Source: Mariniflexile sp. AS56 (lineage in GTDB: Bacteria; Bacteroidota; Bacteroidia; Flavobacteriales; Flavobacteriaceae). Taken from it: a stretch of DNA of 64,000 bases. Where the stretch lies: assembly GCF_030552475.1 (NCBI RefSeq), contig NZ_JAUPED010000014.1, positions 1 through 64,000 on the forward strand, in the 5' to 3' direction. This document shows, piece by piece, positions 1-64,000 of this stretch. Each line of letters opens with the position of its first letter. The stretch's first letter is position 1. Under the pieces are notes generated by a model. The model saw only the letters and a list, made by a program, of their open reading frames with translations. It did not search any database and was not told the origin of the DNA. Position numbers and translations under genes: made by a program.

Positions 1-2012
1 GGATCACTACCAGCAGCGGTTTCATCCGCATTGCCATAACCATCACCATCAGAATCGTTATTCGGATCGGTATCATCAGCATCTAATTGATCGACCACAC
101 CATCATTATCAGCATCAGCTGTATTCGATTCTAAAGCATCAATAGTTCCATCACCATCCGTATCTGTGGTACCTTCGGTACCATCGTTAATCCCATCACC
201 ATCGGTGTCTGGATTTAGAGGGTCGGTGCCATTGGCTATTTCTTCAGAATAAATAACACCATCATTATCACAATCTGAAGTTGGTACCGTATCATCAATT
301 ACAAGACTTACTTCTTTTAAAGTTCCAGGAATATTTTCGCAACCAGAACTGTCATTTTGAGTACTTACAAAATAACTTATAGGACTATTAGCTTCCAAAA
401 GACCATCAATAGTTAATGCACCATTCGCGTTAATAACATAGGTTACGCCGCTTACGGTCGAATTTGAAATTATAGGATTTGTTTTATTAGCATCAAAATA
501 CCATGAAAAAGTGGTACCTATGCTACTACTTGGTGTCAGCACAATAGTTTGGGAAGTACAGTGTGCCGAATCATTTCCGGCTACATTTATGTCGGATGCT
601 GTTGGGTTTGCGTTAGCAATTATATCTATTGGTAACCGTATGGTTTCCGTTTGGCAACCATCTTCTGCCGAAGCAATCCAAAGGGTTGTGTCTGCTGTAA
701 TTATGGATGTTGTGAAGGTGTCTCCTGAATTTAATTCGGCTAATAAATTCCCGTCTAATTCAGCATCATACCATCTTATTTTTATATCTGAAGGGGAAAC
801 CGTTCCAATAAAGTCGATTGTTTCACCTACACAAATATTTGCTGGTAATGTTTTATCTACCGTTGGAAAAGGAGGTGTTTTTATAATATCGTACAATTTA
901 AACTCGGTTCCAGCATCGGCTGAAACAGTTTGAGTCATTTTCACTTCCACTCTATTTACAGCACCTGTTGCTGGTAGAGAAATAGTTATAGGAGCACCAC
1001 CATTTAAGGCGCCTCCTAATAAATCTAGATTAATTAAATCGGTTAAACCAGCAGTAAAAACTTGGGTATCGTTAAAATAGCCGGTGATTTGAACATCTGG
1101 TATTACTTCAATTTCAGCGATATCTGCAGTAATGGCGAATCTAATTTTAAAATTCTCATTTATGGTTGAAGCTTCTTCGAAATAGGCCGTTTGTTGAATA
1201 GACGCTCCAGCACCAGCAGTACCAACACTTAAGGTGGAGTAATTATCTAAGTTGGTATCTATGATATGATGAGGATTAGAAACTCCCGCCCCATCCTGTA
1301 AAGCTTGTACGCTTAAACCATCGCCATCAAAGGAGGTAAACGATGCAAAACCACAACTTTCACCAATAAGTGCATTATAAGATTCATATAAACCTAAAAA
1401 CTTAGAAACCCCAAATTGCAATACACTATTGCCTAATCTATTGGTTATTCTAATTCTATTATAATCAATAATAGATGGGTTTATTAAATAGGGGTTTACT
1501 AGAATATAAGTATCATTGTTACCATCTAACACAATTCTAAGTCCGGAGCGTGCAAAATCGTTCTCAACTTGAGACTCTGCTGTTATTAATAAATTAGTGT
1601 CTTTTTTAACCTCAAACGTAAACTCTTGTCCGCCATTAATCACAGTATTCGTAACTGCACTTAATGTTGTTGCTAAACTTCCGGCGGCTAGTGTTGCTAA
1701 AAAATCATCTTCAGCATCAATTTTAATGTAAGTGGTTAAATTAGAGTTCAAAGGACTTAAATACCCTACTTCCAAAAAACCTTCATAATCATTTGCTCCC
1801 GTAATAAAATCACCAGAATAGGTTCGAATGGAAGCTTTTGTTGCAAAATTTTCATCTATAGAAAAAGCAGAATTATCAGTTTCAAGCTCTGTTATAACGG
1901 ACGACGTAAAATATTTGTCTTGAGCACTCGCTGTAAAGTTGCTGATTAATAAAGAAAAAAATAAAAAGCTAATATTGGAATATATAAAACGCTTTGAAAA
2001 TAATTTACACAT
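1..2012 (-). CDS. Large secreted protein with thrombospondin type 3-like repeats, 3' end beyond window
   Basis: The reading frame is open from an ATG at 2012 to the window edge (670 codons), so only the N-terminal part is seen. It begins with a signal peptide (hydrophobic stretch FLFFSLLISNF, predicted cleavage after TASA before Q). The first 400 residues look like beta-rich adhesion modules. An Ig-like segment near residues 400-560 contains paired cysteines. The last 90 visible residues hold repeated acidic calcium-binding motifs such as DTDGDGINDGTE and DADNDGVVDQLD, typical of thrombospondin type 3 repeats. Such architecture is usual for type IX-secreted surface proteins of Flavobacteriaceae, which carry a C-terminal sorting or gliding-associated domain; that end is not visible. 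An adhesin or matrix role is inferred. The reverse-strand frame at 511-933 is a shadow of this gene. Confidence 0.85.
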   Translation of the reverse strand, partial: MCKLFSKRFIYSNISFLFFSLLISNFTASAQDKYFTSSVITELETDNSAFSIDENFATKASIRTYSGDFITGANDYEGFLEVGYLSPLNSNLTTYIKIDAEDDFLATLAAGSLATTLSAVTNTVINGGQEFTFEVKKDTNLLITAESQVENDFARSGLRIVLDGNNDTYILVNPYLINPSIIDYNRIRITNRLGNSVLQFGVSKFLGLYESYNALIGESCGFASFTSFDGDGLSVQALQDGAGVSNPHHIIDTNLDNYSTLSVGTAGAGASIQQTAYFEEASTINENFKIRFAITADIAEIEVIPDVQITGYFNDTQVFTAGLTDLINLDLLGGALNGGAPITISLPATGAVNRVEVKMTQTVSADAGTEFKLYDIIKTPPFPTVDKTLPANICVGETIDFIGTVSPSDIKIRWYDAELDGNLLAELNSGDTFTTSIITADTTLWIASAEDGCQTETIRLPIDIIANANPTASDINVAGNDSAHCTSQTIVLTPSSSIGTTFSWYFDANKTNPIISNSTVSGVTYVINANGALTIDGLLEANSPISYFVSTQNDSSGCENIPGTLKEVSLVIDDTVPTSDCDNDGVIYSEEIANGTDPLNPDTDGDGINDGTEGTTDTDGDGTIDALESNTADADNDGVVDQLDADDTDPNNDSDGDGYGNADETAAGSD

Positions 2013-2203
2013 ATTTTAATGATATTTAAATTCATCTAAACAAGCAGGTATAGCTTAAAAGACTTTAGTTACCAATAATAAAATTAATTCTAATGCAAAT
2101 AATTAAGGAGTTATTAAGGTTAACACCTCGTTATGTGTAGACGAATGAACAATTACTGTCGATAAACAAAATTGTTAATCTTAATGTTTTAGAATGTCAT
2201 TTG

Positions 2204-2241
<38 letters not shown>

Positions 2242-2270
2242 TACCACAATTATAACCTTTCTGCCTTGAC

Positions 2271-2287
2271 TTCTACACCGTGTAGAA
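2271..2287. promoter_or_regulatory. Palindrome TTCTACAC-C-GTGTAGAA, possible operator
   Basis: Two perfect 8-base arms surround a single central C. The inner heptamer GTGTAGA also occurs at 2135-2141 and, inverted, at 2206-2212, where it runs into the AC tract. Four copies in about 150 bp of intergenic DNA suggest binding sites for a regulator. No regulator is identified. Confidence 0.45.
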
Positions 2288-2461
2288 AATGGTTTTTTTT
2301 AAGGGAATAGAGATCGTATTTAGAAGAAAAACTAGACGTTTAAATAAAGGCAAGTTACGAAATGCAAAACGCTATAATATAACTTATTACAGCGTTGCGT
2401 TCTTTTTGTGGTTCTAGAATAATTCTAGGTATTATGATATTTTAAAAAAGAAGAATCTCGT

Positions 2462-3466
2462 TTAATTGAGCTCCTTCATAATTTCTGAAAATAGTTCATA
2501 AGATCGTATTCTGGCTTTGGCATCGTAAATATGAGTGACCGCAATAAGTTCGTCTACATTTGTTTCCTCTATAAACTCTTTTATTTGTGCCTTAACAGTG
2601 GCTTTACTGCCTATAAAAGAAAACTTGAGCATTTGGTTTATTTGAGGATGTTGTAGCATTTGCCTAAACTCATCGGTCATAACGGTTGGCGGTTGTACAT
2701 AATCGCGTTTTCCGGTAAATATACCCACAATCATACGGATTAGAGAGGTCGACAGGCGTTGAGCTTCTTCATCCGTTTCTGCAATAATAATATTTACACC
2801 AGCCATGGCATACGGCTTTTGTAAATTATTAGATGGTTGAAATTCGTTATTATAAATTTTTAGAGCATCCCATAAGTGTGTGGTTGCAAAATGACTCGCA
2901 AAGGCATAAGGTAGACCTTTTTTTGCTGCTAAATGGGCACTATCTGTGCTGGATCCCAAAATGTAAATGGGTACTTCTACCCCTTCAGCAACGGTAGCGC
3001 GGACTTTAGAATTTGAATTTTCAATTGAAAAATATGTTTCTATTTTTTCCAATTCACTTGGAAACGAATGGGCGGCTTCCATAAAATCGGAGCGTATGGC
3101 CTGTGCCGTTTCTCTATCTGTTCCTGGTGCTCTGCCTAAACCTAAATCAATACGATTTGGATATAGAGAAGCCAAAGTACCAAACTGTTCGGCTATGATT
3201 AAAGGTGAATGGTTAGGGAGCATAATACCACCAGAACCTATGCGCAGCGTTTTAGTGCCTTCAGCAATATATCCAATTAATACCGAGGTGGCACTACTTG
3301 CAATATTTGGGGCGTTATGGTGTTCGGCTAACCAATACCTTGTGTAACCAAAGCTTTCGGCATGTTGTGCCAATTCAAGCGCATTATTATAAGTTTGCTT
3401 AAGAGTATGACCTTCAGAAACTAAGGCAAGATCTAAAATGGAATATCGTGTAGGTGTGGTTTTCAT
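2462..3466 (-). CDS. LLM class flavin-dependent oxidoreductase (luciferase-like monooxygenase)
   Basis: The protein is a single-domain bacterial luciferase-like TIM barrel of 334 residues. Family landmarks include RYWLAEHHNAPNIASSATSV near the N terminus, LRIGSGGIMLPNHSPL and RIDLGLGRAPGTDRET. The family (MsnO8/YhbW-like) uses reduced flavin from a separate reductase; the substrate cannot be told from sequence. I chose ATG 3466 because the family homology begins right after it (YSILDLALV). An in-frame ATG at 3517 would add 17 unrelated residues, although a -7-like box at 3554-3561 permits either start. The gene is monocistronic and cytoplasmic. Confidence 0.88.
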   Translation of the reverse strand: MKTTPTRYSILDLALVSEGHTLKQTYNNALELAQHAESFGYTRYWLAEHHNAPNIASSATSVLIGYIAEGTKTLRIGSGGIMLPNHSPLIIAEQFGTLASLYPNRIDLGLGRAPGTDRETAQAIRSDFMEAAHSFPSELEKIETYFSIENSNSKVRATVAEGVEVPIYILGSSTDSAHLAAKKGLPYAFASHFATTHLWDALKIYNNEFQPSNNLQKPYAMAGVNIIIAETDEEAQRLSTSLIRMIVGIFTGKRDYVQPPTVMTDEFRQMLQHPQINQMLKFSFIGSKATVKAQIKEFIEETNVDELIAVTHIYDAKARIRSYELFSEIMKELN

Positions 3467-3784
3467 AAATGTATAAATCTGATTGCCTGTAAATTTTGAG
3501 ACTAAAAAAAACCGCATTTGGAACTAAATAGACTCCTTTTTTATCTGGCTGTGCAAAGGTAATATTTAAAATGGCGAGAATATTTCATAATAAAAACAGT
3601 TTTAGTATTGGGCCCGCTTTGTGGTTCTTGTCTCTGTTTTAATTTTTGTTATTCGACAGTCTCAATTGCTAGAAAACTCTTAAATTGAGCTTTCTATGTT
3701 AAAAACACGTTTTTGAGTGTATAGACACTGAAAGTTTTCATGCATTCCACAGACCAAACTTTAAATAAAAACTGATATTTTAAA
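3467..3784. other. Divergent intergenic region, no gene seen
   Basis: This stretch separates the luciferase-like gene (-) from the lipoprotein gene (+). It contains the -7 element at 3554-3561. It also has a weak inverted repeat (CTCAATT near 3660 with AATTGAG about 20 bases later). I see no coding remnant. Confidence 0.5.
3554..3561 (-). promoter_or_regulatory. Bacteroidota -7 element TACCTTTG for the luciferase-like gene
   Basis: Read on the minus strand the sequence is TACCTTTG, an exact match to TAnnTTTG. It lies about 90 bp upstream of the chosen start and 37 bp upstream of the alternative ATG. No convincing -33 TTTG element is present. Confidence 0.5.
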
Positions 3785-4594
3785 ATGAACATACAAAAAA
3801 CTATTTTAGTTATTACTTGCATCGCAACCCTTTTAGCTTGTAATTCTAAGGATAAAAAAACAATAACTCCGTCATCAACAGAAACTGAAACAGAGAATAC
3901 ATCTCAGGTTATTGAACCTTCCAAAGCGGAATTAATTTTAAACCAATCCATTGAGGCACATGGAGGTGATTTATATGACACGGCACAGTATGCCTTCGTA
4001 TTTAGAGGGAATAACTATCAATTTATAAACGATGGCAAGAACTATGAATACTCAAAAACGTCTAAAAAAGGCAATGTAATCACTAAAGATGTTCTTAAAA
4101 ACGGTAAATTTTCTAGAACAGTTAATGGAGAACCTGTTGAACCTACTGAGAAAGCTATAAAAGGTGGCACGGGTGCTATAAATTCGGTTATCTATTTTGC
4201 AACGCTACCACATAAATTAAATGATGCCTCGGTAAATAAAACCTACGTGGGCGAAACGACTATTAAAGGTGAAAAATATACTGTTTTGGGTGTTACTTTT
4301 AAACAAGAAGGTGGTGGCGAAGATTTTGATGATGAGTACCATTATTGGATTCATACGGAAACCCACCAAGTAGATTACCTAGCATACAATTACAAAGTAA
4401 ACAACGGCGGTGTGCGTTTTAGGAGTGCCTACAATAAACGCGTTGTAGACGGCGTCACCTTTCAAGATTATATAAATTATGAAGCCGAATTAAACACAGC
4501 TTTAAAAGATTTGCCTGCACTTTATGAAGCTGGGAACTTAAAAGAATTATCTAAAATAGATACGGAAGACGTTGTTAATTTGAAAAACAAATAG
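3785..4594 (+). CDS. Lipoprotein, DUF6503-like
   Basis: A lipoprotein signal peptide is clear: hydrophobic ILVITCIATLLAC with the lipobox cysteine at residue 19, followed by a charged, Ser/Thr/Glu-rich linker. The mature part (about residues 50-260) contains ELILNQSIEAHGGDLYD, a motif of the DUF6503 group of Bacteroidota lipoproteins. They resemble outer-membrane lipoprotein-sorting folds in which a beta half-barrel binds a ligand. The family assignment is from memory and moderate; the molecular role is unknown. The gene stands alone, and its 3' end abuts decayed tail-tube remnants on the other strand. Confidence 0.75.
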   Translation: MNIQKTILVITCIATLLACNSKDKKTITPSSTETETENTSQVIEPSKAELILNQSIEAHGGDLYDTAQYAFVFRGNNYQFINDGKNYEYSKTSKKGNVITKDVLKNGKFSRTVNGEPVEPTEKAIKGGTGAINSVIYFATLPHKLNDASVNKTYVGETTIKGEKYTVLGVTFKQEGGGEDFDDEYHYWIHTETHQVDYLAYNYKVNNGGVRFRSAYNKRVVDGVTFQDYINYEAELNTALKDLPALYEAGNLKELSKIDTEDVVNLKNK

Positions 4595-4597
4595 TAT

Positions 4598-4669
4598 TAA
4601 CACAAGTTCCTTTCTGTTGAATTTAACAACCAAGTGCATATTTAAAGGTGGATAGTTTGTTTTAGCCAT
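4598..4669 (-). pseudogene. Remnant of a contractile-tail tube protein gene, N-terminal fragment
   Basis: An ATG at 4669 opens MAKTNYPPLNMHLVV followed by KFNRKE. This resembles the start of T4 gp19-type tail tube proteins of phage tails and contractile injection systems (a YPP-NMHFxVxF pattern). Similarity fades after about 20 codons, and the frame runs into the 3' end of the convergent lipoprotein gene at 4594. It lies 2 bp beyond the stop of the neighbouring tail-tube remnant, as expected for tandem tube paralogues. A fragment this short cannot encode the domain. Confidence 0.6.
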
Positions 4670-4671
4670 GA

Positions 4672-4831
4672 TTAGTCATCTGTACGTTGTACTATTAATC
4701 CATCATGAGCTAATTCTAATGTTTCCATTGTCGTTTTTTAACGCACCACGTTTTAATACAATATTTGAAAACTTTCTGAGGCTGGGTATTTTATGAGTGC
4801 TATACTCTGGATCGGCACCAGTATTTAAAAC
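4672..4831 (-). pseudogene. Remnant of a gp19-type contractile-tail tube gene with internal deletion
   Basis: Two conserved pieces of a tail tube protein survive in different frames. Reading minus from 4831, the first is GADPEYSTHKIP then SLRKFSNIVLKRGALKNDN, matching the central segment of gp19/Pvc1-type proteins. At 4728 the sequence jumps to METLELAHDGLIVQRTDD and a stop at 4672, matching the conserved C terminus (family pattern IETLELAHEGLxIQ). Roughly 40-50 residues between them, and the whole N-terminal part, are missing. The remnant lies just downstream of the DUF6515 gene and just upstream of a second tube-gene fragment. It indicates a lost prophage or extracellular contractile injection system. 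Confidence 0.72.
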
Positions 4832-4886
4832 AAAAAAAAGGCTGACTATAAAGCCAACCTTCTTTCTTAATTCTATTTGCACTCAA

Positions 4887-5507
4887 CTAAACCATATCTA
4901 TAATACCTACAATTTCGTAAGCTCTAGTACCATTTACTTGTACTTTCTCGTATAAAATATTGGCGTATTCATAATAGGTTTGTCCGTCCAAAGTTACTTT
5001 TTCGTAATCGTCTGGCAACTCATATACAAGGGTTCCTATTTCTGGTTCAACAACTTCATATGCATTATTTATTTGCACATAAAATATACCATGGGCATTA
5101 TAATAATTGTAATTATTGTACTTAATTCTTTTATAATTTGCTGGTAAAGTATTTATTCTAAATCCTACTTTTGGAGCAATTGTTATATAATGACCTCTAG
5201 ATTGTGTGTAATATTTGTTATTCCCGTAATAGTAGTTTTGCCCCTTATGGCTAACAACCGTTTTATTAGGTATATTTCTAACAGAAACCACTTTCTTTTG
5301 GGGTGTTTTATAAGTTACTTTTGAACTTACTACTCTACTGTTTGCAGGGCTTGTTTTAACAGGTGTTACTCGAGTTGTTTTTGTAGTTTTTTCAGTATTA
5401 TTTGATGCTACTGCTGTCGTACTACGACGTGTTTGTGCCGAAACTTGTGTTGAAATTGCTACCAAAAATAACGATGGTACTACGAACGTTTTTATAAATG
5501 TTTTCAT
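4887..5507 (-). CDS. DUF6515 family exported protein
   Basis: A signal peptide (VVPSLFLVAISTQVSAQ) is followed by a Thr/Ser/Lys-rich low-complexity linker to about residue 85. A C-terminal Tyr/Asn-rich domain then carries the DUF6515 pattern: YYYGNNKYYTQ, APKVGFRINTLPANYKRIKY, GTLVYELPDDYEKVTLDGQ. The repeated blocks, in which a 'P..G..V..LP' turn precedes a short Tyr-rich strand, suggest tandem beta modules. The protein should be periplasmic or outer-membrane associated; no enzymatic residues are evident and its function is unknown. It stands alone. Confidence 0.82.
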   Translation of the reverse strand: MKTFIKTFVVPSLFLVAISTQVSAQTRRSTTAVASNNTEKTTKTTRVTPVKTSPANSRVVSSKVTYKTPQKKVVSVRNIPNKTVVSHKGQNYYYGNNKYYTQSRGHYITIAPKVGFRINTLPANYKRIKYNNYNYYNAHGIFYVQINNAYEVVEPEIGTLVYELPDDYEKVTLDGQTYYEYANILYEKVQVNGTRAYEIVGIIDMV

Positions 5508-5814
5508 AATTTTTAAGATTTTAATGATTAAACTTTTTCATCAATAACTTGATGTCATCTCACATTGATAGTCTAAAGATATTTGTCTTATACGTTTAAA
5601 AAAAAGCAAATGGAAGTTTGGCCAAATTGTATAGATGAATACGTTGATTTTATAGACATCACTAGTCCTATTTTATGAATGCGTTTTACTTTTTGAATGG
5701 AAACAAAAAAGATATACCTTCAAAGTATATCTTTTTTTCTGACTACTATTTTAAACTCAATAAACCTATTAATTTTATAAGGTTTAAACTCAACAACGTT
5801 GCTGCCTCTGCAGT
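5508..5814. other. Intergenic region with terminator, no gene seen
   Basis: The stretch separates the MacAB/LytTR operon from the DUF6515 gene, both minus strand. It holds the operon's terminator hairpin at 5705-5737 and presumably the DUF6515 promoter. I see no coding remnant. Confidence 0.5.
5705..5737 (-). terminator. Rho-independent terminator after the efflux/two-component operon
   Basis: A 13-bp perfect stem (AAAAAAGATATAC with GTATATCTTTTTT) and a 7-base loop form an A/T-tract hairpin. It sits 78 bp past the stop of the LytTR regulator gene. Read on the minus strand it ends in a T run. Confidence 0.75.
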
Positions 5815-6549
5815 TTAGTTGTTTAAAGAATTATTATTTACAAACGCCAAGAATTTTGGTTTGTATTGTTCTGAAACTGTAATACGTTGGCTATTAATAA
5901 TAATTTGGCTACGTTCGATAACATCTATATTATTCAGAGAAACAATAAATGAACGATGCACACGCATAAAGTGACTTTCCGGAAGTTCTGCTTCTAAAGA
6001 TTTTAAACTCATAAGCGTTAAAATAGCCTTTGGGTTATCTTTTAACCATATTTTAATATAATCTTTCAATCCTTCAAAATACAAGACATCAGCTAGTTTA
6101 ATACGCAATTGTTTGTATTCGGATTTTACAAAAAGGAATTCCTTTTCTTCGGAAACGATGTTTTGTTTTTTTCCTTTGACTAACTCAAACCAAGAGCTTG
6201 CCTTGTTTGCCGCTGCCAGAAATTCGGCATAATCAAAAGGTTTTAATAAATAGTCTAAAGCATCTACTTTAAAACCTTCTAAAGCATATTGATCAAAAGC
6301 AGTGGTGAAAATAACACGTGTATCTTTTGGTAACATTTTAGAGAATCCTAAACCTGTTAAATCTGGCATTTGAATGTCTAAAAACAATAGATCTACAGGT
6401 TCCTTTTTTATAAACTCCATCGCTTCAATAGCGCTACTACACTTTTGTTTTAGTTCTAAAAAAGGTGTTTTTGCTACATAGCTTTCCACTAAATTAAGCG
6501 CCATAGGCTCATCGTCTACAATAACACAGGTGATTTTTATAGTACTCAT
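5815..6549 (-). CDS. LytTR family response regulator
   Basis: This is a two-domain DNA-binding response regulator of the LytR/AlgR type. The receiver domain (about 1-125) has the acidic pair D12-D13, the phosphoacceptor D58 in LLFLDIQMPDLTG, and the conserved K in LLKPFDYAEF. The C-terminal LytTR domain (about 140-240) contains ILYFEGLKDYIKIWL-like and FMRVHRSFIVSLNNI motifs (here VLYFEGLKDYIKI). The gene starts 4 bp after the stop of the sensor kinase gene and is last in the operon, so it probably receives phosphate from that kinase. Autoregulation of the efflux operon is the natural inference but is not shown by the sequence. Confidence 0.93.
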   Translation of the reverse strand: MSTIKITCVIVDDEPMALNLVESYVAKTPFLELKQKCSSAIEAMEFIKKEPVDLLFLDIQMPDLTGLGFSKMLPKDTRVIFTTAFDQYALEGFKVDALDYLLKPFDYAEFLAAANKASSWFELVKGKKQNIVSEEKEFLFVKSEYKQLRIKLADVLYFEGLKDYIKIWLKDNPKAILTLMSLKSLEAELPESHFMRVHRSFIVSLNNIDVIERSQIIINSQRITVSEQYKPKFLAFVNNNSLNN

Positions 6550-6553
6550 ACGT

Positions 6554-7591
6554 TTAACTCGTTTCTATTTTTAAAGTGACTATAAACCGATCGTTTTTTA
6601 ATATGGTTTTAAAGCTGAATTTATCTGGATATAGTAATTGTAATCGTTTTTCTAAATTTTGAAGTCCGATACCAGACCCACTTTTATCATCCGTTTTCTT
6701 CGGAAAATTATTGTTTTCCACAGAAAATAAAACGGTTTTTTCATCACAAGTCATGTTAACATCAATGGTACTTGTTTTGGTAGCAGAAACACCATGTTTA
6801 AAAGCATTTTCAATTAATGAAATAAATAATAAAGGTGCTATTTGAATGCCAGTTTCTTCCGAAGGAAAACTATAATTAACGGTAGTTTTATCGGAAACTC
6901 TTAGCTTCATTAAATCGATATACTTTTTAAGAAAATCAATTTCTTTAGTCAGAGGCACCACTTCTAAATTGGTTTCATACAACATATAACGCATCAGCTT
7001 ACTCAAACTGTGAATGGAAGATTTTGCTTGATCTGGTGCAATATCGACTAAAGAATAAATATTATTTAACGAGTTAAAAAAGAAATGCGGCTGCAATTGG
7101 TAATGCAAATGCTGTAACTCCGATTTCAATTTAAAATTAGCAGCTTCTTTGCGTTCGGCCTCTGTTTTAATCCATCGCTTTGTCGATTTTAAAGCAACCG
7201 AAAAGAACAAAGGTGCTAAATAAGACAACAACTGTATATACATCGCCATTTTAAAAGGAGGTTCTACCCTATTGGTATTCTCAAGACGTTTTTTTAAAAT
7301 ATCTTGAAAGTAGTTATCTTCAATATATTCTTTTAAAAATAAGAAAAATCCTATAAGCGCTGTATTTACGACAATAAATAACAGTGTTTTTTTAGGAAAG
7401 AAAAAGCGGTCTACCAGTACAAAATAGTTGAAATAAAAAATGATAGACGAAAAGAATAATGGAATCCAGAAATGAGCAATAACTCTATTAATTTCTTGTT
7501 GTTCTCCGTAGGAAAGCAAATATGGCAAACACAATAGTGTTAGCCATACAAGCAAATGTGATACTACAGTTATGGTTTTATTTTTATACAT
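6554..7591 (-). CDS. LytS-type sensor histidine kinase
   Basis: Four hydrophobic segments in the first 140 residues form an integral-membrane sensor. A His_kinase (PF06580) region follows, with the phospho-acceptor His in LQPHFFFNSLNNIYSL (about residue 168). The HATPase domain has the N box LISLIENAFKHGV and the G box KSGSGIGLQNLEKRL. This is the standard partner of LytTR regulators, and the regulator gene follows 4 bp downstream. The kinase gene lies 6 bp after the MacB-like permease gene. No extracytoplasmic sensor domain is apparent, so the stimulus may be sensed in the membrane or through the transporter. Confidence 0.93.
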   Translation of the reverse strand: MYKNKTITVVSHLLVWLTLLCLPYLLSYGEQQEINRVIAHFWIPLFFSSIIFYFNYFVLVDRFFFPKKTLLFIVVNTALIGFFLFLKEYIEDNYFQDILKKRLENTNRVEPPFKMAMYIQLLSYLAPLFFSVALKSTKRWIKTEAERKEAANFKLKSELQHLHYQLQPHFFFNSLNNIYSLVDIAPDQAKSSIHSLSKLMRYMLYETNLEVVPLTKEIDFLKKYIDLMKLRVSDKTTVNYSFPSEETGIQIAPLLFISLIENAFKHGVSATKTSTIDVNMTCDEKTVLFSVENNNFPKKTDDKSGSGIGLQNLEKRLQLLYPDKFSFKTILKNDRFIVTLKIETS

Positions 7592-7597
7592 AATTTA

Positions 7598-8818
7598 TTA
7601 TTCGTAACGTAAAGCGGTTATTGGGTCTAAAGCCGATGCTTTTCTAGCAGGATACCATCCGAAAAAGATACCTGTTACCGCACAAACGGCGAATGAAATC
7701 ACAATAGAATATAAAGCCACGCTAGTAGGCCAATTTAAGAATTTTTCTATAAAAACCGTGGATCCTAGTCCTAATAATACACCTAATACACCACCTGTAA
7801 TACTTATTAAAATAGCTTCGATTAAAAATTGCATTAAAATATCTGCTCCTTTAGCACCTACAGCCATACGCAAGCCAATCTCTTTTGTTCGTTCTTTTAC
7901 AGAAACATACATGATATTCATAATTCCAATACCACCAATTAATAAGGAGATACTTGCTACTGCAACTAGTAGTATGGTTAACATTTCGCTGGTAGAACTA
8001 AATGTTGAAATTAATTCCTCCATAGAACGCACCATAAAATCATCGTCATCACTATCCGTTAATTTATGTTGCACACGCAAAATATTTGAAACTTCTAAAA
8101 CAGCATCTGGCGCTTTTTCTTCACTAATAGCAGAAGCCATAATTTGATTTAAATGATCGATAGCCAAAATACGTTTTTGTACGGTTGTATAAGGCGCAAT
8201 AACCACATCATCCTGATCTTGACCAAAGGTATTCTCTCCTTTTTCCTCTAAAACACCTATCACTTTAAACGGGATATTATTAAAACGAATCATTTGCCCG
8301 ACCGGATCTTGACCGTCAGGAAACACACTTTCTACAACTGTTTGCCCAATGACAGCTACTTTTGATGCTGTTTTTACGTCTACATCTGTAAACATGCTTC
8401 CGCTCTGTAAACCGACAACTTTAATGTTTAAATATTCAGGATTAACACCATAAATTGATGATGGCCAGTTACTAGAACCATTTATAACCTGACCTCTACC
8501 TTCTACCACTGGAGAGCTATAACTTAATAAAGTTGATTGTGCTTTAATCGCTTCATAATCACTTAAAGTTAGCGATTCCATAACGCTAGCTTCTTGTTTT
8601 ACACCACCTTTGGTATCAGCTCCCGCTTTTATAGTTATCATATTAGAACCCATTGCAGAAATGGAAGTACGAATACTTTCCTTAGAGCCTTCTCCAATGG
8701 CCAACATGGCGATAACAGATGCTACCCCAATAATAATTCCAAGCATCGTTAACAAGGTTCTTGTTTTATTAAGAATGATGGCTTTTGTTGCGATTTTAAA
8801 TAAATTTAATAGTCTCAT
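7598..8818 (-). CDS. MacB-like ABC transporter permease
   Basis: The 406-residue protein has the FtsX/MacB permease layout. One N-terminal transmembrane helix (TLLTMLGIIIGVASVIAMLAIGEG) precedes a large MacB periplasmic core domain (about 45-250). Three C-terminal helices end in YPARKASALDPITALRYE. The signature MYVSVKERTKEIGLRMAVGA marks the cytoplasmic coupling region. The ATPase is encoded separately 2 bp upstream. With the adaptor and TolC genes it should form a tripartite efflux pump driven by mechanotransmission. Substrates of such pumps range from macrolides to peptides and heme; the specificity here is unknown. Confidence 0.93.
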   Translation of the reverse strand: MRLLNLFKIATKAIILNKTRTLLTMLGIIIGVASVIAMLAIGEGSKESIRTSISAMGSNMITIKAGADTKGGVKQEASVMESLTLSDYEAIKAQSTLLSYSSPVVEGRGQVINGSSNWPSSIYGVNPEYLNIKVVGLQSGSMFTDVDVKTASKVAVIGQTVVESVFPDGQDPVGQMIRFNNIPFKVIGVLEEKGENTFGQDQDDVVIAPYTTVQKRILAIDHLNQIMASAISEEKAPDAVLEVSNILRVQHKLTDSDDDDFMVRSMEELISTFSSTSEMLTILLVAVASISLLIGGIGIMNIMYVSVKERTKEIGLRMAVGAKGADILMQFLIEAILISITGGVLGVLLGLGSTVFIEKFLNWPTSVALYSIVISFAVCAVTGIFFGWYPARKASALDPITALRYE

Positions 8819-8820
8819 AA

Positions 8821-9564
8821 TTAATCGTCTTGTTTAGGTAATTTTGCCAACTCATTTGCGGCAGATTGGATATTTTCATTAATGTAGTCCTTAATAATAT
8901 TCCCATCTTTTAACACGATGGTTCGATTACTAAACATGGCAATATCAGGTTCGTGCGTTACAAAAGTGATGGTAATTCCTTGCTTGTTTAACTCTTGAAA
9001 CAAGGACATAATTTCGTAAGACGTTCTGGTATCTAAGTTTCCTGTGGCTTCATCGGCAAGAATCATGACGGGATTGTTTACCAAAGATCTAGCAATAGCA
9101 ACACGTTGTTGCTGCCCTCCCGAAAGCTGCGATGGTGTATGATCCATCCTATCGCCCAATCCAACCATTTCTAAGGCTTTAATGGCGCGCGCTCTGCGTT
9201 CGTCAGTAGAAACCTTGCTGTTGTACAACAAGGGTAATTCTACGTTTTCAATAGCAGATGTTCTTGCTAGTAAATTATACGATTGGAAAATAAAGCCTAT
9301 CTTTTCATTTCTAATCGTTGCCAATTCATTTCTAGTCAGGTTCTTTACTTTAACACTATCAATTTCATAATTACCACTGGTAGGTTGATCTAAACAGCCT
9401 AGAATATTTAACATGGTACTCTTACCTGAACCGCTCGACCCCATAATGGTTACAAACTCGCCCTCTTTTATATCAAACGAAATACCTTTTAACGCATGAA
9501 CCGTTTCGGTTCCCATGGTAAACTCTCGTTTTAAATTTTCTATTTTTATGATTGCTTTTTTCAT
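8821..9564 (-). CDS. MacB-like ABC transporter ATP-binding protein
   Basis: This is a complete ABC ATPase of the LolD/MacB class: Walker [11 protein letters not shown] loop FIFQSYNLL, signature LSGGQQQR, Walker [14 protein letters not shown] and switch His in [10 protein letters not shown] set the start at ATG 9564 ([15 protein letters not shown]). A longer in-frame start at 9624 would add 20 residues and overlap the upstream adaptor gene by 56 bp. From 9564 it follows that gene by 4 bp. It pairs with the permease encoded 2 bp downstream. Confidence 0.94.
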
Positions 9565-9568
9565 CGTA

Positions 9569-10771
9569 TTATCTTTTTCCGCCACCACCTCTTTGTGGCA
9601 TAAATGGACTTTTACTTTGTTCATCTGTAGCTGCTTCTGTTTTAGAAACCCCTTTTAAGCTATATACTAATTGATCGCCTGCCGAAATACCACTCAATAT
9701 TTCTACATTAACACCATCACTAGCTCCTAGTGTTACTACTTTAGATGTAATTGCTCCGTTCGCTTGTAATACCCAAAGCGTGGTTTCTTCTCTAGAAGGT
9801 CTACTTGTGTTTTCAGGTAATTGATGTTGTTCATTATAGCTAGCAAAGACTTCTCTTTCTGGTTTAAAGTTGATGGCTTTAGCTTCCGCAGTTAACACAT
9901 CATTTAATTCTAAAGTGAAAATTGAAATGGTGGCAGTTAAACCTGGTTTCAGTTTTAGGTCTGGATTATCTGCCTTAATTACAACGGTATATGTCACCAC
10001 ATTTGAAGTAACCGTTGGGTCTAAACGTACTTGTGTTACTTCTCCTTGAAAGGTTTCTCCTATATAAGCATCTACCGTAAACTCAACACGTTGACCTTCT
10101 TTTACTTGTCCTATATCAGCTTCATCTACATCGGCCTCTACTTGCATTTCTTTTAAATCTTGAGCAATTGTAAATAACGTTGGTGTACTTAAACTGGCCG
10201 CTACGGTTTGTCCTTCGTCGATAGCTCTAGATAATACCACACCGTCTATAGGTGAATAAATATTAGCATACTCTAAATTCGTTATAGCCTGTTGCAAATC
10301 TGAATAACGTTGCGTAACCGTCCCTTTTGCTGTTTGATAATTGAATGCAGCGTCATCAAAATCAGATTTACTTATTACCTGGCTATCATATAATGTTTTT
10401 TGTCTGTCATAAATTGTTTGTGTGTAATTTCGCTGACTCACCGCATTGTCATAAACGGCTTGTGCTTGTGTTTTAGCTGCATTTAAATTGGTTTTATCTA
10501 ACTCAGCAATCAGTTGTCCTTCGGTAACCACACTGTTATAATCCACATATATTTTTTCTACCACACCTGATACCTGTGTTCCAACTTCAACTTGTGTAAT
10601 AGGTTCCATCGTTCCGGTTGCGGTAACCATGGTAGTGACGTTAGCTTTTTTTGCTGTAATAGTTTGTGCTTCTATAACAATTGCATCATTATCTTTCATT
10701 AAAACAAATGCTGCAATAGCAAGTGCAATTAACACGATGCTTCCTATAATAATTTTCTTTTTATTTTTCAT
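9569..10771 (-). CDS. MacA-like periplasmic adaptor (HlyD/RND family)
   Basis: An N-terminal anchor (IIIGSIVLIALAIAAFVLM) is followed by a biotinyl-lipoyl-like domain (GTQVSGVVEKIYVDYNSVV). A coiled-coil hairpin rich in Ala/Gln/Tyr spans about residues 95-165. The returning lipoyl half (YSPIDGVVLSRAIDEGQTV) and a beta-barrel with a membrane-proximal domain complete the adaptor. The C terminus is Gly/Arg-rich (PQRGGGGKR). Such adaptors join an inner-membrane MacB transporter to a TolC channel, and both partners are encoded on either side. The gene begins 5 bp after the TolC gene ends. Confidence 0.93.
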   Translation of the reverse strand: MKNKKKIIIGSIVLIALAIAAFVLMKDNDAIVIEAQTITAKKANVTTMVTATGTMEPITQVEVGTQVSGVVEKIYVDYNSVVTEGQLIAELDKTNLNAAKTQAQAVYDNAVSQRNYTQTIYDRQKTLYDSQVISKSDFDDAAFNYQTAKGTVTQRYSDLQQAITNLEYANIYSPIDGVVLSRAIDEGQTVAASLSTPTLFTIAQDLKEMQVEADVDEADIGQVKEGQRVEFTVDAYIGETFQGEVTQVRLDPTVTSNVVTYTVVIKADNPDLKLKPGLTATISIFTLELNDVLTAEAKAINFKPEREVFASYNEQHQLPENTSRPSREETTLWVLQANGAITSKVVTLGASDGVNVEILSGISAGDQLVYSLKGVSKTEAATDEQSKSPFMPQRGGGGKR

Positions 10772-10776
10772 TTTGA

Positions 10777-12108
10777 TTAAAGTTTAATATCGTTTCCTTG
10801 ATAAAATTGTAGTAATTGATGGTATAAAATATTTAAATATTTGGCTTGTAAATACGTTTGTTGTGTATTAGTAAAAGTGTTTTGGCTGATTACCAAATCT
10901 GTTGTACTTAACGCCCCAAGTTCGTATCTTTTCTGTGCTAATTTGTAAGATTCCTTTGCCGCTTCGTTAGAGGCTTCTGATGCTATAACTTGCTCTTGAG
11001 ATGACAAAGCATTTTGATAGGCTGTTTCTACTTTTCTATAAATATCCTTTTCTGTACTTTGTTTCTGTAGTTGTGCCTTTTCAATATTAATAGTTGCTGT
11101 TTTTACAGCCGCATTGGTTTGGTTTCTGTTAAAAATAGGAATGCTAAGCGACAACCCTATTTTTTGATTGAAGTTAAAATCAAATTGATCTGAAAAATTA
11201 GCTTCTTTTATACTCGTATAACCAGAACCAATACTTCCTGCTAATGATAGTGTTGGCAAATAAGCGCCTTTAGCAATATCCAATTCTTTTTCGTTGGCAG
11301 CAATATTTAACATACTCACACCTATTTCTGGTAATTGGTTTAAAGCATTATTATAAATAGCTGTTTTATCAAGTTCTATGTTAATTAAATCCATGTTTTC
11401 ATTAATGGTTTCAATTTCTAAATCTTCAGTTGGTGGTAATTCTAATAATTGTTTTAACTGAATAATGTATTGTTGATAGTTGTTTTTTGCTGTAATTACA
11501 TTGTATTTATTACTCGCTGCTTGACTTTGTGCTTCTGTATAATCATTCAATGCAATAGACCCAGCATCTAAACGTGATTTTGCACGTAGCACTTCTTGTT
11601 CTGAAGCTGATAAATTATTTTCCGCTATAACGATACTTTCCTTGCTATAAAGCGTTTGTAAATAGGTTTCTAATAAATTTAAAACGATATTGTTTTTCTC
11701 TACTTCTTCCTGTAGAATACTTTTCTCTAATAATAATTTATTCTGTTTTATTTGATTATTTAATTGATTACCTTGAAACAAAGTGATAGAACTATTTATC
11801 CCCACATTAGTACTATTTATTTGGTCTGTAACAAAATCACTTGTTATAGGATCAATAGTATTTCCACTAGAGAAATTTTGTGAAGCATTCCCAAACAAAT
11901 TAGGGAGCTTTGCAGATTTTGCTTTACTATAATCAACTTCTGAAATATTGGTATTTAAAGAAGCTTCTTTTACCGTAATATTATTTTTTAAGGCATAATC
12001 TATACAGTCTTGCAAAGACCATATTTTTGAAGTCGAAACCTTTGAGTCATCTTGTGCAAAAGATATTTGCATACATAAGAAGCTAAGTATAATGAGATAT
12101 AATTTCAT
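10777..12108 (-). CDS. TolC family outer membrane efflux protein
   Basis: A signal peptide (MKLYLIILSFLCMQISFAQ) precedes two outer membrane efflux protein repeats rich in Ala/Gln/Asn. Typical pieces are LQDCIDYALKNNITVKEA at the start and AQKRYELGALSTTDLVISQ in the second repeat. The length (443 residues) fits the family. I prefer ATG 12108; ATG 12132 would add eight residues, and a near-consensus -7 box CATCTTTG at 12135-12142 would put transcription initiation close to or after it. It is the first gene of the six-gene operon running to 5815. Confidence 0.92.
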   Translation of the reverse strand: MKLYLIILSFLCMQISFAQDDSKVSTSKIWSLQDCIDYALKNNITVKEASLNTNISEVDYSKAKSAKLPNLFGNASQNFSSGNTIDPITSDFVTDQINSTNVGINSSITLFQGNQLNNQIKQNKLLLEKSILQEEVEKNNIVLNLLETYLQTLYSKESIVIAENNLSASEQEVLRAKSRLDAGSIALNDYTEAQSQAASNKYNVITAKNNYQQYIIQLKQLLELPPTEDLEIETINENMDLINIELDKTAIYNNALNQLPEIGVSMLNIAANEKELDIAKGAYLPTLSLAGSIGSGYTSIKEANFSDQFDFNFNQKIGLSLSIPIFNRNQTNAAVKTATINIEKAQLQKQSTEKDIYRKVETAYQNALSSQEQVIASEASNEAAKESYKLAQKRYELGALSTTDLVISQNTFTNTQQTYLQAKYLNILYHQLLQFYQGNDIKL

Positions 12109-12226
12109 TTTATGAGTGTTTTTATTTAACACTTCAAAGATGAAACTATATACAATCTTATTAAACTGGAATAGATGTTCTAGGGTATTGACTATACAGA
12201 AAGGGTGGTTTTATCGACGAGATTTC

Positions 12227-12479
12227 ATGAAGGTTCTTGTATAGAGTTGTATTTTTTGTTTAGTTCCTTTTTTATTCAAGCCAATTCTCAGAATTACTTC
12301 GACGTTATAAATTTAACCTACACCAATACTCCTAAAAACGATTTTGAAGAATGAACGTTTTGAAGATGGTGTTGTTTTTAAAGTGGAACTGTTTTATCGA
12401 CTTCATTTCTATTGAAAAACTAGAAGTAAATCAATTACTACACGGGCTTGGACCATGTTCTTTAACTACAAATTTTTAG
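12227..12479 (+). pseudogene. Decayed gene for a small secreted/outer-membrane protein
   Basis: Protein-like sequence survives in successive frames. From about 12247 one frame reads LYFLFSS, then FFIQANSQNYFDVINLTYT and NTPKNDFEE, looking like a signal peptide followed by a mature N terminus. It stops at 12352. A second frame from 12350 reads RFEDGVVFKVELFYRL, and a third from 12393 reads FIDFISIEKLEVNQLLHGL then GPCSLTTNF, with a stop at 12479. Overlapping, shifted fragments that read sensibly in order indicate frameshift decay. The family is not identified with confidence; flavobacterial outer-membrane barrel proteins of the DUF6268 kind start similarly. The 3' part of the gene is gone. Confidence 0.5.
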
Positions 12480-12516
12480 AGCCATTCCTTAATAAACTAG
12501 TATCTTCGCGCGCATT

Positions 12517-13416
12517 ATGTGGATGTACTTAGGACTTTTAGCTGCTTTATTTTTAGGATTACACAACTTATGTAAAAAACATGCCGTACAGGGCAATGAA
12601 GTGTTCCCTGTTCTTTTAGGGACCGTTTCTTCTGGGTTTTTATTAATACTACCTATTTATATAGGCTCGAAATTTGCTCCAGACTATATGGCGCATATTG
12701 GCTTTTATATTACCGATATACCTTGGGAAACTCATGGTTTTATAGCCATTAAATCGGCTATCATGGCAGCGTCTTGGGTGTTGGCGTATCAAGCTTTAAA
12801 GCATTTACCAATTACTATTGTTACGCCTATCCGATCGGCAGGTCCTTTTTTCACCTTTATTGGCGCCATAACTATTTACCAAGAAAAGCCAAACTTTTGG
12901 CAATGGATTGGTTTTTTTCTTATAATTTTTTCGGTGATGCTCTATTCAAAAATAGGCAAGAAAGAAGGAATCCATTTTAAAAGAAACAAATGGATTGTTG
13001 CCATTGTTGCAGCTACTTTTTTAGGGGCATCGAGTGGTTTGTACGATAAGTTTTTGATTCAAACTTTAAGTTTAAATCCGCAAACCTTGCTCTTCTGGTT
13101 TTGCTTTTATACCGTACTTATTTTACTCGTTATTTTAACAATTACCTGGTTTCCACATGCTGAAAAACGTAAAGATTTCAAATGGCGTTGGACGATTCCC
13201 ATGGTTGGTATTTTATTGCAAGTAGCAGACTATTTTTACTTTAAAGCTTTGCAAGACCCTGAAGCCCTAATCATGTTACTTTCAGCTATAAAACGTAGCC
13301 AAATCATTATAGCCGTAGTTGCTGGTGGCTTAATTTTTAAAGAGAAAAACAAACGAAAAAAATTAGTTCCGCTAGCTGGTATTTTGGTTGGGGTGTTTTT
13401 AATACTGTATACCTAG
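12517..13416 (+). CDS. EamA/DMT family transporter
   Basis: About ten hydrophobic helices in 299 residues, in two halves, give the drug/metabolite transporter layout. Landmarks are the proline-rich start of the first-half last helix (TIVTPIRSAGPFFTFIGAI) and the equivalent second-half segment (LSAIKRSQIIIAVVAGGLIFKEK). The glutamate-containing 'IYQEK' and 'IFKEK' turns are typical of EamA repeats. The protein should be an inner-membrane carrier of unknown substrate. It is monocistronic and convergent with the helicase gene that ends at 13428, only 11 bp away, with no obvious hairpin between them. Confidence 0.88.
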   Translation: MWMYLGLLAALFLGLHNLCKKHAVQGNEVFPVLLGTVSSGFLLILPIYIGSKFAPDYMAHIGFYITDIPWETHGFIAIKSAIMAASWVLAYQALKHLPITIVTPIRSAGPFFTFIGAITIYQEKPNFWQWIGFFLIIFSVMLYSKIGKKEGIHFKRNKWIVAIVAATFLGASSGLYDKFLIQTLSLNPQTLLFWFCFYTVLILLVILTITWFPHAEKRKDFKWRWTIPMVGILLQVADYFYFKALQDPEALIMLLSAIKRSQIIIAVVAGGLIFKEKNKRKKLVPLAGILVGVFLILYT

Positions 13417-13427
13417 AACGCGCTACT

Positions 13428-14741
13428 TTATAAAATAGTAACGCGTACTTTTTTCTTTTTTAATCGGGTATTATTTAATTTTTCTACCAACGCATCTGCC
13501 ATAGCATAAGGAACAGCTACAAAAGCACAATCTGGTTTTAATTCTATAGTACCTAATTGGTCGTTATCAATACCACCTTGTTTAATAAATAAACCAGCGA
13601 TATCTCCTTTTGATATTTTATCTTTTCTACCCCCTGAAATAAATAAAGTTTCCCACATTTGTGGCGTAACAGGGGCTTTCTTCGAAACGTTAATACCCTT
13701 AATATTTTTAATAAACTCAGGCAACAATTCCTTTTGCCATTTTAATATATAAGCGGTGCCTTTAGCATTTACTCGAGCGGTTCTACCGTTTCTGTGAATA
13801 AACTCTTCTTCATGTTTAGGTAATTCGTAATGAATAATATAACCCATTTCTGGGATATCAATACCACGTGCTGCCAAATCGGTTGAAATAAGTACTTGAC
13901 TTGTTCCGTTTCTAAATTTAATAAGAGAACGCTCTCTGTCTTTTTGCTCCATACCACCTGAAAAACAGGAATGACTCACTTTATTACGTGTTAAAAAACG
14001 ACTCACCTCATCAATACTATCTCTTAAATTACAGAAAATAATACCTGGCTCATTACCTATATGCTGTAGTAATTCCAACAAGGTTTTTAACTTGTTTTTA
14101 TCTGGAGACACCACGGTTTTGATGGTTAACTTTGATGCCGTTTTTTCTTTTAAATAGTTAATAGTATATGGTTTGTCCAATCGCACAAAACCTGGCACTT
14201 TAACAGCCTGTGTAGCAGAGGTTAAAATGCGTTTATTTACGTTAGGAATATGACCTATAATTGCTTTCATTTCTTCCTCAAAACCATCTTCTAACGATTT
14301 ATCAAACTCATCCAAAATCAGTGTTTTTATACTAGATTTAGAAAAACGATCGCTTGTAAAGTGGTCTAATATTCTACCTGGTGTTCCAATTAAAATAGCT
14401 GGGTTATGTTTAATTTCAATTTTGTCTTTAGACATGGGTCTACCTCCATAAACCGCGTTTACTTTATAACCAGACCCCATAGAACGAATCACCTGTTCAA
14501 TTTGAATAGCCAATTCTCTTGAAGGTACTAATATTAAAGCCTGTACTTCGTCCGATTCTGGATCCAAAACATTCAATAATGGCAATGAAAACGCCAAAGT
14601 TTTACCTGTTCCAGTAGGCGATAATATAATGGTGTTTGTTGTTGTTTCAATAACGGAAACAGCTTCCTCCTGCATCGGGTTTAAAGCTTCAATATTTAAT
14701 TTTGCTAAAATATCCTCTTGATTTTTAATGCTATTTGCCAT
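13428..14741 (-). CDS. DEAD-box RNA helicase with C-terminal DbpA RNA-binding domain
   Basis: The SF2 helicase core (about 1-350) has motif I SPTGTGKT, motif III TSAT, motif V STDLAARGID and motif VI HRNGRTAR. Motif II is DEFD (LILDEFDKS) rather than DEAD, a conservative departure. The C-terminal 75 residues (SGGRKDKISKGDIAGLFIKQ to KVRVTIL) match the DbpA RNA-binding domain, which in E. coli recognises hairpin 92 of 23S rRNA. A role in large-subunit assembly is inferred. The gene starts 5 bp after a second DEAD-box gene ends, so the two are likely co-transcribed. Confidence 0.92.
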   Translation of the reverse strand: MANSIKNQEDILAKLNIEALNPMQEEAVSVIETTTNTIILSPTGTGKTLAFSLPLLNVLDPESDEVQALILVPSRELAIQIEQVIRSMGSGYKVNAVYGGRPMSKDKIEIKHNPAILIGTPGRILDHFTSDRFSKSSIKTLILDEFDKSLEDGFEEEMKAIIGHIPNVNKRILTSATQAVKVPGFVRLDKPYTINYLKEKTASKLTIKTVVSPDKNKLKTLLELLQHIGNEPGIIFCNLRDSIDEVSRFLTRNKVSHSCFSGGMEQKDRERSLIKFRNGTSQVLISTDLAARGIDIPEMGYIIHYELPKHEEEFIHRNGRTARVNAKGTAYILKWQKELLPEFIKNIKGINVSKKAPVTPQMWETLFISGGRKDKISKGDIAGLFIKQGGIDNDQLGTIELKPDCAFVAVPYAMADALVEKLNNTRLKKKKVRVTIL

Positions 14742-14746
14742 AATGA

Positions 14747-16087
14747 TTATTTCTTTTTAGTCTTTTTAGTCACTTCTGGTGTTAGAGTTTCTGTACCAGT
14801 TTGAGCTAAGTAATTTGCTAATATTTTATCGACTAGTTCTTCTTTTGTTAAATGATGAAATATCGTTTTGATTTTAGCTTTAAAATCTTCAGATACCTCA
14901 CGATTCGGTTTGGTTTTAAATATTTTTTTCGCCCATAATAAACCGTTATTTTCTTCAATGCTTTGTGCATCGGCTTTTTTAAATTCATTAAAAACAATGC
15001 CCAATTCTTGTTCAAAATCGGCGATATCTACAACTTCTTCTTGTTGTAAAATAGTTAATGAAAGCCCCTTTGCTCCTGCTCTTGCTGTACGTCCGCTTCT
15101 ATGCACATAAGCATCATAGGTGTCTGGTAAATGGTAATTCACCACATAAGCTATTTCTTTAACGTCAATTCCTCTAGCAGCTAAATCGGTTGCTACCAAA
15201 ATATCTATAAACCCTTCTCTAAATTGCCCCATAATACGGTCACGAATCCCTTGAGATAAGCTACCGTGAAGTGCCCCAGACGAGAATTTATTAATAGCTA
15301 AATTTTTGGCTAATTTATTAACCGCTGCTTTGGTTTTACAAAAAATGATACCACGTTGTCCTTCTTTTGAATTTAAAAAATGAAGTAACACCTCTAGTTT
15401 TTCAATAGGTTCTACCACTACATAGTGATGATCGATTCCTTGATGTCCCATGGTAGACATATCTGCTTCCACCTGTATCACATGTTTAGACATGTAATTT
15501 TGCACCAATTGTTTGATGGCACCTGGCATGGTCGCAGTGAATAATAAGGTTCTTCTCGATTTAGGAATTTCTTTAATAATAAGATCTAAATCATCTTTTA
15601 AAGCACTTACCATTTCATCGGCCTCATCCAAGACTAAATACGCAACGTTTTTAAGGTTGATGGCACCACGGTTTATTAAATCGACCAAACGCCCTGGTGT
15701 TGCCACAACCACGTGGGTAGCTGTTTTTAAACGTTCTATTTGTGGTTTTATAGGGATACCTCCGCATACCGATGCCACTGAAATGGCGCTGCTGTGCGAT
15801 GCAAAAGAAACTAAATTACTATGTATTTGTTGCCCTAATTCTCTGGTAGGTGCTAATATTACAGCTTGAACACTTGTATTTTCAACATCTATCAATTGTA
15901 GTAAAGGCAAGCCGAATGCAGCCGTTTTACCAGTTCCGGTTTTTGCCAATGCAACAAGGTCTTCTTTGTTGTTAAGCACAACAGGAATGGCCTTTTCTTG
16001 AATATCGGTGGGTACAGAAATTTGTAAATCGGCTAGACTTTGTTGTAGAGACTGATTAATTCCTAAATCAGAAAATAGTTTGGACAT
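14747..16087 (-). CDS. DEAD-box RNA helicase
   Basis: A complete DEAD-box core of about 380 residues carries the Q motif (FSDLGINQSLQQSL), motif I AKTGTGKT, Ia PTRELGQQ, DEAD, TAT in place of SAT (LLFTATMP), ATDLAARGID and HRSGRTAR. The 65-residue C-terminal tail is Lys-rich (TPEVTKKTKKK) and probably assists nonspecific RNA binding. It resembles CsdA/RhlE-class helicases that act in ribosome assembly or RNA turnover, especially in the cold; the exact client RNA is unknown. It is the first gene of a two-helicase operon, with a -7 element at 16104-16111. Confidence 0.93.
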   Translation of the reverse strand: MSKLFSDLGINQSLQQSLADLQISVPTDIQEKAIPVVLNNKEDLVALAKTGTGKTAAFGLPLLQLIDVENTSVQAVILAPTRELGQQIHSNLVSFASHSSAISVASVCGGIPIKPQIERLKTATHVVVATPGRLVDLINRGAINLKNVAYLVLDEADEMVSALKDDLDLIIKEIPKSRRTLLFTATMPGAIKQLVQNYMSKHVIQVEADMSTMGHQGIDHHYVVVEPIEKLEVLLHFLNSKEGQRGIIFCKTKAAVNKLAKNLAINKFSSGALHGSLSQGIRDRIMGQFREGFIDILVATDLAARGIDVKEIAYVVNYHLPDTYDAYVHRSGRTARAGAKGLSLTILQQEEVVDIADFEQELGIVFNEFKKADAQSIEENNGLLWAKKIFKTKPNREVSEDFKAKIKTIFHHLTKEELVDKILANYLAQTGTETLTPEVTKKTKKK

Positions 16088-16103
16088 AAAAAAAATATTT
16101 TTG

Positions 16104-16111
16104 CAAAGGTA
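16104..16111 (-). promoter_or_regulatory. Bacteroidota -7 element TACCTTTG for the helicase pair
   Basis: Minus-strand TACCTTTG matches TAnnTTTG exactly and lies 17 bp upstream of the helicase start codon, giving a very short leader. No clear -33 element accompanies it. Confidence 0.55.
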
Positions 16112-16200
16112 ACTTCCTTATTCTTTGGAACAGTTGTTATTGGTATTTTATTTTTAGCGAGCATTTAAAACCATTTTATAAATCTTTGTTAAAAAAAAAG

Positions 16201-16214
16201 AATGAACGTTCATT
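16201..16214. promoter_or_regulatory. TetR-type operator, palindrome AATGAACGTTCATT
   Basis: A perfect 14-bp palindrome containing TGAACGTTCA lies directly upstream of the -7 box (16220-16227) of the tetR gene. The core resembles operators bound by TetR-family repressors, and the position between -33 and -7 would block RNA polymerase. Autoregulation of the four-gene operon is inferred. Confidence 0.7.
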
Positions 16215-16219
16215 TTTTA

Positions 16220-16227
16220 TATCTTTG
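16220..16227 (+). promoter_or_regulatory. Bacteroidota -7 element TATCTTTG of the tetR operon
   Basis: TATCTTTG matches TAnnTTTG exactly and ends 20 bp before the tetR start codon. The candidate -33 TTTG at 16185-16188 is too far away (31 bp) to be convincing. The operator palindrome occupies the spacer. Confidence 0.65.
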
Positions 16228-16247
16228 CATAGAAATTAATAATAACC

Positions 16248-16835
16248 ATGGCAAAACTTCAAAAAAGCATAGAAAAGCGTAACGCTTTAGTTAGAGCAAC
16301 AATAGACTTGGTAAACAACAACGGTTTCCATGCTACACCTATGAGTAAAATTGCCAAACTAGCAAATGTATCGCCTGCAACCATCTATTTGTATTTTGAA
16401 AATAAGCAAGATTTGGTCAACCAAACATACATCGATGTAAAGTCAGAATACACCAATTATGCTTTTGAAACTTATGACGCTACAATGTCTGTTGAAGCTG
16501 GTTTTGAAATCATTTGGAAGCGTATTGCCGATTTTAAACTTCAAGAATGTGAACACGCTATGTTTTTAGCACAGTGTGATAATACACCTATGATTGAAGA
16601 GGAAAGCAGACAAGAAGGTATAAAGCATTTACAACCCCTACTCGACCTTTGGGCACGTGGTAAAGCGGAAGGTATTATAAAACCTTTATCAGATTATATT
16701 TTATATGCCTATTCAATAAACCCATTATCATTTTTAATGATGGCACAAAAACGAGGATCTTTCAAACTAGATAAAACACATTTGGAAGAAGCATATCAAT
16801 CTGCTTGGAGCAGTATTAAAACATGCAAACATTAA
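16248..16835 (+). CDS. TetR/AcrR family transcriptional regulator
   Basis: The N-terminal helix-turn-helix (about 10-55) is canonical: LVNNNGFHATPMSKIAKLAN then VSPATIYLYFENKQDL. The C-terminal ligand-binding domain (about 75-195) is divergent, as usual for the family. The gene leads an operon with a nitroreductase, an MDR reductase and an iron-dependent alcohol dehydrogenase. It has an operator-like palindrome in its own promoter. The likely role is derepression of these reductases by a toxic aldehyde, quinone or other electrophile; the ligand is not known. Confidence 0.92.
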   Translation: MAKLQKSIEKRNALVRATIDLVNNNGFHATPMSKIAKLANVSPATIYLYFENKQDLVNQTYIDVKSEYTNYAFETYDATMSVEAGFEIIWKRIADFKLQECEHAMFLAQCDNTPMIEEESRQEGIKHLQPLLDLWARGKAEGIIKPLSDYILYAYSINPLSFLMMAQKRGSFKLDKTHLEEAYQSAWSSIKTCKH

Positions 16836-16872
16836 TATTTAAAATAATAAGAACTGAAATAGAATAAACAAT

Positions 16873-17505
16873 ATGGAATTATTAGACAAATTAAAGTGGA
16901 GATATGCGGCGAAAGCCATGAACGGAAAAAAAGTTTCTGAAGATAAAATAGATAGAATTTTAGAAGCGGCACGTTTGGCTCCTACTTCAAGTGGCTTACA
17001 ACCTTTCGAAATTTTTGTGATTAAAAATCAAGAAGTTAAAGAGAAAATTAGACCGGTGGCTTGGAATCAATCGGTTATTACAGACTGTTCGCACTTACTT
17101 GTTTTTGCGGCTTGGGATACCTACACAGCAGAACGTATTAATTATATGTTCGATTTAACAAACGACATTCGCGGATTTAAAAATGAAGGTTGGGAAAATT
17201 ATCGCCAGATGTTATTAAGTTCATATCCGCAAAAAGATGCAGAAGAAAACTTTAATCATGCTGCAAAACAAGCTTACATTGCATTTTCTCAAGCCATTAC
17301 CGCTGCTGCTTTTGAGGGTGTAGATACAACTCCTGTAGAAGGTTTTGACCCAGATGCTGTAGACAGTATTTTAGGTTTACGTGAAAAAGGTTTGCGTAGT
17401 GCTGTTTTATTACCAGTTGGTTATAGACAAGAGGATGCAGATTGGTTAGTGAACTTAGTAAAAGTGAGAAAACCTACTGAAGATTTAGTAACCGTAATAG
17501 ACTAA
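16873..17505 (+). CDS. Nitroreductase family NAD(P)H-dependent oxidoreductase
   Basis: The 210-residue protein matches FMN nitroreductases of the NfsB/DrgA type. It has the basic N-terminal FMN-phosphate motif KWRYAAKAMNGKKVS and LEAARLAPTSSGLQPFEIFVI. The C-terminal flavin loop is LLPVGYRQEDADWL, and GVDTTPVEGFDPDAV is characteristic. The enzymes are cytoplasmic homodimers that reduce quinones or nitroaromatics by two-electron transfer. It is the second gene of the TetR-led operon, 37 bp after the regulator and 10 bp before the MDR gene. A related paralogue is encoded at 29137-29811. Confidence 0.92.
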   Translation: MELLDKLKWRYAAKAMNGKKVSEDKIDRILEAARLAPTSSGLQPFEIFVIKNQEVKEKIRPVAWNQSVITDCSHLLVFAAWDTYTAERINYMFDLTNDIRGFKNEGWENYRQMLLSSYPQKDAEENFNHAAKQAYIAFSQAITAAAFEGVDTTPVEGFDPDAVDSILGLREKGLRSAVLLPVGYRQEDADWLVNLVKVRKPTEDLVTVID

Positions 17506-17515
17506 AAAAAAGATC

Positions 17516-18514
17516 ATGATTAAGACCATTTTATTAAAGAATAGACCAGAAGGAAAACCAACGCTTTCAGATTTTGAATTTGTAACAGAGGAAACCGAGT
17601 TAAAAATAAATGAAGGCGACATACTTTTAGAAACGGCCTATGTATCTGTAGATCCTTATTTAAGAGGACGCATGAGCGCTGCTAAATCATACATCCCTTC
17701 TTTTGAATTAAACAAACCCATACAGTCTGGTGTTATAGCTAAAGTCATTGAATCTAAAAACAAAAACTTTAAAGAAGGTGATTTTGTTTCGGGCATGTTA
17801 AGTTGGAAAACAAAACAAGTATCTACTGGCGAGGGCCTTTTAAAAGTAGATGGCTCTAAAGCGTCTTTAAGCGCTTATTTAGGTGTTTTAGGAATGACTG
17901 GTTTAACCGCATATTTAGGACTTAACCAAATAGGTAAACCGGTTGCTGGTGAAACTTTAGTGGTTTCTGGTGCTGCTGGTGCTGTTGGAAGCATTGTGGG
18001 GCAAATTGGTAAAATACTTGGTCTTACTGTTATTGGAATTGCTGGTACAGACGAAAAAATAGAGGTGCTTAAATCTCAATTTGGTTTTGATGCAGGTATC
18101 AATTACAACACAAGTAAAGATATAAAAGCAGACATTGCTAAAGCGGCACCACAGGGAGTCGATATTTATTTTGATAATGTAGGCGGACCCATTTCCGATG
18201 CGGTACTATTTAATATCAACAGGTTTGCAAGAATCATTGTTTGTGGTGCTATTTCGGTTTATAACGATACCGAGTTGCCTACAAGTATAAGTGTGCAACC
18301 TTTCCTTGTGAAAAACAGTGCTTTAATGCAAGGATTTATTGTTTCTAATTATGCTGAAAAATTCCCGGAAGCAATGCAACATTTAGCAGATTGGTTAGCA
18401 GAAAACAAACTAACATATACAGAAACGGTTGTTGATGGTTTTGATCATATCCCTCATGCTTTTATCGATTTATTCGAAGGTAAAAACAATGGTAAAATGA
18501 TTGTTAAAATATAA
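17516..18514 (+). CDS. NADP-dependent oxidoreductase, MDR superfamily (CurA/leukotriene B4 dehydrogenase-like)
   Basis: This zinc-free medium-chain reductase has VDPYLRGRMS in the N-terminal substrate domain and the nucleotide-binding fingerprint SGAAGAVGSIVGQIGKILG. FDNVGG is also typical of the CurA/PTGR group. Structural-zinc cysteines are absent, as expected for this group. Family members reduce the carbon-carbon double bond of alpha,beta-unsaturated ketones and aldehydes with NADPH. That fits an electrophile-detoxification operon. It begins 10 bp after the nitroreductase gene, and the dehydrogenase gene follows 22 bp later. Confidence 0.92.
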   Translation: MIKTILLKNRPEGKPTLSDFEFVTEETELKINEGDILLETAYVSVDPYLRGRMSAAKSYIPSFELNKPIQSGVIAKVIESKNKNFKEGDFVSGMLSWKTKQVSTGEGLLKVDGSKASLSAYLGVLGMTGLTAYLGLNQIGKPVAGETLVVSGAAGAVGSIVGQIGKILGLTVIGIAGTDEKIEVLKSQFGFDAGINYNTSKDIKADIAKAAPQGVDIYFDNVGGPISDAVLFNINRFARIIVCGAISVYNDTELPTSISVQPFLVKNSALMQGFIVSNYAEKFPEAMQHLADWLAENKLTYTETVVDGFDHIPHAFIDLFEGKNNGKMIVKI

Positions 18515-18536
18515 ATTATTTAAAAAGAAAAAGAGA

Positions 18537-19697
18537 ATGAACAATTTTGAATTTAAAAATCCTACCAAAATTATTTTTGGTAAAGATACTATAGAGAAAA
18601 TAGCAACTGAAATCCCTGAAAACGCTAAAGTATTAGTGCTTTATGGTGGTGGAAGCATCAAAAAAAACGGTGTTTATAACCAAGTAAAAGCAGCTTTATC
18701 GCAGTTTGAAACGGTTGAATTTGGAGGCATCCCTGCAAATCCGGAATATGCGGTTTTAATGGAAGCTTTAAAAGTAATTAAAGATGAAAACATCACCTAT
18801 TTACTAGCTGTTGGTGGTGGATCTGTGATTGATGGTACCAAGTTTTTATCTTCTGCAGCTTTGTTTGAAGGTGAAACTCCTTGGGATATTTTAACTAAGA
18901 ATATACGAACTGAAAAAGGCATGCCTTTTGGAACGGTTTTAACCTTGCCTGCAACGGGATCTGAAATGAATTCTGGTGCTGTGATTACTAGAGCCGAAAC
19001 TCAAGAAAAATTAGCCATGGGTGGCCCAGGTTTGTTTCCAGAGTTTTCAGTGTTAGATCCAAAAGTAATTGCTTCTATTCCAGAACGTCAATTAGCTAAC
19101 GGAATCACGGATGCATTTACACACGTTTTAGAGCAATACATGACCTACCCTATTGGTGCGTCTTTACAAGATCGATTTGCTGAAAGTATTTTACAAACGT
19201 TAATTGAAGTAGCTCCTAAAGTATTAAAAGACCCTACAGATTATACAGCAACGGCAGATTTTATGTGGAGTTGTACCATGGCACTTAATGGTTTAATTCA
19301 AAAAGGAGTCCCAACAGATTGGGCTGTACATGCTATTGGACACGAACTTACCGCGTTATTTGGTATAGACCACGCCCGTACATTGGCGGTGATTGCTCCA
19401 AGTCATTACAAGTTCAATTTTGAAGCTAAAAAAGAAAAATTAGCACAATACGGTGAACGTGTTTGGAACATTACTGAAGGTAGTCTTGATGAAAAAGCAC
19501 ATGCTGCTATTGAAAGAACAGAAGCCTTTTTTAATGAATTAGGAATCGACACTAAGTTATCTGATTACACCAAAGATTATAACGGTACTGCTGAAAAAAT
19601 AGCACAACGTTTTACAGATCGTGGTTGGGTAGCATTAGGAGAACACCAAACATTATCTCCAGATAAAGTGGAGAAAATTGTAAAAATGGCTTACTAG
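18537..19697 (+). CDS. Iron-containing alcohol dehydrogenase, YqhD/butanol dehydrogenase-like
   Basis: The family III dehydrogenase fold is clear. The N-terminal half has the dinucleotide loop VLYGGGSIKKNGVYNQV and GGGSVIDGTKF. The C-terminal half has metal ligands in AVHAIGHELTALFGIDHART. I use ATG 18537 (MNNFEFKNPTKIIFG), where homology begins; an upstream frame start at 18501 would overlap the preceding gene and add Lys-rich residues. YqhD-type enzymes reduce short and lipid-derived aldehydes with NADPH. It is the last gene of the TetR-led operon, ahead of a strong terminator. Confidence 0.93.
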   Translation: MNNFEFKNPTKIIFGKDTIEKIATEIPENAKVLVLYGGGSIKKNGVYNQVKAALSQFETVEFGGIPANPEYAVLMEALKVIKDENITYLLAVGGGSVIDGTKFLSSAALFEGETPWDILTKNIRTEKGMPFGTVLTLPATGSEMNSGAVITRAETQEKLAMGGPGLFPEFSVLDPKVIASIPERQLANGITDAFTHVLEQYMTYPIGASLQDRFAESILQTLIEVAPKVLKDPTDYTATADFMWSCTMALNGLIQKGVPTDWAVHAIGHELTALFGIDHARTLAVIAPSHYKFNFEAKKEKLAQYGERVWNITEGSLDEKAHAAIERTEAFFNELGIDTKLSDYTKDYNGTAEKIAQRFTDRGWVALGEHQTLSPDKVEKIVKMAY

Positions 19698-19719
19698 TCC
19701 ATACACACAATATAAATTT

Positions 19720-19758
19720 AAAAAAGCCTGTAAATCCATTATTTACAGGCTTTTTTTT
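19720..19758. terminator. Bidirectional intrinsic terminator
   Basis: The stem AGCCTGTAAAT/ATTTACAGGCT (11 bp, loop CCATT) is flanked by A and T tracts that extend it to about 17 bp. It lies between the + strand dehydrogenase gene and the - strand DUF6090 gene, whose stop codon it overlaps, and serves both. Confidence 0.9.
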
Positions 19759-20497
19759 AGTTTAATTTTTGTTGAATGAGGTTTGTAATTCGGTCAATCT
19801 CAATTAACATTTGTTCAAACGACTCAACAATATCTCTTTCTGAATCATTTTTCACTTGTTGTGCCGCTTCTAACGACATGATTTTTTTAAATCGAATATG
19901 CTCATTGTTATAAAAGGTCGCTAATTTTGATTGATTATCGCGACTTTCAATCAAATCCATACTGCCATATTCTATCATAGCGCTTCTTAATAATTCGGCT
20001 TTACCTTGATCATTAAACTCAGCTGTTTTTATAGTAAGTTCTTGTAGTTGTTTCAAATCAATTAAAATATTCCTTATTTCTGAAGGTAATAATTTTATAT
20101 CGCCGGTATTTTCTAAAGTTGAAATGGTATTGGAATGAAACCGAATTAGTTTCGATTTATAATTCAATTTATTTTGATTATGAAGAATTTCAACAGCAGT
20201 TAAATTCGGTTTATTAAATGAGTCTCGGTAGTCGTTATACTTTAACACACTCGAATCCATCTTTTTTTTGATGGTATTAATGTAAATCTTGTCCTTTTCT
20301 AAATCCTGTAAAAGTTGGCTATAATAACCATTTCTCACTTTATCCGTTTTATGAATTTCATTCCAGTTATTAATTTTTAGCGCAATTAAAATACCTATAA
20401 CTACAAGAAATATTTCACCTAAAGCATAAACAAAATAATTACCAAATTTGCTTTCTGTTAGCAAACGCTGCCTAATTTTTCTGAAGATTTTTATCAT
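19757..20497 (-). CDS. DUF6090 family membrane protein
   Basis: The N terminus is diagnostic of the family: basic MIKIFRKIRQRLL, then NYFVYALGEIFLVVIGILIALKINNWNE, which forms one transmembrane helix (about residues 24-42). The remaining 200 residues are hydrophilic, helical and probably periplasmic, with coiled-coil-like heptads. The family is abundant in Flavobacteriia and has no assigned function. The gene begins 6 bp after a DUF6702-like gene and probably belongs to the same transcript as the YHYH lipoprotein gene. Confidence 0.88.
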   Translation of the reverse strand: MIKIFRKIRQRLLTESKFGNYFVYALGEIFLVVIGILIALKINNWNEIHKTDKVRNGYYSQLLQDLEKDKIYINTIKKKMDSSVLKYNDYRDSFNKPNLTAVEILHNQNKLNYKSKLIRFHSNTISTLENTGDIKLLPSEIRNILIDLKQLQELTIKTAEFNDQGKAELLRSAMIEYGSMDLIESRDNQSKLATFYNNEHIRFKKIMSLEAAQQVKNDSERDIVESFEQMLIEIDRITNLIQQKLN

Positions 20498-20503
20498 AGG
20501 GCA

Positions 20504-21136
20504 TTAAATTGATATACGCTTCGCATTATTTTTTTTAATAACAAAAGCAACACCCAAACTGGCCAATAAAATAGCAATCAAAAAGTATCCATATTCTGAA
20601 GGAAACGAAGCGGCTTGACTGTCTGTTTTTTCTACAAACTTATTAGTTTGCACTTCCAAGTTTAAGGTGTGGTTATTGGCATCATTTAAAACAAAATGCT
20701 CTTTATTAAAGCCATTTTTAAGTAATACCAAGGCGCTTTGATTTTTAAAAATATCTTTAAAAGCACTATTCTTAACTACAACAGACTGCATGTCTAGCGG
20801 GACACCCACTACTTCAAAAACCACCTTTGTTTCATGACCTAATTTCACAAAGCCTTTGCCTAGGGTGATTTTATTACCACCATTAAAGCTAATTTCAAGG
20901 TTATTTTTTATGTGTGTAATCACCATTTGTTGAAACTCCTCGGGAGTTTTATACGGTGTCTCAGCAAAATGTGTTCTTATTTCTTGCTGAAAAGCAGTTA
21001 ATGAAGCACTTATTTGTAAAACCCACGTGTTATTTTCCTTCTCCACCAACATCGTTGTTGAAACATCTGGCTGGTGTGCTTGAGCTACCATGGTAATAAG
21101 TAGCGAAATAACTAACATACTTTTTCTAAACATCAT
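20504..21136 (-). CDS. Exported membrane-anchored protein, DUF6702-like
   Basis: An N-terminal signal peptide (SMLVISLLITMVAQAHQ) and a C-terminal transmembrane helix (YGYFLIAILLASLGVAFVI) followed by KKNNAK mark a periplasmic domain anchored in the inner membrane. The mature domain begins HQPDVSTTMLVEKENNTWVL, a pattern of DUF6702-type proteins; that assignment is tentative. I set the start at ATG 21136, since starting at 21160 would overlap the upstream YHYH gene. The function is unknown. It sits between the YHYH and DUF6090 genes with very short spacing. Confidence 0.75.
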   Translation of the reverse strand: MMFRKSMLVISLLITMVAQAHQPDVSTTMLVEKENNTWVLQISASLTAFQQEIRTHFAETPYKTPEEFQQMVITHIKNNLEISFNGGNKITLGKGFVKLGHETKVVFEVVGVPLDMQSVVVKNSAFKDIFKNQSALVLLKNGFNKEHFVLNDANNHTLNLEVQTNKFVEKTDSQAASFPSEYGYFLIAILLASLGVAFVIKKNNAKRISI

Positions 21137-21143
21137 TCTAGAT

Positions 21144-22136
21144 TTAATTGGCGTAAGCACCGTATAAACAATTTATAAAGTTGTTATTTCCTGGAGCATC
21201 GGCGTGATAATGATAACCTCTAATAGCGTCATAATGTCCTCTACAGGCATCTAAATCTGTTGGTTCAGAGTCATTGGCATCTAATTGTGCGTATAAACCA
21301 TGACCATCTAAGGCATAGCCTATCATAGCCGCATGTGTATCTGCTTGTGCTATTTGGGTAGATACTCCAGTGGCAGCATGGTAGTGATACCCGGCATTAA
21401 AATTAATGTGACCACCTGCATCATCAAAAGGTGCTAAAGTGTACGCTCCTAAAATAGCATCCGTTGGTGCAGGAGCATCAAAAACAACCCCGTTAAAAGC
21501 AATACCGCGTTGTGATGGACCAGCATCTCCTCTTCCTGGAGGTCCGCCGCCAAAATTAGTGGCAGTCGCCTGCTTAACAGGAGTAACGGGTATATAGTAC
21601 GTTTGGGTTAAACCCGCAACATAGGATGGTAAGCATTCAACACAGAAGTTTTCGTATTCTACCCCAACATTTGGGTTGGCGGCATTAGCACAGTCTTCTT
21701 GTGTTTCTGTTTTATAAATAGCGCCATTAGCATCATACATATGCCAATTGGTATCGTTGTAAAATGTTGCCATATTTTTTATAAAGGCACCATCCACATC
21801 ATACACTTGGCCATTTTCTAACCAAATACCTCCTGCAGAGGCATCATCTGAAATATTAATAGGACACCAAGGCCCCATTTCATGATCTGAAGGTGTACTT
21901 GTTGCAACAATTTTATAACAATCTGTACTTGTACCATCGGAAAGTGTACATGGTACTGTTGTAATAGTTACGGCGGAAGTACTTGTTAAGAATAACGAAG
22001 CGTCTACATTCAAAATAGTAGAATCACTAACATTTTCTGTTGTTTTAGTGTCACTATCACTGCAACTTATACAACTCACGATACTTAACATAAGTATTGA
22101 AAGGACAATGGCTTCTACTTTAATTTTAAAATTCAT
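21144..22136 (-). CDS. YHYH domain-containing lipoprotein
   Basis: A signal peptide with a lipobox-like segment (LSIVSCISC) is followed by a domain ending in the name-giving motifs: NAGYHYHAATG and RGHYDAIRGYHYHADAPG. Other landmarks are SQRGIAFNGVVFD, YALDGHGLYAQ and several cysteine pairs. The His-rich YHYH motifs suggest metal binding, probably on the cell surface or in the periplasm. The family's biochemical role is not established. The two genes that follow (DUF6702-like and DUF6090) are close enough to be one operon. Confidence 0.9.
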   Translation of the reverse strand: MNFKIKVEAIVLSILMLSIVSCISCSDSDTKTTENVSDSTILNVDASLFLTSTSAVTITTVPCTLSDGTSTDCYKIVATSTPSDHEMGPWCPINISDDASAGGIWLENGQVYDVDGAFIKNMATFYNDTNWHMYDANGAIYKTETQEDCANAANPNVGVEYENFCVECLPSYVAGLTQTYYIPVTPVKQATATNFGGGPPGRGDAGPSQRGIAFNGVVFDAPAPTDAILGAYTLAPFDDAGGHINFNAGYHYHAATGVSTQIAQADTHAAMIGYALDGHGLYAQLDANDSEPTDLDACRGHYDAIRGYHYHADAPGNNNFINCLYGAYAN

Positions 22137-22259
22137 GGTATTATTTTTATGGTTTTAATTTTAGATGCAGTATCTAAAAAAAACTTGCGCTGTAATCTTG
22201 ATTTTTAAAGAAATGTACTAGCGATGTCTAGACTTCTCTGAATTTACTAGCCCAAAAAC

Positions 22260-22291
22260 AAAAAGGTTCTCTTAATTAAGAGAACCTTTTT
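22260..22291 (-). terminator. Perfect palindromic terminator after the SnoaL-like gene
   Basis: A 32-bp perfect palindrome (arm AAAAAGGTTCTCTTAA) lies 21 bp past the stop of the SnoaL-like gene and 124 bp before the YHYH gene. On the minus strand it ends in T residues, the normal layout of an intrinsic terminator. Confidence 0.85.
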
Positions 22292-22311
22292 TATATTTAC
22301 TAAAAAAAAAA

Positions 22312-23202
22312 TTACTTAGGAAAGTTGAATTTCCCATTGGTGTTTTTTCTATCAGCATCAGGAGTAATAGTCTCCATAACATCCCAATGTTCTGCTATTT
22401 TGTTATTTTCAACTCGAAATAAATCGTAGTAGGAAGTTGGTTGTCCTGCAAACGTGCCTTCACTAATTGCTAATACAAAATTACCTTGTCCTAATACTTT
22501 ATGAATTGTTTTAAACTCCATAGTAATACCCTGCTTCGCCATTGCTTCTAAGCCTTTTCCTAAGCCGGATAAACCGTCTGCAATATTTGGATTGTGTTGT
22601 AGGTAATTATCGCCATCAAAATAGCTTGCTAATTTTTCCATTTTACCCTGCACAAGAATATCACTCACAAAGTTTGAAACTAGTGTTTTGTTGGCTTCTG
22701 TTTTATCTAAATCGGTAATTTCGGTTGTGCCATCCGTTTGAGTGCGACCACTAGGATTTGCTGGTAAAACTTCAATTAAATTATCCCAATGTTCTACAAT
22801 TTGTCCGTTTTCAAAACGAAATACATCAAAACCAATTTTTGGTCCGAAAAAATCATAACTTGTTTGAGTAAATCCGTAATCTCCATCTTGAAAGGCTCTA
22901 ATAGTATTTACTTTAAAACCGCCTTCTGGAGCATGATGTAGCAATTCACCAAAGCCAGCTAAACCATCTGCCACTGCAAGGTTATGCTGTATGTAGTTAT
23001 TTGGGTTGATATAAGTTACCGCTTTTTGATCTCCAGTTTCAATACTTTTTAAAACTGCTAATGTCTTGTCCTTGTTAGATAGATTTGTTACTGTTTCCAT
23101 TTTAATTCCTGTTTTGTTGTTTATTGCTAATGTTTCTTTTTTTTCCGATTTGCAAGATCCTAATGTTACAACTAGTGATAATGCTAAAAGTGTTTGCTTC
23201 AT
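22312..23202 (-). CDS. Lipoprotein with two SnoaL-like (NTF2-fold) domains
   Basis: A lipobox (LVVTLGSC) anchors the protein. The mature part is a tandem duplication: residues about 45-150 and 165-290 each contain a YxQHNxxxADGLxGxG motif (YIQHNLAVADGLAGFGELL and YLQHNPNIADGLSGLGKGL). Each copy later has an FRFENGQIVEHWD or FRVENNKIAEHWD strand. These are SnoaL-like polyketide-cyclase/NTF2 folds, with the conserved His and Asp lining a pocket. The substrate is unknown. An AraC-type regulator gene lies 99 bp upstream on the same strand. Confidence 0.88.
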   Translation of the reverse strand: MKQTLLALSLVVTLGSCKSEKKETLAINNKTGIKMETVTNLSNKDKTLAVLKSIETGDQKAVTYINPNNYIQHNLAVADGLAGFGELLHHAPEGGFKVNTIRAFQDGDYGFTQTSYDFFGPKIGFDVFRFENGQIVEHWDNLIEVLPANPSGRTQTDGTTEITDLDKTEANKTLVSNFVSDILVQGKMEKLASYFDGDNYLQHNPNIADGLSGLGKGLEAMAKQGITMEFKTIHKVLGQGNFVLAISEGTFAGQPTSYYDLFRVENNKIAEHWDVMETITPDADRKNTNGKFNFPK

Positions 23203-23301
23203 ATATTAATGTTAATAATTATGAGGACAAAATTACAGCAGCGATGCCTTTTACTAAAGGTGAATTTGGATTTTAAAATGGTAAATATCGAACCTAAACT
23301 A

Positions 23302-24180
23302 CTATATGTAGTCTTTTTTAAAGCTATTAGGGGTTAATCCTGTATGTTTTTTAAAATATTTCACAAAATTAGTGGGTTCTTCAAAGCCTAAAGAATAGGC
23401 CAATTCGGTACTTTTTATTTCAGAATTTATAAGTAACCGTTTGGCTTCCAAAATTACAAAAGCATCAATAAATTGTTTTGCGGTGACTTTTATAATGTCT
23501 TTACAAATACTATTTAGATGTTTATAGGTGATATTTAAAGTATGGGCATAAAAATCGGCATTTCTATTTTTATTAAAATGGTCTTCTAAAAGTGCTTTAA
23601 AATTTAAAAACGTGTTCAATTTATCCGAACGTTTTAAATGAACTGTTTGATATTGCTTTAAGCGCTCTAATTTGGAAAAAAGAATGGAATGTAAGGCGTT
23701 ATAGGTGTTTTCTTGGTTGTAATCTTCATTTGTATTTGAATATTCTTCGTAGAATAATTCAAAATACGTGGGCACGTTCGATGCTTCTGGAACTTGAATT
23801 TTAGGAGAAAACAAATGGGAGTTAAACAACCGAATCATTTCATTTTCTGGAAGTGAATGAATTTGTTTTTTTAAATAATCATCTGTAAATAGCAGAATGT
23901 AGCCTTTTAGGCCCTCAGTAAACTGAAACGTATTAATTTGTCCTTTAGCGAGGTGAATTATAGTATTTTTTTTAACCTCGTGCCACACAAAATCGACTAG
24001 TTGTTGGGTTGCCCCTGCGGTATAAAAAACAATCATATTAAAAGCAACTTGATGTGCCTTTTCAGGATTATGAAGGATATCGTTTTTCCGAATAGAAAGA
24101 CTTTCAATCGTTAATATCTCGATTCCTTTATTATCAGGTTTTGTAGAATTGAACGTAATATTTGGAATGTCTTTTTGCAT
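23302..24180 (-). CDS. AraC family transcriptional regulator
   Basis: The C-terminal AraC/XylS domain (about the last 100 residues) has two helix-turn-helix units: NADFYAHTLNITYKHLNSIC and ELAYSLGFEEPTNFVKYFKK followed by HTGLTPNSFKKDYI. The N-terminal part resembles a cupin ligand-sensing domain (VAFNMIVFYTAGATQQLVDF). I chose ATG 24180 because the alternative at 24198 overlaps a perfect -7 element (24196-24203), which would place it at or before the transcription start. It may control the SnoaL-like lipoprotein gene downstream; this is inferred from position only. Confidence 0.9.
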   Translation of the reverse strand: MQKDIPNITFNSTKPDNKGIEILTIESLSIRKNDILHNPEKAHQVAFNMIVFYTAGATQQLVDFVWHEVKKNTIIHLAKGQINTFQFTEGLKGYILLFTDDYLKKQIHSLPENEMIRLFNSHLFSPKIQVPEASNVPTYFELFYEEYSNTNEDYNQENTYNALHSILFSKLERLKQYQTVHLKRSDKLNTFLNFKALLEDHFNKNRNADFYAHTLNITYKHLNSICKDIIKVTAKQFIDAFVILEAKRLLINSEIKSTELAYSLGFEEPTNFVKYFKKHTGLTPNSFKKDYI

Positions 24181-24195
24181 GTTTTTTATAACATT

Positions 24196-24203
24196 CAAAT
24201 TTA
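24196..24203 (-). promoter_or_regulatory. Bacteroidota -7 element TAAATTTG of the araC-type gene
   Basis: Minus-strand TAAATTTG fits TAnnTTTG and lies 15 bp upstream of the start codon at 24180. It covers the alternative ATG at 24198, which argues against that start. Confidence 0.5.
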
Positions 24204-24282
24204 AAGCAAAATATCTTAGGTTTCATTCTTAACTAACAAAATAGAAATTCCTTAAATTGAATTTTTTAAGAAACTATAGTTT

Positions 24283-25500
24283 TTAAACTACCATATTATT
24301 CTTTTCAACTGTAAAATCAAAACAGACACCCGTTTTATGGTCGTCTCTATTTTTAATGGTAATACTTCCTCCTAATCTTGTAATAATCGATTTAACGGTT
24401 GCTAAACCTATGCCTGTGTTATTATTACTTCCTTCATCTAAAGTTTCGAACATAACAAAAACTTTTTCCCAGTATTTTCTAGGGATACCAGGGCCATTAT
24501 CTTCATAAATAAAGCGATAGTAATCTTTCTCTTCTATTAATTTAATTTGTACTTCACAGGTTTCTTTATCATTAAACTGTCTAGAATTAAGGAGTAAATT
24601 TTGAAAAATTTGAACAAAAGAAATACTAGAATGTATAATTTCTACATCTACATTTTCCATGTACACTTTAATCACTTTTTCTACATCGCAATTTATTAAA
24701 ACATTCTCTATCAAGTATCTTACACTGAATTTTTCAAAATGAATATCTGCATTATTCACTTTAGTATATTCTAGAATATCACCTATTAAAGTATCCATGT
24801 ACTTAGACCTTGAATAAATAAGTTCAATCATGTCCTCGACCTTCGTGTCTTTAAATAAATCGGCATGATCTTGTTTAATAAAAGCGACCAACGCGTTAAT
24901 ACCTCTAATGGGAGTTTTTAAATCGTGCGTTAAACGGTATGCGAAATGACTTAATTGATCATTTAATCTCGAAATTTCATTATTGGCATGCTCTAATTTC
25001 ATATTTTTTCGCCTCAATTCCAACAAAACCATAACTTGATTCGCCAAGGCTTTTAAAGATGACTTCTGCCCTTCTGTTAAAGGTTCTCTGGGCTTGGTAT
25101 CGACAACACATAAAGTGCCTAATGAAAATCCATCAGATGTGTTTAGGGGGGCTCCAGCATAAAAAGCAACATGAGGATCTCCCGTTATTAATGGGTTATC
25201 GAAAAAACGCTCATCCTTCGTGGCATCTGATACTATAAATAAATTATCAGGTTCTAAAATGGTATGGGCACAAAACGCATAATCTCTATGGGTTTCAGTG
25301 GCACCTAGACCATGATGTGATTTAAACCATTGTCTTTCGGTATCAACTAATGAAACTAAGGCCATCGGTGTATCACAAATTTCTGATGCTATTTTTGTGA
25401 TATTATCATACTCTTCTTCTGGAAAAGTATCCAAAATATGATAACTATTTAAAGCTTCAAGTCGTTTTACCTCATTTTCAGGAAGGGGTGCTTTTTTCAT
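24283..25500 (-). CDS. GAF domain sensor histidine kinase
   Basis: A cytoplasmic kinase of 405 residues without membrane segments. The GAF domain (about 20-160) has LVDTERQWFKSHHGLGATET and FYAGAPLNTSDGFSLGTLCV. The HisKA helix has the phospho-acceptor His in FAYRLTHDLKTPIRGI. The HATPase domain shows the N box NLLLNSRQFND, G1 EDNGPGIPRKYWEKVF and G2 NTGIGLATVKSI. GAF-kinases of this type (phytochrome-like without chromophore cysteine) sense small ligands or redox state. No receiver or regulator gene is adjacent, so its partner is elsewhere. Confidence 0.92.
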   Translation of the reverse strand: MKKAPLPENEVKRLEALNSYHILDTFPEEEYDNITKIASEICDTPMALVSLVDTERQWFKSHHGLGATETHRDYAFCAHTILEPDNLFIVSDATKDERFFDNPLITGDPHVAFYAGAPLNTSDGFSLGTLCVVDTKPREPLTEGQKSSLKALANQVMVLLELRRKNMKLEHANNEISRLNDQLSHFAYRLTHDLKTPIRGINALVAFIKQDHADLFKDTKVEDMIELIYSRSKYMDTLIGDILEYTKVNNADIHFEKFSVRYLIENVLINCDVEKVIKVYMENVDVEIIHSSISFVQIFQNLLLNSRQFNDKETCEVQIKLIEEKDYYRFIYEDNGPGIPRKYWEKVFVMFETLDEGSNNNTGIGLATVKSIITRLGGSITIKNRDDHKTGVCFDFTVEKNNMVV

Positions 25501-25669
25501 TCTTTAGATTTCAGGGTTGAACTCTTTGTAGTAATTAATTTTTGCAAGAAAGTTCTTAAATTTTAGCGTGTAAAGCAATCTTTTATTTACTTTTTTTTTA
25601 AATATTTAACATTGATGAATAATAACAGGCAATAAAAAAATCAAATATGCGTTACAACGCTTCGTTTTC

Positions 25670-26494
25670 TTACAAGCCTCCATTTTCTGTTAATACATTG
25701 TTAGTCAAATCGATAAGTGAATTATTTTTTTCAGAATTATAAGCGTCTGGATGTGCTTCAGAAAAATTACCTTTAATTTCTCCCTTGTCATTATCAAAGT
25801 ATTTGCCTGTGTCGTTTTTGTAAGCCTCAGATGTCCCCAAATCATATAAAATAGTAACACCTTTTTCCGCTGGCGACCAAAATTGTCCGTAAGCTTCGTT
25901 TGCCATTTTTGTATTTAACAAAGAGCCAGGATTTACGGCAATTACGGTAATATCTTTATTTTGTTTTGCTAAATGGAAACTCCACATAGTTAAAGCAAGT
26001 TTACTTTGTGCATAAGTATTGTTTTCAGACTCTTGCTCTGCACCGCTTAAAACAGCGGGTGAAACGGGTGCTTGAGCTGCAGAACTTACATTGATGATAC
26101 GTGGTGCTTCCGATTTTTTAATAATTGAAAGTATCGCATTCGTTAGTACGTAAGGTGCTAAATAATTCACCACCATTCTAATATCTAAACCTTGGCTATT
26201 TTGACTCGTATTGCTTTTGAAAACACCTGCATTATTAATTAATACATCTATTTTAGGAATTTCATTTTTAATCTGTTCAGCCATTTTTGTAACGGCTTTT
26301 AAATCTGAAAAATCGGCAACAAACCCTTTAATATTGTTGTTTTTTGAAGCTTCTTTCAACTCAGTAATTAAACCTAAAACTTTAGTCTTACTCCTACCAT
26401 GCACATAAATGCTATGGCCATCTTTAGCCAATTTTAAAGTTGTTAATTTCCCTATGCCGTCTGTACTTCCTGTAATTAGTATCGTTTTATTCAT
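25670..26494 (-). CDS. SDR family NAD(P)-dependent oxidoreductase
   Basis: This is a classical-to-retinol-dehydrogenase-like short-chain reductase. The cofactor loop is TGSTDGIGKLT, followed by DVLINNAGVF and catalytic Ser in INVSSAAQ. The active-site pair is YAQSKLA (Tyr and Lys). The C-terminal lobe has VNPGSLLNTKM. The protein is 274 residues long. The start overlaps the end of the LLM oxidoreductase gene by 8 bp, so translation is probably coupled. It is the last gene of a redox cluster that begins with the nitroreductase gene at 29811. Confidence 0.92.
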   Translation of the reverse strand: MNKTILITGSTDGIGKLTTLKLAKDGHSIYVHGRSKTKVLGLITELKEASKNNNIKGFVADFSDLKAVTKMAEQIKNEIPKIDVLINNAGVFKSNTSQNSQGLDIRMVVNYLAPYVLTNAILSIIKKSEAPRIINVSSAAQAPVSPAVLSGAEQESENNTYAQSKLALTMWSFHLAKQNKDITVIAVNPGSLLNTKMANEAYGQFWSPAEKGVTILYDLGTSEAYKNDTGKYFDNDKGEIKGNFSEAHPDAYNSEKNNSLIDLTNNVLTENGGL

Positions 26495-27467
26495 GATGTT
26501 CTATTTGTTTTTCTGTTGAATGAAATTCTGGTAATACATGTGCTGCAATACGTTCTAAAGTGTCATTAATATCCATGGTATTAAATCTTAAATTTAAAGC
26601 GAGATGATTAACACCAATACTTCGTAATTTATCTAAATAATCAGACAAATAATTTATTCCCAATTGAAACCCTAAATGTATAGGTTGCGGTTTAAAATTA
26701 GCATCTTCATGAATATCAACATACATGGGCTGCATAAAAGGTTTATCAAACTCATGCGTATCTGCAACAAGCTCGCGCCATCCTTTTATGGTGTAATTTT
26801 GAGTGTACAAATCTCTTGGGTAATTCATCCAACCATCCGCATTTTTCGCATTCCACTCTAATGTTTGTCGGCTACTTCCCGTCATTAATAATGGAATTTT
26901 ATGTCCGGTTGGTTTGGGTAACATATCAATAGTACCCTGTAAACTGCCGTAGTTGTCTGTTTTAAAAGACGGAAAATTATTTTGTACTTTCCGAATATAA
27001 TCGAAAGATTCTCGAAACAAGTCACCCCGCTTTTCATGATCCATTCCCATAGCTGGATATTCATCGAATCGATCGCCTGAGGCGACACCTAAAAGTAAGC
27101 GCCCGTTTGATAGTTGATCGATAGTTGTTGCCGATTTCGCTACATGTAATGGATGGCGTAGCGGTAAAGCAATACTAGAAACACCTAATGCGATTTTTGA
27201 AGTTTGACCTGCTAAAAAACCTAAATATGTAAACGGATCGAAGGTTTGCCCTGCATCTCCAAAATTCGGCACATTAAATGGGATATCTCTAATCCATAGT
27301 GCTTTAAACCCCAATGCTTCAACTTGTTTTACACGTAGCAAGTGGTCTTGCATGCTTGGTATTTGGCTTGTTGAATAATTTTCAATAGGTGCCACAATAC
27401 CAATACTTAGCTCGTTTTGTTTAAAAATGCTATTGTATCCTTTGTTTATGTTTTCGAATTTTTTCAT
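26487..27467 (-). CDS. LLM class oxidoreductase (TIGR03571-like)
   Basis: The TIM-barrel luciferase-like fold is shown by LSIGIVAPIENYSTSQIPSM, ALGVSSIALPLRHPLHVAKS, LGVASGDRFDEYPAMG and PLLMTGSSRQTLEWNAKNAD. The last motif is typical of the TIGR03571 subgroup of putative FMN-dependent oxidoreductases. I set the start at ATG 27467, since the longer frame beginning at 27497 runs into a terminator-like hairpin. The gene overlaps the SDR gene by 8 bp. A second luciferase-like enzyme at 2462-3466 belongs to a different subgroup. Confidence 0.9.
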   Translation of the reverse strand: MKKFENINKGYNSIFKQNELSIGIVAPIENYSTSQIPSMQDHLLRVKQVEALGFKALWIRDIPFNVPNFGDAGQTFDPFTYLGFLAGQTSKIALGVSSIALPLRHPLHVAKSATTIDQLSNGRLLLGVASGDRFDEYPAMGMDHEKRGDLFRESFDYIRKVQNNFPSFKTDNYGSLQGTIDMLPKPTGHKIPLLMTGSSRQTLEWNAKNADGWMNYPRDLYTQNYTIKGWRELVADTHEFDKPFMQPMYVDIHEDANFKPQPIHLGFQLGINYLSDYLDKLRSIGVNHLALNLRFNTMDINDTLERIAAHVLPEFHSTEKQIEHHE

Positions 27468-27486
27468 TTTCACCTTTATTAATATA

Positions 27487-27517
27487 AAATAAGCCACAAT
27501 GAGATAGTGGCTTATTT
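27487..27517 (-). terminator. Hairpin terminator between cupin and LLM genes
   Basis: The stem AAATAAGCCAC/GTGGCTTATTT (11 bp) with a 9-base loop lies about 100 bp past the cupin gene stop and only 20 bp before the LLM start codon. It likely ends or attenuates the nitroreductase-MDR-cupin transcript. Confidence 0.7.
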
Positions 27518-27617
27518 TTAGTATGAATCAATAAACAATTTATTTATGCTTTATTTAGAGTTACGATTCCTCTTTTGGAAGTACCCACCTCAAGTTTGTA
27601 ATTCATTTAAATAAACG

Positions 27618-28100
27618 CTACTTACTTTGTTTAAGATACTCCGGCAACTCTTTAGATAACCAATCTTGACGCACAGGAACGTGCACATCTAAATCTACCG
27701 TTTTTTCTAAAGCCCAAAACTCATGCGGTACGTTTTCTGGGAATACAATCACTTCGCCTGCTCCTACTTCTACAAATTGTTCTTTACCGTCTAAAATGGT
27801 CTTAATTTTAACCTTTCCAGACATGATGTAAGTTATTTGCTCGTTAGGATGCTGGTGCCAAGGAATGTGTGCTCCCTTTTCTAAATTAAAAATAGTAATT
27901 TGGCCTTTTTCGCCATGAAACCATTTTCGTTTTATGCCTTCACCAATCGTTTCAGATTCCATGTCGTCAAAATTGAAATGTTGCACTTTGGATGTCGCTA
28001 CAGAATCTATCGTATTTACTTGAGCGACTACTGCGTTACTTGTAAATGCAACAGCTAGCATAGTTAATACTAAAACCCTATTTAAATTGATCTTTTTCAT
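27618..28100 (-). CDS. Exported cupin domain protein
   Basis: A signal peptide (VLVLTMLAVAFTSNAVVAQ) precedes a single cupin barrel. Motif 1 contains the metal ligands HIPWHQHPNEQITYIMSG (His, His, Glu). Motif 2 ends with VFPENVPHEFWAL (His). All four usual metal-binding residues are present, so it is a plausible periplasmic metalloenzyme or sensor. Its substrate is unknown. The gene starts 1 bp after the MDR gene ends, inside a redox-stress cluster. Confidence 0.9.
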   Translation of the reverse strand: MKKINLNRVLVLTMLAVAFTSNAVVAQVNTIDSVATSKVQHFNFDDMESETIGEGIKRKWFHGEKGQITIFNLEKGAHIPWHQHPNEQITYIMSGKVKIKTILDGKEQFVEVGAGEVIVFPENVPHEFWALEKTVDLDVHVPVRQDWLSKELPEYLKQSK

Positions 28101-28101
28101 A

Positions 28102-29109
28102 TTAAAATCCTTCTAAAACTATTTTACCCTTTGCCTTTCCTGTTTCAAGGAACGCGTGTGCTTTACGTAAGTTTTCCGCATTAACGATTCCGAAATGTTC
28201 ACCTAAAGTAGTTTTGATGGTTCCGTTGTCTATTAAGGTAGCTACTTCGTTTAAAATGTTATGTTGTTCCATTATATCTTCCGTTTGAAACATAGAACGC
28301 GTAAACATAAACTCGATATGAGTTGATACTGATTTTGCTTTAAAAGGCATGACGTTAAACGATTTAGGATCGTCAATAAACCCGAATTGACCTTGTGGTT
28401 TAATTAGTTTAACGATCTCATCTGCGTGTTGCTCGGTTCCGTTTAAACTCACTACATAATCTGGTGCAGGAAGGTTGAATTTCTCTAATTCTTCACTTAA
28501 TTTATTTCTGTGGTTAATAACAGCGTCTGCCCCCAAATCTTTTAACCAGGCTGTAGTTTCTTCACGAGAAGCGGTAGCTATAATATTCAGTTTTGTTAGC
28601 TTTTTAGCTAATTGCACTAATATTGAACCAACACCTCCAGCAGCACCAATTACTAAAATAGATTTGCTAGCATCATTCTTTGCAACTTGTAATCTATCAA
28701 ACAACATTTCGTAAGCTGTAAGTGATGTTAATGGCAAAGCAGCAGCTTCCGCATAAGACAAACTTGAAGGTTTTTTACTAACAATACGTTCGTCTACTAT
28801 TTGGTATTGCGCATAACTTCCTGGACGCGTAAAATCGCCAGCATACCAAACTTCGTCACCAACCTTAAATAAAGAGACATCGTCACCAACTTCTTTTACA
28901 ATTCCTGTGGCGTCCCAACCAATAACTTTCCAATCGTCTCCTTCTACTGGCATTCCTGCTCGTACTTTATAATCTGCTGGATTTACAGAAATGGCTTTTA
29001 TTTCTACTAAAACATCTTTTCCAGTAGCTTTTGGTGTTTTTAATTCTATGTCTTGTAATGAGTTAACATCTTCTATTGGAAGGTTCTCTTTATATCCTAT
29101 TGCTTTCAT
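28102..29109 (-). CDS. Zinc-binding-type alcohol dehydrogenase/quinone oxidoreductase (MDR superfamily)
   Basis: An MDR reductase of the ZADH/QOR branch. It has ISVNPADYKVRAG in the GroES-like domain and the nucleotide fingerprint VIGAAGGVGSILVQLAKKL. DLGADAVINHRN is typical of the group. The structural-zinc cysteine cluster is absent. Members reduce quinones or enones with NADPH. It follows the nitroreductase gene by 27 bp and precedes the cupin gene by 1 bp. The same nitroreductase-plus-MDR pairing occurs in the TetR operon at 16.8-18.5 kb. Confidence 0.91.
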   Translation of the reverse strand: MKAIGYKENLPIEDVNSLQDIELKTPKATGKDVLVEIKAISVNPADYKVRAGMPVEGDDWKVIGWDATGIVKEVGDDVSLFKVGDEVWYAGDFTRPGSYAQYQIVDERIVSKKPSSLSYAEAAALPLTSLTAYEMLFDRLQVAKNDASKSILVIGAAGGVGSILVQLAKKLTKLNIIATASREETTAWLKDLGADAVINHRNKLSEELEKFNLPAPDYVVSLNGTEQHADEIVKLIKPQGQFGFIDDPKSFNVMPFKAKSVSTHIEFMFTRSMFQTEDIMEQHNILNEVATLIDNGTIKTTLGEHFGIVNAENLRKAHAFLETGKAKGKIVLEGF

Positions 29110-29136
29110 TTTTTTATATTTTTTAAATTGAATTGT

Positions 29137-29811
29137 TTACTTAAACGTAACGATATCTTCAAAATTTCTTCTTGATTTTCCAAATTCCGGATCTGTTTTT
29201 CTATAGCCAAAGGCAGCCATAAATGATAAACCGTACTTATCGGTATCTACTCCAAATTTGTCTTTTAATAATGCTTCTGCTTTTTCTTGGTGAAATCCTT
29301 CAATAGGGCAAGAATCAATACCTGTTAATGCCGCAGCTGTCATCATATTACCTAAAGCGATGTACGTTTGTTTTGAAGACCAATCGAATAATTTTTTGTC
29401 TGTATCTAAATCAAAATCATTTTCTTGAAATTCTCTGTAAAATTTAGAATACATTTCAATGACATCGGCTGGTAATTGTTTAACATCCTTCATCATGTGC
29501 ATAATGTAGTCTGCATCGTGCTTTACCATAGGCGCTTTCATGCTTAAACCCAATACAAAATGGCTTGCCGTATCTAGTTTTAAAGGTGCTCCCCAAGCTA
29601 CAGGTTTTAATAATTCGCGTAATTCTTTATCTTGTACTACAATAAAATGCCAAGGTTCGAAACCAAAAGAACTAGGCGATAAATGTGCCGTTTCTAAAAT
29701 GAAACTCATATCTTCATCAGACACGGTTTTGGTGGCATCAAATTCTTTTGTAGCGTGTCTAAATTGAAATGCATTAATTATGGCTTCTTTTGAAATGTTT
29801 GGTGTATTCAT
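29137..29811 (-). CDS. Nitroreductase family NAD(P)H-dependent oxidoreductase
   Basis: A 224-residue FMN enzyme similar to the paralogue at 16873-17505. It shows FRHATKEFDATKTVSDEDMS, LETAHLSPSSFGFEPWHFIV, TGIDSCPIEGFHQEKAEALL and MAAFGYRKTDPEFGKSRR. It is the first gene of the minus-strand redox cluster. It is divergent from an AraC-type regulator gene starting 201 bp away, which is the likely activator. A -7 element lies at 29871-29878. Confidence 0.92.
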   Translation of the reverse strand: MNTPNISKEAIINAFQFRHATKEFDATKTVSDEDMSFILETAHLSPSSFGFEPWHFIVVQDKELRELLKPVAWGAPLKLDTASHFVLGLSMKAPMVKHDADYIMHMMKDVKQLPADVIEMYSKFYREFQENDFDLDTDKKLFDWSSKQTYIALGNMMTAAALTGIDSCPIEGFHQEKAEALLKDKFGVDTDKYGLSFMAAFGYRKTDPEFGKSRRNFEDIVTFK

Positions 29812-29870
29812 TTTCTTGTGTTTTTATCTAATTATTTTGTTGAAATATATGTTTCGTTTAAATGATGATG

Positions 29871-29878
29871 CAAATATA
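29871..29878 (-). promoter_or_regulatory. Bacteroidota -7 element TATATTTG of the redox cluster
   Basis: Minus-strand TATATTTG matches TAnnTTTG and sits 59 bp upstream of the nitroreductase start. No standard -33 is present, which is compatible with activation by the divergent AraC-type regulator. Confidence 0.55.
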
Positions 29879-30012
29879 TAGGTACAATCAAAGTTGTTTC
29901 ATGTATTTAAAATGGGTATTCATGTACTTTAAAAGGTTAATTCGCTCAAAACAATGAATTATACAGCTGTTTTGTCTAAATTTGGTCTATATTATCATTA
30001 ATACATACCAAA

Positions 30013-30897
30013 ATGCAAGTACTAGAAGCTTATAAACCTTTTGAAATACAAGAGTTAGAATTATCGGAATGGAAACAACGTGCAGTTAAAAACAACTTTT
30101 TTGAGCTTGTTTTAATTACAGCTGGTGAAGGAACGCAGTGTATAAACTATAATAATTACACTTATAATAAAGGAAGTATCTTTTTACTACCACCCTTAAA
30201 GTGTCATTCCTTTAATATAGAAAAAACCACCAAATTTATCTTTTTGAAGTTTACAGATTCGTTTTTTAAAAATGCCAACAGAATAGCTATTGATAGAAAT
30301 GAATGGTTTAAGGAAGCTTCTTACATACTATCTAACTACAATCAATTACCTGGAGATATTATTAAAAATGATGTAGATCGAATTCATTTAGAAAGTTTAA
30401 CGTCTATTATCTTATTAGAATCTAGAAATTACGGGGAAGAATCGGTGAGTTTAATAACTAGTTTAATGACGAGTATCCTAGAAATTCTTATTCGGAACAT
30501 TAAAAAGACTAGTTATTTTGAAAAACCTAAGAAACATTTAGATGATAGAATCACAAAAATGTTAACCTATATAAATGAGAATATTGACAACTCAGAACTT
30601 TTAAGGGTTGAAAATTTAGCCGATGTTTTTATGATGTCTCCAACCTATGTAAGTGAATTTTTTAAAAAACAAGTGGATATGCCTCTTCGTGAGTACATAA
30701 TTAAAGCCAAATTAAAACTGGTGGAAATACGTTTACTAAATTCTGACTACACACTTACGGAAATTGCAGATGAGTTAGACTTTACAGATGTGAGTCACTT
30801 ATCAAAAACCTTTAAACGCTATGCAGGCATTTCTATTCGCGAGTTTAAGAATAATGGCGAGTATATGCTTTTAAAACGAAGTGCGTGTGCCGTTTGA
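30013..30897 (+). CDS. AraC family transcriptional regulator
   Basis: The C-terminal 100 residues form an AraC/XylS DNA-binding domain: LRVENLADVFMMSPTYVSEF then FKKQVDMPLREYIIKAKL, followed by the second unit LTEIADELDFTDVSHLSKTF. The N-terminal domain (about 1-140) resembles an AraC cupin arm (YNKGSIFLLPPLKCHSFNIE). The gene is divergent from the nitroreductase/MDR/cupin cluster, the usual arrangement for an activator and its targets. The inducer is unknown. Confidence 0.91.
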   Translation: MQVLEAYKPFEIQELELSEWKQRAVKNNFFELVLITAGEGTQCINYNNYTYNKGSIFLLPPLKCHSFNIEKTTKFIFLKFTDSFFKNANRIAIDRNEWFKEASYILSNYNQLPGDIIKNDVDRIHLESLTSIILLESRNYGEESVSLITSLMTSILEILIRNIKKTSYFEKPKKHLDDRITKMLTYINENIDNSELLRVENLADVFMMSPTYVSEFFKKQVDMPLREYIIKAKLKLVEIRLLNSDYTLTEIADELDFTDVSHLSKTFKRYAGISIREFKNNGEYMLLKRSACAV

Positions 30898-30966
30898 TTT
30901 TTATCAATTCAAACCACACACACTTCTTCTCTACTACTCTCTATTTTTGATGTTTTTAAAGTTTAA

Positions 30967-31488
30967 TTACTCAATTTTTAAAGTTTTTGTACGGTAGCCT
31001 TTTTTAAGTTTTACTTTATAATGAATATCTAAAGGTTCTCCTTGTAAATATGCTATAGAGCAGGCAACTTGTTTAATAGACCAACCTGGGTGCTGTTCGG
31101 CAACTTTAGAACTAAGACTGTATGGTAATTTTATAGCTTTATACGATTGTTTACTACTTAGTATTTCACCGCTTTGGTCGTATACGTTTTCAATTCTATT
31201 ATTAGCTTCTTGAAAAACGACATCATATGTTGTGGGTTTATCTTCCGTATAAACTTCATTCGATTTAATATTATAATAAGCGGCAACGTTTTGAAATGAT
31301 AAAATTCTTTTAGAAATATCTACAGCAGCAAAACTGTTTATATAACTGGAGTTGATGGCAACAGGCGCAGCTTTTCTTATTTTGATAAAATCAATTTCAG
31401 AACTTACGTCTACATAAGCCATATTGTTTTGAGAGAATGTTAGGTTGGTGAATCCTAAAAATAGTAACCCTAATAGAAAAGTTTTCAT
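30967..31488 (-). CDS. Secreted protein with PepSY-like C-terminal region
   Basis: The signal peptide is clear (FLLGLLFLGFTNLTFSQ). The mature protein of about 155 residues contains QSYKAIKLPYSLSSKVAEQH and PGWSIKQVACSIAYLQG, then a beta hairpin ending in KLKKGYRTKTLKIE. This helix-plus-hairpin order resembles PepSY-like periplasmic proteins of Bacteroidota, but I do not recognise the family with certainty. It lies alone, convergent with the AraC gene and downstream of the TPR regulator gene. Confidence 0.72.
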   Translation of the reverse strand: MKTFLLGLLFLGFTNLTFSQNNMAYVDVSSEIDFIKIRKAAPVAINSSYINSFAAVDISKRILSFQNVAAYYNIKSNEVYTEDKPTTYDVVFQEANNRIENVYDQSGEILSSKQSYKAIKLPYSLSSKVAEQHPGWSIKQVACSIAYLQGEPLDIHYKVKLKKGYRTKTLKIE

Positions 31489-31727
31489 GAGTTTTTTTTT
31501 ATTTATAAAAATGAAACATTAAATTCTTGCTATTAGTAATACTTAGGGAAACTGTGTACTACAATTAAAACAATAGGGGAAGTTCGTTCTTGTATAAAAG
31601 TATTATAAAACCTACTATTTCAGCCATAAAACACATAGACAAACAATAGACTGTGAATAGATTTTTAATAGACTAAATTGTGTTTTATATTTCCAATCAA
31701 TTGATAAACAGATATTTATGTACTATT

Positions 31728-33494
31728 TTATAAGAATTGAATAAATTCATCTAAATTATCATCTTCATGAAGGTTTAGCTTTTTTCTGAGGCGGTACCGG
31801 CTTGTATTTAAGGATGAAAGGGTTATGTTTTGAAAATTGGCAATAGTGTGACTATCTATTTTTAAACGTATTAATGAACATAAATGTATTTCTGTTTTTG
31901 TCAAATTGGGGTATTTTGTATGTAAAACGCTGTAAAAAGAATCACTTAATTTATCAAGACGTTCATAGAAATCTTTAGTATCATGATCATACCTTATTTT
32001 GTTTTGAATGTCTTTCTCAAATATTTCTAGCAGTTTAGTGCGTTCCCGCCCCTTAGCTTTTTTAAAAACCTCTAATTTTTCTGCCAACAATTTAGCCCAT
32101 TCCTGGTTTTGAGTTAAGTTTATGGCAAAATCCGATAAATCTCTTTTTTTAGCTTTTATTTCGGCCTGTAGCTTTTGGTTATTTATGGTGACTAATTCTT
32201 TAGACTGCTCTGCTAATTGCTGTTTGTTTTGCGCAATAATTAAGTTTTTATGCCTTCTAAGAAATAGTAATAACAAAACAAGTAAAACTAAGGAAGAAGA
32301 CAGTGTTATGATCCATAATTTTAAATCCTGACTTTTAATCTTATTTTCGCGCTCTATGCGTTCGGTTTTAAAACTAGACTTCACTTGGTCTAACACAATA
32401 CTATTCACAACGGTTAAGCGTTTCTGTTCAGACCCAGCAATTAGTGAGTTTAAACTATCTTCAAGTGTTTTGACCTCTTTTAAAATGGCATACGTATCTT
32501 CAAATCTGTTTTTTTTCGAATACAAAAGTTCTTTCGCTTTTAAAATTTCTAACTGACTCTTAGGCAATATTTTAGATTTGTAAATAGGGTTCTTAAGGAT
32601 GGTTTCTAACTCATTAAACACCTTAGTAGCTTCAGTTAGATCGTTTAAAGTAAGCGCAGTGGATATGTATTGTGAACCCGCACTTACTAAGCGAGGTATG
32701 TCGATAGATTGTAAATCATCATTAATAGTGTATTTATAAAACTCAAAATTTTCACCATACAACGTGTTAGCTTCCTTTATTCGATTGTATTCTAAATAAA
32801 TATCTGCAATATTATCGCGAATACTTCCTAATAGATAATGCTGAGAAAACTGTTTTTTTGTAATAGTAAAGGCTTTTTTAAATTGGATTAATGCTGCTTC
32901 CAAATCATTTTTATGCCAATAAAGAAAAAGACCATAATTATTTATGGACGATGGGTAGGAAATTCTGTTAAATTTGGATGCGAACTTAATATTATACTTA
33001 TGCTGAATCTGTGCACTATCTAAATAGGATACTTTTGCATAATTATCAGCGAGCATATCATACCCAAAAGTTCTCATTCTCAAATAAGCTTCCTTTTCAG
33101 CCTCGGTAAGTTGCTCTTCATTAACACCATAATAACGAAAGAACTCTTTATAGGAGTTGATGGACTCTTTTGTTAAACCAATAAGTCTAAACCAGTTTGC
33201 CGAATGCAAATAGGTGTTTAATTTCAAGGCATGATGCCCTTTTATAAATGGTATGAGGTCTAATTGCTTAAAATGTTGTGATAAATAGGTTTTAAGCTGT
33301 TCTTCTGTAAACGATTCCCTTCTAAATGTTTTTATTTCATTCTGCGGAAACAAGGCTTCAATACTTTCATGTAGTTTATTGAATTTCTCTAGAGCTTCTT
33401 CACTTGAAAGTTGCACCAAGGCATAACTTGAGTGTGTTGAAATCAAAATAATAACAACAACAAGAACACTTCGGAATAATTTCAAAGCTGTCAT
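31728..33494 (-). CDS. TPR membrane protein with C-terminal HTH (flavobacterial transcriptional regulator)
   Basis: The order is: signal peptide or anchor (SVLVVVIILISTHSSYA), TPR-like helical repeats (about 40-350, in the periplasm), and one transmembrane helix (LWIITLSSSLVLLVLLLLFL). A coiled coil follows, then a LuxR-type helix-turn-helix near the C terminus (LTKTEIHLCSLIRLKI then SHTIANFQNITLSSLNTSRY). This architecture is common in Bacteroidota and probably links an envelope signal to transcription across the membrane. I start at ATG 33494, because ATG 33524 lies within a perfect -7 element. It is not in an obvious operon; target genes are unknown. Confidence 0.87.
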   Translation of the reverse strand: MTALKLFRSVLVVVIILISTHSSYALVQLSSEEALEKFNKLHESIEALFPQNEIKTFRRESFTEEQLKTYLSQHFKQLDLIPFIKGHHALKLNTYLHSANWFRLIGLTKESINSYKEFFRYYGVNEEQLTEAEKEAYLRMRTFGYDMLADNYAKVSYLDSAQIQHKYNIKFASKFNRISYPSSINNYGLFLYWHKNDLEAALIQFKKAFTITKKQFSQHYLLGSIRDNIADIYLEYNRIKEANTLYGENFEFYKYTINDDLQSIDIPRLVSAGSQYISTALTLNDLTEATKVFNELETILKNPIYKSKILPKSQLEILKAKELLYSKKNRFEDTYAILKEVKTLEDSLNSLIAGSEQKRLTVVNSIVLDQVKSSFKTERIERENKIKSQDLKLWIITLSSSLVLLVLLLLFLRRHKNLIIAQNKQQLAEQSKELVTINNQKLQAEIKAKKRDLSDFAINLTQNQEWAKLLAEKLEVFKKAKGRERTKLLEIFEKDIQNKIRYDHDTKDFYERLDKLSDSFYSVLHTKYPNLTKTEIHLCSLIRLKIDSHTIANFQNITLSSLNTSRYRLRKKLNLHEDDNLDEFIQFL

Positions 33495-33521
33495 GTATAT
33501 GGTTGGTAAGTGGGAGAAAAC

Positions 33522-33529
33522 CAAATATA
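33522..33529 (-). promoter_or_regulatory. Bacteroidota -7 element TATATTTG of the TPR/HTH gene
   Basis: Minus-strand TATATTTG matches TAnnTTTG. It covers the in-frame ATG at 33524 and lies 27 bp upstream of ATG 33494, which decides the start in favour of the latter. Confidence 0.6.
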
Positions 33530-33627
33530 CGAGAAATTAATGGATTTAACTCGATGTAAGTAAAGGAGTTATGCTTACATGGTCACCAATTAAAAAGTAT
33601 GCACTAGACATGAAATCGTTGATAAAT

Positions 33628-34254
33628 TTATTGAAACAGGGCCGTTTCTTTAGGAAGTTTAATGTCTTTTACCGTTACAAACATATCATCTTCTTTTTCA
33701 ATACGAAGCATACTTTGAACCGCTTGCGCACGACATGCCAATGTTAATTCTGGTAATAAAGGGTCGTCATTAAAAAAGAAAGAGGCCATATTGTATTCTG
33801 GTTGTCCCGGTACTTTTATAACTCGGTGTATTTGCTTTAATTCTTTATTGCGTAAAAATTTACCAGGCATAAAGGTATAGAAGGTATATTTACCGTCTTC
33901 ATCCGTTTTCACCCAAGCTCTATGGTAAAAATAACGCTTCCGGTTGCTATCCTTTTTCATTTCATAATTACCCGTTTCATCTGGTTGATAAATGAAAAGC
34001 ACAACGTCTTTCGCTGGTGTTTTACCATCATGAAGGTAAATAGTTCCCGTGATTTTTAATTTATTGGGTTTCGTATCAAAACCGGGCACTGTACCAACAT
34101 TTGTCAATTCCTCTACAGATAAATTATAAATAGGGTTTTGTTTCTTATAATTTGAAGGAACATCGTCTAAGACGGATGCATATTGCTGAGCAGTAACAGT
34201 CTGTTTGGTTACAAAAAAAGTAAAAAAACAATAAATATAAAGGAGGGTTTTCAT
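33628..34254 (-). CDS. Intradiol ring-cleavage dioxygenase-like exported protein
   Basis: After a signal peptide (LYIYCFFTFFVTKQTVTAQ) the protein has the beta-sandwich pattern of protocatechuate 3,4-dioxygenases: KITGTIYLHDGKTPAKDVVL, YHRAWVKTDEDGKYTFYTF and MPGKF. Active family members bind ferric iron with two Tyr and two His, the latter in an HIH motif. Here the corresponding stretch reads KQIHRVIKVPGQ with a single His, so activity is doubtful or altered. The export signal is also unusual for the family, although such secreted members are common in Bacteroidota. It is monocistronic. Confidence 0.8.
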   Translation of the reverse strand: MKTLLYIYCFFTFFVTKQTVTAQQYASVLDDVPSNYKKQNPIYNLSVEELTNVGTVPGFDTKPNKLKITGTIYLHDGKTPAKDVVLFIYQPDETGNYEMKKDSNRKRYFYHRAWVKTDEDGKYTFYTFMPGKFLRNKELKQIHRVIKVPGQPEYNMASFFFNDDPLLPELTLACRAQAVQSMLRIEKEDDMFVTVKDIKLPKETALFQ

Positions 34255-34392
34255 GAATTTGCTATAATTAATCAGTTTAAAACTAATTAATTATGCCTAT
34301 AGATTCCTAAAAAATCACACGAACACTTAAAATAAACGTTAAATGGAATGAAGGTTTTATGAACGTTAGAAATATCCGACATACCGAGGTGT

Positions 34393-35439
34393 TTACTTTA
34401 AAATATCGTCAATAGATTTTATCCAAAAATCCATGGTTGTCTCATTCGTGTGTAACGCAACACTTCCATGGCTATAAGGCGCATAAACATCTGGATCTGT
34501 AACCGAAAAGAAACCAACTGTAGGTGTAAGCGATGCACTAGCAAGGTGCATAATACCATTATCTGCAGCTATGAAAACAGCTGTATTTTTGATAATAGCC
34601 CCCATTTCTCGAACATCCTCACTATAAAAATGTGGTGCTTTGAAATTGATTTTTGAAATGTTTTCTATAGGTAACATTTCTATAATATTGTAGGTTGGGT
34701 ATTCTTTTTGCAAACGTGCATAAAAACTCTCCCACCACATTTCAGAATAACATTTAGCACCTGTAGCATTCGTATAAATACAGATGGTTTTTTTATCGTT
34801 TTTAATAATGTCGTCTAAAACAATCTTGCCTTGAGCTAATTCTTCAGCATTCAATTTAATATTTAAAACAGGAACCGGACTATCGTTCTTAGGAAATCCA
34901 ATTTTTGTTAAATAGGATCTTAAATTATATATAGGCGATTTTGAGATGTGCTTATGATCTGCATATTGTTTTTGGACCTCTTCGTCAAGATCACCAAAAA
35001 CTTTAAAAGGCGCATTCGCTATTTGCGTTAACAAACGTCCTGATGATGAATTTTTATCACCATTAATAACCAAATCGTATTTCGTGCTTTTAATAGAAAC
35101 CCAACCACCAGTATACTTCAAAATATTGCTGAAAGGTTTTCTTGGTAATTGAATAATTTTATTAACGTGTTCGAAGTTTTCAAATACTGGATGTGCAACA
35201 CCTCCCTTTACAAATAAATCGATTTTACAATCTGGAAATGTATTTATAACCTCTTGAACTAAAGGTGTTAAAAGCAACTGATTACCCAATCGGTGGTTCG
35301 GTCTAATAATCAATACTTTTTTGATATCAACTTTTTGACCAGGGGTTAATTTTGGATTAGAATAAGAGTCACCAACACTTCTGGTTATTTTGTGCATTAA
35401 CCGTCTTCTTACCTGATTGATGCTTTGTTTAAATGCCAT
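34393..35439 (-). CDS. Glycosyltransferase family 9 (heptosyltransferase-like)
   Basis: The GT-B fold of heptosyltransferases is indicated by VLIIRPNHRLGNQLLLTPLV at the N terminus and ADNGIMHLASASLTPTVGFF at the sugar-nucleotide site. The family transfers heptose or related sugars to lipopolysaccharide core on the cytoplasmic face of the inner membrane. I chose ATG 35439 (MAFKQSINQVRRRL). The frame remains open to 35598, but that would overlap the EamA gene and adds 53 residues unlike the family. No other LPS genes are adjacent. Confidence 0.88.
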   Translation of the reverse strand: MAFKQSINQVRRRLMHKITRSVGDSYSNPKLTPGQKVDIKKVLIIRPNHRLGNQLLLTPLVQEVINTFPDCKIDLFVKGGVAHPVFENFEHVNKIIQLPRKPFSNILKYTGGWVSIKSTKYDLVINGDKNSSSGRLLTQIANAPFKVFGDLDEEVQKQYADHKHISKSPIYNLRSYLTKIGFPKNDSPVPVLNIKLNAEELAQGKIVLDDIIKNDKKTICIYTNATGAKCYSEMWWESFYARLQKEYPTYNIIEMLPIENISKINFKAPHFYSEDVREMGAIIKNTAVFIAADNGIMHLASASLTPTVGFFSVTDPDVYAPYSHGSVALHTNETTMDFWIKSIDDILK

Positions 35440-35519
35440 AATTTGAATGTAATTAAAACTTATTTTTGAATGTTGCAAATTACAAATTAAGGTATAATTG
35501 TAATTGAAAAATAATGAAT

Positions 35520-36365
35520 TTATTGTTTTAGTTTTCCTTTGTACCACACGTTTAAAACCAAACCTGTAATAATTAAAACCATACCAAATAAACTCCAAAA
35601 GGTGTAAATTTCACCAAATAAAGCCATTCCTAATAATACAGTAAAAACAACTTCTATATATTTTAAAGGTGCAATAATGTTTGTGGAAGCTGTTTGAAAA
35701 GCCTTGGTCATGTAAATCTGCCCGAAATAGCCAAAAATACCTAAGCTTAATAATAAAGGCCATTCAACACCAGATGGTGTTACCCAATTTCCAATAGAAA
35801 GCACACCTCCCAAAATCATGGCTGTCACCATAAAATAATTCACAACGACTACAGGATGTTCGCTTTGCCCAATTTGATTGATCATAATATAAACCAAACC
35901 ACTAAGAATGGCCGCTATGATCACAAATATTAAACCAAGCGTATCTATTTGGTTGTCAATTCCTTTTAAAACCAAAACACCTATAAAAGACAGTATAAAA
36001 AACACCCATTGTAGAGGTTTAATTTGTTCCTTTAAAATGAAAACAGCAAAAATAGCAGCGAAAATAGGTGCCGTATAACGAAGTGATACCGCTGTACCTA
36101 CAGATAAATATTTTACAGATAAGAAGAAAAATATCATCGATGCAGCTCCTATTAACGAACGTAATATGAGTAGTTTATTTTTGTTCCCAATAAGAGGTAT
36201 TTTGTTTTTTAATAAGTAACCAAAAGTGAAAAATAGCGAACCTAAAGATCTGAAAAACACGATTTGATACGTGTTAACATTATCTAAGTACTTCACAATC
36301 GCATTCATGCATGCAAATGCCATGGTGCTTAAAATCATGAATTTTATAGCATTCTTAACGTCCAT
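35520..36365 (-). CDS. EamA/DMT family transporter
   Basis: Ten predicted helices in 281 residues and two EamA repeats identify the family. Landmarks are the first repeat FFRSLGSLFFTFGYLLKNKI with SLRYTAPIFAAIFAVFILKE, and in the second PLKYIEVVFTVLLGMALFGE. This arrangement resembles the S-adenosylmethionine or guanidinium/amino-acid exporters, but the substrate cannot be called. The start overlaps the end of the preceding EamA gene by 11 bp. The two may be expressed together and could function as a pair. Confidence 0.88.
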   Translation of the reverse strand: MDVKNAIKFMILSTMAFACMNAIVKYLDNVNTYQIVFFRSLGSLFFTFGYLLKNKIPLIGNKNKLLILRSLIGAASMIFFFLSVKYLSVGTAVSLRYTAPIFAAIFAVFILKEQIKPLQWVFFILSFIGVLVLKGIDNQIDTLGLIFVIIAAILSGLVYIMINQIGQSEHPVVVVNYFMVTAMILGGVLSIGNWVTPSGVEWPLLLSLGIFGYFGQIYMTKAFQTASTNIIAPLKYIEVVFTVLLGMALFGEIYTFWSLFGMVLIITGLVLNVWYKGKLKQ

Positions 36366-37269
36366 GCATTCTTGGTTTAATAGTTTTTCTGGAATTTATA
36401 AAATAAACACCTGTTAGTAAAATGATAGCTGCCACTATAGATTGTCCCGTTATTTGTTCATCGAGTATATACCAGCCTAATATTAAAGCTATTACAGGGT
36501 TTATATAGGCGGAAGTAGATACCTTTTCAGTAGACACCTCTTTAAGTAAATAGTTAAAGGCTGTAAATGCCACTACACTTCCAAAAACAATAAGAAGCCC
36601 CATAGAGAGTTGTGCAGAAGCACTCCAATCTAAAGGAGATAACCAAGTTTCACCCAATATTAAACTAATGAAAAAAAGTAAAGTACCCGAACTAAGCATT
36701 TGGTAAGCGGTATTTACGAAGTAGTTTGGACCTAATTCGGCCCGTGCGACAAACAGACTACCGGCGCTCCAACTAATAACACATGTAAATATCATTACAA
36801 TACCTATTAAACTATCGTTTTCAAACGATAATTGTTGTTGGCTTACCAACAAGTACATGCCAATAATACCCAGAGAAATACCTATTATAGATTTTTTTTG
36901 AATTTTTTTACCATCAATCATCCGCATCATCACTAATACCATCAATGGTTGGATAGAGGCTTCTAAAGCACCGAAGCCACTATCTACATATTTTAGAGCC
37001 CAAACAAATACGCCGTTTCCATAAACTAGAAATAAGAATCCAGCTAAAACATTGTTGAAAAATTGTTTTCTGCTTATAGTTAATTTTAATTTCAATGCTT
37101 TCGCAATGCCAAAAATTAATATAGAAGCCGTAGTAAAACGTATGGACGCCAAAAACATGGGGGCTACTTCTGTAACCACTATTTTATTAAGTAAATATGT
37201 AGAGCCCCATATAACATATATGGCAAAAAATGCCAATATAATGAGCATAGTTTTACGAGGTACACTCAT
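36355..37269 (-). CDS. EamA/DMT family transporter
   Basis: This 304-residue inner-membrane protein has ten helices. The N-terminal signature IYVIWGSTYLLNKIVV is typical of the RhaT/EamA group. GFGALEASIQPLMVLVMMRM closes the first half, and SAYINPVIALILGWYILDEQ marks the second EamA repeat. It overlaps the next transporter gene by 11 bp. Its sequence differs clearly from that neighbour, so they are not recent duplicates. The substrate is unknown. Confidence 0.9.
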   Translation of the reverse strand: MSVPRKTMLIILAFFAIYVIWGSTYLLNKIVVTEVAPMFLASIRFTTASILIFGIAKALKLKLTISRKQFFNNVLAGFLFLVYGNGVFVWALKYVDSGFGALEASIQPLMVLVMMRMIDGKKIQKKSIIGISLGIIGMYLLVSQQQLSFENDSLIGIVMIFTCVISWSAGSLFVARAELGPNYFVNTAYQMLSSGTLLFFISLILGETWLSPLDWSASAQLSMGLLIVFGSVVAFTAFNYLLKEVSTEKVSTSAYINPVIALILGWYILDEQITGQSIVAAIILLTGVYFINSRKTIKPRMHGR

Positions 37270-37304
37270 AAATTCTTAAAAATAAACTATATAATAAAAA
37301 CGAG

Positions 37305-37757
37305 TTAAATCTTTTTTACTCGAACAGCGTTCATTCCTTTTTGACCGCGCTCTAATTCGTAAGTTACTCTATCATTTTCTTTAATAGGCTCTAACAAACC
37401 ACTTACGTGTACAAAATATTTTTCTTGATTGATGCTATCAAGGATGAAACCGAAACCTTTAGAGGTATCAAAAAATGATACTTTACCTTCTTTTCCAGTT
37501 GGCTCCTCTTCGCCTCTATCTTCTTTTTTAGGAATACCTAATTCAATACTTTCTGCATCTACCTTAACTTTTAAATTAGGGTCTGGCGGAGTATCTGTTA
37601 AATTTCCATTATAATCAACATAAGCAAACTGAATACCTTGTGGGTTTTCTTTTGATTCTGCTTTACGAGCCTCTTTTTTCTTTTGCTTATCTTCTCGTTT
37701 CTTTAAGCGTTTCTTTTCCTTTTCAATTTTATTAAAAGTTACTTGTGATTTTGCCAT
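37305..37757 (-). CDS. Cold-shock domain protein with basic N-terminal extension
   Basis: Residues about 90-150 form a cold-shock domain with RNP1 (KGFGFI) and RNP2 (YFVHVS), and an RNA-binding surface of aromatic residues. The first 40 residues are Lys/Arg/Glu-rich (KKREDKQKKKEARKAESKE) and probably helical. Such extended cold-shock proteins occur throughout Flavobacteriia and bind single-stranded RNA. The gene lies 25 bp after a DEAD-box helicase gene. Cold-shock protein plus helicase suggests a shared function in RNA remodelling at low temperature. Confidence 0.92.
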   Translation of the reverse strand: MAKSQVTFNKIEKEKKRLKKREDKQKKKEARKAESKENPQGIQFAYVDYNGNLTDTPPDPNLKVKVDAESIELGIPKKEDRGEEEPTGKEGKVSFFDTSKGFGFILDSINQEKYFVHVSGLLEPIKENDRVTYELERGQKGMNAVRVKKI

Positions 37758-37782
37758 TGTTTATGTGAACAGGTTTAATTAA

Positions 37783-38901
37783 TTATATGATTGTTTCTTT
37801 TATTTGAATATTCAAAGCTTTTTGAATATCGTGTATTTTTTGTAATTCTCCAGGAATTATTAATGCTATAGAATAGCCTTTATTCCCTGCGCGAGCAGTT
37901 CTACCACTTCTATGTGTATAATATTCCAATTGCTCTGGAAGTTGATGATGAATAACAAATGCTAAGTTATTAACATCAATACCCCTTGCAGATACATCTG
38001 TAGAGACTAATACTCGTAACGACTCGTTTTTAAAAGCTCGCATTACTTTGTCGCGTTCTTTTTGTTGCATATCACCTTCTAGTGCACCAACAGAAAAACC
38101 TTCATCTAGTAGTTTTTCAGTTAAATCTTTAGTGCCCGCTTTGGTTCTGCAAAAAATAATACCGCGTTCATTTGGTCTTCTACCCAATATTGTTACTAAG
38201 ATATTAAATTTTTCTTTGATATGAGTAGAAATGTATTGGTGTGTGATGTTTGCATTCACCAAATGTTCCTTATTCACCTCTACTTTAATGGCATCTGAAG
38301 CCATATATGTATTGATAATACGTTGAATATCTTCAGGCATAGTTGCTGAAAATAACCACGTATGTCTTTTACTTGTATTATGTTTTAGTATTTTGTTTAG
38401 ATCTTCTTTAAAGCCCATACTAAGCATTTCATCTGCTTCGTCTAATACTAAAGTTTTTACATGTTGTATATTAACATCACCACGTTCTATTAAATCTAAT
38501 AGACGTCCTGGAGTTGCAATAATAATGTGAGTGGTACGTCTTAGTGCTGCAATTTGCTTTTCAATTTTTTCACCACCATAAACACCTTCGGCAAATATTT
38601 TATCTTCCGAATACTTCGTGAATTTAAAAAGTTGTTTTTTTATTTGCTGAACCAATTCACGCGTAGGCGCCAAAACTAGGGCTTGTACGTTGTTTGATGA
38701 AGTATCTATTTGATGTAAGATAGGCAAACCATAAGCAGCTGTTTTACCAGTACCTGTTTGTGCTAAACCAATAAAATCTGTAGCAGATTTTAGTAATACA
38801 GGAATGGTTTGCTCCTGTATATCGGTTGGAGTTTTAATCTCTAATTCTTTTAGAGCTTTAATAAAGTCTTTTTTAACTCCTAATTCTGAAAATGTTGGCA
38901 T
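37783..38901 (-). CDS. DEAD-box RNA helicase, RhlE-like
   Basis: A minimal DEAD-box helicase of 372 residues with almost no C-terminal extension. It has AQTGTGKT, PTRELVQQ, DEAD (LVLDEADEMLS), FSATMP, STDVSARGID and HRSGRTAR. It is the third DEAD-box protein in the window and the closest to the RhlE class. RhlE-type enzymes aid ribosome maturation and RNA decay. The gene leads a probable two-gene operon with the cold-shock gene and has a -7 element at 38921-38928. Confidence 0.93.
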   Translation of the reverse strand: MPTFSELGVKKDFIKALKELEIKTPTDIQEQTIPVLLKSATDFIGLAQTGTGKTAAYGLPILHQIDTSSNNVQALVLAPTRELVQQIKKQLFKFTKYSEDKIFAEGVYGGEKIEKQIAALRRTTHIIIATPGRLLDLIERGDVNIQHVKTLVLDEADEMLSMGFKEDLNKILKHNTSKRHTWLFSATMPEDIQRIINTYMASDAIKVEVNKEHLVNANITHQYISTHIKEKFNILVTILGRRPNERGIIFCRTKAGTKDLTEKLLDEGFSVGALEGDMQQKERDKVMRAFKNESLRVLVSTDVSARGIDVNNLAFVIHHQLPEQLEYYTHRSGRTARAGNKGYSIALIIPGELQKIHDIQKALNIQIKETII

Positions 38902-38920
38902 ACTATTAATTACGATACTG

Positions 38921-38928
38921 CAAAGGTA
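38921..38928 (-). promoter_or_regulatory. Bacteroidota -7 element TACCTTTG of the helicase/cold-shock operon
   Basis: Minus-strand TACCTTTG, identical to the element before the helicase at 16087, lies 20 bp upstream of the start codon. The same octamer at two DEAD-box genes is noteworthy but may be chance. Confidence 0.55.
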
Positions 38929-38977
38929 CGCCTTATTTTAAGGATGTTATAATTATATTGCTTTTATTAATTAAGAT

Positions 38978-40531
38978 TTAATCTTCAGGTGGATAGCCAT
39001 GAATACTCTCAAAAACTTCGTCAAAATTAGTTCGTAAGTACGAATTTAGCTTTTTTCTATAGTCGTCTTTCAACCATTCTACAAAGTTAAAAGTACTTTT
39101 ACTAATGCATTTTGTGTAACGTTGAATTCTGAAATCAATATCATCTCCAAGCATTTTAGCTAAAGCTAAGGCATCATAAACATCTTCACTATTCTCAGTG
39201 CAAATTTTAGCATGTTGTTCAATAGAACGCTCTAAAACCACTTTTGAAGACTCACCATTTCTAATAGAATCTACATAGGTTTTTTGAATATCAAAATAGA
39301 CTTCTTTCGATTTACCAAACTCAGCACGTAATTCATCCGGCATTTCATATCTGAAATTGCTTTCTAACTCATCATCACTTAAAATAGAATCTAAATAATA
39401 ATTTGGCGATTTAAATATACGTTGCCAATCTAAATTATCTCCCCAAGGTCCAAAACGGTGAAAGTTATTTCCTAGGTCAATAACACTAAAGGTTTTCTTA
39501 TCTTTTAAAATACGAGAACCACGCCCAATCATTTGGTAATAAAGCGTTAATGATTTGGTTGCACGATTCAAAATTATACTATCTACCGTTGGCTCATCAA
39601 ACCCTGTGGTTAAAATACTAACCGATGATAATATGGCATCTGGTGTTTTCTTGAACCATCTCAATATCTGGGCACGCTCTTTTTTACTATTCGTATTATC
39701 TAAGTGCGCTACAGGGTATCCGGCTCTTCTAAAGGTGTCATACACATGTAAAGACGTGTTGATACCATTGTTGAAAATTAAGGTTTTCTTACCTTTACAA
39801 CGTTCTTCATAGGCCTGTAACAACTTGCTAAGCATGTCGTTATCAGTATATAAATCTTCCGAAGATTTTACGGTGTAATCACCATTTGCGCCTACTATTA
39901 ACGAGGTTAATCCAACGTTATATGTAAACATTTCAGCTTGTGCCAAAAACCCGTTCGAAATAAGCGACTCGATACTTTCTCCAACAATTAACTCGTCGTA
40001 ATTATCAGTCATAGGTAATTCAATACTCGAACTTAAAGGCGTTGCTGTAACTCCTAAAATAAACGACTGACTAAAAAACTTGAATAATTTGGTAAAGGAG
40101 TTGTAGTGAGCCTCATCAATAATAACTAAACCGATATCAGAAATATCTAATTTATCATCATTTAGCCTGTTGTTTAAGGTTTCAACCATGGCAACAAAAC
40201 AACTGTAGTTGCTCTGGTCGCTTAAATCGGCCTTACTATCTATCACCTTATTGTCTACAGCAAATTCAGTAAGCATTTTAGATGTTTGCTTACACAATTC
40301 AATTCTGTGAGTCAAAACCAACACCTTTTTTTTGTGGTGTTTAAGGTACTGTCTTACAATTTCAGAGAATATAACGGTTTTACCACCACCTGTAGGTAAT
40401 TGGTACAATAAATGGTAATCGTCTGGAGATTCTTCAAATGCATTAAAAATTTTATCTATAGCTCCCTTTTGGTAGCTATATAAATTTTTACCGGCATCTC
40501 TTTCTTCTAATTCTGTTTTTGATATAGACAT
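38978..40531 (-). CDS. SF2 DEAD/DEAH-box helicase (SSL2/type III restriction-like)
   Basis: The 517-residue protein has a two-domain SF2 helicase core. Motif I is LPTGGGKTVIFSEI, motif II is DEAH (LVIIDEAHYNSF), motif III is GVTATPL and motif VI is QMIGRGSRIL. The C-terminal 150 residues are helical and without recognised domain. Proteins like this, related to XPB/SSL2, are conserved orphan helicases in Flavobacteriia. No methylase, nuclease or specificity gene is adjacent, so it is not part of a restriction system here. A -7 element lies at 40552-40559. Confidence 0.9.
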   Translation of the reverse strand: MSISKTELEERDAGKNLYSYQKGAIDKIFNAFEESPDDYHLLYQLPTGGGKTVIFSEIVRQYLKHHKKKVLVLTHRIELCKQTSKMLTEFAVDNKVIDSKADLSDQSNYSCFVAMVETLNNRLNDDKLDISDIGLVIIDEAHYNSFTKLFKFFSQSFILGVTATPLSSSIELPMTDNYDELIVGESIESLISNGFLAQAEMFTYNVGLTSLIVGANGDYTVKSSEDLYTDNDMLSKLLQAYEERCKGKKTLIFNNGINTSLHVYDTFRRAGYPVAHLDNTNSKKERAQILRWFKKTPDAILSSVSILTTGFDEPTVDSIILNRATKSLTLYYQMIGRGSRILKDKKTFSVIDLGNNFHRFGPWGDNLDWQRIFKSPNYYLDSILSDDELESNFRYEMPDELRAEFGKSKEVYFDIQKTYVDSIRNGESSKVVLERSIEQHAKICTENSEDVYDALALAKMLGDDIDFRIQRYTKCISKSTFNFVEWLKDDYRKKLNSYLRTNFDEVFESIHGYPPED

Positions 40532-40551
40532 GTAACAAACTTTATGGCGAG

Positions 40552-40559
40552 CAAAAATA
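40552..40559 (-). promoter_or_regulatory. Bacteroidota -7 element TATTTTTG of the SF2 helicase gene
   Basis: Minus-strand TATTTTTG matches TAnnTTTG and lies 21 bp upstream of the start codon. No -33 element is evident. Confidence 0.45.
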
Positions 40560-40686
40560 ACACCTTTAAAGGGTTTTTAACGAATGTTTCATGTGAAAAT
40601 TCTAATAATTTTTTAATAGCTTTAAACTAATCTGTAATTTGTTAGTCCTAACAACATTACTATTCTGTTAAATTTATCAATTCCAT

Positions 40687-41991
40687 ATGACGACTCGTTT
40701 TTTATATTCTCTCCTTTTACTAATTAGTATCCTTTCATGTAGCTCTAAACAAGAAGATATTACAAACGAAATTGAAACGCCTGTAGACACCAATAAAACA
40801 CCAAATATTTTATTTGTTATTGCAGATGATATGGGACTAGACGCTTGCCCAGGTTATGATATAGGAGCAGTAAAACCGAATATGCCAAATTTGGAAAGTA
40901 TGATTAATTCTGGAATTCGATTTACCAATCTTTGGTCTAACCCAACCTGTGCTCCTACGCGAGCAACGATACTTACGGGGAAATATGGTTTTAGAACCGG
41001 TATTTTAACGCCCGGAGATGTTTTATCAACTTCTGAAATTTCTTTACAAAGTTATTTAGATAATAACACGAATAGCACTTACAATCATGCCGTTATAGGG
41101 AAATGGCATTTGTCGAATTCTACAACCCATCCAACGGATATGGGTGTGAATTATTATGCTGGATTTTCGGGTGGCGTTATACCTAATTATTATAATTGGA
41201 CTTTAATTGAAGATGGAAAAACATCAACATCCACAGAATATACAACTACTAAATTCACCGATTTAGCCATTAATTGGGTTGATAAACAAGCGCAACCCTG
41301 GTTTTTATGGTTAGCCTATAATGCGCCACATGTGCCTTTTCATTTACCACCTAACAACCTGCACTCGCAAGGTCAATTACCAACAGACGATGCCAGTATC
41401 AATGCCAACCCACTACCCTATTACATGGCGGCTTTAGAAGCACTTGATTCTGAAATGGGTAGATTAATCGCATCCATGCCTCAAGAAGAAAGAGACAATA
41501 CCATTATTATTTTTATAGGTGACAATGGCAGTCCTAATCAGGTAGCGCAAACATACCGGTCTAGCAGGGCTAAAGGTAGTATTTATCAAGGTGGTGTTAA
41601 TGTACCGATGGTTATTTCGGGCAAAAATGTTACTAGAATCAATGATACAGAAAATGCTTTAATAAACACCAGCGATTTATTTGCAACCATCGCCCATATA
41701 GCGGGTGTAGAAACCACTAAAATTAACGACAGTAAAAGTTTTAAAGGTCTTTTAACAAATACAAATAACGAAAACAGAACGGTTGTTTATGCTGAAAACA
41801 ATGATCAAACAGTAAGAAATAGCACTCATAAATATATTTATTTTAATGATGGCTCTGAAGCACTTTACAAACTAGAAACCGATGCTTTGGAAACCACCAA
41901 TTTGCTTAATACGAACCAACTACCGTTAAGCGATTCAGATTCTGCAGCAAAATCATCGTTAATTAATGAGTTAAATACCATTTTAAATTAA
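40687..41991 (+). CDS. Sulfatase (arylsulfatase-like) lipoprotein
   Basis: A lipoprotein signal (LLLLISILSC, lipobox Cys18) precedes an alkaline-phosphatase-fold sulfatase domain. Metal-binding Asp47-Asp48 lie in LFVIADDMG. The formylglycine signature CAPTR begins at Cys88, followed by ATILTGKYG. IGKWHLS and FIGDNGSP carry further active-site residues. Activity requires conversion of Cys88 by a formylglycine-generating enzyme or anSME, not encoded here. Flavobacterial sulfatases often desulfate algal polysaccharides, but no polysaccharide-utilisation genes are adjacent, so the substrate is open. The protein should be periplasmic or surface exposed. Confidence 0.92.
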   Translation: MTTRFLYSLLLLISILSCSSKQEDITNEIETPVDTNKTPNILFVIADDMGLDACPGYDIGAVKPNMPNLESMINSGIRFTNLWSNPTCAPTRATILTGKYGFRTGILTPGDVLSTSEISLQSYLDNNTNSTYNHAVIGKWHLSNSTTHPTDMGVNYYAGFSGGVIPNYYNWTLIEDGKTSTSTEYTTTKFTDLAINWVDKQAQPWFLWLAYNAPHVPFHLPPNNLHSQGQLPTDDASINANPLPYYMAALEALDSEMGRLIASMPQEERDNTIIIFIGDNGSPNQVAQTYRSSRAKGSIYQGGVNVPMVISGKNVTRINDTENALINTSDLFATIAHIAGVETTKINDSKSFKGLLTNTNNENRTVVYAENNDQTVRNSTHKYIYFNDGSEALYKLETDALETTNLLNTNQLPLSDSDSAAKSSLINELNTILN

Positions 41992-42063
41992 TTATTTATT
42001 TTAAAAACTTCATATAAATACTTTTAGTAATTCATACTTTTACTTTTTGAATTATTAGAAACT

Positions 42064-43077
42064 ATGGAAATAAACGATAAATCTGGAACAAAGGAATATA
42101 TAGCAAATTCACAACGCTACGAGAACATGACCTATAAGAGAACTGGCAAAAGCGGTGTGCTTTTACCCGCAATATCTCTTGGTTTATGGCATAATTTCGG
42201 ATTTATCGATAACATTCAAAACGGTAGAGCTGTTTTAAAAACGGCATTCGATTTAGGGATTACTCATTTTGATTTGGCTAATAATTACGGACCTCCTTAT
42301 GGTTCTGCCGAAGAAAATTTCGGAACTATTTTCAAAAAAGACTTCAAAAACTATAGAGATGAATTGTTTATTGCCAGTAAAGCGGGTTACGATATGTGGC
42401 CTGGACCATATGGCAATTTCGGGTCTAGAAAATATTTAATTTCTAGTTTAGATCAAAGTTTGAAGCGTATGGGACTGGATTATGTTGATATTTTCTATCA
42501 TCACAGACCAGATCCAGATACACCTTTAGAGGAAACTATGGGCGCTTTGGCCGACATCGTTCGTCAAGGAAAAGCTTTGTATGTGGGTATTTCTAATTAC
42601 CAACCCAAAGAAACTCAAGAAGCAGCTGCTATCTTAAAGCGTTTAGACGTTCCTTTCATTCTACATCAAGCCCGCTATTCTATGCTAGATCGTTGGGTTG
42701 AAAATGAACTTTTAGATACTTTAGATGATAACGGTGTTGGGTGTGTTGCTTTTTCACCTTTAGCCCAAGGGATGCTTACCGATAAATATTTAAAAGGAAT
42801 CCCTAAAGATTCTAGGGCAGCCAAAGATTTAAGCTATTTAAACGTAGATACAGTTACGAGTAATCTTGAAAAAGTACAACTTTTAGATGCCATCGCGCAA
42901 ACACGTGGCCAGAAATTATCACAAATGGCTATTGCTTGGATTTTAAGAAAACCTCAAGTGGCTTCTGTTTTAATTGGTGCGAGTTCTCCGAATCAACTAA
43001 AAGAAAACGTAAAGGCATTGGGTAATTTAAGTTTTTCTGAAGATGAATTGCAATTGATTGATAAAATTGTTGGTTAA
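42064..43077 (+). CDS. mgrA: Aldo/keto reductase, L-glyceraldehyde 3-phosphate reductase-like (YghZ)
   Basis: The TIM-barrel reductase closely resembles E. coli YghZ/Gpr, including the N-terminal stretch RTGKSGVLLPAISLGLWHNF. The catalytic tetrad can be seen as Asp in FDLANNYGPPYGSAE (with Tyr), Lys in FIASKAGYD and His in FYHHRPDPD. Such enzymes reduce L-glyceraldehyde 3-phosphate and methylglyoxal with NADPH, detoxifying by-products of triose metabolism. I keep the upstream ATG 42064 because its residues YIANSQRYENMTYKR parallel the YghZ N terminus. It is monocistronic. Confidence 0.9.
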   Translation: MEINDKSGTKEYIANSQRYENMTYKRTGKSGVLLPAISLGLWHNFGFIDNIQNGRAVLKTAFDLGITHFDLANNYGPPYGSAEENFGTIFKKDFKNYRDELFIASKAGYDMWPGPYGNFGSRKYLISSLDQSLKRMGLDYVDIFYHHRPDPDTPLEETMGALADIVRQGKALYVGISNYQPKETQEAAAILKRLDVPFILHQARYSMLDRWVENELLDTLDDNGVGCVAFSPLAQGMLTDKYLKGIPKDSRAAKDLSYLNVDTVTSNLEKVQLLDAIAQTRGQKLSQMAIAWILRKPQVASVLIGASSPNQLKENVKALGNLSFSEDELQLIDKIVG

Positions 43078-43137
43078 CCCAAAGCAACCAATAGGTTTTA
43101 ATAGCATCTAGTGCATAAAGTTTGATCTATTCGCTTT

Positions 43138-43523
43138 ATGAAAAAACTACTATTTTTCGTTTTCGTTTTTGTATGCTGTATGAGCATCAATTGCTCTTCC
43201 AATAAATTGAATAATGATATTATTGGTCATTGGAATTGGGTAGAATCTTCTGGTGGGTTTGATGGTAGAACTTTAACTCCAGAAAGCACGGGAGATATTA
43301 TGAAACTTGAATATCTAGAACTAAAATCAAGCTTTTTAAAAATGAACTATTAGAATCTGAAACAAACTACAAACTAGGTAAAGGAAAATCTATTAGAGGC
43401 GAAAATTCAAAACTAATAATTTATGAAACTGGAAATATGCGATCATATGAAGTATTTGAAAATGAACTTGTGCTATTTGATAACTGCCATGACTGCTTTC
43501 AGTACCATTATATTTTAGAATAA
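43138..43523 (+). pseudogene. Frameshifted lipocalin-like lipoprotein gene
   Basis: A lipoprotein signal (MKKLLFFVFVFVCCMSINC) starts a reading frame that stops prematurely at 43353. The next frame continues a sensible protein: TKIKLFKNELLESETNYKLG, then KLIIYETGNMRSYEVFENEL, and FDNCHDCFQYHYILE to a stop at 43523. The join falls near 43312-43316, where GAATAT would read GAAATAT in an intact gene. Restoring one A gives 128 residues. The sequence (IIGHWNWVESSGGFDGRTLTP) matches small lipocalin-like lipoproteins of Bacteroidota. It is either a one-base deletion pseudogene or an assembly error. Confidence 0.82.
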
Positions 43524-43528
43524 CGATA

Positions 43529-44209
43529 TTACTCTTTTACTATAATTATAGTCGCCTTTACACCTGTTGAAAGGTTCCAACGGTTGGCCGATATTAAATT
43601 ACCCATATCATCAATAACACGAAATTCCGCAGTATTTGGTCCAGATTCTCCTTGATTTAAGGCTAAGAAATCTATTTTATTAAATCCTTTTTGTAAATCG
43701 AGTTTAAAACCACTAAAGCCACCATTTAGAAATACTCTAGCCTGCACCACATCATCATTTACTAAAACCTGTATTAAATCGCCATCTACATAACCGTGGT
43801 CACGATATGAAACATTCACAGATTTGGCATTGCTTTTAAAGTCTCCAAAATACTGGTCGGTTAAACTACCGTTTCTAGCTTCAACTTCTGCTTGACTTAA
43901 TTTTGTATTCTCTAAATTCTTATCTAGCTGTTTTTGATAAAGCTCTCCGGGATTTCCAAACTTTTCACCAAATAACGAAAACTCCTTTTTTGGAGCTTCA
44001 ACACCAGTTGATAGATTCGGCACATCTAAACTTCCAAAGGTTGTGTTGTTAGAATTGTCGGGTTTCGAAGGTGTTATTTTTGGTGTATTATCAATTTGTT
44101 TTTTACTTTCAACCGCAGGAATAGCCGTAGATTTATTCTGGCTATCTATTTGAGCTTGAGCAAAAAATGTTGCTGATAATAAAATAAAAAATGATAAAAG
44201 TAGCTTCAT
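43529..44209 (-). CDS. Exported flavobacterial protein of unknown function
   Basis: The signal peptide is LLLSFFILLSATFFAQAQ. A Pro/Asn/Thr/Ser-rich linker (about 25-75) precedes a C-terminal beta-rich domain of about 100 residues: VSYRDHGYVDGDLIQVLVND, FLNGGFSGFKLDLQKGFN and NTAEFRVIDDMGNLISANRW. This domain is conserved in Flavobacteriaceae but has no assigned function that I know. It resembles an immunoglobulin-like fold, which suggests binding rather than catalysis. It should be periplasmic or surface located and is convergent with the frameshifted lipoprotein gene 5 bp away. Confidence 0.75.
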   Translation of the reverse strand: MKLLLSFFILLSATFFAQAQIDSQNKSTAIPAVESKKQIDNTPKITPSKPDNSNNTTFGSLDVPNLSTGVEAPKKEFSLFGEKFGNPGELYQKQLDKNLENTKLSQAEVEARNGSLTDQYFGDFKSNAKSVNVSYRDHGYVDGDLIQVLVNDDVVQARVFLNGGFSGFKLDLQKGFNKIDFLALNQGESGPNTAEFRVIDDMGNLISANRWNLSTGVKATIIIVKE

Positions 44210-44355
44210 CAGTTTTATAAAACAGTTTTGGGTTTATACTAATTACAGACTTAATTATTCCTCAAAGATATTTTTTTATATTAAAAACACCTTTATAAGC
44301 CTCTATATTTTACAATCATTTAACAAAAAGCGTTCCCAAATTAATATTTTAGCTA

Positions 44356-44784
44356 TCATTCTTTAATAATAAGACTATCAACAGGTTTCAAAATGCCATA
44401 AGAAATAGAAACTTTTTTTCTTCCCCATTTTTTTGCTGCTTTTACATCAATACCCATGTAAATATCAATCTTGTTTTCCCAACGAGAATGCATGCGGTCT
44501 TTCACATAGAAGATACTATCAAAGCCTTTAATTTTTACAGGCGTATCGCGAATCAACCCCTTTCTGAACAAATCTCTAGAAACGGCAATGTAATTTAATC
44601 CAGGTTTTAAACTATCACCAAAAGCGGTAATATGCGGGTTGGAATTGGTTTGACTTTTTAATGAATTATATGCTGAAGCCGTCACTTTTAAATCGTGCCA
44701 AATGTAATTCTCTTCAAAAGGTATTACGACTTCTTTTTTACACGAAAAACAGGTAAGTAAACATAAGACGACTAGTATTCTCAA
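44356..44784 (-). CDS. 3D domain lipoprotein (double-psi beta-barrel)
   Basis: A short lipoprotein signal (ILVVLCLLTCFSC) is followed by a 3D-type double-psi beta-barrel: LKVTASAYNSLKSQ, then ITAFGDSLKPGLNYIAVSRD, and VKDRMHSRWENKIDIYMGID. The three conserved Asp positions of the family (FGD, VKD, DIYMGID) are all seen. The 3D domain occurs in MltA lytic transglycosylases and RlpA-like proteins, and binds or cleaves peptidoglycan. No separate catalytic domain is present in this 142-residue protein. It is downstream of the E1 dehydrogenase gene in divergent-independent position. Confidence 0.85.
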   Translation of the reverse strand: MRILVVLCLLTCFSCKKEVVIPFEENYIWHDLKVTASAYNSLKSQTNSNPHITAFGDSLKPGLNYIAVSRDLFRKGLIRDTPVKIKGFDSIFYVKDRMHSRWENKIDIYMGIDVKAAKKWGRKKVSISYGILKPVDSLIIKE

Positions 44785-44816
44785 AGTCTATAGATTTATG
44801 ATGATTAAAGATACTG

Positions 44817-46820
44817 CTAATATTTTAAAAGTGATTTTAATTCGGTTTCAAATCTAGTTTTAGGAAGATACTGTGCTTCTAATTGAGCCGCAAAAGGGAT
44901 TGGTGTTTCTAAGCCTCCCACGCGCTTTACAGGTGCGTCTAAATACTCAAAACAATGCTCCATGATTAATGCTGAAATGTCACTAGCAATGCCTCCAAAC
45001 AAACTATCTTCATGAAAAACAATCGCTCTCCCTGTTTTTTTAACCGAGGCATAAATAGCTTCAGTATCTAGTGGTTGAAGCGTTCTTAAATCAATCAGGT
45101 CTGCTTCAATTTCGGTGTTATTATCTAAAGTCTCTAAAGCCCAGTGAACCGCAGCGCCATAGCTAACAATAGTAATGGCGCTACCCTCACGAATTAGCGA
45201 TGCTTTTCCGAAAGGAAGCGTATAATAATCAACAGGAACCTCTTGACGAATGGTACGATATAAACCTTTATGTTCAAAAAACAATACAGGATTCGGGTCG
45301 TTAATCGCTGTATTCAACAAGCCTTTGGCATCATACGGAAATGCAGGATACACCACTTTTAAACCAGGCGTTTTAGTAAACCATGCTTCGTTAGTTTGTG
45401 AGTGAAATGGTCCTGCGGCAACACCGCCACCACAAGGCATTCTTAAAACCACATCGGCATTTTGGCCCCAGCGGTAATATGACTTTGCTAAATAATTCAC
45501 CACAGGATTAAAACCTGAACTTACAAAATCGGCGAATTGCAACTCAACAACACTTTTTATGCCTGCTATTGAAAGTCCCATAGCAGTTTCTATAATGGCC
45601 GATTCACAAATAGGCGTATTGCGTACTCGGTCTTTACCAAACTGTTCTACAAAACCTTCTGTAATTTTAAAAGCACCACCGTATTCGGCAATGTCTTGCC
45701 CCATAATAACGAGGTCTTGGTTTCGCTCCATACTTTGCTTTAAACTGTCTGAAATCGCATCAATGAAACGTACATCCTTCAATTCTGAATTATTTTCAAT
45801 GTCTTGATATATAAATTCTTGAAATACATCACTTAACTCAGTAGTTTCATTAGGAATAATAGCTTCTTCCGCAAAAGCGCTATTTAAATGTTCGTTAATT
45901 TCATTGATAATATCCTCTTTTAACTGCGCATCTTCCTGATCGGTTAAAATATCTTGTCCTTTTAAAAACTGTTCAAAATTTACTACAGGATCTTTTAGTG
46001 CCCAAGTATCCATTAAGTCTTGAGGCACATATTTTGTACCACTGGCCTCTTCATGTCCACGCATTCTAAAGGTTTTAAATTCTAGTAAAACGGGTCTCGG
46101 GTTGTTACGAACACTTGCTGCAATGTCACTTATTTTTGTATAAACTTCAATGATGTTATTGCCATCTATAATATGCGATTCCATGCCGTAGCCCATGCCT
46201 TTATCGGCAATGTTTTGGCAATTATACTGTTCATTTGTGGGGGTTGAAAGTCCGTAGCCATTATTTTCCACACAAAAAAGCACGGGTAATTGCCATACGG
46301 AAGCCACATTTAATGCTTCATGAAAATCGCCTTCACTCGTACCACCTTCACCGGTAAACACCGCCGTAACTTGGTTGGAATTTTTCAATTTTGAAGCCAA
46401 TGCAATACCATCGGCAACACCTAATTGCGGACCCAAATGCGAAATCATGCCCACAATATTGAAGTCTTGTGTACCAAAATGAAAGGATCGATCTCTACCT
46501 TTTGTGAATCCAGAAGCTTTACCTTGCCATTGTGCAAACAGTCTTTTTAACGGAATGTCGCGGGTTGTAAAAACACCCAAATTGCGGTGCATAGGTAAAA
46601 TATAGTCGTTTTTATGAAGCGCCATAGTAACACCAACCGCAATAGCTTCCTGCCCAATACCTGAAAACCATTTACTTATTTTTCCTTGACGCAGAAGAAT
46701 AAGCATTTTTTCTTCTACCAATCGGGGCTTTAAAATAGCCTTGTATAAACTCAATAAAGTGTTAGAATCTAATTGATTATGACTAAAATCAATATTCGTG
46801 AAAGCTGCATTCTGATTCAT
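44817..46820 (-). CDS. Fused alpha-ketoacid dehydrogenase E1 component, alpha and beta subunits
   Basis: Residues about 1-320 are the E1 alpha subunit, with the thiamine-diphosphate motif from GEGGTSEGDFHEALNVA to ENNGYGLSTP and FRMRGHEEASGTKY. Residues about 340-670 are the E1 beta subunit, with MGQDIAEYGGAFKITEGFVE and RIPCGGG-like MPCGGGVAAG. The fused form is normal in Bacteroidota and belongs to the branched-chain/pyruvate E1 type, decarboxylating 2-oxo acids for an E2 partner encoded elsewhere. I chose ATG 46820 (MNQNAAFTNIDFS); ATG 46859 would add a hydrophobic stretch not expected in a cytoplasmic enzyme. Confidence 0.92.
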   Translation of the reverse strand: MNQNAAFTNIDFSHNQLDSNTLLSLYKAILKPRLVEEKMLILLRQGKISKWFSGIGQEAIAVGVTMALHKNDYILPMHRNLGVFTTRDIPLKRLFAQWQGKASGFTKGRDRSFHFGTQDFNIVGMISHLGPQLGVADGIALASKLKNSNQVTAVFTGEGGTSEGDFHEALNVASVWQLPVLFCVENNGYGLSTPTNEQYNCQNIADKGMGYGMESHIIDGNNIIEVYTKISDIAASVRNNPRPVLLEFKTFRMRGHEEASGTKYVPQDLMDTWALKDPVVNFEQFLKGQDILTDQEDAQLKEDIINEINEHLNSAFAEEAIIPNETTELSDVFQEFIYQDIENNSELKDVRFIDAISDSLKQSMERNQDLVIMGQDIAEYGGAFKITEGFVEQFGKDRVRNTPICESAIIETAMGLSIAGIKSVVELQFADFVSSGFNPVVNYLAKSYYRWGQNADVVLRMPCGGGVAAGPFHSQTNEAWFTKTPGLKVVYPAFPYDAKGLLNTAINDPNPVLFFEHKGLYRTIRQEVPVDYYTLPFGKASLIREGSAITIVSYGAAVHWALETLDNNTEIEADLIDLRTLQPLDTEAIYASVKKTGRAIVFHEDSLFGGIASDISALIMEHCFEYLDAPVKRVGGLETPIPFAAQLEAQYLPKTRFETELKSLLKY

Positions 46821-46881
46821 AAATTGGGAATTTAATAGAATCAAAGATAGCATTTTCAATTATAAAGTAAACTGAATTACA

Positions 46882-46915
46882 TTGTCCGAATTTTTACAAT
46901 GTTTTTGTACATTTG
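46882..46915 (+). promoter_or_regulatory. Promoter with TTG and TACATTTG elements
   Basis: TTG at 46882-46884 and TACATTTG at 46908-46915 are separated by 23 bp, close to Bacteroidota spacing. The -7 element lies 27 bp upstream of the 2OG-Fe(II) oxygenase start codon. Confidence 0.6.
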
Positions 46916-46942
46916 TTATAGAACAATCTAAAATGATTCCAC

Positions 46943-47893
46943 ATGAATATGATACCAAGTGTAGATTTAAGTGATTTTATATCTGGCGACTCTGTTAAAA
47001 AACAACAATTTGTAGACGCTATTGGAAAGGCTTATGAAGAAATCGGGTTTGTAGCACTAAGAGGTCATTTTTTAAATGATACATTAGTTGAAACTTTATA
47101 CAGTGAAGTAAAGAACTTTTTCGAATTGCCTGTCGAAAAAAAGCGCAAGTACGAAATACCCGGTATTGGTGGACAACGCGGCTATGTTTCTTTTGGAAAA
47201 GAAAGCGCTAAAGGCAAAAAAGAAGGCGATTTAAAAGAGTTTTGGCATTTTGGACAGTACGTTGATGATAACCCGAAATTAGAAGCAGAATACCCCGCAA
47301 ACGTTATGGTTGAGGAATTACCTGAATTTAATAAAGTAGGGAAAGAAACCTATAAAATGCTTGAAAAAACAGCTAAATATGTATTACGCGCTCTCGCTTT
47401 ACATTTAGGTTTGGAAGAGACGTATTTTGATAATTATATACACAATGGGAATTCTATTTTAAGACCCATACATTACCCACCAATTACCGAAGAACCTAAA
47501 GAAGCTGTACGAGCAGCAGCACATGGTGATATTAATTTAATCACCTTACTCATGGGAGCTCAAGGTCGTGGGTTGCAAGTACAAAACCATAAAGGTGAAT
47601 GGATAGATGCCATTGCAGAGCCTGATGAGTTAATGATAAATGTTGGTGATATGTTATCGAGACACACTAATAATAAGCTTAAATCGACTATTCATCGCGT
47701 TATTAATCCGCCAAAAGAACTTTGGGGTACTTCACGTTATTCCATTCCGTTTTTTATGCACCCCATAAGCGATATGAAACTAGATGTTTTAGATGGTTGC
47801 ATCGATGAAAGGAACCCGAAAGGTTTTGAGGATATCACGGCTGGTGAATTTTTAACAGAACGTTTAATTGAATTAGGACTTATTAAGAAATGA
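46943..47893 (+). CDS. Isopenicillin N synthase-like 2-oxoglutarate/Fe(II) oxygenase
   Basis: The double-stranded beta-helix oxygenase has an N-terminal DIOX_N region (VDLSDFISGDSV to YEEIGFVALRGH). The Fe(II) ligands are HGD (AAHGDINLITLL) and the distal His in STIHRVINPP. The 2-oxoglutarate-binding RxS is RYSIPFF. FGKESAKGKKEGDLKEFWHF is typical of the bacterial group. The enzyme is cytoplasmic; its substrate is unknown. It is divergent from the E1 dehydrogenase gene and could be read through into the SUI1 gene 69 bp downstream. Confidence 0.9.
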   Translation: MNMIPSVDLSDFISGDSVKKQQFVDAIGKAYEEIGFVALRGHFLNDTLVETLYSEVKNFFELPVEKKRKYEIPGIGGQRGYVSFGKESAKGKKEGDLKEFWHFGQYVDDNPKLEAEYPANVMVEELPEFNKVGKETYKMLEKTAKYVLRALALHLGLEETYFDNYIHNGNSILRPIHYPPITEEPKEAVRAAAHGDINLITLLMGAQGRGLQVQNHKGEWIDAIAEPDELMINVGDMLSRHTNNKLKSTIHRVINPPKELWGTSRYSIPFFMHPISDMKLDVLDGCIDERNPKGFEDITAGEFLTERLIELGLIKK

Positions 47894-47962
47894 TTTTACA
47901 GTTTTTAGTCTAAGTCGTTGTATACGGACTGAAAAACTGGAAATGAATACTAAAAAAAACAA

Positions 47963-48292
47963 ATGGATTTACAAGATCAATTAAAAAATCTGTTCCCAGA
48001 TCACAAAGAAGAAGAACCTACAGTCGATACTGAAAGTACTTCAAAAATTTGGATGCAAGACGACCCCATTCTTTGTAAATATGAAAAACGCAAAGGTAAG
48101 CCCATTACTATTTTAGAAGGGTACACAGGCGCTACTGAAGATTTTAAAATTTTAGCAAAAGAAATTAAAACCAAACTAAGTGTTGGAGGTAGTTTTAAAG
48201 ATGATAAAATTATTATTCAAGGCGATTATCGTGATAAAATCATGAAAATGCTAAAAGACAAAGGGTTTAACGTAAAACGCGTAGGCGGTTAA
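47963..48292 (+). CDS. SUI1/eIF1-like translation initiation factor (YciH family)
   Basis: The C-terminal 65 residues form a SUI1 domain: KRKGKPITILEGYTGATEDF, AKEIKTKLSVGGSFKDD and IIIQGDYRDKIMKMLKDKGF. The N-terminal 40 residues are acidic and unstructured. Bacterial YciH/SUI1 proteins bind the 30S subunit and increase start-codon fidelity or aid stress adaptation. It is the first of four close genes (gaps of 4 bp, an 11-bp overlap, 12 bp), which suggests a single transcript with the DUF1835 gene. Confidence 0.93.
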   Translation: MDLQDQLKNLFPDHKEEEPTVDTESTSKIWMQDDPILCKYEKRKGKPITILEGYTGATEDFKILAKEIKTKLSVGGSFKDDKIIIQGDYRDKIMKMLKDKGFNVKRVGG

Positions 48293-48296
48293 TATT

Positions 48297-49238
48297 ATGA
48301 GCAAGCATCCGCTTCACATCACCAATGGTTCTGTTTTAACCAAGCGCCTCGACGAACTAAATATTGAAGGGGATATACTTACATGGCAAGAAATGCTGTG
48401 TGAAGGACCTACTGTAGAGCAGGTGTATTCCGATGAATTTTTGAAACTTAGAAAAGACTTTTTTAGTTCATTTTATGATATTACGCTCGTAACATCTGAA
48501 ATTAAATTAGAATTAAATAAGTTAGATGCCACCGAAAAATATTCTGAAATAGTACTTTGGTTTGAGTATGATTTGTTTTGTCATATCAACATGATTGCTA
48601 TAATAAGTCTTTTACATCAGAAAGGAATAAACCTACCACTCTATTTGGTTTGCAGTGGTAAAGTGGAACGAAACAAGAATTTAAAAGGTTTAGCAGAACT
48701 TAATTCGGGTCAATTGCTAAAACATTTTAGAGACAAAGTAGCACTTTTACCAGAAGATATTGAAATGGCTATGAGTGCATGGAGTATTTACTGTGGTACA
48801 GACCATAATTTACTAAAACCTCTTATTATAGAAAAATCGTCGTTTAAATATTTAAGCAATTGTTTAAAAGCACATTTAGAACGCTTTCCTAAAACGAAAG
48901 ATGGTTTAAATGTGATGGAACGCAATATCTTGGAAATAGTTAGAGATAACAGCATTAAATCCAAGCACCACTTGTTGGGTTATGCGCTTAATTACCAAGG
49001 TTACTATGGTTATTCCGACTTGCAGGTTTCTAGAATTATAGAAAAACTAACCCTCTTTTTCACAGAAGAAGAAAACCTCATTAAATTAAATAGAAAAGGT
49101 CACGAAGCTTTACTGGCTAAACATAATTTTGCTTTAGAAATTAATAACGCCATGACTTATGGAGGTGCCTTTAAATTCGATTTTCAATTTAATAAAAATG
49201 AAAATAAATTAATAAAAACGATATATAATGCCAATTAA
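48297..49238 (+). CDS. DUF1835 domain-containing protein
   Basis: The N-terminal domain (about 1-130) has the DUF1835 pattern HITNGSVLTKRLDELNIEGD, then ILTWQEMLCEGP and EIVLWFEYDLFCHINMIAII. The C-terminal half is mostly helical with a DUF3658-like winged segment (about 190-300). The domain has a Rossmann-like core and is of unknown function. In this operon it follows the SUI1 gene by 4 bp and overlaps the nucleoside phosphorylase gene by 11 bp. A role connected with nucleotides or translation is only a guess from context. Confidence 0.85.
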   Translation: MSKHPLHITNGSVLTKRLDELNIEGDILTWQEMLCEGPTVEQVYSDEFLKLRKDFFSSFYDITLVTSEIKLELNKLDATEKYSEIVLWFEYDLFCHINMIAIISLLHQKGINLPLYLVCSGKVERNKNLKGLAELNSGQLLKHFRDKVALLPEDIEMAMSAWSIYCGTDHNLLKPLIIEKSSFKYLSNCLKAHLERFPKTKDGLNVMERNILEIVRDNSIKSKHHLLGYALNYQGYYGYSDLQVSRIIEKLTLFFTEEENLIKLNRKGHEALLAKHNFALEINNAMTYGGAFKFDFQFNKNENKLIKTIYNAN

Positions 49239-50097
49239 AGAATCGGAATTGATACTAAACCCAGATGGTAGTGTTTACCATCTTAATTTAAAACCAGATC
49301 AAATTGCTGAAACCATCATTTTTGTGGGAGATCAAGATCGGGTTGGGCAAGTATCAAAACACTTTGATCGCATTGATTTTAAAACCCAGAAACGTGAATT
49401 CAAAACGCATACGGGTACTTTAAAGGGGCATCGCATTTCTGTTATTTCAACAGGCATTGGTCCCGATAATATTGATATTGTTGTAAATGAATTGGATGCA
49501 CTTTTCAATATTGATTTGGAAACAAAAACAATAAAAAAGGAATTAACAAGCCTTCAAATTATTAGAATTGGCACTTCAGGCTCTTTACAAAAGGATATTC
49601 CTGTCGATTCTTTTCTGTTAAGCACACACAGTCTCGATCTTAACGGTATGTTGCATGCTTATCAAGTAAACAGCATCAGCCATCCTGATATTGAAGATGC
49701 TTTTATAAAACATAGCAATTGGCACCCAAACAAATCACGCCCTTTGGTTATAGCGAACAGTAAACTACTTGAAACCAAATTGGAAAGCAGTACCATGCAT
49801 AAAGGACTAACGGCTACTGCGGGTGGTTTTTACGGTCCTCAAGGACGTGTGTTACGCTTACCAATCCAAGATGCGGAGTTAAACACTAAAATGGATAACT
49901 TTAATTTTAACGGTATGCGTGTTACAAATTTAGAAATGGAAACATCGGCCATTTATGGGCTTTCAAAACTGTTAGGTCATCATGCGCTATCATTAAACGC
50001 GATTGTTGCTAATAGAGCCGACGGTACTTTTAGTAAAAATCCTTTAGAAACTGTAGAAAAACTTATAACTTATACTCTAAATAAAGTTTTTGAATAA
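49228..50097 (+). CDS. Nucleoside phosphorylase
   Basis: The PNP/UDP phosphorylase fold is evident in FVGDQDRVGQVSKHFDRIDF, the phosphate-binding GIGPDNIDIVVNELDAL, RIGTSGSLQKDIPVDSFLLS and the catalytic end NLEMETSAIYGLSKLLGHHA. The GxGxxN-like and EMET motifs fit the uridine/purine phosphorylase family, which cleaves nucleosides with phosphate. The protein is 289 residues long, somewhat longer than the E. coli enzymes. It overlaps the DUF1835 gene by 11 bp and precedes the solute-binding-like gene by 12 bp. Confidence 0.92.
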   Translation: MPIKESELILNPDGSVYHLNLKPDQIAETIIFVGDQDRVGQVSKHFDRIDFKTQKREFKTHTGTLKGHRISVISTGIGPDNIDIVVNELDALFNIDLETKTIKKELTSLQIIRIGTSGSLQKDIPVDSFLLSTHSLDLNGMLHAYQVNSISHPDIEDAFIKHSNWHPNKSRPLVIANSKLLETKLESSTMHKGLTATAGGFYGPQGRVLRLPIQDAELNTKMDNFNFNGMRVTNLEMETSAIYGLSKLLGHHALSLNAIVANRADGTFSKNPLETVEKLITYTLNKVFE

Positions 50098-50109
50098 ACC
50101 ATTCATTTT

Positions 50110-50964
50110 ATGAAACAAGTAAACATTGGTGGCGTACCAGAACATTTCAACTTAGCTTGGTATTTAACCTTAAAAAATGGGGAATACAAAGAAGAGCAAA
50201 TCAATTTACGATGGCAAGATTATCCTGATGGCACTGGCGCCATGTGTAAAGCGCTTCGAAACAAAGAAATTGATATTGCCGTTATACTCACTGAAGGTAT
50301 TATAAAAGATATTATTGATGGCAACCCTAGTAAAATTGTACAAACCTTTGTGCAAACACCTCTAAATTGGGGTATTCATGTAGCTAACAACTCGCCATAT
50401 AAAACCATTGAAGATTTAAAAGGAACAAAAGCAGCAATTAGTAGATATGGTTCTGGTTCTCATTTAATGGCTTACATCAATGCTGAAAATCATGGTTGGG
50501 ATTTAAAAACCGATTTAAATTTTGAGGTTATAAACGATTTGAGTGGCGCGATTGAAGGCTTAACAAATGGTTCTGCCGATTATTTTATGTGGGAGAAATT
50601 CACCACCAAACCTTTAGTAGATAATGGTACTTTTAGAAGAATAGGCAACTGCCCTACGCCTTGGCCTTGCTTTGTGATCGCAGTACGTGAAGATTTTATC
50701 GAAACTAATAAAGAAGATTTAGAGACCATTTTACGCATTATAAATAACACGACTTCAGAATTTAAAGATATACCGAGTATTGATAGAAACATTGCTAACC
50801 GGTATGAGCAGCAATTGGAAGATGTTCAAGAATGGTTAAGTATTACCGAGTGGTCTCAAAGTTTAATCGATAAAAAAACAGTGACCACCATTCAAAAAGA
50901 ATTGTTTGCTTTGGATATCATTCCAGAAATGGTTTCTTATGAAAAGTTAACACATGTACTTTAG
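50110..50964 (+). CDS. Cytoplasmic type 2 solute-binding-fold protein
   Basis: This 284-residue protein has the two-lobe solute-binding-protein fold: NIGGVPEHFNLAWYLTLKNG, DIAVILTEGIIKDIIDGN, YKTIEDLKGTKAAISRYGSG and NGSADYFMWEKFTTK. It resembles NMT1/THI5 and ABC-transporter substrate-binding proteins. It has no signal peptide or lipobox, and no permease or ATPase gene is near. It is therefore probably cytoplasmic and may be a sensor or an enzyme, as with MqnA/MqnD or THI5 that reuse this fold. It closes the SUI1-DUF1835-phosphorylase operon. Confidence 0.85.
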   Translation: MKQVNIGGVPEHFNLAWYLTLKNGEYKEEQINLRWQDYPDGTGAMCKALRNKEIDIAVILTEGIIKDIIDGNPSKIVQTFVQTPLNWGIHVANNSPYKTIEDLKGTKAAISRYGSGSHLMAYINAENHGWDLKTDLNFEVINDLSGAIEGLTNGSADYFMWEKFTTKPLVDNGTFRRIGNCPTPWPCFVIAVREDFIETNKEDLETILRIINNTTSEFKDIPSIDRNIANRYEQQLEDVQEWLSITEWSQSLIDKKTVTTIQKELFALDIIPEMVSYEKLTHVL

Positions 50965-51009
50965 TTGAGCGTCATTTGACAAAACTAATCAACAGAATAA
51001 CCTTCATTG

Positions 51010-51960
51010 ATGAAAATTAAACCATTTAGAATATCAATACTAGCTTTATTTATATTACTTCTATCTTGTAATACTAAAATTAAAGAGAATCTTAGCCTTG
51101 AAAGTCAATTAAATGAATTGATTAAAAACTTCGACGGCAATGCTCATTTATACGCAGAAAATCTTACAACTGGACAAGTCATAGATATTGAAGCAAGTAG
51201 TATTCATAATGCTGCAAGTGAAGCAAAACTTTACATTTTACTTACTTATGCTGAACAAGTTATTAGCGGCACTTTAGACCCTACCAGCCGAATAACACTA
51301 ACAGAAGAAGATAAAGTTTTAGGTTCCGGTGTGTTGCGTTTCGAAATACTAGGAAACCAAGTTTCACTATCCTTTGTTGCATACTTAATGATGTCTATTT
51401 CTGATAATGTTGCAACTAATATATTATTGAGGGAAGTTGGAGGGATAGAAGCTGTCGATAAATTTTTGAAAAAAATTGGTATTAATGATACCGAAGTAAA
51501 AGGCGAAGTTTTTAAAGGAGATTGGATTTCAACTTCAGCAAAGTCATTGGCAACTGCAGCTCAAATATTAGCACGACCAGAAAAATATGGCTATTCGAAA
51601 AAAGCAGCTGATTTATGCAAAAGCATTATGCTAAAACATTATGAGGATAATGGACTTGCTCGTCATTTGCCTTGGAGTCCATTTGTTGAAGAAGTGACAA
51701 CTATGAAAGCATTCGGAAAATACAAACCAATATACGCTGGTATTGAATTATACGGCAAAGCAGGATTTACGCCAGGTTATCGAGGAGATGTTGCTTATAT
51801 CAAAACATCTAAAAGTGAATATGTTATCGGACTAAAATGTATAAATGTAGATGATTCAAAACCGCTTAATTCGACGAATGCAGGATTTGAATTTTCAGCA
51901 GAAATTGGTAGACTTTTTTATGATTATTGGGGCAAAGATGGAATAGACAAAAGAGAATAA
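51010..51960 (+). CDS. Class A beta-lactamase-related serine hydrolase lipoprotein
   Basis: A lipoprotein signal (ISILALFILLLSC, lipobox Cys20) is followed by a penicillin-recognising fold: S70-x-x-K73 in NAASEAKLYILL, and SDN in SISDNVATNILLREVGG. The usual KTG motif is replaced by KAG (LYGKAGFTPGYRGD), a departure that would weaken beta-lactam binding. I start at ATG 51010; a TTG one codon earlier is not needed. The protein is probably periplasmic and could be a peptidase, carboxypeptidase-like protein or esterase rather than a resistance enzyme. It follows the operon by 45 bp. Confidence 0.85.
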   Translation: MKIKPFRISILALFILLLSCNTKIKENLSLESQLNELIKNFDGNAHLYAENLTTGQVIDIEASSIHNAASEAKLYILLTYAEQVISGTLDPTSRITLTEEDKVLGSGVLRFEILGNQVSLSFVAYLMMSISDNVATNILLREVGGIEAVDKFLKKIGINDTEVKGEVFKGDWISTSAKSLATAAQILARPEKYGYSKKAADLCKSIMLKHYEDNGLARHLPWSPFVEEVTTMKAFGKYKPIYAGIELYGKAGFTPGYRGDVAYIKTSKSEYVIGLKCINVDDSKPLNSTNAGFEFSAEIGRLFYDYWGKDGIDKRE

Positions 51961-52132
51961 AAACGAACGCACAACAATGTACATTAAAAATTATTAGTTT
52001 TACATTTATCAATGTAAGCAAACAAACACGCAACCCAGTAAAAACATAACCAATAAATGTTAATGTTAATCAAAATTACCACCTAAAAAATATTAAATAT
52101 TTACTTTTGAGTTTCAAAAATTAAACAAACAC

Positions 52133-53164
52133 ATGAAAAAACTACTATTACTAACAGCTGCTATTGCATTAATTGCTTGTAAAGAAGAACCTAAAGATTA
52201 TGTTACATTATCTGGAAAAATAACAGACAAGAGTAGTGACTCGGTTGTTGTGAGATCACGCACGTTTTCAAAAACAATTAAAGTGAATACAGATGGTACT
52301 TTTAGCGATACATTAAAAGTGGCAGCGGGTGTTTATAATTTTTATGATGGTAGTGAATCTACCAACCTATTTCTTAAAAATGGTTTCGATATTAACATTA
52401 CTGTCGATACTAAAGAGTTTGATGAGTCTGTAAAATACACAGGCTTAGGTTCAGAACACAGTAGTTTTTTGGCTAAAAATAGTTTAATGCAAGAAAAACT
52501 TTTAGATATTGATGCTTTAAGTAATTTGGATATGACTGGTTTGGATGCTAAATTCAATGAAATAAAAACGAGTTTAACGGAGTTTTATAATGCCAATAAA
52601 GATATTGATAGTTCTATAATTAATGGATTATCTAAAAATATAGACCCGATGTTGAATTACTATAAAGGCTATATATCTGAATCTATTGCCTTAAAAACAG
52701 AGTTAGCAAAAGGATCGCCATCACCAACTTTTAAAGATTATGAAAACTATAAAGGTGGTAAAACATCTTTATCAGATTTAAAAGGAAAATATGTGTATGT
52801 GGATGTTTGGGCTACTTGGTGTGGACCATGTAAAGTAGAAATACCCTCATTAAAAGCCTTAGAAAAACAATATCACGGAAAAAACATTCAATTTGTGAGC
52901 TTATCTATTGATGATGATAGAAGTCATGGTAATTCTTGGGATAAAGCACGTGCCGATTGGAAGGCTATGATTGCCGACAAAAACTTAGGTGGGATTCAAC
53001 TTTTTGCTCCAAACGGATGGCAATCGCAGTTTGTGGTAGATTACAAAGTAAAAGGGATTCCTAGGTTTATTTTAATAGACCCAAATGGGAATGTGGTAAC
53101 ACCAGATGCTCCAAGACCATCAGACCCAAGTTTAACAGAATTATTTACTTCATTAAATATTTAG
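52133..53164 (+). CDS. TlpA-like thioredoxin lipoprotein
   Basis: A lipoprotein signal (LLLLTAAIALIAC) is followed by a DUF4369-like N-terminal domain (about 20-130) with beta-rich LSGKITDKSSDSVVVRSRTF. The C-terminal thioredoxin domain (about 200-343) has the redox motif WATWCGPCKVEIPSLK (CGPC), and the cis-proline region VKGIPRFILIDPNGNVV. Such proteins act in the periplasm as thiol-disulfide reductants, for example in cytochrome maturation or oxidative protection. The gene is monocistronic and ends 40 bp before a strong terminator hairpin. Confidence 0.92.
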   Translation: MKKLLLLTAAIALIACKEEPKDYVTLSGKITDKSSDSVVVRSRTFSKTIKVNTDGTFSDTLKVAAGVYNFYDGSESTNLFLKNGFDINITVDTKEFDESVKYTGLGSEHSSFLAKNSLMQEKLLDIDALSNLDMTGLDAKFNEIKTSLTEFYNANKDIDSSIINGLSKNIDPMLNYYKGYISESIALKTELAKGSPSPTFKDYENYKGGKTSLSDLKGKYVYVDVWATWCGPCKVEIPSLKALEKQYHGKNIQFVSLSIDDDRSHGNSWDKARADWKAMIADKNLGGIQLFAPNGWQSQFVVDYKVKGIPRFILIDPNGNVVTPDAPRPSDPSLTELFTSLNI

Positions 53165-53203
53165 ACTACTTAATATAAAACATAGCCTTGCGAGGTTAAA
53201 ATT

Positions 53204-53247
53204 AAGCCACGAATACACTAATAGAATTGTGTGTTCGTGGCTTTTTT
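53204..53247. terminator. Bidirectional terminator between TlpA-like and nnr genes
   Basis: The 15-bp stem AAGCCACGAATACAC (53204-53218) pairs with GTGTGTTCGTGGCTT (53229-53243) with one T-G wobble. A T tract follows on the + strand and an A/T tract on the other. It sits between two convergent genes. Confidence 0.88.
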
Positions 53248-53251
53248 AATT

Positions 53252-54820
53252 CTACTTTTTCTGCTTCTTATTTTCAACCGTTTCCTCTGGCTGTACAGGC
53301 GGTTGCTCTGGTTGTTTAAATAGATCTTTATACGCTTCTCCAAGAAATTCGATAACATGACTAGAAATCAAACTTTGATAACCATAATCTTCAATGGCTA
53401 TATCTCCCGATTTCCCATGTAAATAAACGCCAAAAACACTAGCATCGAGAGCACTATAGCCTTGCGCTATTAAACCTGTTATGATACCCGTTAATACATC
53501 GCCACTTCCTGCAGTTGCTAAACCAGGATTTCCTGTTGAATTCACATATAACTTCTCTTGAAATACCGTTATACTATGAGCGCCTTTAATTATAACAATT
53601 AAGTTGTGCTTTTTAGAGAAGGCTTTCGCTTTATTTATTTTATCAAAGTCATCTGTCCATTTTCCTAGTAAACGCTCTAATTCTTTAGGGTGTGGCGTTA
53701 AAATGGTTTGTTCTGGCAGTAATTTTAAAAACGTCTTATTCTTTCCCAAAATATTAATACCATCGGCATCTATAACCAGTGGGGTTTTATTCATTTTTAA
53801 AAAGGCTTCAAAAGCTTCAACTGTTTCTTTATCTGTGCCCGCTCCTACTCCAAAAGCAATAACCGTTGGTTTTATTTTGAAACTAATATTTGTTGTTTTT
53901 TCATCGTTTACATCTGTGAGCACCATAGCTTCTGGAAATGCGCTCTGCAAAGGTATATAGCCGCATTTAGGAACATAGGCCGTAACCAAACCTGCCCCCG
54001 AACTTAAAGCCGCTCTACTCGCTAAAGTAACGGCTCCTATTTTACCATAACTACCACCAATAATTAAGCAATGTCCAAATTCGCCTTTATGCGAAAATTT
54101 ATCTCTAGGTTTATAAATGGGCAACATTTCATGTTTCCCTATTAGTTCCACTTGGGTTTCCGTTGCAGATAAAAACTCGGGATCTAAACCAATATCTAAA
54201 ACTTCCCATTGCACTGTGTATTTTGCTGTATCAGGTAAAAAGAACACCAATTTGGGTGTTACAAAACTTAAAGTGTAACCAGCCCAAACCACAGCATCTT
54301 CATCTTTAGGAACACTGTCTGTTTGCAAGCCTGAAGGAATATCAATCGATAAGGTGAAAGCTTTCGATTTTTTAAAATGAATAAATAAGCCTTTTACCCA
54401 TGCATCTACGGGTCTATTCAGTCCAATTCCAAAAATGGCATCAACAATAATATCTTCAGGGTTAATTTCCGGAAAATCTTCTTCACAACTTAAAAGCGTT
54501 GGCCATTGTTTCGTAACGTTCTTGATTCTATCATAATTAATTAAAAAATCTTTAGATCGTTTGTCGCTACAATTTACAACATAGGTTTTAACATTGTAAC
54601 CATCTAAAATTAAATGTCTCGACAAAACCAAACCATCCCCTCCATTATTCCCGATGCCGCAAAACACATGAATAGGCACTTGCGCACCTTGTAAACGCAC
54701 ATGCATCCAATTGAAAATTTGTGCACCGGCACGTTCCATTAAGTCGGTTGAAGATATATTTTGACGCGAAACAGTGAGAGCATCTCCTTGGTAAATTTGT
54801 TCTTTTGAGAAAATTTTCAT
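53252..54820 (-). CDS. nnr: Bifunctional ADP-dependent NAD(P)H-hydrate dehydratase/NAD(P)H-hydrate epimerase
   Basis: The N-terminal YjeF_N epimerase domain (about 1-215) has IHVFCGIGNNGGDGLVLSRH and DIPSGL. The C-terminal carbohydrate-kinase-like dehydratase domain (about 230-500) has KGEFGHCLIIGGSYGKIGAV, LTPHPKELERLLG and NPGLATAGSGDVLTGIITGL. Together they repair damaged NAD(P)H hydrates using ADP. The 522-residue length and domain order match Nnr of E. coli. A Pro/Glu/Gln-rich tail ends in NKKQKK. It is monocistronic. Confidence 0.95.
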   Translation of the reverse strand: MKIFSKEQIYQGDALTVSRQNISSTDLMERAGAQIFNWMHVRLQGAQVPIHVFCGIGNNGGDGLVLSRHLILDGYNVKTYVVNCSDKRSKDFLINYDRIKNVTKQWPTLLSCEEDFPEINPEDIIVDAIFGIGLNRPVDAWVKGLFIHFKKSKAFTLSIDIPSGLQTDSVPKDEDAVVWAGYTLSFVTPKLVFFLPDTAKYTVQWEVLDIGLDPEFLSATETQVELIGKHEMLPIYKPRDKFSHKGEFGHCLIIGGSYGKIGAVTLASRAALSSGAGLVTAYVPKCGYIPLQSAFPEAMVLTDVNDEKTTNISFKIKPTVIAFGVGAGTDKETVEAFEAFLKMNKTPLVIDADGINILGKNKTFLKLLPEQTILTPHPKELERLLGKWTDDFDKINKAKAFSKKHNLIVIIKGAHSITVFQEKLYVNSTGNPGLATAGSGDVLTGIITGLIAQGYSALDASVFGVYLHGKSGDIAIEDYGYQSLISSHVIEFLGEAYKDLFKQPEQPPVQPEETVENKKQKK

Positions 54821-54953
54821 GTGTAGATTGTATTTTTAATCAACACTAATATTACGCATTTTTAAATTTTAAATCAAACAGAAGTTTATATAATGAAAAA
54901 AAACTTAACTAAAATAGCTAAGGATTTACAAGCGTTTTTTGAAAAGCAATTTC

Positions 54954-55601
54954 TTACTCTTTAATAAATTTTATTATATCAAGATCGTCTAACTTTAAAA
55001 GATACATGCCGTTTTCCAAAAAGCGGACATCAATTTTATTATTGTAAGACACTGTGCCTCTTGCCAATTCTTTCCCTGTCATACTGTAAATAATATAGTT
55101 TTTGGTATCCATCAACCCTGATAAACTAATATAACTAGTTGAAGGATTGGGGTATGTTTTAATTCTCGTTTTTAAACTAACATCAATATTCGATTGCGTA
55201 CTCGTGTCTATCGTGCTTAAGTTTCCATAAAATACACCACCATCTGTGATGGTGAAAGACCGAATGTAATACATGGAATTAGCTGTTAAATCTACTAATT
55301 TATGGGTGAAAGACCCGCCTATTGATTCTGTAATTATCTTAGTATCTAAAACAGTAGGTAGGGTTTCAGAAGTACTAAAAACGAATCCACTTTCTAAAAT
55401 TACCGCATCTTTGGTGTCTGCGATTTCTCCCATCAAATCAATCGTATCTAAAGTATGGTTTAATACTGCTGAACCACTAATGTTGGGCGCTTCATTTTTT
55501 GAGGTAGTTGCAATCTCTTGGGCTAATTTTGGACTGTCTTGAGCGTGCATAAACACAACGAACAACAAGCACAGTAAAGTACATTTTCTTTTTGAGAGCA
55601 T
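54954..55601 (-). CDS. Secreted protein with type IX secretion C-terminal sorting domain
   Basis: A signal peptide (TLLCLLFVVFMHAQ) starts at ATG 55601; a longer frame from 55673 lacks one. The middle is a fibronectin-like fragment, HTLDTIDLMGEIADTKDAVI to MYYIRSFTITDGGVFYGNLS. The last 80 residues are the Por/type A sorting domain: TRIKTYPNPSTSYISLSGL, YIIYSMTGKELARGTVSYN and FLENGMYLLKLDD. That domain sends the protein through the type IX system for surface anchoring or release, with C-terminal cleavage. The gene is small (215 residues), and its binding partner is unknown. Confidence 0.88.
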   Translation of the reverse strand: MLSKRKCTLLCLLFVVFMHAQDSPKLAQEIATTSKNEAPNISGSAVLNHTLDTIDLMGEIADTKDAVILESGFVFSTSETLPTVLDTKIITESIGGSFTHKLVDLTANSMYYIRSFTITDGGVFYGNLSTIDTSTQSNIDVSLKTRIKTYPNPSTSYISLSGLMDTKNYIIYSMTGKELARGTVSYNNKIDVRFLENGMYLLKLDDLDIIKFIKE

Positions 55602-55949
55602 TTGGGATGAGGTTTTGAAGAGACTTATATTAATTACCGGTACAAATATGCGAAAACCTTTATTTTCTAACACATTTAATCATGTAAATATGATTTTAAA
55701 CGATATAATTTAACAAATATTGTTAAAAGTGAACACTAATTTCAGTGTTACGCATTCACAAAACCAAATGAGGCATAAAGGTACACTTTAAAACCCCTTC
55801 TAAATTATTATAGATTTTTCAATACATATTTTAAATAGTCGTTTTTCTTAAACGAAACTTGTATGAATATAAGAATAACGTAAAAAAGGATTTTTAATTT
55901 TTTTATAAGTTTAAATGTGATATTTTTGAATTCTATTATTATAGATATA
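55602..55949. other. Intergenic region upstream of the thr leader
   Basis: No gene is seen. It holds two short inverted repeats: TAACAA-ATA-TTGTTA at 55711-55725 and AACACT-aatttc-AGTGTT at 55732-55749. A -7 element (55921-55928) comes before the thr leader peptide. The inverted repeats could be operators for the divergent T9SS protein gene or the thr operon. Confidence 0.45.
55921..55928 (+). promoter_or_regulatory. Bacteroidota -7 element TATTTTTG of the threonine operon
   Basis: TATTTTTG matches TAnnTTTG and lies 21 bp upstream of the leader peptide ATG, which gives the leader a short untranslated region, as expected for an attenuator. No strong -33 motif is seen. Confidence 0.5.
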
Positions 55950-56057
55950 ATGAATCATTTAAGCCAAAATACAAATACAACTGTTTCTTTTTCAACAAAA
56001 GAAACCACGTTTATTTTTGGTACAACTACAATTATTACAACCCTTTGGGGTTGCTAA
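55950..56057 (+). CDS. thrL: Threonine operon leader peptide
   Basis: This 35-codon frame has 11 threonine and 3 isoleucine codons, dense at the end (GTTTIITT followed by LWGC and a stop). It precedes thrA by 170 bp on the same strand. Such Thr/Ile-rich leader peptides upstream of threonine operons mark ribosome-mediated attenuation, as with E. coli thrL, though the sequences are unrelated. The last Thr codons and the stop overlap a GC-rich hairpin (56038-56053). The ribosome would stall at Thr or Ile codons when those aminoacyl-tRNAs are scarce. It is too short for usual ORF calling. Confidence 0.85.
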   Translation: MNHLSQNTNTTVSFSTKETTFIFGTTTIITTLWGC

Positions 56058-56100
56058 TTATATATTCTTCGGGTTATCTTTGTGGTTTTTATAATCACAA
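56002..56100 (+). promoter_or_regulatory. Attenuator region of the thr operon with alternative hairpins
   Basis: Three pairings are possible. CAACCC (56038-56043) with GGGTTG (56048-56053) forms a compact stem across the leader's end. TTGTGGTT (56080-56087) with AATCACAA (56093-56100) forms a later stem followed by a moderately T-rich stretch. AAACCAC (56002-56008) is complementary to GTGGTTT (56082-56088), so it competes with the later stem. Which pairing forms would depend on the stalled ribosome. A TATCTTTG at 56075-56082 also matches a -7 box, so an internal promoter is an alternative reading. Confidence 0.5.
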
Positions 56101-56227
56101 CATCTTTAATATTTTATTTAAATCATCAATTCAATAAAACATGCACCTTCCATATTGAGGTTTCGAAATCAAAAGAAAAAATTATATGGAAATAACATGT
56201 GACTGACAAAAAAATAAATAAAAACAC

Positions 56228-58672
56228 ATGAAAGTTTTAAAATTTGGAGGAACTTCTGTAGGTTCTTCAAAAAACATAAATAATGTTATTAGCATTTTAG
56301 AGAATTATGCTGAAAAGGATAAAGTAGTATGTGTTGTATCGGCAGTTGGCGGTATTACAGATAAATTACTTTTAGCGGGAAAACAAGCTCAAAATAAAGA
56401 CACTACCTATATTGAAACCTTTAATTTAATTAAGGATATCCATTTTAACGTGGTTAATGAACTTAATCTAGGAAAGAGCTCATCCATCATCCCTTTTATT
56501 GATGATAAACTAAATGCCCTTAAAAGTTTGTTAGACGGTATCTTTTTAATAAATGAACTGTCTCCAAAAACTTCTGATAAATTAGTGAGTTTTGGTGAAC
56601 TATTATCATCTTATATTATTGCTGAAACCATGAAAAACCGTGAGTTATCTGCCGATAGTAAAAACTCACAAGATTTGATAGTTACTAATTCTAATTTCAC
56701 AAAAGCGGAAGTAGATTATGCTATAACAAATAAAAATATTCAATCGTATTTTAATTCAGCAAGTCAACAAATTACCGTGCTTCCTGGTTTTATCTCTAGA
56801 TCTAAAATAGGAGAACAAACCACTTTAGGTCGTGGAGGATCTGACTTTACAGCCGCCATTGTTGCTGCCGCCTTAAAGGTTGAACAGTTGGAAATTTGGA
56901 CCGATGTAAGTGGTATGTACACTACCAACCCAAAATTGGTTAAACAAGCCTACCCTATCGATAAAATATCCTATCAAGAAGCGATGGAATTATCGCATTT
57001 CGGCGCTAAAGTATTGTATCCACCAACGGTGCAACCCGTTTTAGATTTGAATATCCCTATTCACATTAAAAATACTTTAGAACCAGAAGCTGCAGGAACG
57101 GTTATCTCTAACGAAGAAACTTTTTCTTCTTCACCTGTAAAAGGCATTAGTAACATTGGAAATATTGCTTTACTAACGCTTCAAGGAAGTGGTATGATTG
57201 GTATTCCTGGTTTTTCTAAACGTTTGTTTGAAACACTTTCACAGGAAAAAATAAACATCATTTTAATTACGCAAGCCTCTTCAGAGCATTCTATTTGTTT
57301 AGGTATTGATGAAAATGATGCTGAATTAGCTCAAACAGCTATCGATGCTGCCTTCGAAAATGAAATTGCTTTACATAAAATTGATCCTATTATAGTTGAA
57401 AAAGACTTGTCTATTATCGCTTTAGTGGGTGATAACATGAAAAATCACCAAGGTATTAGCGGTAAAATGTTTAGTACTTTAGGGAAAAACAACATTAATA
57501 TTAGAGCCATTGCTCAAGGGGCTTCAGAGAAAAATATTTCAGCTGTTATTTTACAAAGCGATGTTAAAAAAGCGTTGAACACACTGCACGAACAATTTTT
57601 TGAAACCAAAACAAAACAACTTAATATTTTTATTACTGGTGTTGGAAATGTGGGAGAAAAATTAGTTGAACAAATAAAACAACAACGTAAATACCTAAAA
57701 GAAAACTTAAAAATCAACTTACGAATTGCGGGATTATCCAATTCTAGAAAAATGATTTTTAGTGAAGATGGTATCGATCTAACTAATTGGAAAGAACAAT
57801 TAGAAAATGGTGAGCAAGCGACTTTAGACGGCTTTTTTGAAAACACAAAAGCTTTAAACCTTCGCAACAGTATTTTTGTAGATGTCACTGCAAACAAAGA
57901 AGTTGCTGGTTTATATGAAAAATATTTACGACAAAGTATTGGTGTAGTCGCTTGTAACAAAATTGCATGTTCTAGCGATTATGAAAACTACACCTTATTA
58001 AAACGATTATCGTTAAAATACAATGCGCCTTACCTATTCGAAACGAATGTGGGTGCTGGGTTGCCAATTATAGACACTTTAAACAATTTAATAGCTTCGG
58101 GTGATAAAATCACATCGATCCATGCAGTATTATCTGGAAGTTTAAATTTCGTGTTTAATAATTTCAATGATACAACTAAATTTTACGATGTTGTAAAACA
58201 AGCTGCTGCAGAAGGTTACACAGAACCAGACCCAAGAATCGATTTAAGTGGTGTCGATGTAGCCAGAAAAATACTAATTCTTGCTAGAGAAAGCGGTGTT
58301 GAAATGAATTTAGAGGATATTGAAAACACACCATTCTTATCAGATTCTGGAATGAAAAGTGACTCGGTAGACGATTTTTATCAAACACTTATTAAAGACG
58401 AAGCACATTACCAAGGTTTATATGCTTCCGCGAAAGCGAAAGACTGCCAATTAAAATATGTGGCTCAATTTAATGATGGTAAAGCAAACGTGAGTTTACA
58501 GGAAATACCAAGCGACCACCCGTTTTATAACCTACAAGGAAAAGATAATATCGTTATGTTTTACACGCAACGCTACCCAGAACAACCTATGATTATTAAA
58601 GGTGCTGGTGCTGGTGCAGAAGTAACTGCTTCTGGTTTATTTGCTGATATTATTAGAGTTGGAAACGATTAA
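56228..58672 (+). CDS. thrA: Bifunctional aspartate kinase/homoserine dehydrogenase I
   Basis: The aspartokinase domain (about 1-290) starts with KFGGTSVGSSKNI, with TTLGRGGSDFTAAI and WTDVSGMYTTNP. Two ACT regulatory segments lie at about 310-460 (ITQASSEHSICLGI and INIRAIAQGASEKNISAV). The homoserine dehydrogenase domain (about 465-814) has the NAD(P) fold ITGVGNVGEKLVEQI and VLSGSLNFVFNNFN with PDPRIDLSGVDVARK. The enzyme commits aspartate to lysine/threonine/methionine. Length and order match ThrA/MetL fusions. ACT domains suggest feedback by threonine. It is the first structural gene of the operon. Confidence 0.96.
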   Translation: MKVLKFGGTSVGSSKNINNVISILENYAEKDKVVCVVSAVGGITDKLLLAGKQAQNKDTTYIETFNLIKDIHFNVVNELNLGKSSSIIPFIDDKLNALKSLLDGIFLINELSPKTSDKLVSFGELLSSYIIAETMKNRELSADSKNSQDLIVTNSNFTKAEVDYAITNKNIQSYFNSASQQITVLPGFISRSKIGEQTTLGRGGSDFTAAIVAAALKVEQLEIWTDVSGMYTTNPKLVKQAYPIDKISYQEAMELSHFGAKVLYPPTVQPVLDLNIPIHIKNTLEPEAAGTVISNEETFSSSPVKGISNIGNIALLTLQGSGMIGIPGFSKRLFETLSQEKINIILITQASSEHSICLGIDENDAELAQTAIDAAFENEIALHKIDPIIVEKDLSIIALVGDNMKNHQGISGKMFSTLGKNNINIRAIAQGASEKNISAVILQSDVKKALNTLHEQFFETKTKQLNIFITGVGNVGEKLVEQIKQQRKYLKENLKINLRIAGLSNSRKMIFSEDGIDLTNWKEQLENGEQATLDGFFENTKALNLRNSIFVDVTANKEVAGLYEKYLRQSIGVVACNKIACSSDYENYTLLKRLSLKYNAPYLFETNVGAGLPIIDTLNNLIASGDKITSIHAVLSGSLNFVFNNFNDTTKFYDVVKQAAAEGYTEPDPRIDLSGVDVARKILILARESGVEMNLEDIENTPFLSDSGMKSDSVDDFYQTLIKDEAHYQGLYASAKAKDCQLKYVAQFNDGKANVSLQEIPSDHPFYNLQGKDNIVMFYTQRYPEQPMIIKGAGAGAEVTASGLFADIIRVGND
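58424..58442. repeat. REP-like palindrome inside thrA (CTTCCGC-gaaa-GCGAAAG)
   Basis: Arms CTTCCGC and GCGAAAG differ from a perfect inverted repeat by one base. The element is more G+C rich than its surroundings and is read as ASAKAKD in thrA. It looks like a small mobile palindrome that stayed in frame, but this rests on appearance only. Confidence 0.35.
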
Positions 58673-58701
58673 TCAATAAATAATTAATAATAAAAGGAAT
58701 C

Positions 58702-58755
58702 TTAGTTTTTACAAACTAAACATGACTATTGCCAGTTCGAGCGCAATCGAGAACT
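58702..58755. repeat. REP-like element between thrA and thrB
   Basis: A hairpin TTAGTTT-ttac-AAACTAA (58702-58719) is followed by TTGCCAGTTCGAGCGCAATC and GAGAACT (58729-58755), in which AGTTC and GAGAACT pair imperfectly around GAGCGCAATC. This shape recurs as an intergenic repeat in flavobacterial genomes in my recollection. It lies 6 bp before the thrB ATG. Confidence 0.5.
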
Positions 58756-58760
58756 ATTAA

Positions 58761-59690
58761 ATGAACGAAATGAACGAAATTAAATTATTTTCACCAGCAA
58801 CTGTGGCCAATGTGGCTTGTGGTTTTGATGTTTTAGGTTTTTGCTTAGACAGTGTTGGTGATGAAATGGTGATTAGAAAAATCGATAAAAAAGGAATTTA
58901 CATTACTAAAATTGAAGGATTCGATTTGCCATATGAAGCCGAATTGAATGTTGCAGGGGTTTCCGCTTTAGCGATGTACGAAGCTGCTAAACCAGATTGC
59001 GGATTTGAAATTGAAATCTACAAAAATATAAAACCTGGTAGCGGTATTGGAAGCAGTGCCGCGAGTGCCGTTGGTAGTGTTTTTGGGATGAATGAACTTT
59101 TAGGAAGTCCTTATACAAAAACTCAACTAACTGAATTTGCAGTTAAAGGGGAAGCTTTAGCGAGTAAATGTGAGCATGCTGATAATTTAGCGCCTGCCTT
59201 GTTTGGTGGTTTTACCTTAGTTAAAAGTATGACACCATTAGAGATTTTGGAAATTCCATCTCCAGATGATTTGTTCGCCACAATCATCCATCCTCAAATA
59301 GAAGTAAAAACATCGGAGGCCAGAGCCATACTTCCTAAAGAAGTATCACTAACCAATGCCATAACGCAGTGGGCTAATTTCGGGAGTTTAATTCACGCCT
59401 TACATACAAGTGATTATAGTTTGATTCAAAAATCGCTACACGATGTGATTGTAGAGCCTTTTAGAAGCCAGTTGATTCCTCATTATAACGATGTGAAAAC
59501 CGCAGCCTTAAAAGCAGGAGCTTTGGGTGGTGGTATCTCAGGGTCAGGCCCTTCAATATTTACTTTAAGTAAAGGTATTGAATCTGCTAAAAAAGTGGCA
59601 GATAGCATGAATGATGTTTACTCCAAAACAGGAATAGCGTTTGATATTCATATATCCAAAATTAATACTGAAGGCGTTAAGATAATTTAA
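58761..59690 (+). CDS. thrB: Homoserine kinase
   Basis: This is a GHMP kinase of 309 residues. The ATP-binding motif is PGSGIGSSAASAVGSVFGMN, the N terminus FSPATVANVACGFDVLGF is typical of ThrB, and the C terminus GGGISGSGPSIFTLSKG is the third conserved motif. It phosphorylates homoserine for threonine synthase. Translation can start at ATG 58761 or at 58770; the first is used here. It is 88 bp downstream of thrA, with a REP-like element filling most of that gap. Confidence 0.96.
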   Translation: MNEMNEIKLFSPATVANVACGFDVLGFCLDSVGDEMVIRKIDKKGIYITKIEGFDLPYEAELNVAGVSALAMYEAAKPDCGFEIEIYKNIKPGSGIGSSAASAVGSVFGMNELLGSPYTKTQLTEFAVKGEALASKCEHADNLAPALFGGFTLVKSMTPLEILEIPSPDDLFATIIHPQIEVKTSEARAILPKEVSLTNAITQWANFGSLIHALHTSDYSLIQKSLHDVIVEPFRSQLIPHYNDVKTAALKAGALGGGISGSGPSIFTLSKGIESAKKVADSMNDVYSKTGIAFDIHISKINTEGVKII

Positions 59691-59703
59691 GCTAGGAGAC
59701 TGA

Positions 59704-59749
59704 TGAAGAATGATGTCATTGCGAAAGAGGCACGACTGAAGCAATCTCT
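59704..59749. repeat. REP-like element between thrB and thrC
   Basis: The sequence has GTCATTGCGAAAGAGG near 59713-59729 and GAAGCAATCTCTT near 59737-59750. It pairs as ATTGCGA-type arms with GCAAT, an arrangement widespread as an intergenic repeat in bacterial genomes. It occupies the gap after the thrB stop. Confidence 0.5.
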
Positions 59750-59792
59750 TCAAAGAAAACATTGAATTAAAATATAATTACTAACAAACAGC

Positions 59793-59810
59793 TTCCTGTT
59801 TAGGCAGGAA
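59793..59810. repeat. Hairpin repeat TTCCTG-tttagg-CAGGAA
   Basis: A 6-bp perfect stem lies 11 bp before thrC. It resembles short flavobacterial palindromic repeats and may fold in the transcript to affect thrC translation or mRNA stability. This is a third element in the thr operon gaps. Confidence 0.4.
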
Positions 59811-59820
59811 TAAGAGAATC

Positions 59821-61113
59821 ATGAACTACTACTCACTCAACCATAAAGCACCAAATTCGACTTTTAAAAATGCCGTTATAAAAGGGCTTGCACCTGATAA
59901 AGGTTTGTATTTCCCTGAATCGATAACACCACTTCCTAAAACCTTTTTTGATAACATTGATAATTTATCATATTCGGAAATTGCTTTTGAAGCGATTAAA
60001 CAATTCGTGTCTCCAGAAATTCCTGAAGCCATATTAAAAACTATTGTTGAAGAAACTTTATCATTCGATTTTCCTGTTGTAAAATTAAACGATTCTATTT
60101 CTACTTTAGAGTTATTTCACGGACCAACCATGGCGTTTAAAGATGTAGGCGCGCGGTTTATGGCACGTTGTTTAGGCTATTTTAACCAAGACAATGATAG
60201 AGAGGTAACTGTTTTAGTGGCAACTTCTGGTGATACGGGTGGCGCCGTAGCTAATGGCTTCTTAGGTGTTAAGGGCGTAAACGTCGTTATTCTTTACCCT
60301 AGCGGAAAAGTAAGTGATATTCAAGAAATGCAATTAACGACGCTTGGGCAAAATATAAAAGCCTTGGAAGTAAATGGCACCTTCGATGATTGTCAGGATA
60401 TGGTTAAAACAGCGTTTTTAGATGAATCCCTAACCAACAACATGCAATTAACTTCTGCAAACTCTATAAACGTAGCGCGTTGGTTACCGCAATTGTTTTA
60501 TTTCATGTTTGCTTACAAACAATTACATAAAGAACACAAAGAGATCGTTTTTTCAGTACCAAGCGGAAATTTCGGTAATGTTTGCGCCGGTATGATGGCA
60601 CAGAAATTAGGTTTACCTATTAGCCATTTCGTTGCTTCAAATAATGCTAATAATGTGGTAACTCGTTATTTAGTATCTGAGTTATACGAACCAAAACCAT
60701 CCGTGCAAACAATAAGTAATGCGATGGATGTAGGAGCGCCAAGTAACTTCATTCGTATTCAAGAAATCTATAAAAACAATTTCAGTAGTCTAAAAGAAAA
60801 CCTTTCATCTTATAGTTTTTCAGATGAAGAAACAAAAGCGGCTATGCTAGAAATATTTGAAAACTACAAATACGTAGCCGATCCACACGGAGCTGTTGGT
60901 TATTTAGGTTGTAAGGCCTATTTAAAAGAAAACGCAAACGCACATTGTGTGTTTTTAGAAACCGCACATCCAACTAAGTTTTTGGATGTTGTAGAAGCTG
61001 TTATAAAAGAAGAGCAACCGTTACCGGAGCAAATTCAATCGGTTATGGGAAGAGAAAAAGAATCTGTAGTGATTTCAACTTACGACGATTTAAAAAGCTA
61101 TTTATTACAATAA
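59821..61113 (+). CDS. thrC: Threonine synthase
   Basis: The 430-residue enzyme is PLP-dependent, fold type II, of the ThrC class I group. The PLP lysine is in LFHGPTMAFKDVGARFMARC. Phosphate binding is by SGDTGGAVANGF, and NFGNVCAGMMAQKLGLP with DPHGAVGYLGCKAY mark the C-terminal half. It converts phosphohomoserine to threonine, the last step of the operon's pathway. It ends just before a palindromic terminator. The 130-bp gap to thrB contains two REP-like elements. Confidence 0.96.
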   Translation: MNYYSLNHKAPNSTFKNAVIKGLAPDKGLYFPESITPLPKTFFDNIDNLSYSEIAFEAIKQFVSPEIPEAILKTIVEETLSFDFPVVKLNDSISTLELFHGPTMAFKDVGARFMARCLGYFNQDNDREVTVLVATSGDTGGAVANGFLGVKGVNVVILYPSGKVSDIQEMQLTTLGQNIKALEVNGTFDDCQDMVKTAFLDESLTNNMQLTSANSINVARWLPQLFYFMFAYKQLHKEHKEIVFSVPSGNFGNVCAGMMAQKLGLPISHFVASNNANNVVTRYLVSELYEPKPSVQTISNAMDVGAPSNFIRIQEIYKNNFSSLKENLSSYSFSDEETKAAMLEIFENYKYVADPHGAVGYLGCKAYLKENANAHCVFLETAHPTKFLDVVEAVIKEEQPLPEQIQSVMGREKESVVISTYDDLKSYLLQ

Positions 61114-61133
61114 AAAACACCAAACTAAATATA

Positions 61134-61163
61134 AAAAATGCCATGAAATTTCATGGCATTTTT
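61134..61163. terminator. Perfect palindromic terminator AAAAATGCCATGAAA/TTTCATGGCATTTTT
   Basis: A 30-bp perfect palindrome with A and T tracts lies 21 bp after thrC and 29 bp before the convergent Dabb gene stop. It should terminate transcription from both directions. Confidence 0.92.
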
Positions 61164-61191
61164 AGTTTAATAAGCTTTCATTTTATAGCAC

Positions 61192-61506
61192 TTAAATAAT
61201 ACTCTTACTATCATAAACCAACACTTTATCCCACAAATGTTGGTTGTTTTCTACAAATTTTAGATGAATGGGATGTGCTTGATATATAGCCTCGTCAGCT
61301 TCACTTAGAAAGGTAAGCATCTCTGTTACTGAAAAACTGTTATCCACAACATCTCGTTTTTCAGTTGAAGCGGGTATTCCTACATGAATATCTTCAACTT
61401 CAGGTATCGATTTTAAGGTTTTAATCCCTTCAATAAGTTGTTTTTTATCTGTTTCTGATTTCGGGTTTTTCAACCAAAAAAAGACGTGATGTACAAGTGG
61501 TCCCAT
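61192..61506 (-). CDS. Dabb family protein (stress-responsive alpha/beta barrel)
   Basis: The 104-residue protein is a single Dabb domain. It opens with MGPLVHHVFFWLKNPKSETD, then a helix KQLIEGIKTLKSIPEVEDIH, and ends with YQAHPIHLKFVENNQHLWDK. The family forms dimeric ferredoxin-like barrels and includes olivetolic acid cyclase-like proteins and plant stress proteins; the bacterial function is mostly unknown. The His residues in HHVFFWL are typical. The gene is monocistronic and converges on thrC. Confidence 0.9.
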   Translation of the reverse strand: MGPLVHHVFFWLKNPKSETDKKQLIEGIKTLKSIPEVEDIHVGIPASTEKRDVVDNSFSVTEMLTFLSEADEAIYQAHPIHLKFVENNQHLWDKVLVYDSKSII

Positions 61507-61622
61507 AGTTCATTTTTTTTACTAAAATATAAAAGAATTGAAACATACACATTTAGAAATAGAGTTCATTTGAATCGAAAAATTTAACCATACTTTTTTA
61601 TTAAGAATCTTTTGATTTTATG

Positions 61623-61630
61623 TAGCTTTG
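61623..61630 (+). promoter_or_regulatory. Bacteroidota -7 element TAGCTTTG of gcvT
   Basis: TAGCTTTG matches TAnnTTTG and lies 47 bp upstream of the gcvT start. The intervening leader has no glycine-riboswitch structure that I can see. Confidence 0.5.
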
Positions 61631-61677
61631 TTGATTAATCATCATAATAAAACCGTATTTTTTAGTAAAACTCTAAT

Positions 61678-62760
61678 ATGAAAAACACAGCCTTAACAAA
61701 AACTCACGAAGCCCTTGGTGCAAAATTAGTGCCTTTTGCAGGTTTTAACATGCCCGTACAATACGAAGGTGTCACTGCAGAACACGAAACCGTTAGGAAA
61801 GCCCTTGGTGTTTTTGACGTATCGCACATGGGTGAATTTTTAATTGAAGGAGAACATGCATTAGAGCTTATTCAAAAAATATCAAGTAACGATGCTACCA
61901 AATTAACTATTGGTAAGGCACAGTATAGCTGCATGCCAAATGAAACTGGTGGTATAGTCGACGATTTAATTATATACCAAATTAAAGATCAAACCTATTT
62001 ACTGGTAGTAAACGCTGGTAATATTGAGAAAGATTGGAACTGGATATCGTCTAAAAACACCATGGGTGCTACCATGCGCGATTTAAGTGAAGAGTATTCC
62101 TTATTGGCTATTCAAGGGCCTAAAGCGGTTGAAGCCATGCAAAGTTTAACCAGTCACGATTTGTCTGCCATTAATTTTTACAATTTTGTTGTCGGCGATT
62201 TTGCGGGCATTGAAAATGTTATTATTTCGGCAACTGGTTACACAGGTAGTGGAGGTTTTGAAATTTATTGCAAAAACAGTGAGGTTAAACAAGTTTGGGA
62301 CCAAGTATTTGAAGCTGGAAAAGATTTTGGCATCAAACCAATTGGTTTAGCTGCTCGTGATACCCTGCGTTTAGAAATGGGATATTGCCTTTACGGAAAC
62401 GATATTAACGACAGCACCTCGCCTATTGAAGCAGGTTTGGGATGGATTACTAAGTTCTCAAAAGACTTTACAAATTCCGAAGCATTAAAAAAGGAAAAAG
62501 AACAAGGTCCAGAACGTAAATTGGTCGCTTTTGAACTTGATGAACGCGGTATTCCACGTCACGACTATGATATTGTAGATGGCAACGGAAACAAAATAGG
62601 TGTTGTAACATCAGGCACCATGTCTCCAAGTGTTGGTAAAGGTATTGGTTTGGGTTATGTTCCTACTGTTTTTACTTCCGTTGGCAGTAAAATCTACATT
62701 CAAATACGTAAAAACGCGATACCTGCAACGGTTATAAAACTACCGTTTTACAAAGGTTAA
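61678..62760 (+). CDS. gcvT: Glycine cleavage system aminomethyltransferase (T protein)
   Basis: The T protein of 360 residues is complete. It has [20 protein letters not shown] at the start, [20 protein letters not shown], and [19 protein letters not shown], with [20 protein letters not shown] near the folate site. With GcvP, GcvH and Lpd it oxidises glycine and forms 5,10-methylenetetrahydrofolate. The other genes are not adjacent, as is common in Bacteroidota. It is followed after 1 bp by glsA, implying co-expression. Confidence 0.96.
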
Positions 62761-62761
62761 T

Positions 62762-63676
62762 ATGCAAAACTATAAAGCTATTTTGGAAGAGATTTATACC
62801 GATGGTATAAATGCAATAGATAAAGGCACAGTCGCTTCATACATCCCAGAATTAGCACATATCGATAAAAATAATTTTGGGATCCATTTAAAAACCATAG
62901 ATGGTATTGAATATGGTGTTGGCGATTTCAACACCCCGTTTTCAATACAAAGTATTTCTAAAGTTTTAGCTTTATCTAAAGCCATGGCTTTAATTGGCGA
63001 ATCTGTTTGGGAACGTGTAGATGTGGAACCTTCGGGACACCCTTTTAATCAACTCGCTTTATTAGAATTAGAAAATGGTATTCCTAGAAACCCTTTAATT
63101 AATTCAGGAGCTATCGTTATTGCAGATATTCTTTTAACCCATTTAAAAAATCCGAAAGAAGATTTTTTAAATTATGTTAGAGAACTTACCGGTGACACCA
63201 ATATAAATTACAACTTAGAAGTCGCTCAATCTGAAAAAAATACAGGTTATAAAAATTTCGCAGCTGCTAATCTTTTAAAATCTTTCAAGAATTTAACGAA
63301 TCCTGTAGATGCCGTTTTAGAGTTTTATTTCCATCAATGTTCGTTAGAAATGACTTGTGCTCAGGTATCAAATGCCTTTTTCTTTTTGGCCAACAAAGGC
63401 TATTGTTTAACAAACACAGCACATTTAACAAAAACTCAAGCCAAACGTATTAACGCTATTATGCTTACTTGTGGGTTTTATGATGAAGCAGGCGAATTTG
63501 CCTTCGAGGTGGGTTTACCTGGTAAAAGTGGTGTTGGTGGCGGCATTGTAGCCTTATTGCCAGATAATTATGTAATTACCACCTGGTCTCCCGGACTTAA
63601 CAAAAAAGGAAACTCCAAATTAGGTATGCTGGCACTCGAGCAATTTACGACCAAAACCAAACTATCCATTTTTTAA
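62762..63676 (+). CDS. glsA: Glutaminase
   Basis: This serine-dependent glutaminase (penicillin-binding-like fold) has the active-site SISK motif in FSIQSISKVLALSKA, and GHPFNQLALLELENGIPRNP with PLINSGAI. The C-terminal half has GVGGGIVALLPDNYVITTWS, typical of the family. It hydrolyses glutamine to glutamate and ammonia. The 304-residue length matches GlsA/YbaS. The start codon lies 1 bp after the gcvT stop, and the next gene begins 20 bp after its own stop. Confidence 0.95.
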   Translation: MQNYKAILEEIYTDGINAIDKGTVASYIPELAHIDKNNFGIHLKTIDGIEYGVGDFNTPFSIQSISKVLALSKAMALIGESVWERVDVEPSGHPFNQLALLELENGIPRNPLINSGAIVIADILLTHLKNPKEDFLNYVRELTGDTNINYNLEVAQSEKNTGYKNFAAANLLKSFKNLTNPVDAVLEFYFHQCSLEMTCAQVSNAFFFLANKGYCLTNTAHLTKTQAKRINAIMLTCGFYDEAGEFAFEVGLPGKSGVGGGIVALLPDNYVITTWSPGLNKKGNSKLGMLALEQFTTKTKLSIF

Positions 63677-63696
63677 GATAACCACGCACTGTACTC

Positions 63697-64000
63697 ATGT
63701 TAAAAAAAGAAGGGAAGCATCGCATTTTAATTTTAGGTGTCAGTGGCTTTTTAGGTCATGCCATTTATAGAGAACTCTGCCCCTACTTTAAAACCTATGG
63801 AACCTACGCAACCAGTAATAGCCAGTGGGAAAAAAATCATCAATTTTTCCAATATAATTTTGAGGAAGATGATGTTTATGAAATACTTGACGTTGTAAAG
63901 CCAACCATTATAATTTCCGCCCTTCGTGGCGATTTTGCAACCCAATTTATAGCCCATAAACATGTAGCTGAATATGTATTTACAAAAAAATTAAAAATCA
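63697..64000 (+). CDS. NAD-dependent sugar-nucleotide epimerase/reductase-like protein, 3' end beyond window
   Basis: From ATG 63697 the visible 101 codons show a Rossmann dinucleotide motif, RILILGVSGFLGHAIYREL (GxxGxxG). Then come DVVKPTIIISALRGDFATQF and HKHVAEYVF, a pattern of RmlD-type dTDP-4-dehydrorhamnose reductases and related extended SDRs. The active-site region is off the window, so the substrate is unknown. It is 20 bp after glsA and probably co-transcribed. The opposite-strand frame at 63751-63963 is a shadow. Confidence 0.8.
   Translation, partial: MLKKEGKHRILILGVSGFLGHAIYRELCPYFKTYGTYATSNSQWEKNHQFFQYNFEEDDVYEILDVVKPTIIISALRGDFATQFIAHKHVAEYVFTKKLKI

Follow-up and report, generated by a model that had tools for sequence, protein, structure and literature searches.

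The threonine operon of Mariniflexile sp. AS56 is preceded by a short open reading frame rich in threonine and isoleucine codons that runs into an RNA hairpin, and the same arrangement recurs upstream of thrA across Flavobacteriaceae and in other Bacteroidia. We consider this region to be probably a ribosome-controlled leader of the thr operon, in which starvation would block the hairpin, the hairpin would lower expression, and the off state would be reached without a U-tract terminator. The element was found in a 64,000-nucleotide stretch of DNA, referred to here as the window, in which a three-gene operon follows the leader, all on the forward (+) strand. NCBIfam models identify thrA (56228–58672; bifunctional aspartate kinase/homoserine dehydrogenase I, NF006959, 1040 bits) as its first gene, followed by thrB (58761–59690; homoserine kinase, NF002288 and TIGR00191) and thrC (59821–61113; threonine synthase, TIGR00260). 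The leader ORF occupies 55950–56057 on the same strand and encodes MNHLSQNTNTTVSFSTKETTFIFGTTTIITTLWGC followed by a stop codon. It has 35 codons, of which 11 are for Thr and 3 for Ile, grouped near its end, and its stop lies 170 nt before the thrA start at 56228, all as described in an original prediction made from the DNA letters of the window. The terminal codon run ACA ACT ACA ATT ATT ACA ACC (56022–56042, + strand) adjoins the first of two hairpins, H1.

Comparison across relatives indicates that the leader peptide is real and conserved. A Thr/Ile-rich ORF running into H1 was found in 133 of 181 regions upstream of thrA (referred to here as rows), drawn from Flavobacteriaceae and other Bacteroidia, while none of 1,810 dinucleotide-shuffled regions and three of the 181 reverse strands passed the same finder. 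The first set comprised the top 80 thrA loci from named genomes, 71 of which have leader and hairpin (72 of 81 counting the window itself); the nearest of these loci are from two Mariniflexile, at 93% identity. A second set, drawn from Flavobacteriaceae genomes with no match to R1, a covariance model that represents the near form, contains the element in 56 of 80 regions, and in a third set, from other families of Bacteroidia, it is present in five of 20. At least five second-set regions repeat first-set contigs (L155/L073, L160/L081, L162/L085, L166/L091 and L172/L099), and without these there are at most 176 distinct regions and 131 positives; the rows are related to each other and are not independent. 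Running the conservation check proposed with the original prediction thus left it standing, with the Thr/Ile codons, the upstream promoter and the two hairpins all recurring in relatives.

The finder failed in 48 of the 181 regions, including nine first-set loci that have no leader (L069, L080, L084, L085, L087, L091, L093, L096 and L099). Four of these nine (L080, L084, L085 and L093) have the promoter sequence TAnnTTTG only 40–46 nt upstream of thrA, and the leader therefore appears to be dispensable in some lineages. Two further loci, L174 and L202, have the hairpin, yet fall below the Thr/Ile threshold and are uncounted among the 133. Model R1 was built from an alignment (A2) of 50 of the 72 first-set rows, the 22 excluded being near-duplicates or having no H2 or a different one, and it matches 63 of 299 Flavobacteriaceae genomes at E-values up to 0.01. 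A second alignment and model (A3 and R2) use 75 of the 133 rows; removal of ten odd rows and of near-duplicates left 82, and a further seven, in which a motif described below was hard to align, were then taken out. Given this selection of rows, R1, R2 and the test of the H1 flanking pairs lean towards the pattern.

Codon usage in the leader points to amino acid sensing. Over the 12 codons upstream of the ACC of H1, Thr accounts for 33% and Ile for 20% of in-frame codons in the 133 leaders, counts inflated by the modest Thr/Ile score that the finder requires; the other two frames of the same stretch give 1.8% and 0.5% Thr and at most 3.2% Ile, and control DNA gives 4.7% Thr and 8.8% Ile. The highest frequency is at the codon just before ACC, which is Thr or Ile in 91% of leaders, while Thr is found at codons –5 and –6 in 53% and 47%, respectively. 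An ATG-started in-frame ORF reaches H1 in 70 of the 72 first-set rows, and in the other two (L034 and L037) a GTG stands by eye where the rest have ATG. Many first-set peptides start with MNHLNQN or similar, and end with TTTxxTTLWGC or similar. As read from its codons, the leader ORF carries a run for the end product of the operon that it precedes, as the leader ORFs of ribosome-mediated attenuators of the thr/his/trp class do.

The explanation to which we give least credence is that the ORF senses no amino acid and serves only to enhance translation or to let ribosomes re-initiate on thrA. Such a role has been proposed in general for leader genes located some 10–16 nt before a gene (PMC4833913), but the gap between leader stop and thrA is 170 nt in the window and 69–105 nt in the middle 80% of the 133 rows (median 82 nt), and the run of Thr and Ile codons would be left unexplained.

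Compared with most relatives, the window has roughly 88 additional nucleotides between leader and thrA, at 56141–56230, and this extra sequence is one copy of a repeat that occurs dispersed. Bounded by an old ATG (56141) and by the thrA ATG, it contains inverted CTTCCAT/ATGGAA-type stretches and finishes with GTGAC...AAAAACACATG. Elsewhere in the genus there are seven copies, each about 100 nt long, at 70–74% identity, and closing with an ATG; one is apparently in tandem (by eye). The repeat may be mobile, with start codons as its target. The AS56 genome also codes for a second bifunctional aspartate kinase/homoserine dehydrogenase-like gene (C49:158375-160777), with 36% identity to thrA over residues 1–812, and has two shorter aspartate kinase matches as well.

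Upstream of the leader ORF is a –7 promoter element, TATTTTTG (55921–55928, + strand), that corresponds to the consensus TAnnTTTG and recurs in relatives; the consensus and its position at –12 to –5 are given in PMC6847099 and PMC9723704. The transcription start is predicted to be at about 55933. TAnnTTTG is present 5′ of the leader ORF in all 72 first-set rows and in 124 of the 133 overall, compared with 13.0 expected from shuffles, and is mostly 16–23 nt from the ATG (118 rows measured). The upstream motif in these 124 rows would place the leader ORF within the operon transcript. The original prediction had pointed to a second –7-like sequence, TATCTTTG at 56075–56082, as a competing explanation for part of the region; the site does exist, but it fails as a conserved feature, with TAnnTTTG present in that interval in 21 of 133 rows. 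That the thrA operon is transcribed from this internal site, leaving the upstream ORF outside the thrA transcript, we regard as very unlikely, even though TATCTTTG fits the consensus and such sites are commoner in the interval than the 3.6 expected from shuffles: the upstream promoter is found in 124 rows and the internal one in 21, and the last bases of the internal site fall within the 5′ arm of the second hairpin, H2, which is kept by pairing. The leader is thus probably not a promoter artefact.

H1 (56038–56053, + strand) consists of CAACCC (56038–56043) and GGGTTG (56048–56053) separated by a TTTG loop, exactly the stem that had been proposed, with the last Thr codon in its 5′ arm, followed by the stop codon. 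The 133-row comparison does revise the earlier picture in one respect, in that H1, which overlaps the end of the ORF, is the most constant structure of the leader, with a mean predicted pairing of 0.98 in 122 rows. It takes the form ACCC-GGGT or ACCCC-GGGGT, with 30 spellings among the 133 rows, and the last Thr codon supplies the start of its 5′ arm. The residues encoded at H1 vary – LWG, PWG, RLG, LRG, PLG and others – and the stop codon is located anywhere from 6 to 30 nt after ACC (at 6 nt, inside H1, in 15 of 133 rows), so it is the RNA, and not the end of the peptide, that is conserved. The CCC/GGG core is nearly invariant and shows no covariation. Among the 75 selected rows, 44 have A-U as the next pair outside this core, 13 have C-G, and 18 have no pair there. 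The signal from the flanking pairs is weak: 85% of their cells are paired, a level that 18 of 500 shuffles attain, and the covariation score is reached by six of 500 shuffles. L254 and L255, both from one other family, have a Thr-rich ORF that leads into an ACGGG/CCCGT hairpin in which the strands are exchanged and the stop codon is in the loop (by eye).

H1 is followed by a linker (56054–56079, + strand) that the pairing profile of relatives predicts to be single-stranded. Positions +4 to +29 after H1 have an unpaired probability of 0.55–0.75, compared with 0.47–0.54 in shuffles (means over 122 of the 133 rows, 11 long-spacer rows being excluded). Within the linker is a pyrimidine-rich motif, TTCTTCG (56065–56071, + strand), whose G is 21 nt past the last G of H1. 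Motif counts show that YYC(S)G is present in the tested interval of the linker in 77 of 133 rows, against 24.6 expected, and is not found there in the other 56. A slightly wider interval raises the number to 80, the G being 21–23 nt after H1 in 65 or 66 rows with a greedy or non-greedy pattern, respectively; TCCGT alone is found in 24 of 133 rows, compared with 2.4 expected. Because the position of the stop codon varies over 6–30 nt, the motif is spaced from H1 rather than from the stop.

The motif may also be the partner of the H1 3′ arm in an alternative structure. If the H1 5′ arm is absent, the G run is predicted to pair with positions +14 to +26 at a mean probability of 0.55 in near rows and 0.47 in far rows, compared with 0.17 and 0.19 in shuffles. 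This pairing is short and often includes G-U pairs, and by this prediction H1 and the G-run:motif pairing would be mutually exclusive structures. In these models the downstream pyrimidine-rich motif is the more likely alternative partner of the H1 3′ arm, rather than H2.

A different role for the motif, pairing with G-rich early codons of thrA and thus translational control, was tried and rejected. Complementarity between the motif and the thrA start (–6.21 for matched sequences) is not above that of shuffled sequences (–6.26) or of mismatched species (–6.52), in a comparison that took the motif as the only partner. This counts against translational attenuation (of the erm/cat class), in which the leader ribosome would refold an RNA structure concealing the thrA start, and translation would be switched rather than transcription. 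Such a mechanism would suit a leader that lacks a terminator, and we consider it unlikely.

H2 (56080–56100, + strand) is formed by TTGTGGTT (56080–56087) and AATCACAA (56093–56100) around a TTTAT loop. This second stem had also been predicted and is in place, and it covaries in 50 selected near relatives, its fifth pair being A-U in 32 and G-C in 13. For H1 and H2 together, these 50 rows have 32 cells in which both sides of a pair have changed, mostly in H2, compared with 11.2 in shuffles and lower values in slid controls; the joint covariation score is reached by none of 500 shuffles, the 22 excluded of 72 rows including many without H2. Some of the 133 rows have only a weak H2 or none, and a second hairpin beats shuffles at p up to 0.05 in 76 of them, 53 of the 72 near rows and 23 of the 61 far ones. 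In distant rows its position is kept more than its sequence, and the mean profile of 122 rows has a paired arm at +31 to +37.

The third pairing in the original prediction, AAACCAC/GTGGTTT in competition with H2, did not survive comparison and is present as a pairing in the window only. Among the 72 near rows, AAACCAC occurs in the leader of the window alone, and GTGGTTT after H1 in the window and in L025 only. Pairing of the leader codons with the H2 5′ arm was similarly rejected as a conserved switch: among 56 near rows with a clear H2, leaders score 12.52 with their own arms and 12.59 with those of other rows, compared with 11.54–11.61 for shuffles. The corresponding values for leader codons and the H2 5′ arm are 11.57 against 11.09 in shuffles for all 133 rows, and 12.58 against 11.66 for the near clade. 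A column-pair scan of the 72-row alignment placed two chance-looking pairs and an H2 pair in its top four, and was not used for any conclusion.

Two scans found no intrinsic terminator between the leader ORF and thrA in the window, in agreement with the lack of a T-rich terminator remarked on at the outset. The his and trp leaders of AS56 differ in this respect. Before hisG, the leader MNFIQSHHHHFQICLQAK (L151 on contig C12) forms a his attenuator of classical form, with an HHHH run and a terminator of –16.5 kcal/mol, and matches no Rfam family with an E-value of 0.1 or lower. The trp leader (MKSILNNTWWWSFLNLRFVK, before trpE; L235 on contig C14) has a WWW run and a terminator of –15.0 kcal/mol, and matches Rfam Bacteroid-trp (RF01692) at 58.9 bits, above the cut-off of 49; three consecutive Trp codons and a strong terminator characterize the trp leaders L234, L235 and L237–L239. 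Five Thr leaders from other Bacteroidia (L217, L224, L257, L262 and L263) also have terminators, of –12.7 to –21.2 kcal/mol, and in each an upstream stretch can pair with the terminator 5′ arm at –10.5 to –16.2, values obtained with no shuffle control. Terminator-like sites are present in L069, L249 and L261 as well, where no Thr-rich leader is visible, and these are uncounted.

Several observations made alongside concern other leaders. L241, from another family, apparently has two tandem Trp leaders, each with a hairpin and T run (by eye), and a Flavo-1 RNA (RF01705, 57.4 bits) is located near trpE in the AS56 genome (L235 2874-2954, – strand). No leader with a clear Ile/Leu/Val run was seen in the ilvD upstream regions that were read; in three genomes of the genus (L141–L143) a tiny conserved ORF, MNLTLNKKD or close to it, lies some 160 nt upstream of ilvD.

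The his and trp leaders and the terminator-type thr leaders fit the use of ribosome attenuation in these bacteria, and since H1, the motif and H2 stand where those leaders have a terminator, their position suggests that they are the output element. They also make it reasonable to ask whether the thr leader is simply a classical transcription attenuator, as in enterobacteria, with a weak or unrecognised intrinsic terminator made of H1 or H2 and an AU-rich tract. L263 resembles Rfam Thr_leader, although at 36.5 bits (E = 0.001) it is below the cut-off of 55, and H1 is followed by at least six T in eight in 10 of 133 H1-type rows. Nonetheless, the window has no terminator-like site, 123 of the 133 rows fail even this loose rule, and the ten passes are due to H1 itself. 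H2 as an intrinsic terminator was rejected as a general rule: its stem is AU-rich, the T tract is not constant, and in many distant rows the DNA that follows is A/C-rich (by eye). The classical scheme is therefore unlikely, and we return to a terminator-free leader under ribosome control.

In the mechanism that we propose, a shortage of Thr-tRNA (or Ile-tRNA) would cause the leader ribosome to stall on the last Thr/Ile codons, where its front edge would cover the H1 5′ arm and block H1; the freed G run would be available to pair with the pyrimidine motif, and expression of thrABC would follow. When threonine is plentiful, the ribosome would complete the ORF and leave, H1 would form, and expression would fall. 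The stalled ribosome is taken to be the on state because the operon makes threonine, an assumption from pathway logic. A ribosome covers about 12 nt ahead, a value given for a stop codon in PMC4833913, so that the H1 5′ arm should be covered wherever among the final three or four Thr/Ile codons the stall occurs. The opposite polarity, in which a starved ribosome stalls further upstream and formation of H1 is the on state (e.g. by pause release or blocked Rho loading), seems quite unlikely to us; by geometry a stall at codon –5 or –6, both often Thr, should leave H1 free, but Thr/Ile frequency peaks at the codon adjoining H1, where a stalled ribosome would cover the hairpin. The ribosome-coupled attenuation envisaged in the original prediction accordingly carries over in its first part, a Thr/Ile leader peptide under probable ribosome control with recurring codons, promoter and hairpins, and not in the AAACCAC/GTGGTTT competition.

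The output step, that is the effect on thrA expression, is the least certain part of the scheme. The off state could involve RNA polymerase pausing at YYC–G, factor-assisted (Rho-type) termination, or both, with no U-tract terminator. With polymerase pausing at the C of YYC–G, H1 would be just out of the enzyme. On geometric grounds, a ribosome on the last Thr codon would be some 30–34 nt behind a polymerase paused at this site, and spacings of 26–34 nt have been used for collided ribosome-polymerase pairs (PMC10953045). Only tentatively, as a reading that is plausible yet short of probable, do we suggest that these leaders make up a separate class of ribosome-controlled attenuator that lacks a terminator and is widespread upstream of thrA among Bacteroidia. 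In this class the stalled ribosome would mask H1 about 20 nt behind a YYC–G pause site and touch the paused polymerase, with pause escape or factor-assisted termination deciding the outcome.

The element appears to be tied to thrA. Over 60 genomes of the family, all 23 matches to model R2 (H1 and motif) at E up to 0.0024 are located before thrA, and there are many weaker matches. Twelve R2 matches were inspected, the adjoining genes being assessed from their initial residues alone: seven show a leader and are followed by a gene that starts like an aspartate kinase, and the other five (L266 at E = 0.0042, with L267, L268, L274 and L277; E = 0.0042 to 0.076 across the five) are elsewhere with no leader. 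A search of the AS56 genome with model R1 for a second copy found only the thrA site, the next match having an E-value of 9.3. A general amino acid element was considered and rejected, five weaker R2 matches having no leader and R1 finding a single genomic site.

A search of 4227 Rfam families gave no match in 50000–62000 of the window at E up to 1, including to Thr_leader, T-box and other leaders, and the H1-type loci L025 and L229 have no Thr_leader match at E up to 0.1. Thr_leader (RF00506) of enterobacteria precedes the same operon and likewise encodes a Thr/Ile-rich leader peptide, with ribosome stalling as the sensor. The leader described here differs from it in having no terminator, an unrelated peptide, a Bacteroidota promoter, and a hairpin that starts with the last Thr codon. 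It shares with Bacteroid-trp (RF01692) and the his leader of its own genome a run of codons for the regulated amino acid, but not their strong terminators, and with the five terminator-type thr leaders a Thr/Ile peptide before thrA, terminators in those leaders replacing H1, motif and H2. The pyrBI attenuator of E. coli is alike in that a ribosome near a hairpin stops the hairpin from forming, although there the distance between ribosome and polymerase and a real terminator are used, and there is no run of codons for its product.

Earlier surveys of attenuation by Vitreschak and others (2004) and Lopatovskaya and others (2010) reportedly may hold predictions for Bacteroidetes. Leader peptide attenuation already has a known example in the phylum in Bacteroid-trp (PMC2864571), and 'strong clues' for it have been described before amino acid operons of Flavobacterium psychrophilum, a member of the same bacterial family, the 5′ elements named in the accessible text being those of pheA and hisG, and not thrA (PMC9723704). 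The literature on attenuation in Bacteroidota that was covered, with subscription papers mostly and supplements wholly outside it, yielded no account of a thrA leader.

In textbooks, the mechanism of leader peptide attenuation is defined by its terminator, and here, in many genera, what is probably the same sensor is coupled to a different output element, in a phylum with no Shine-Dalgarno sites and a divergent promoter. The presence of terminator-type thr leaders in the same class means that two designs can be compared on one gene. The leader would also provide a natural system for the study of transcription-translation coupling in Bacteroidota, in which precise, testable predictions follow from the distances between the Thr codons, the hairpin and the putative pause site.
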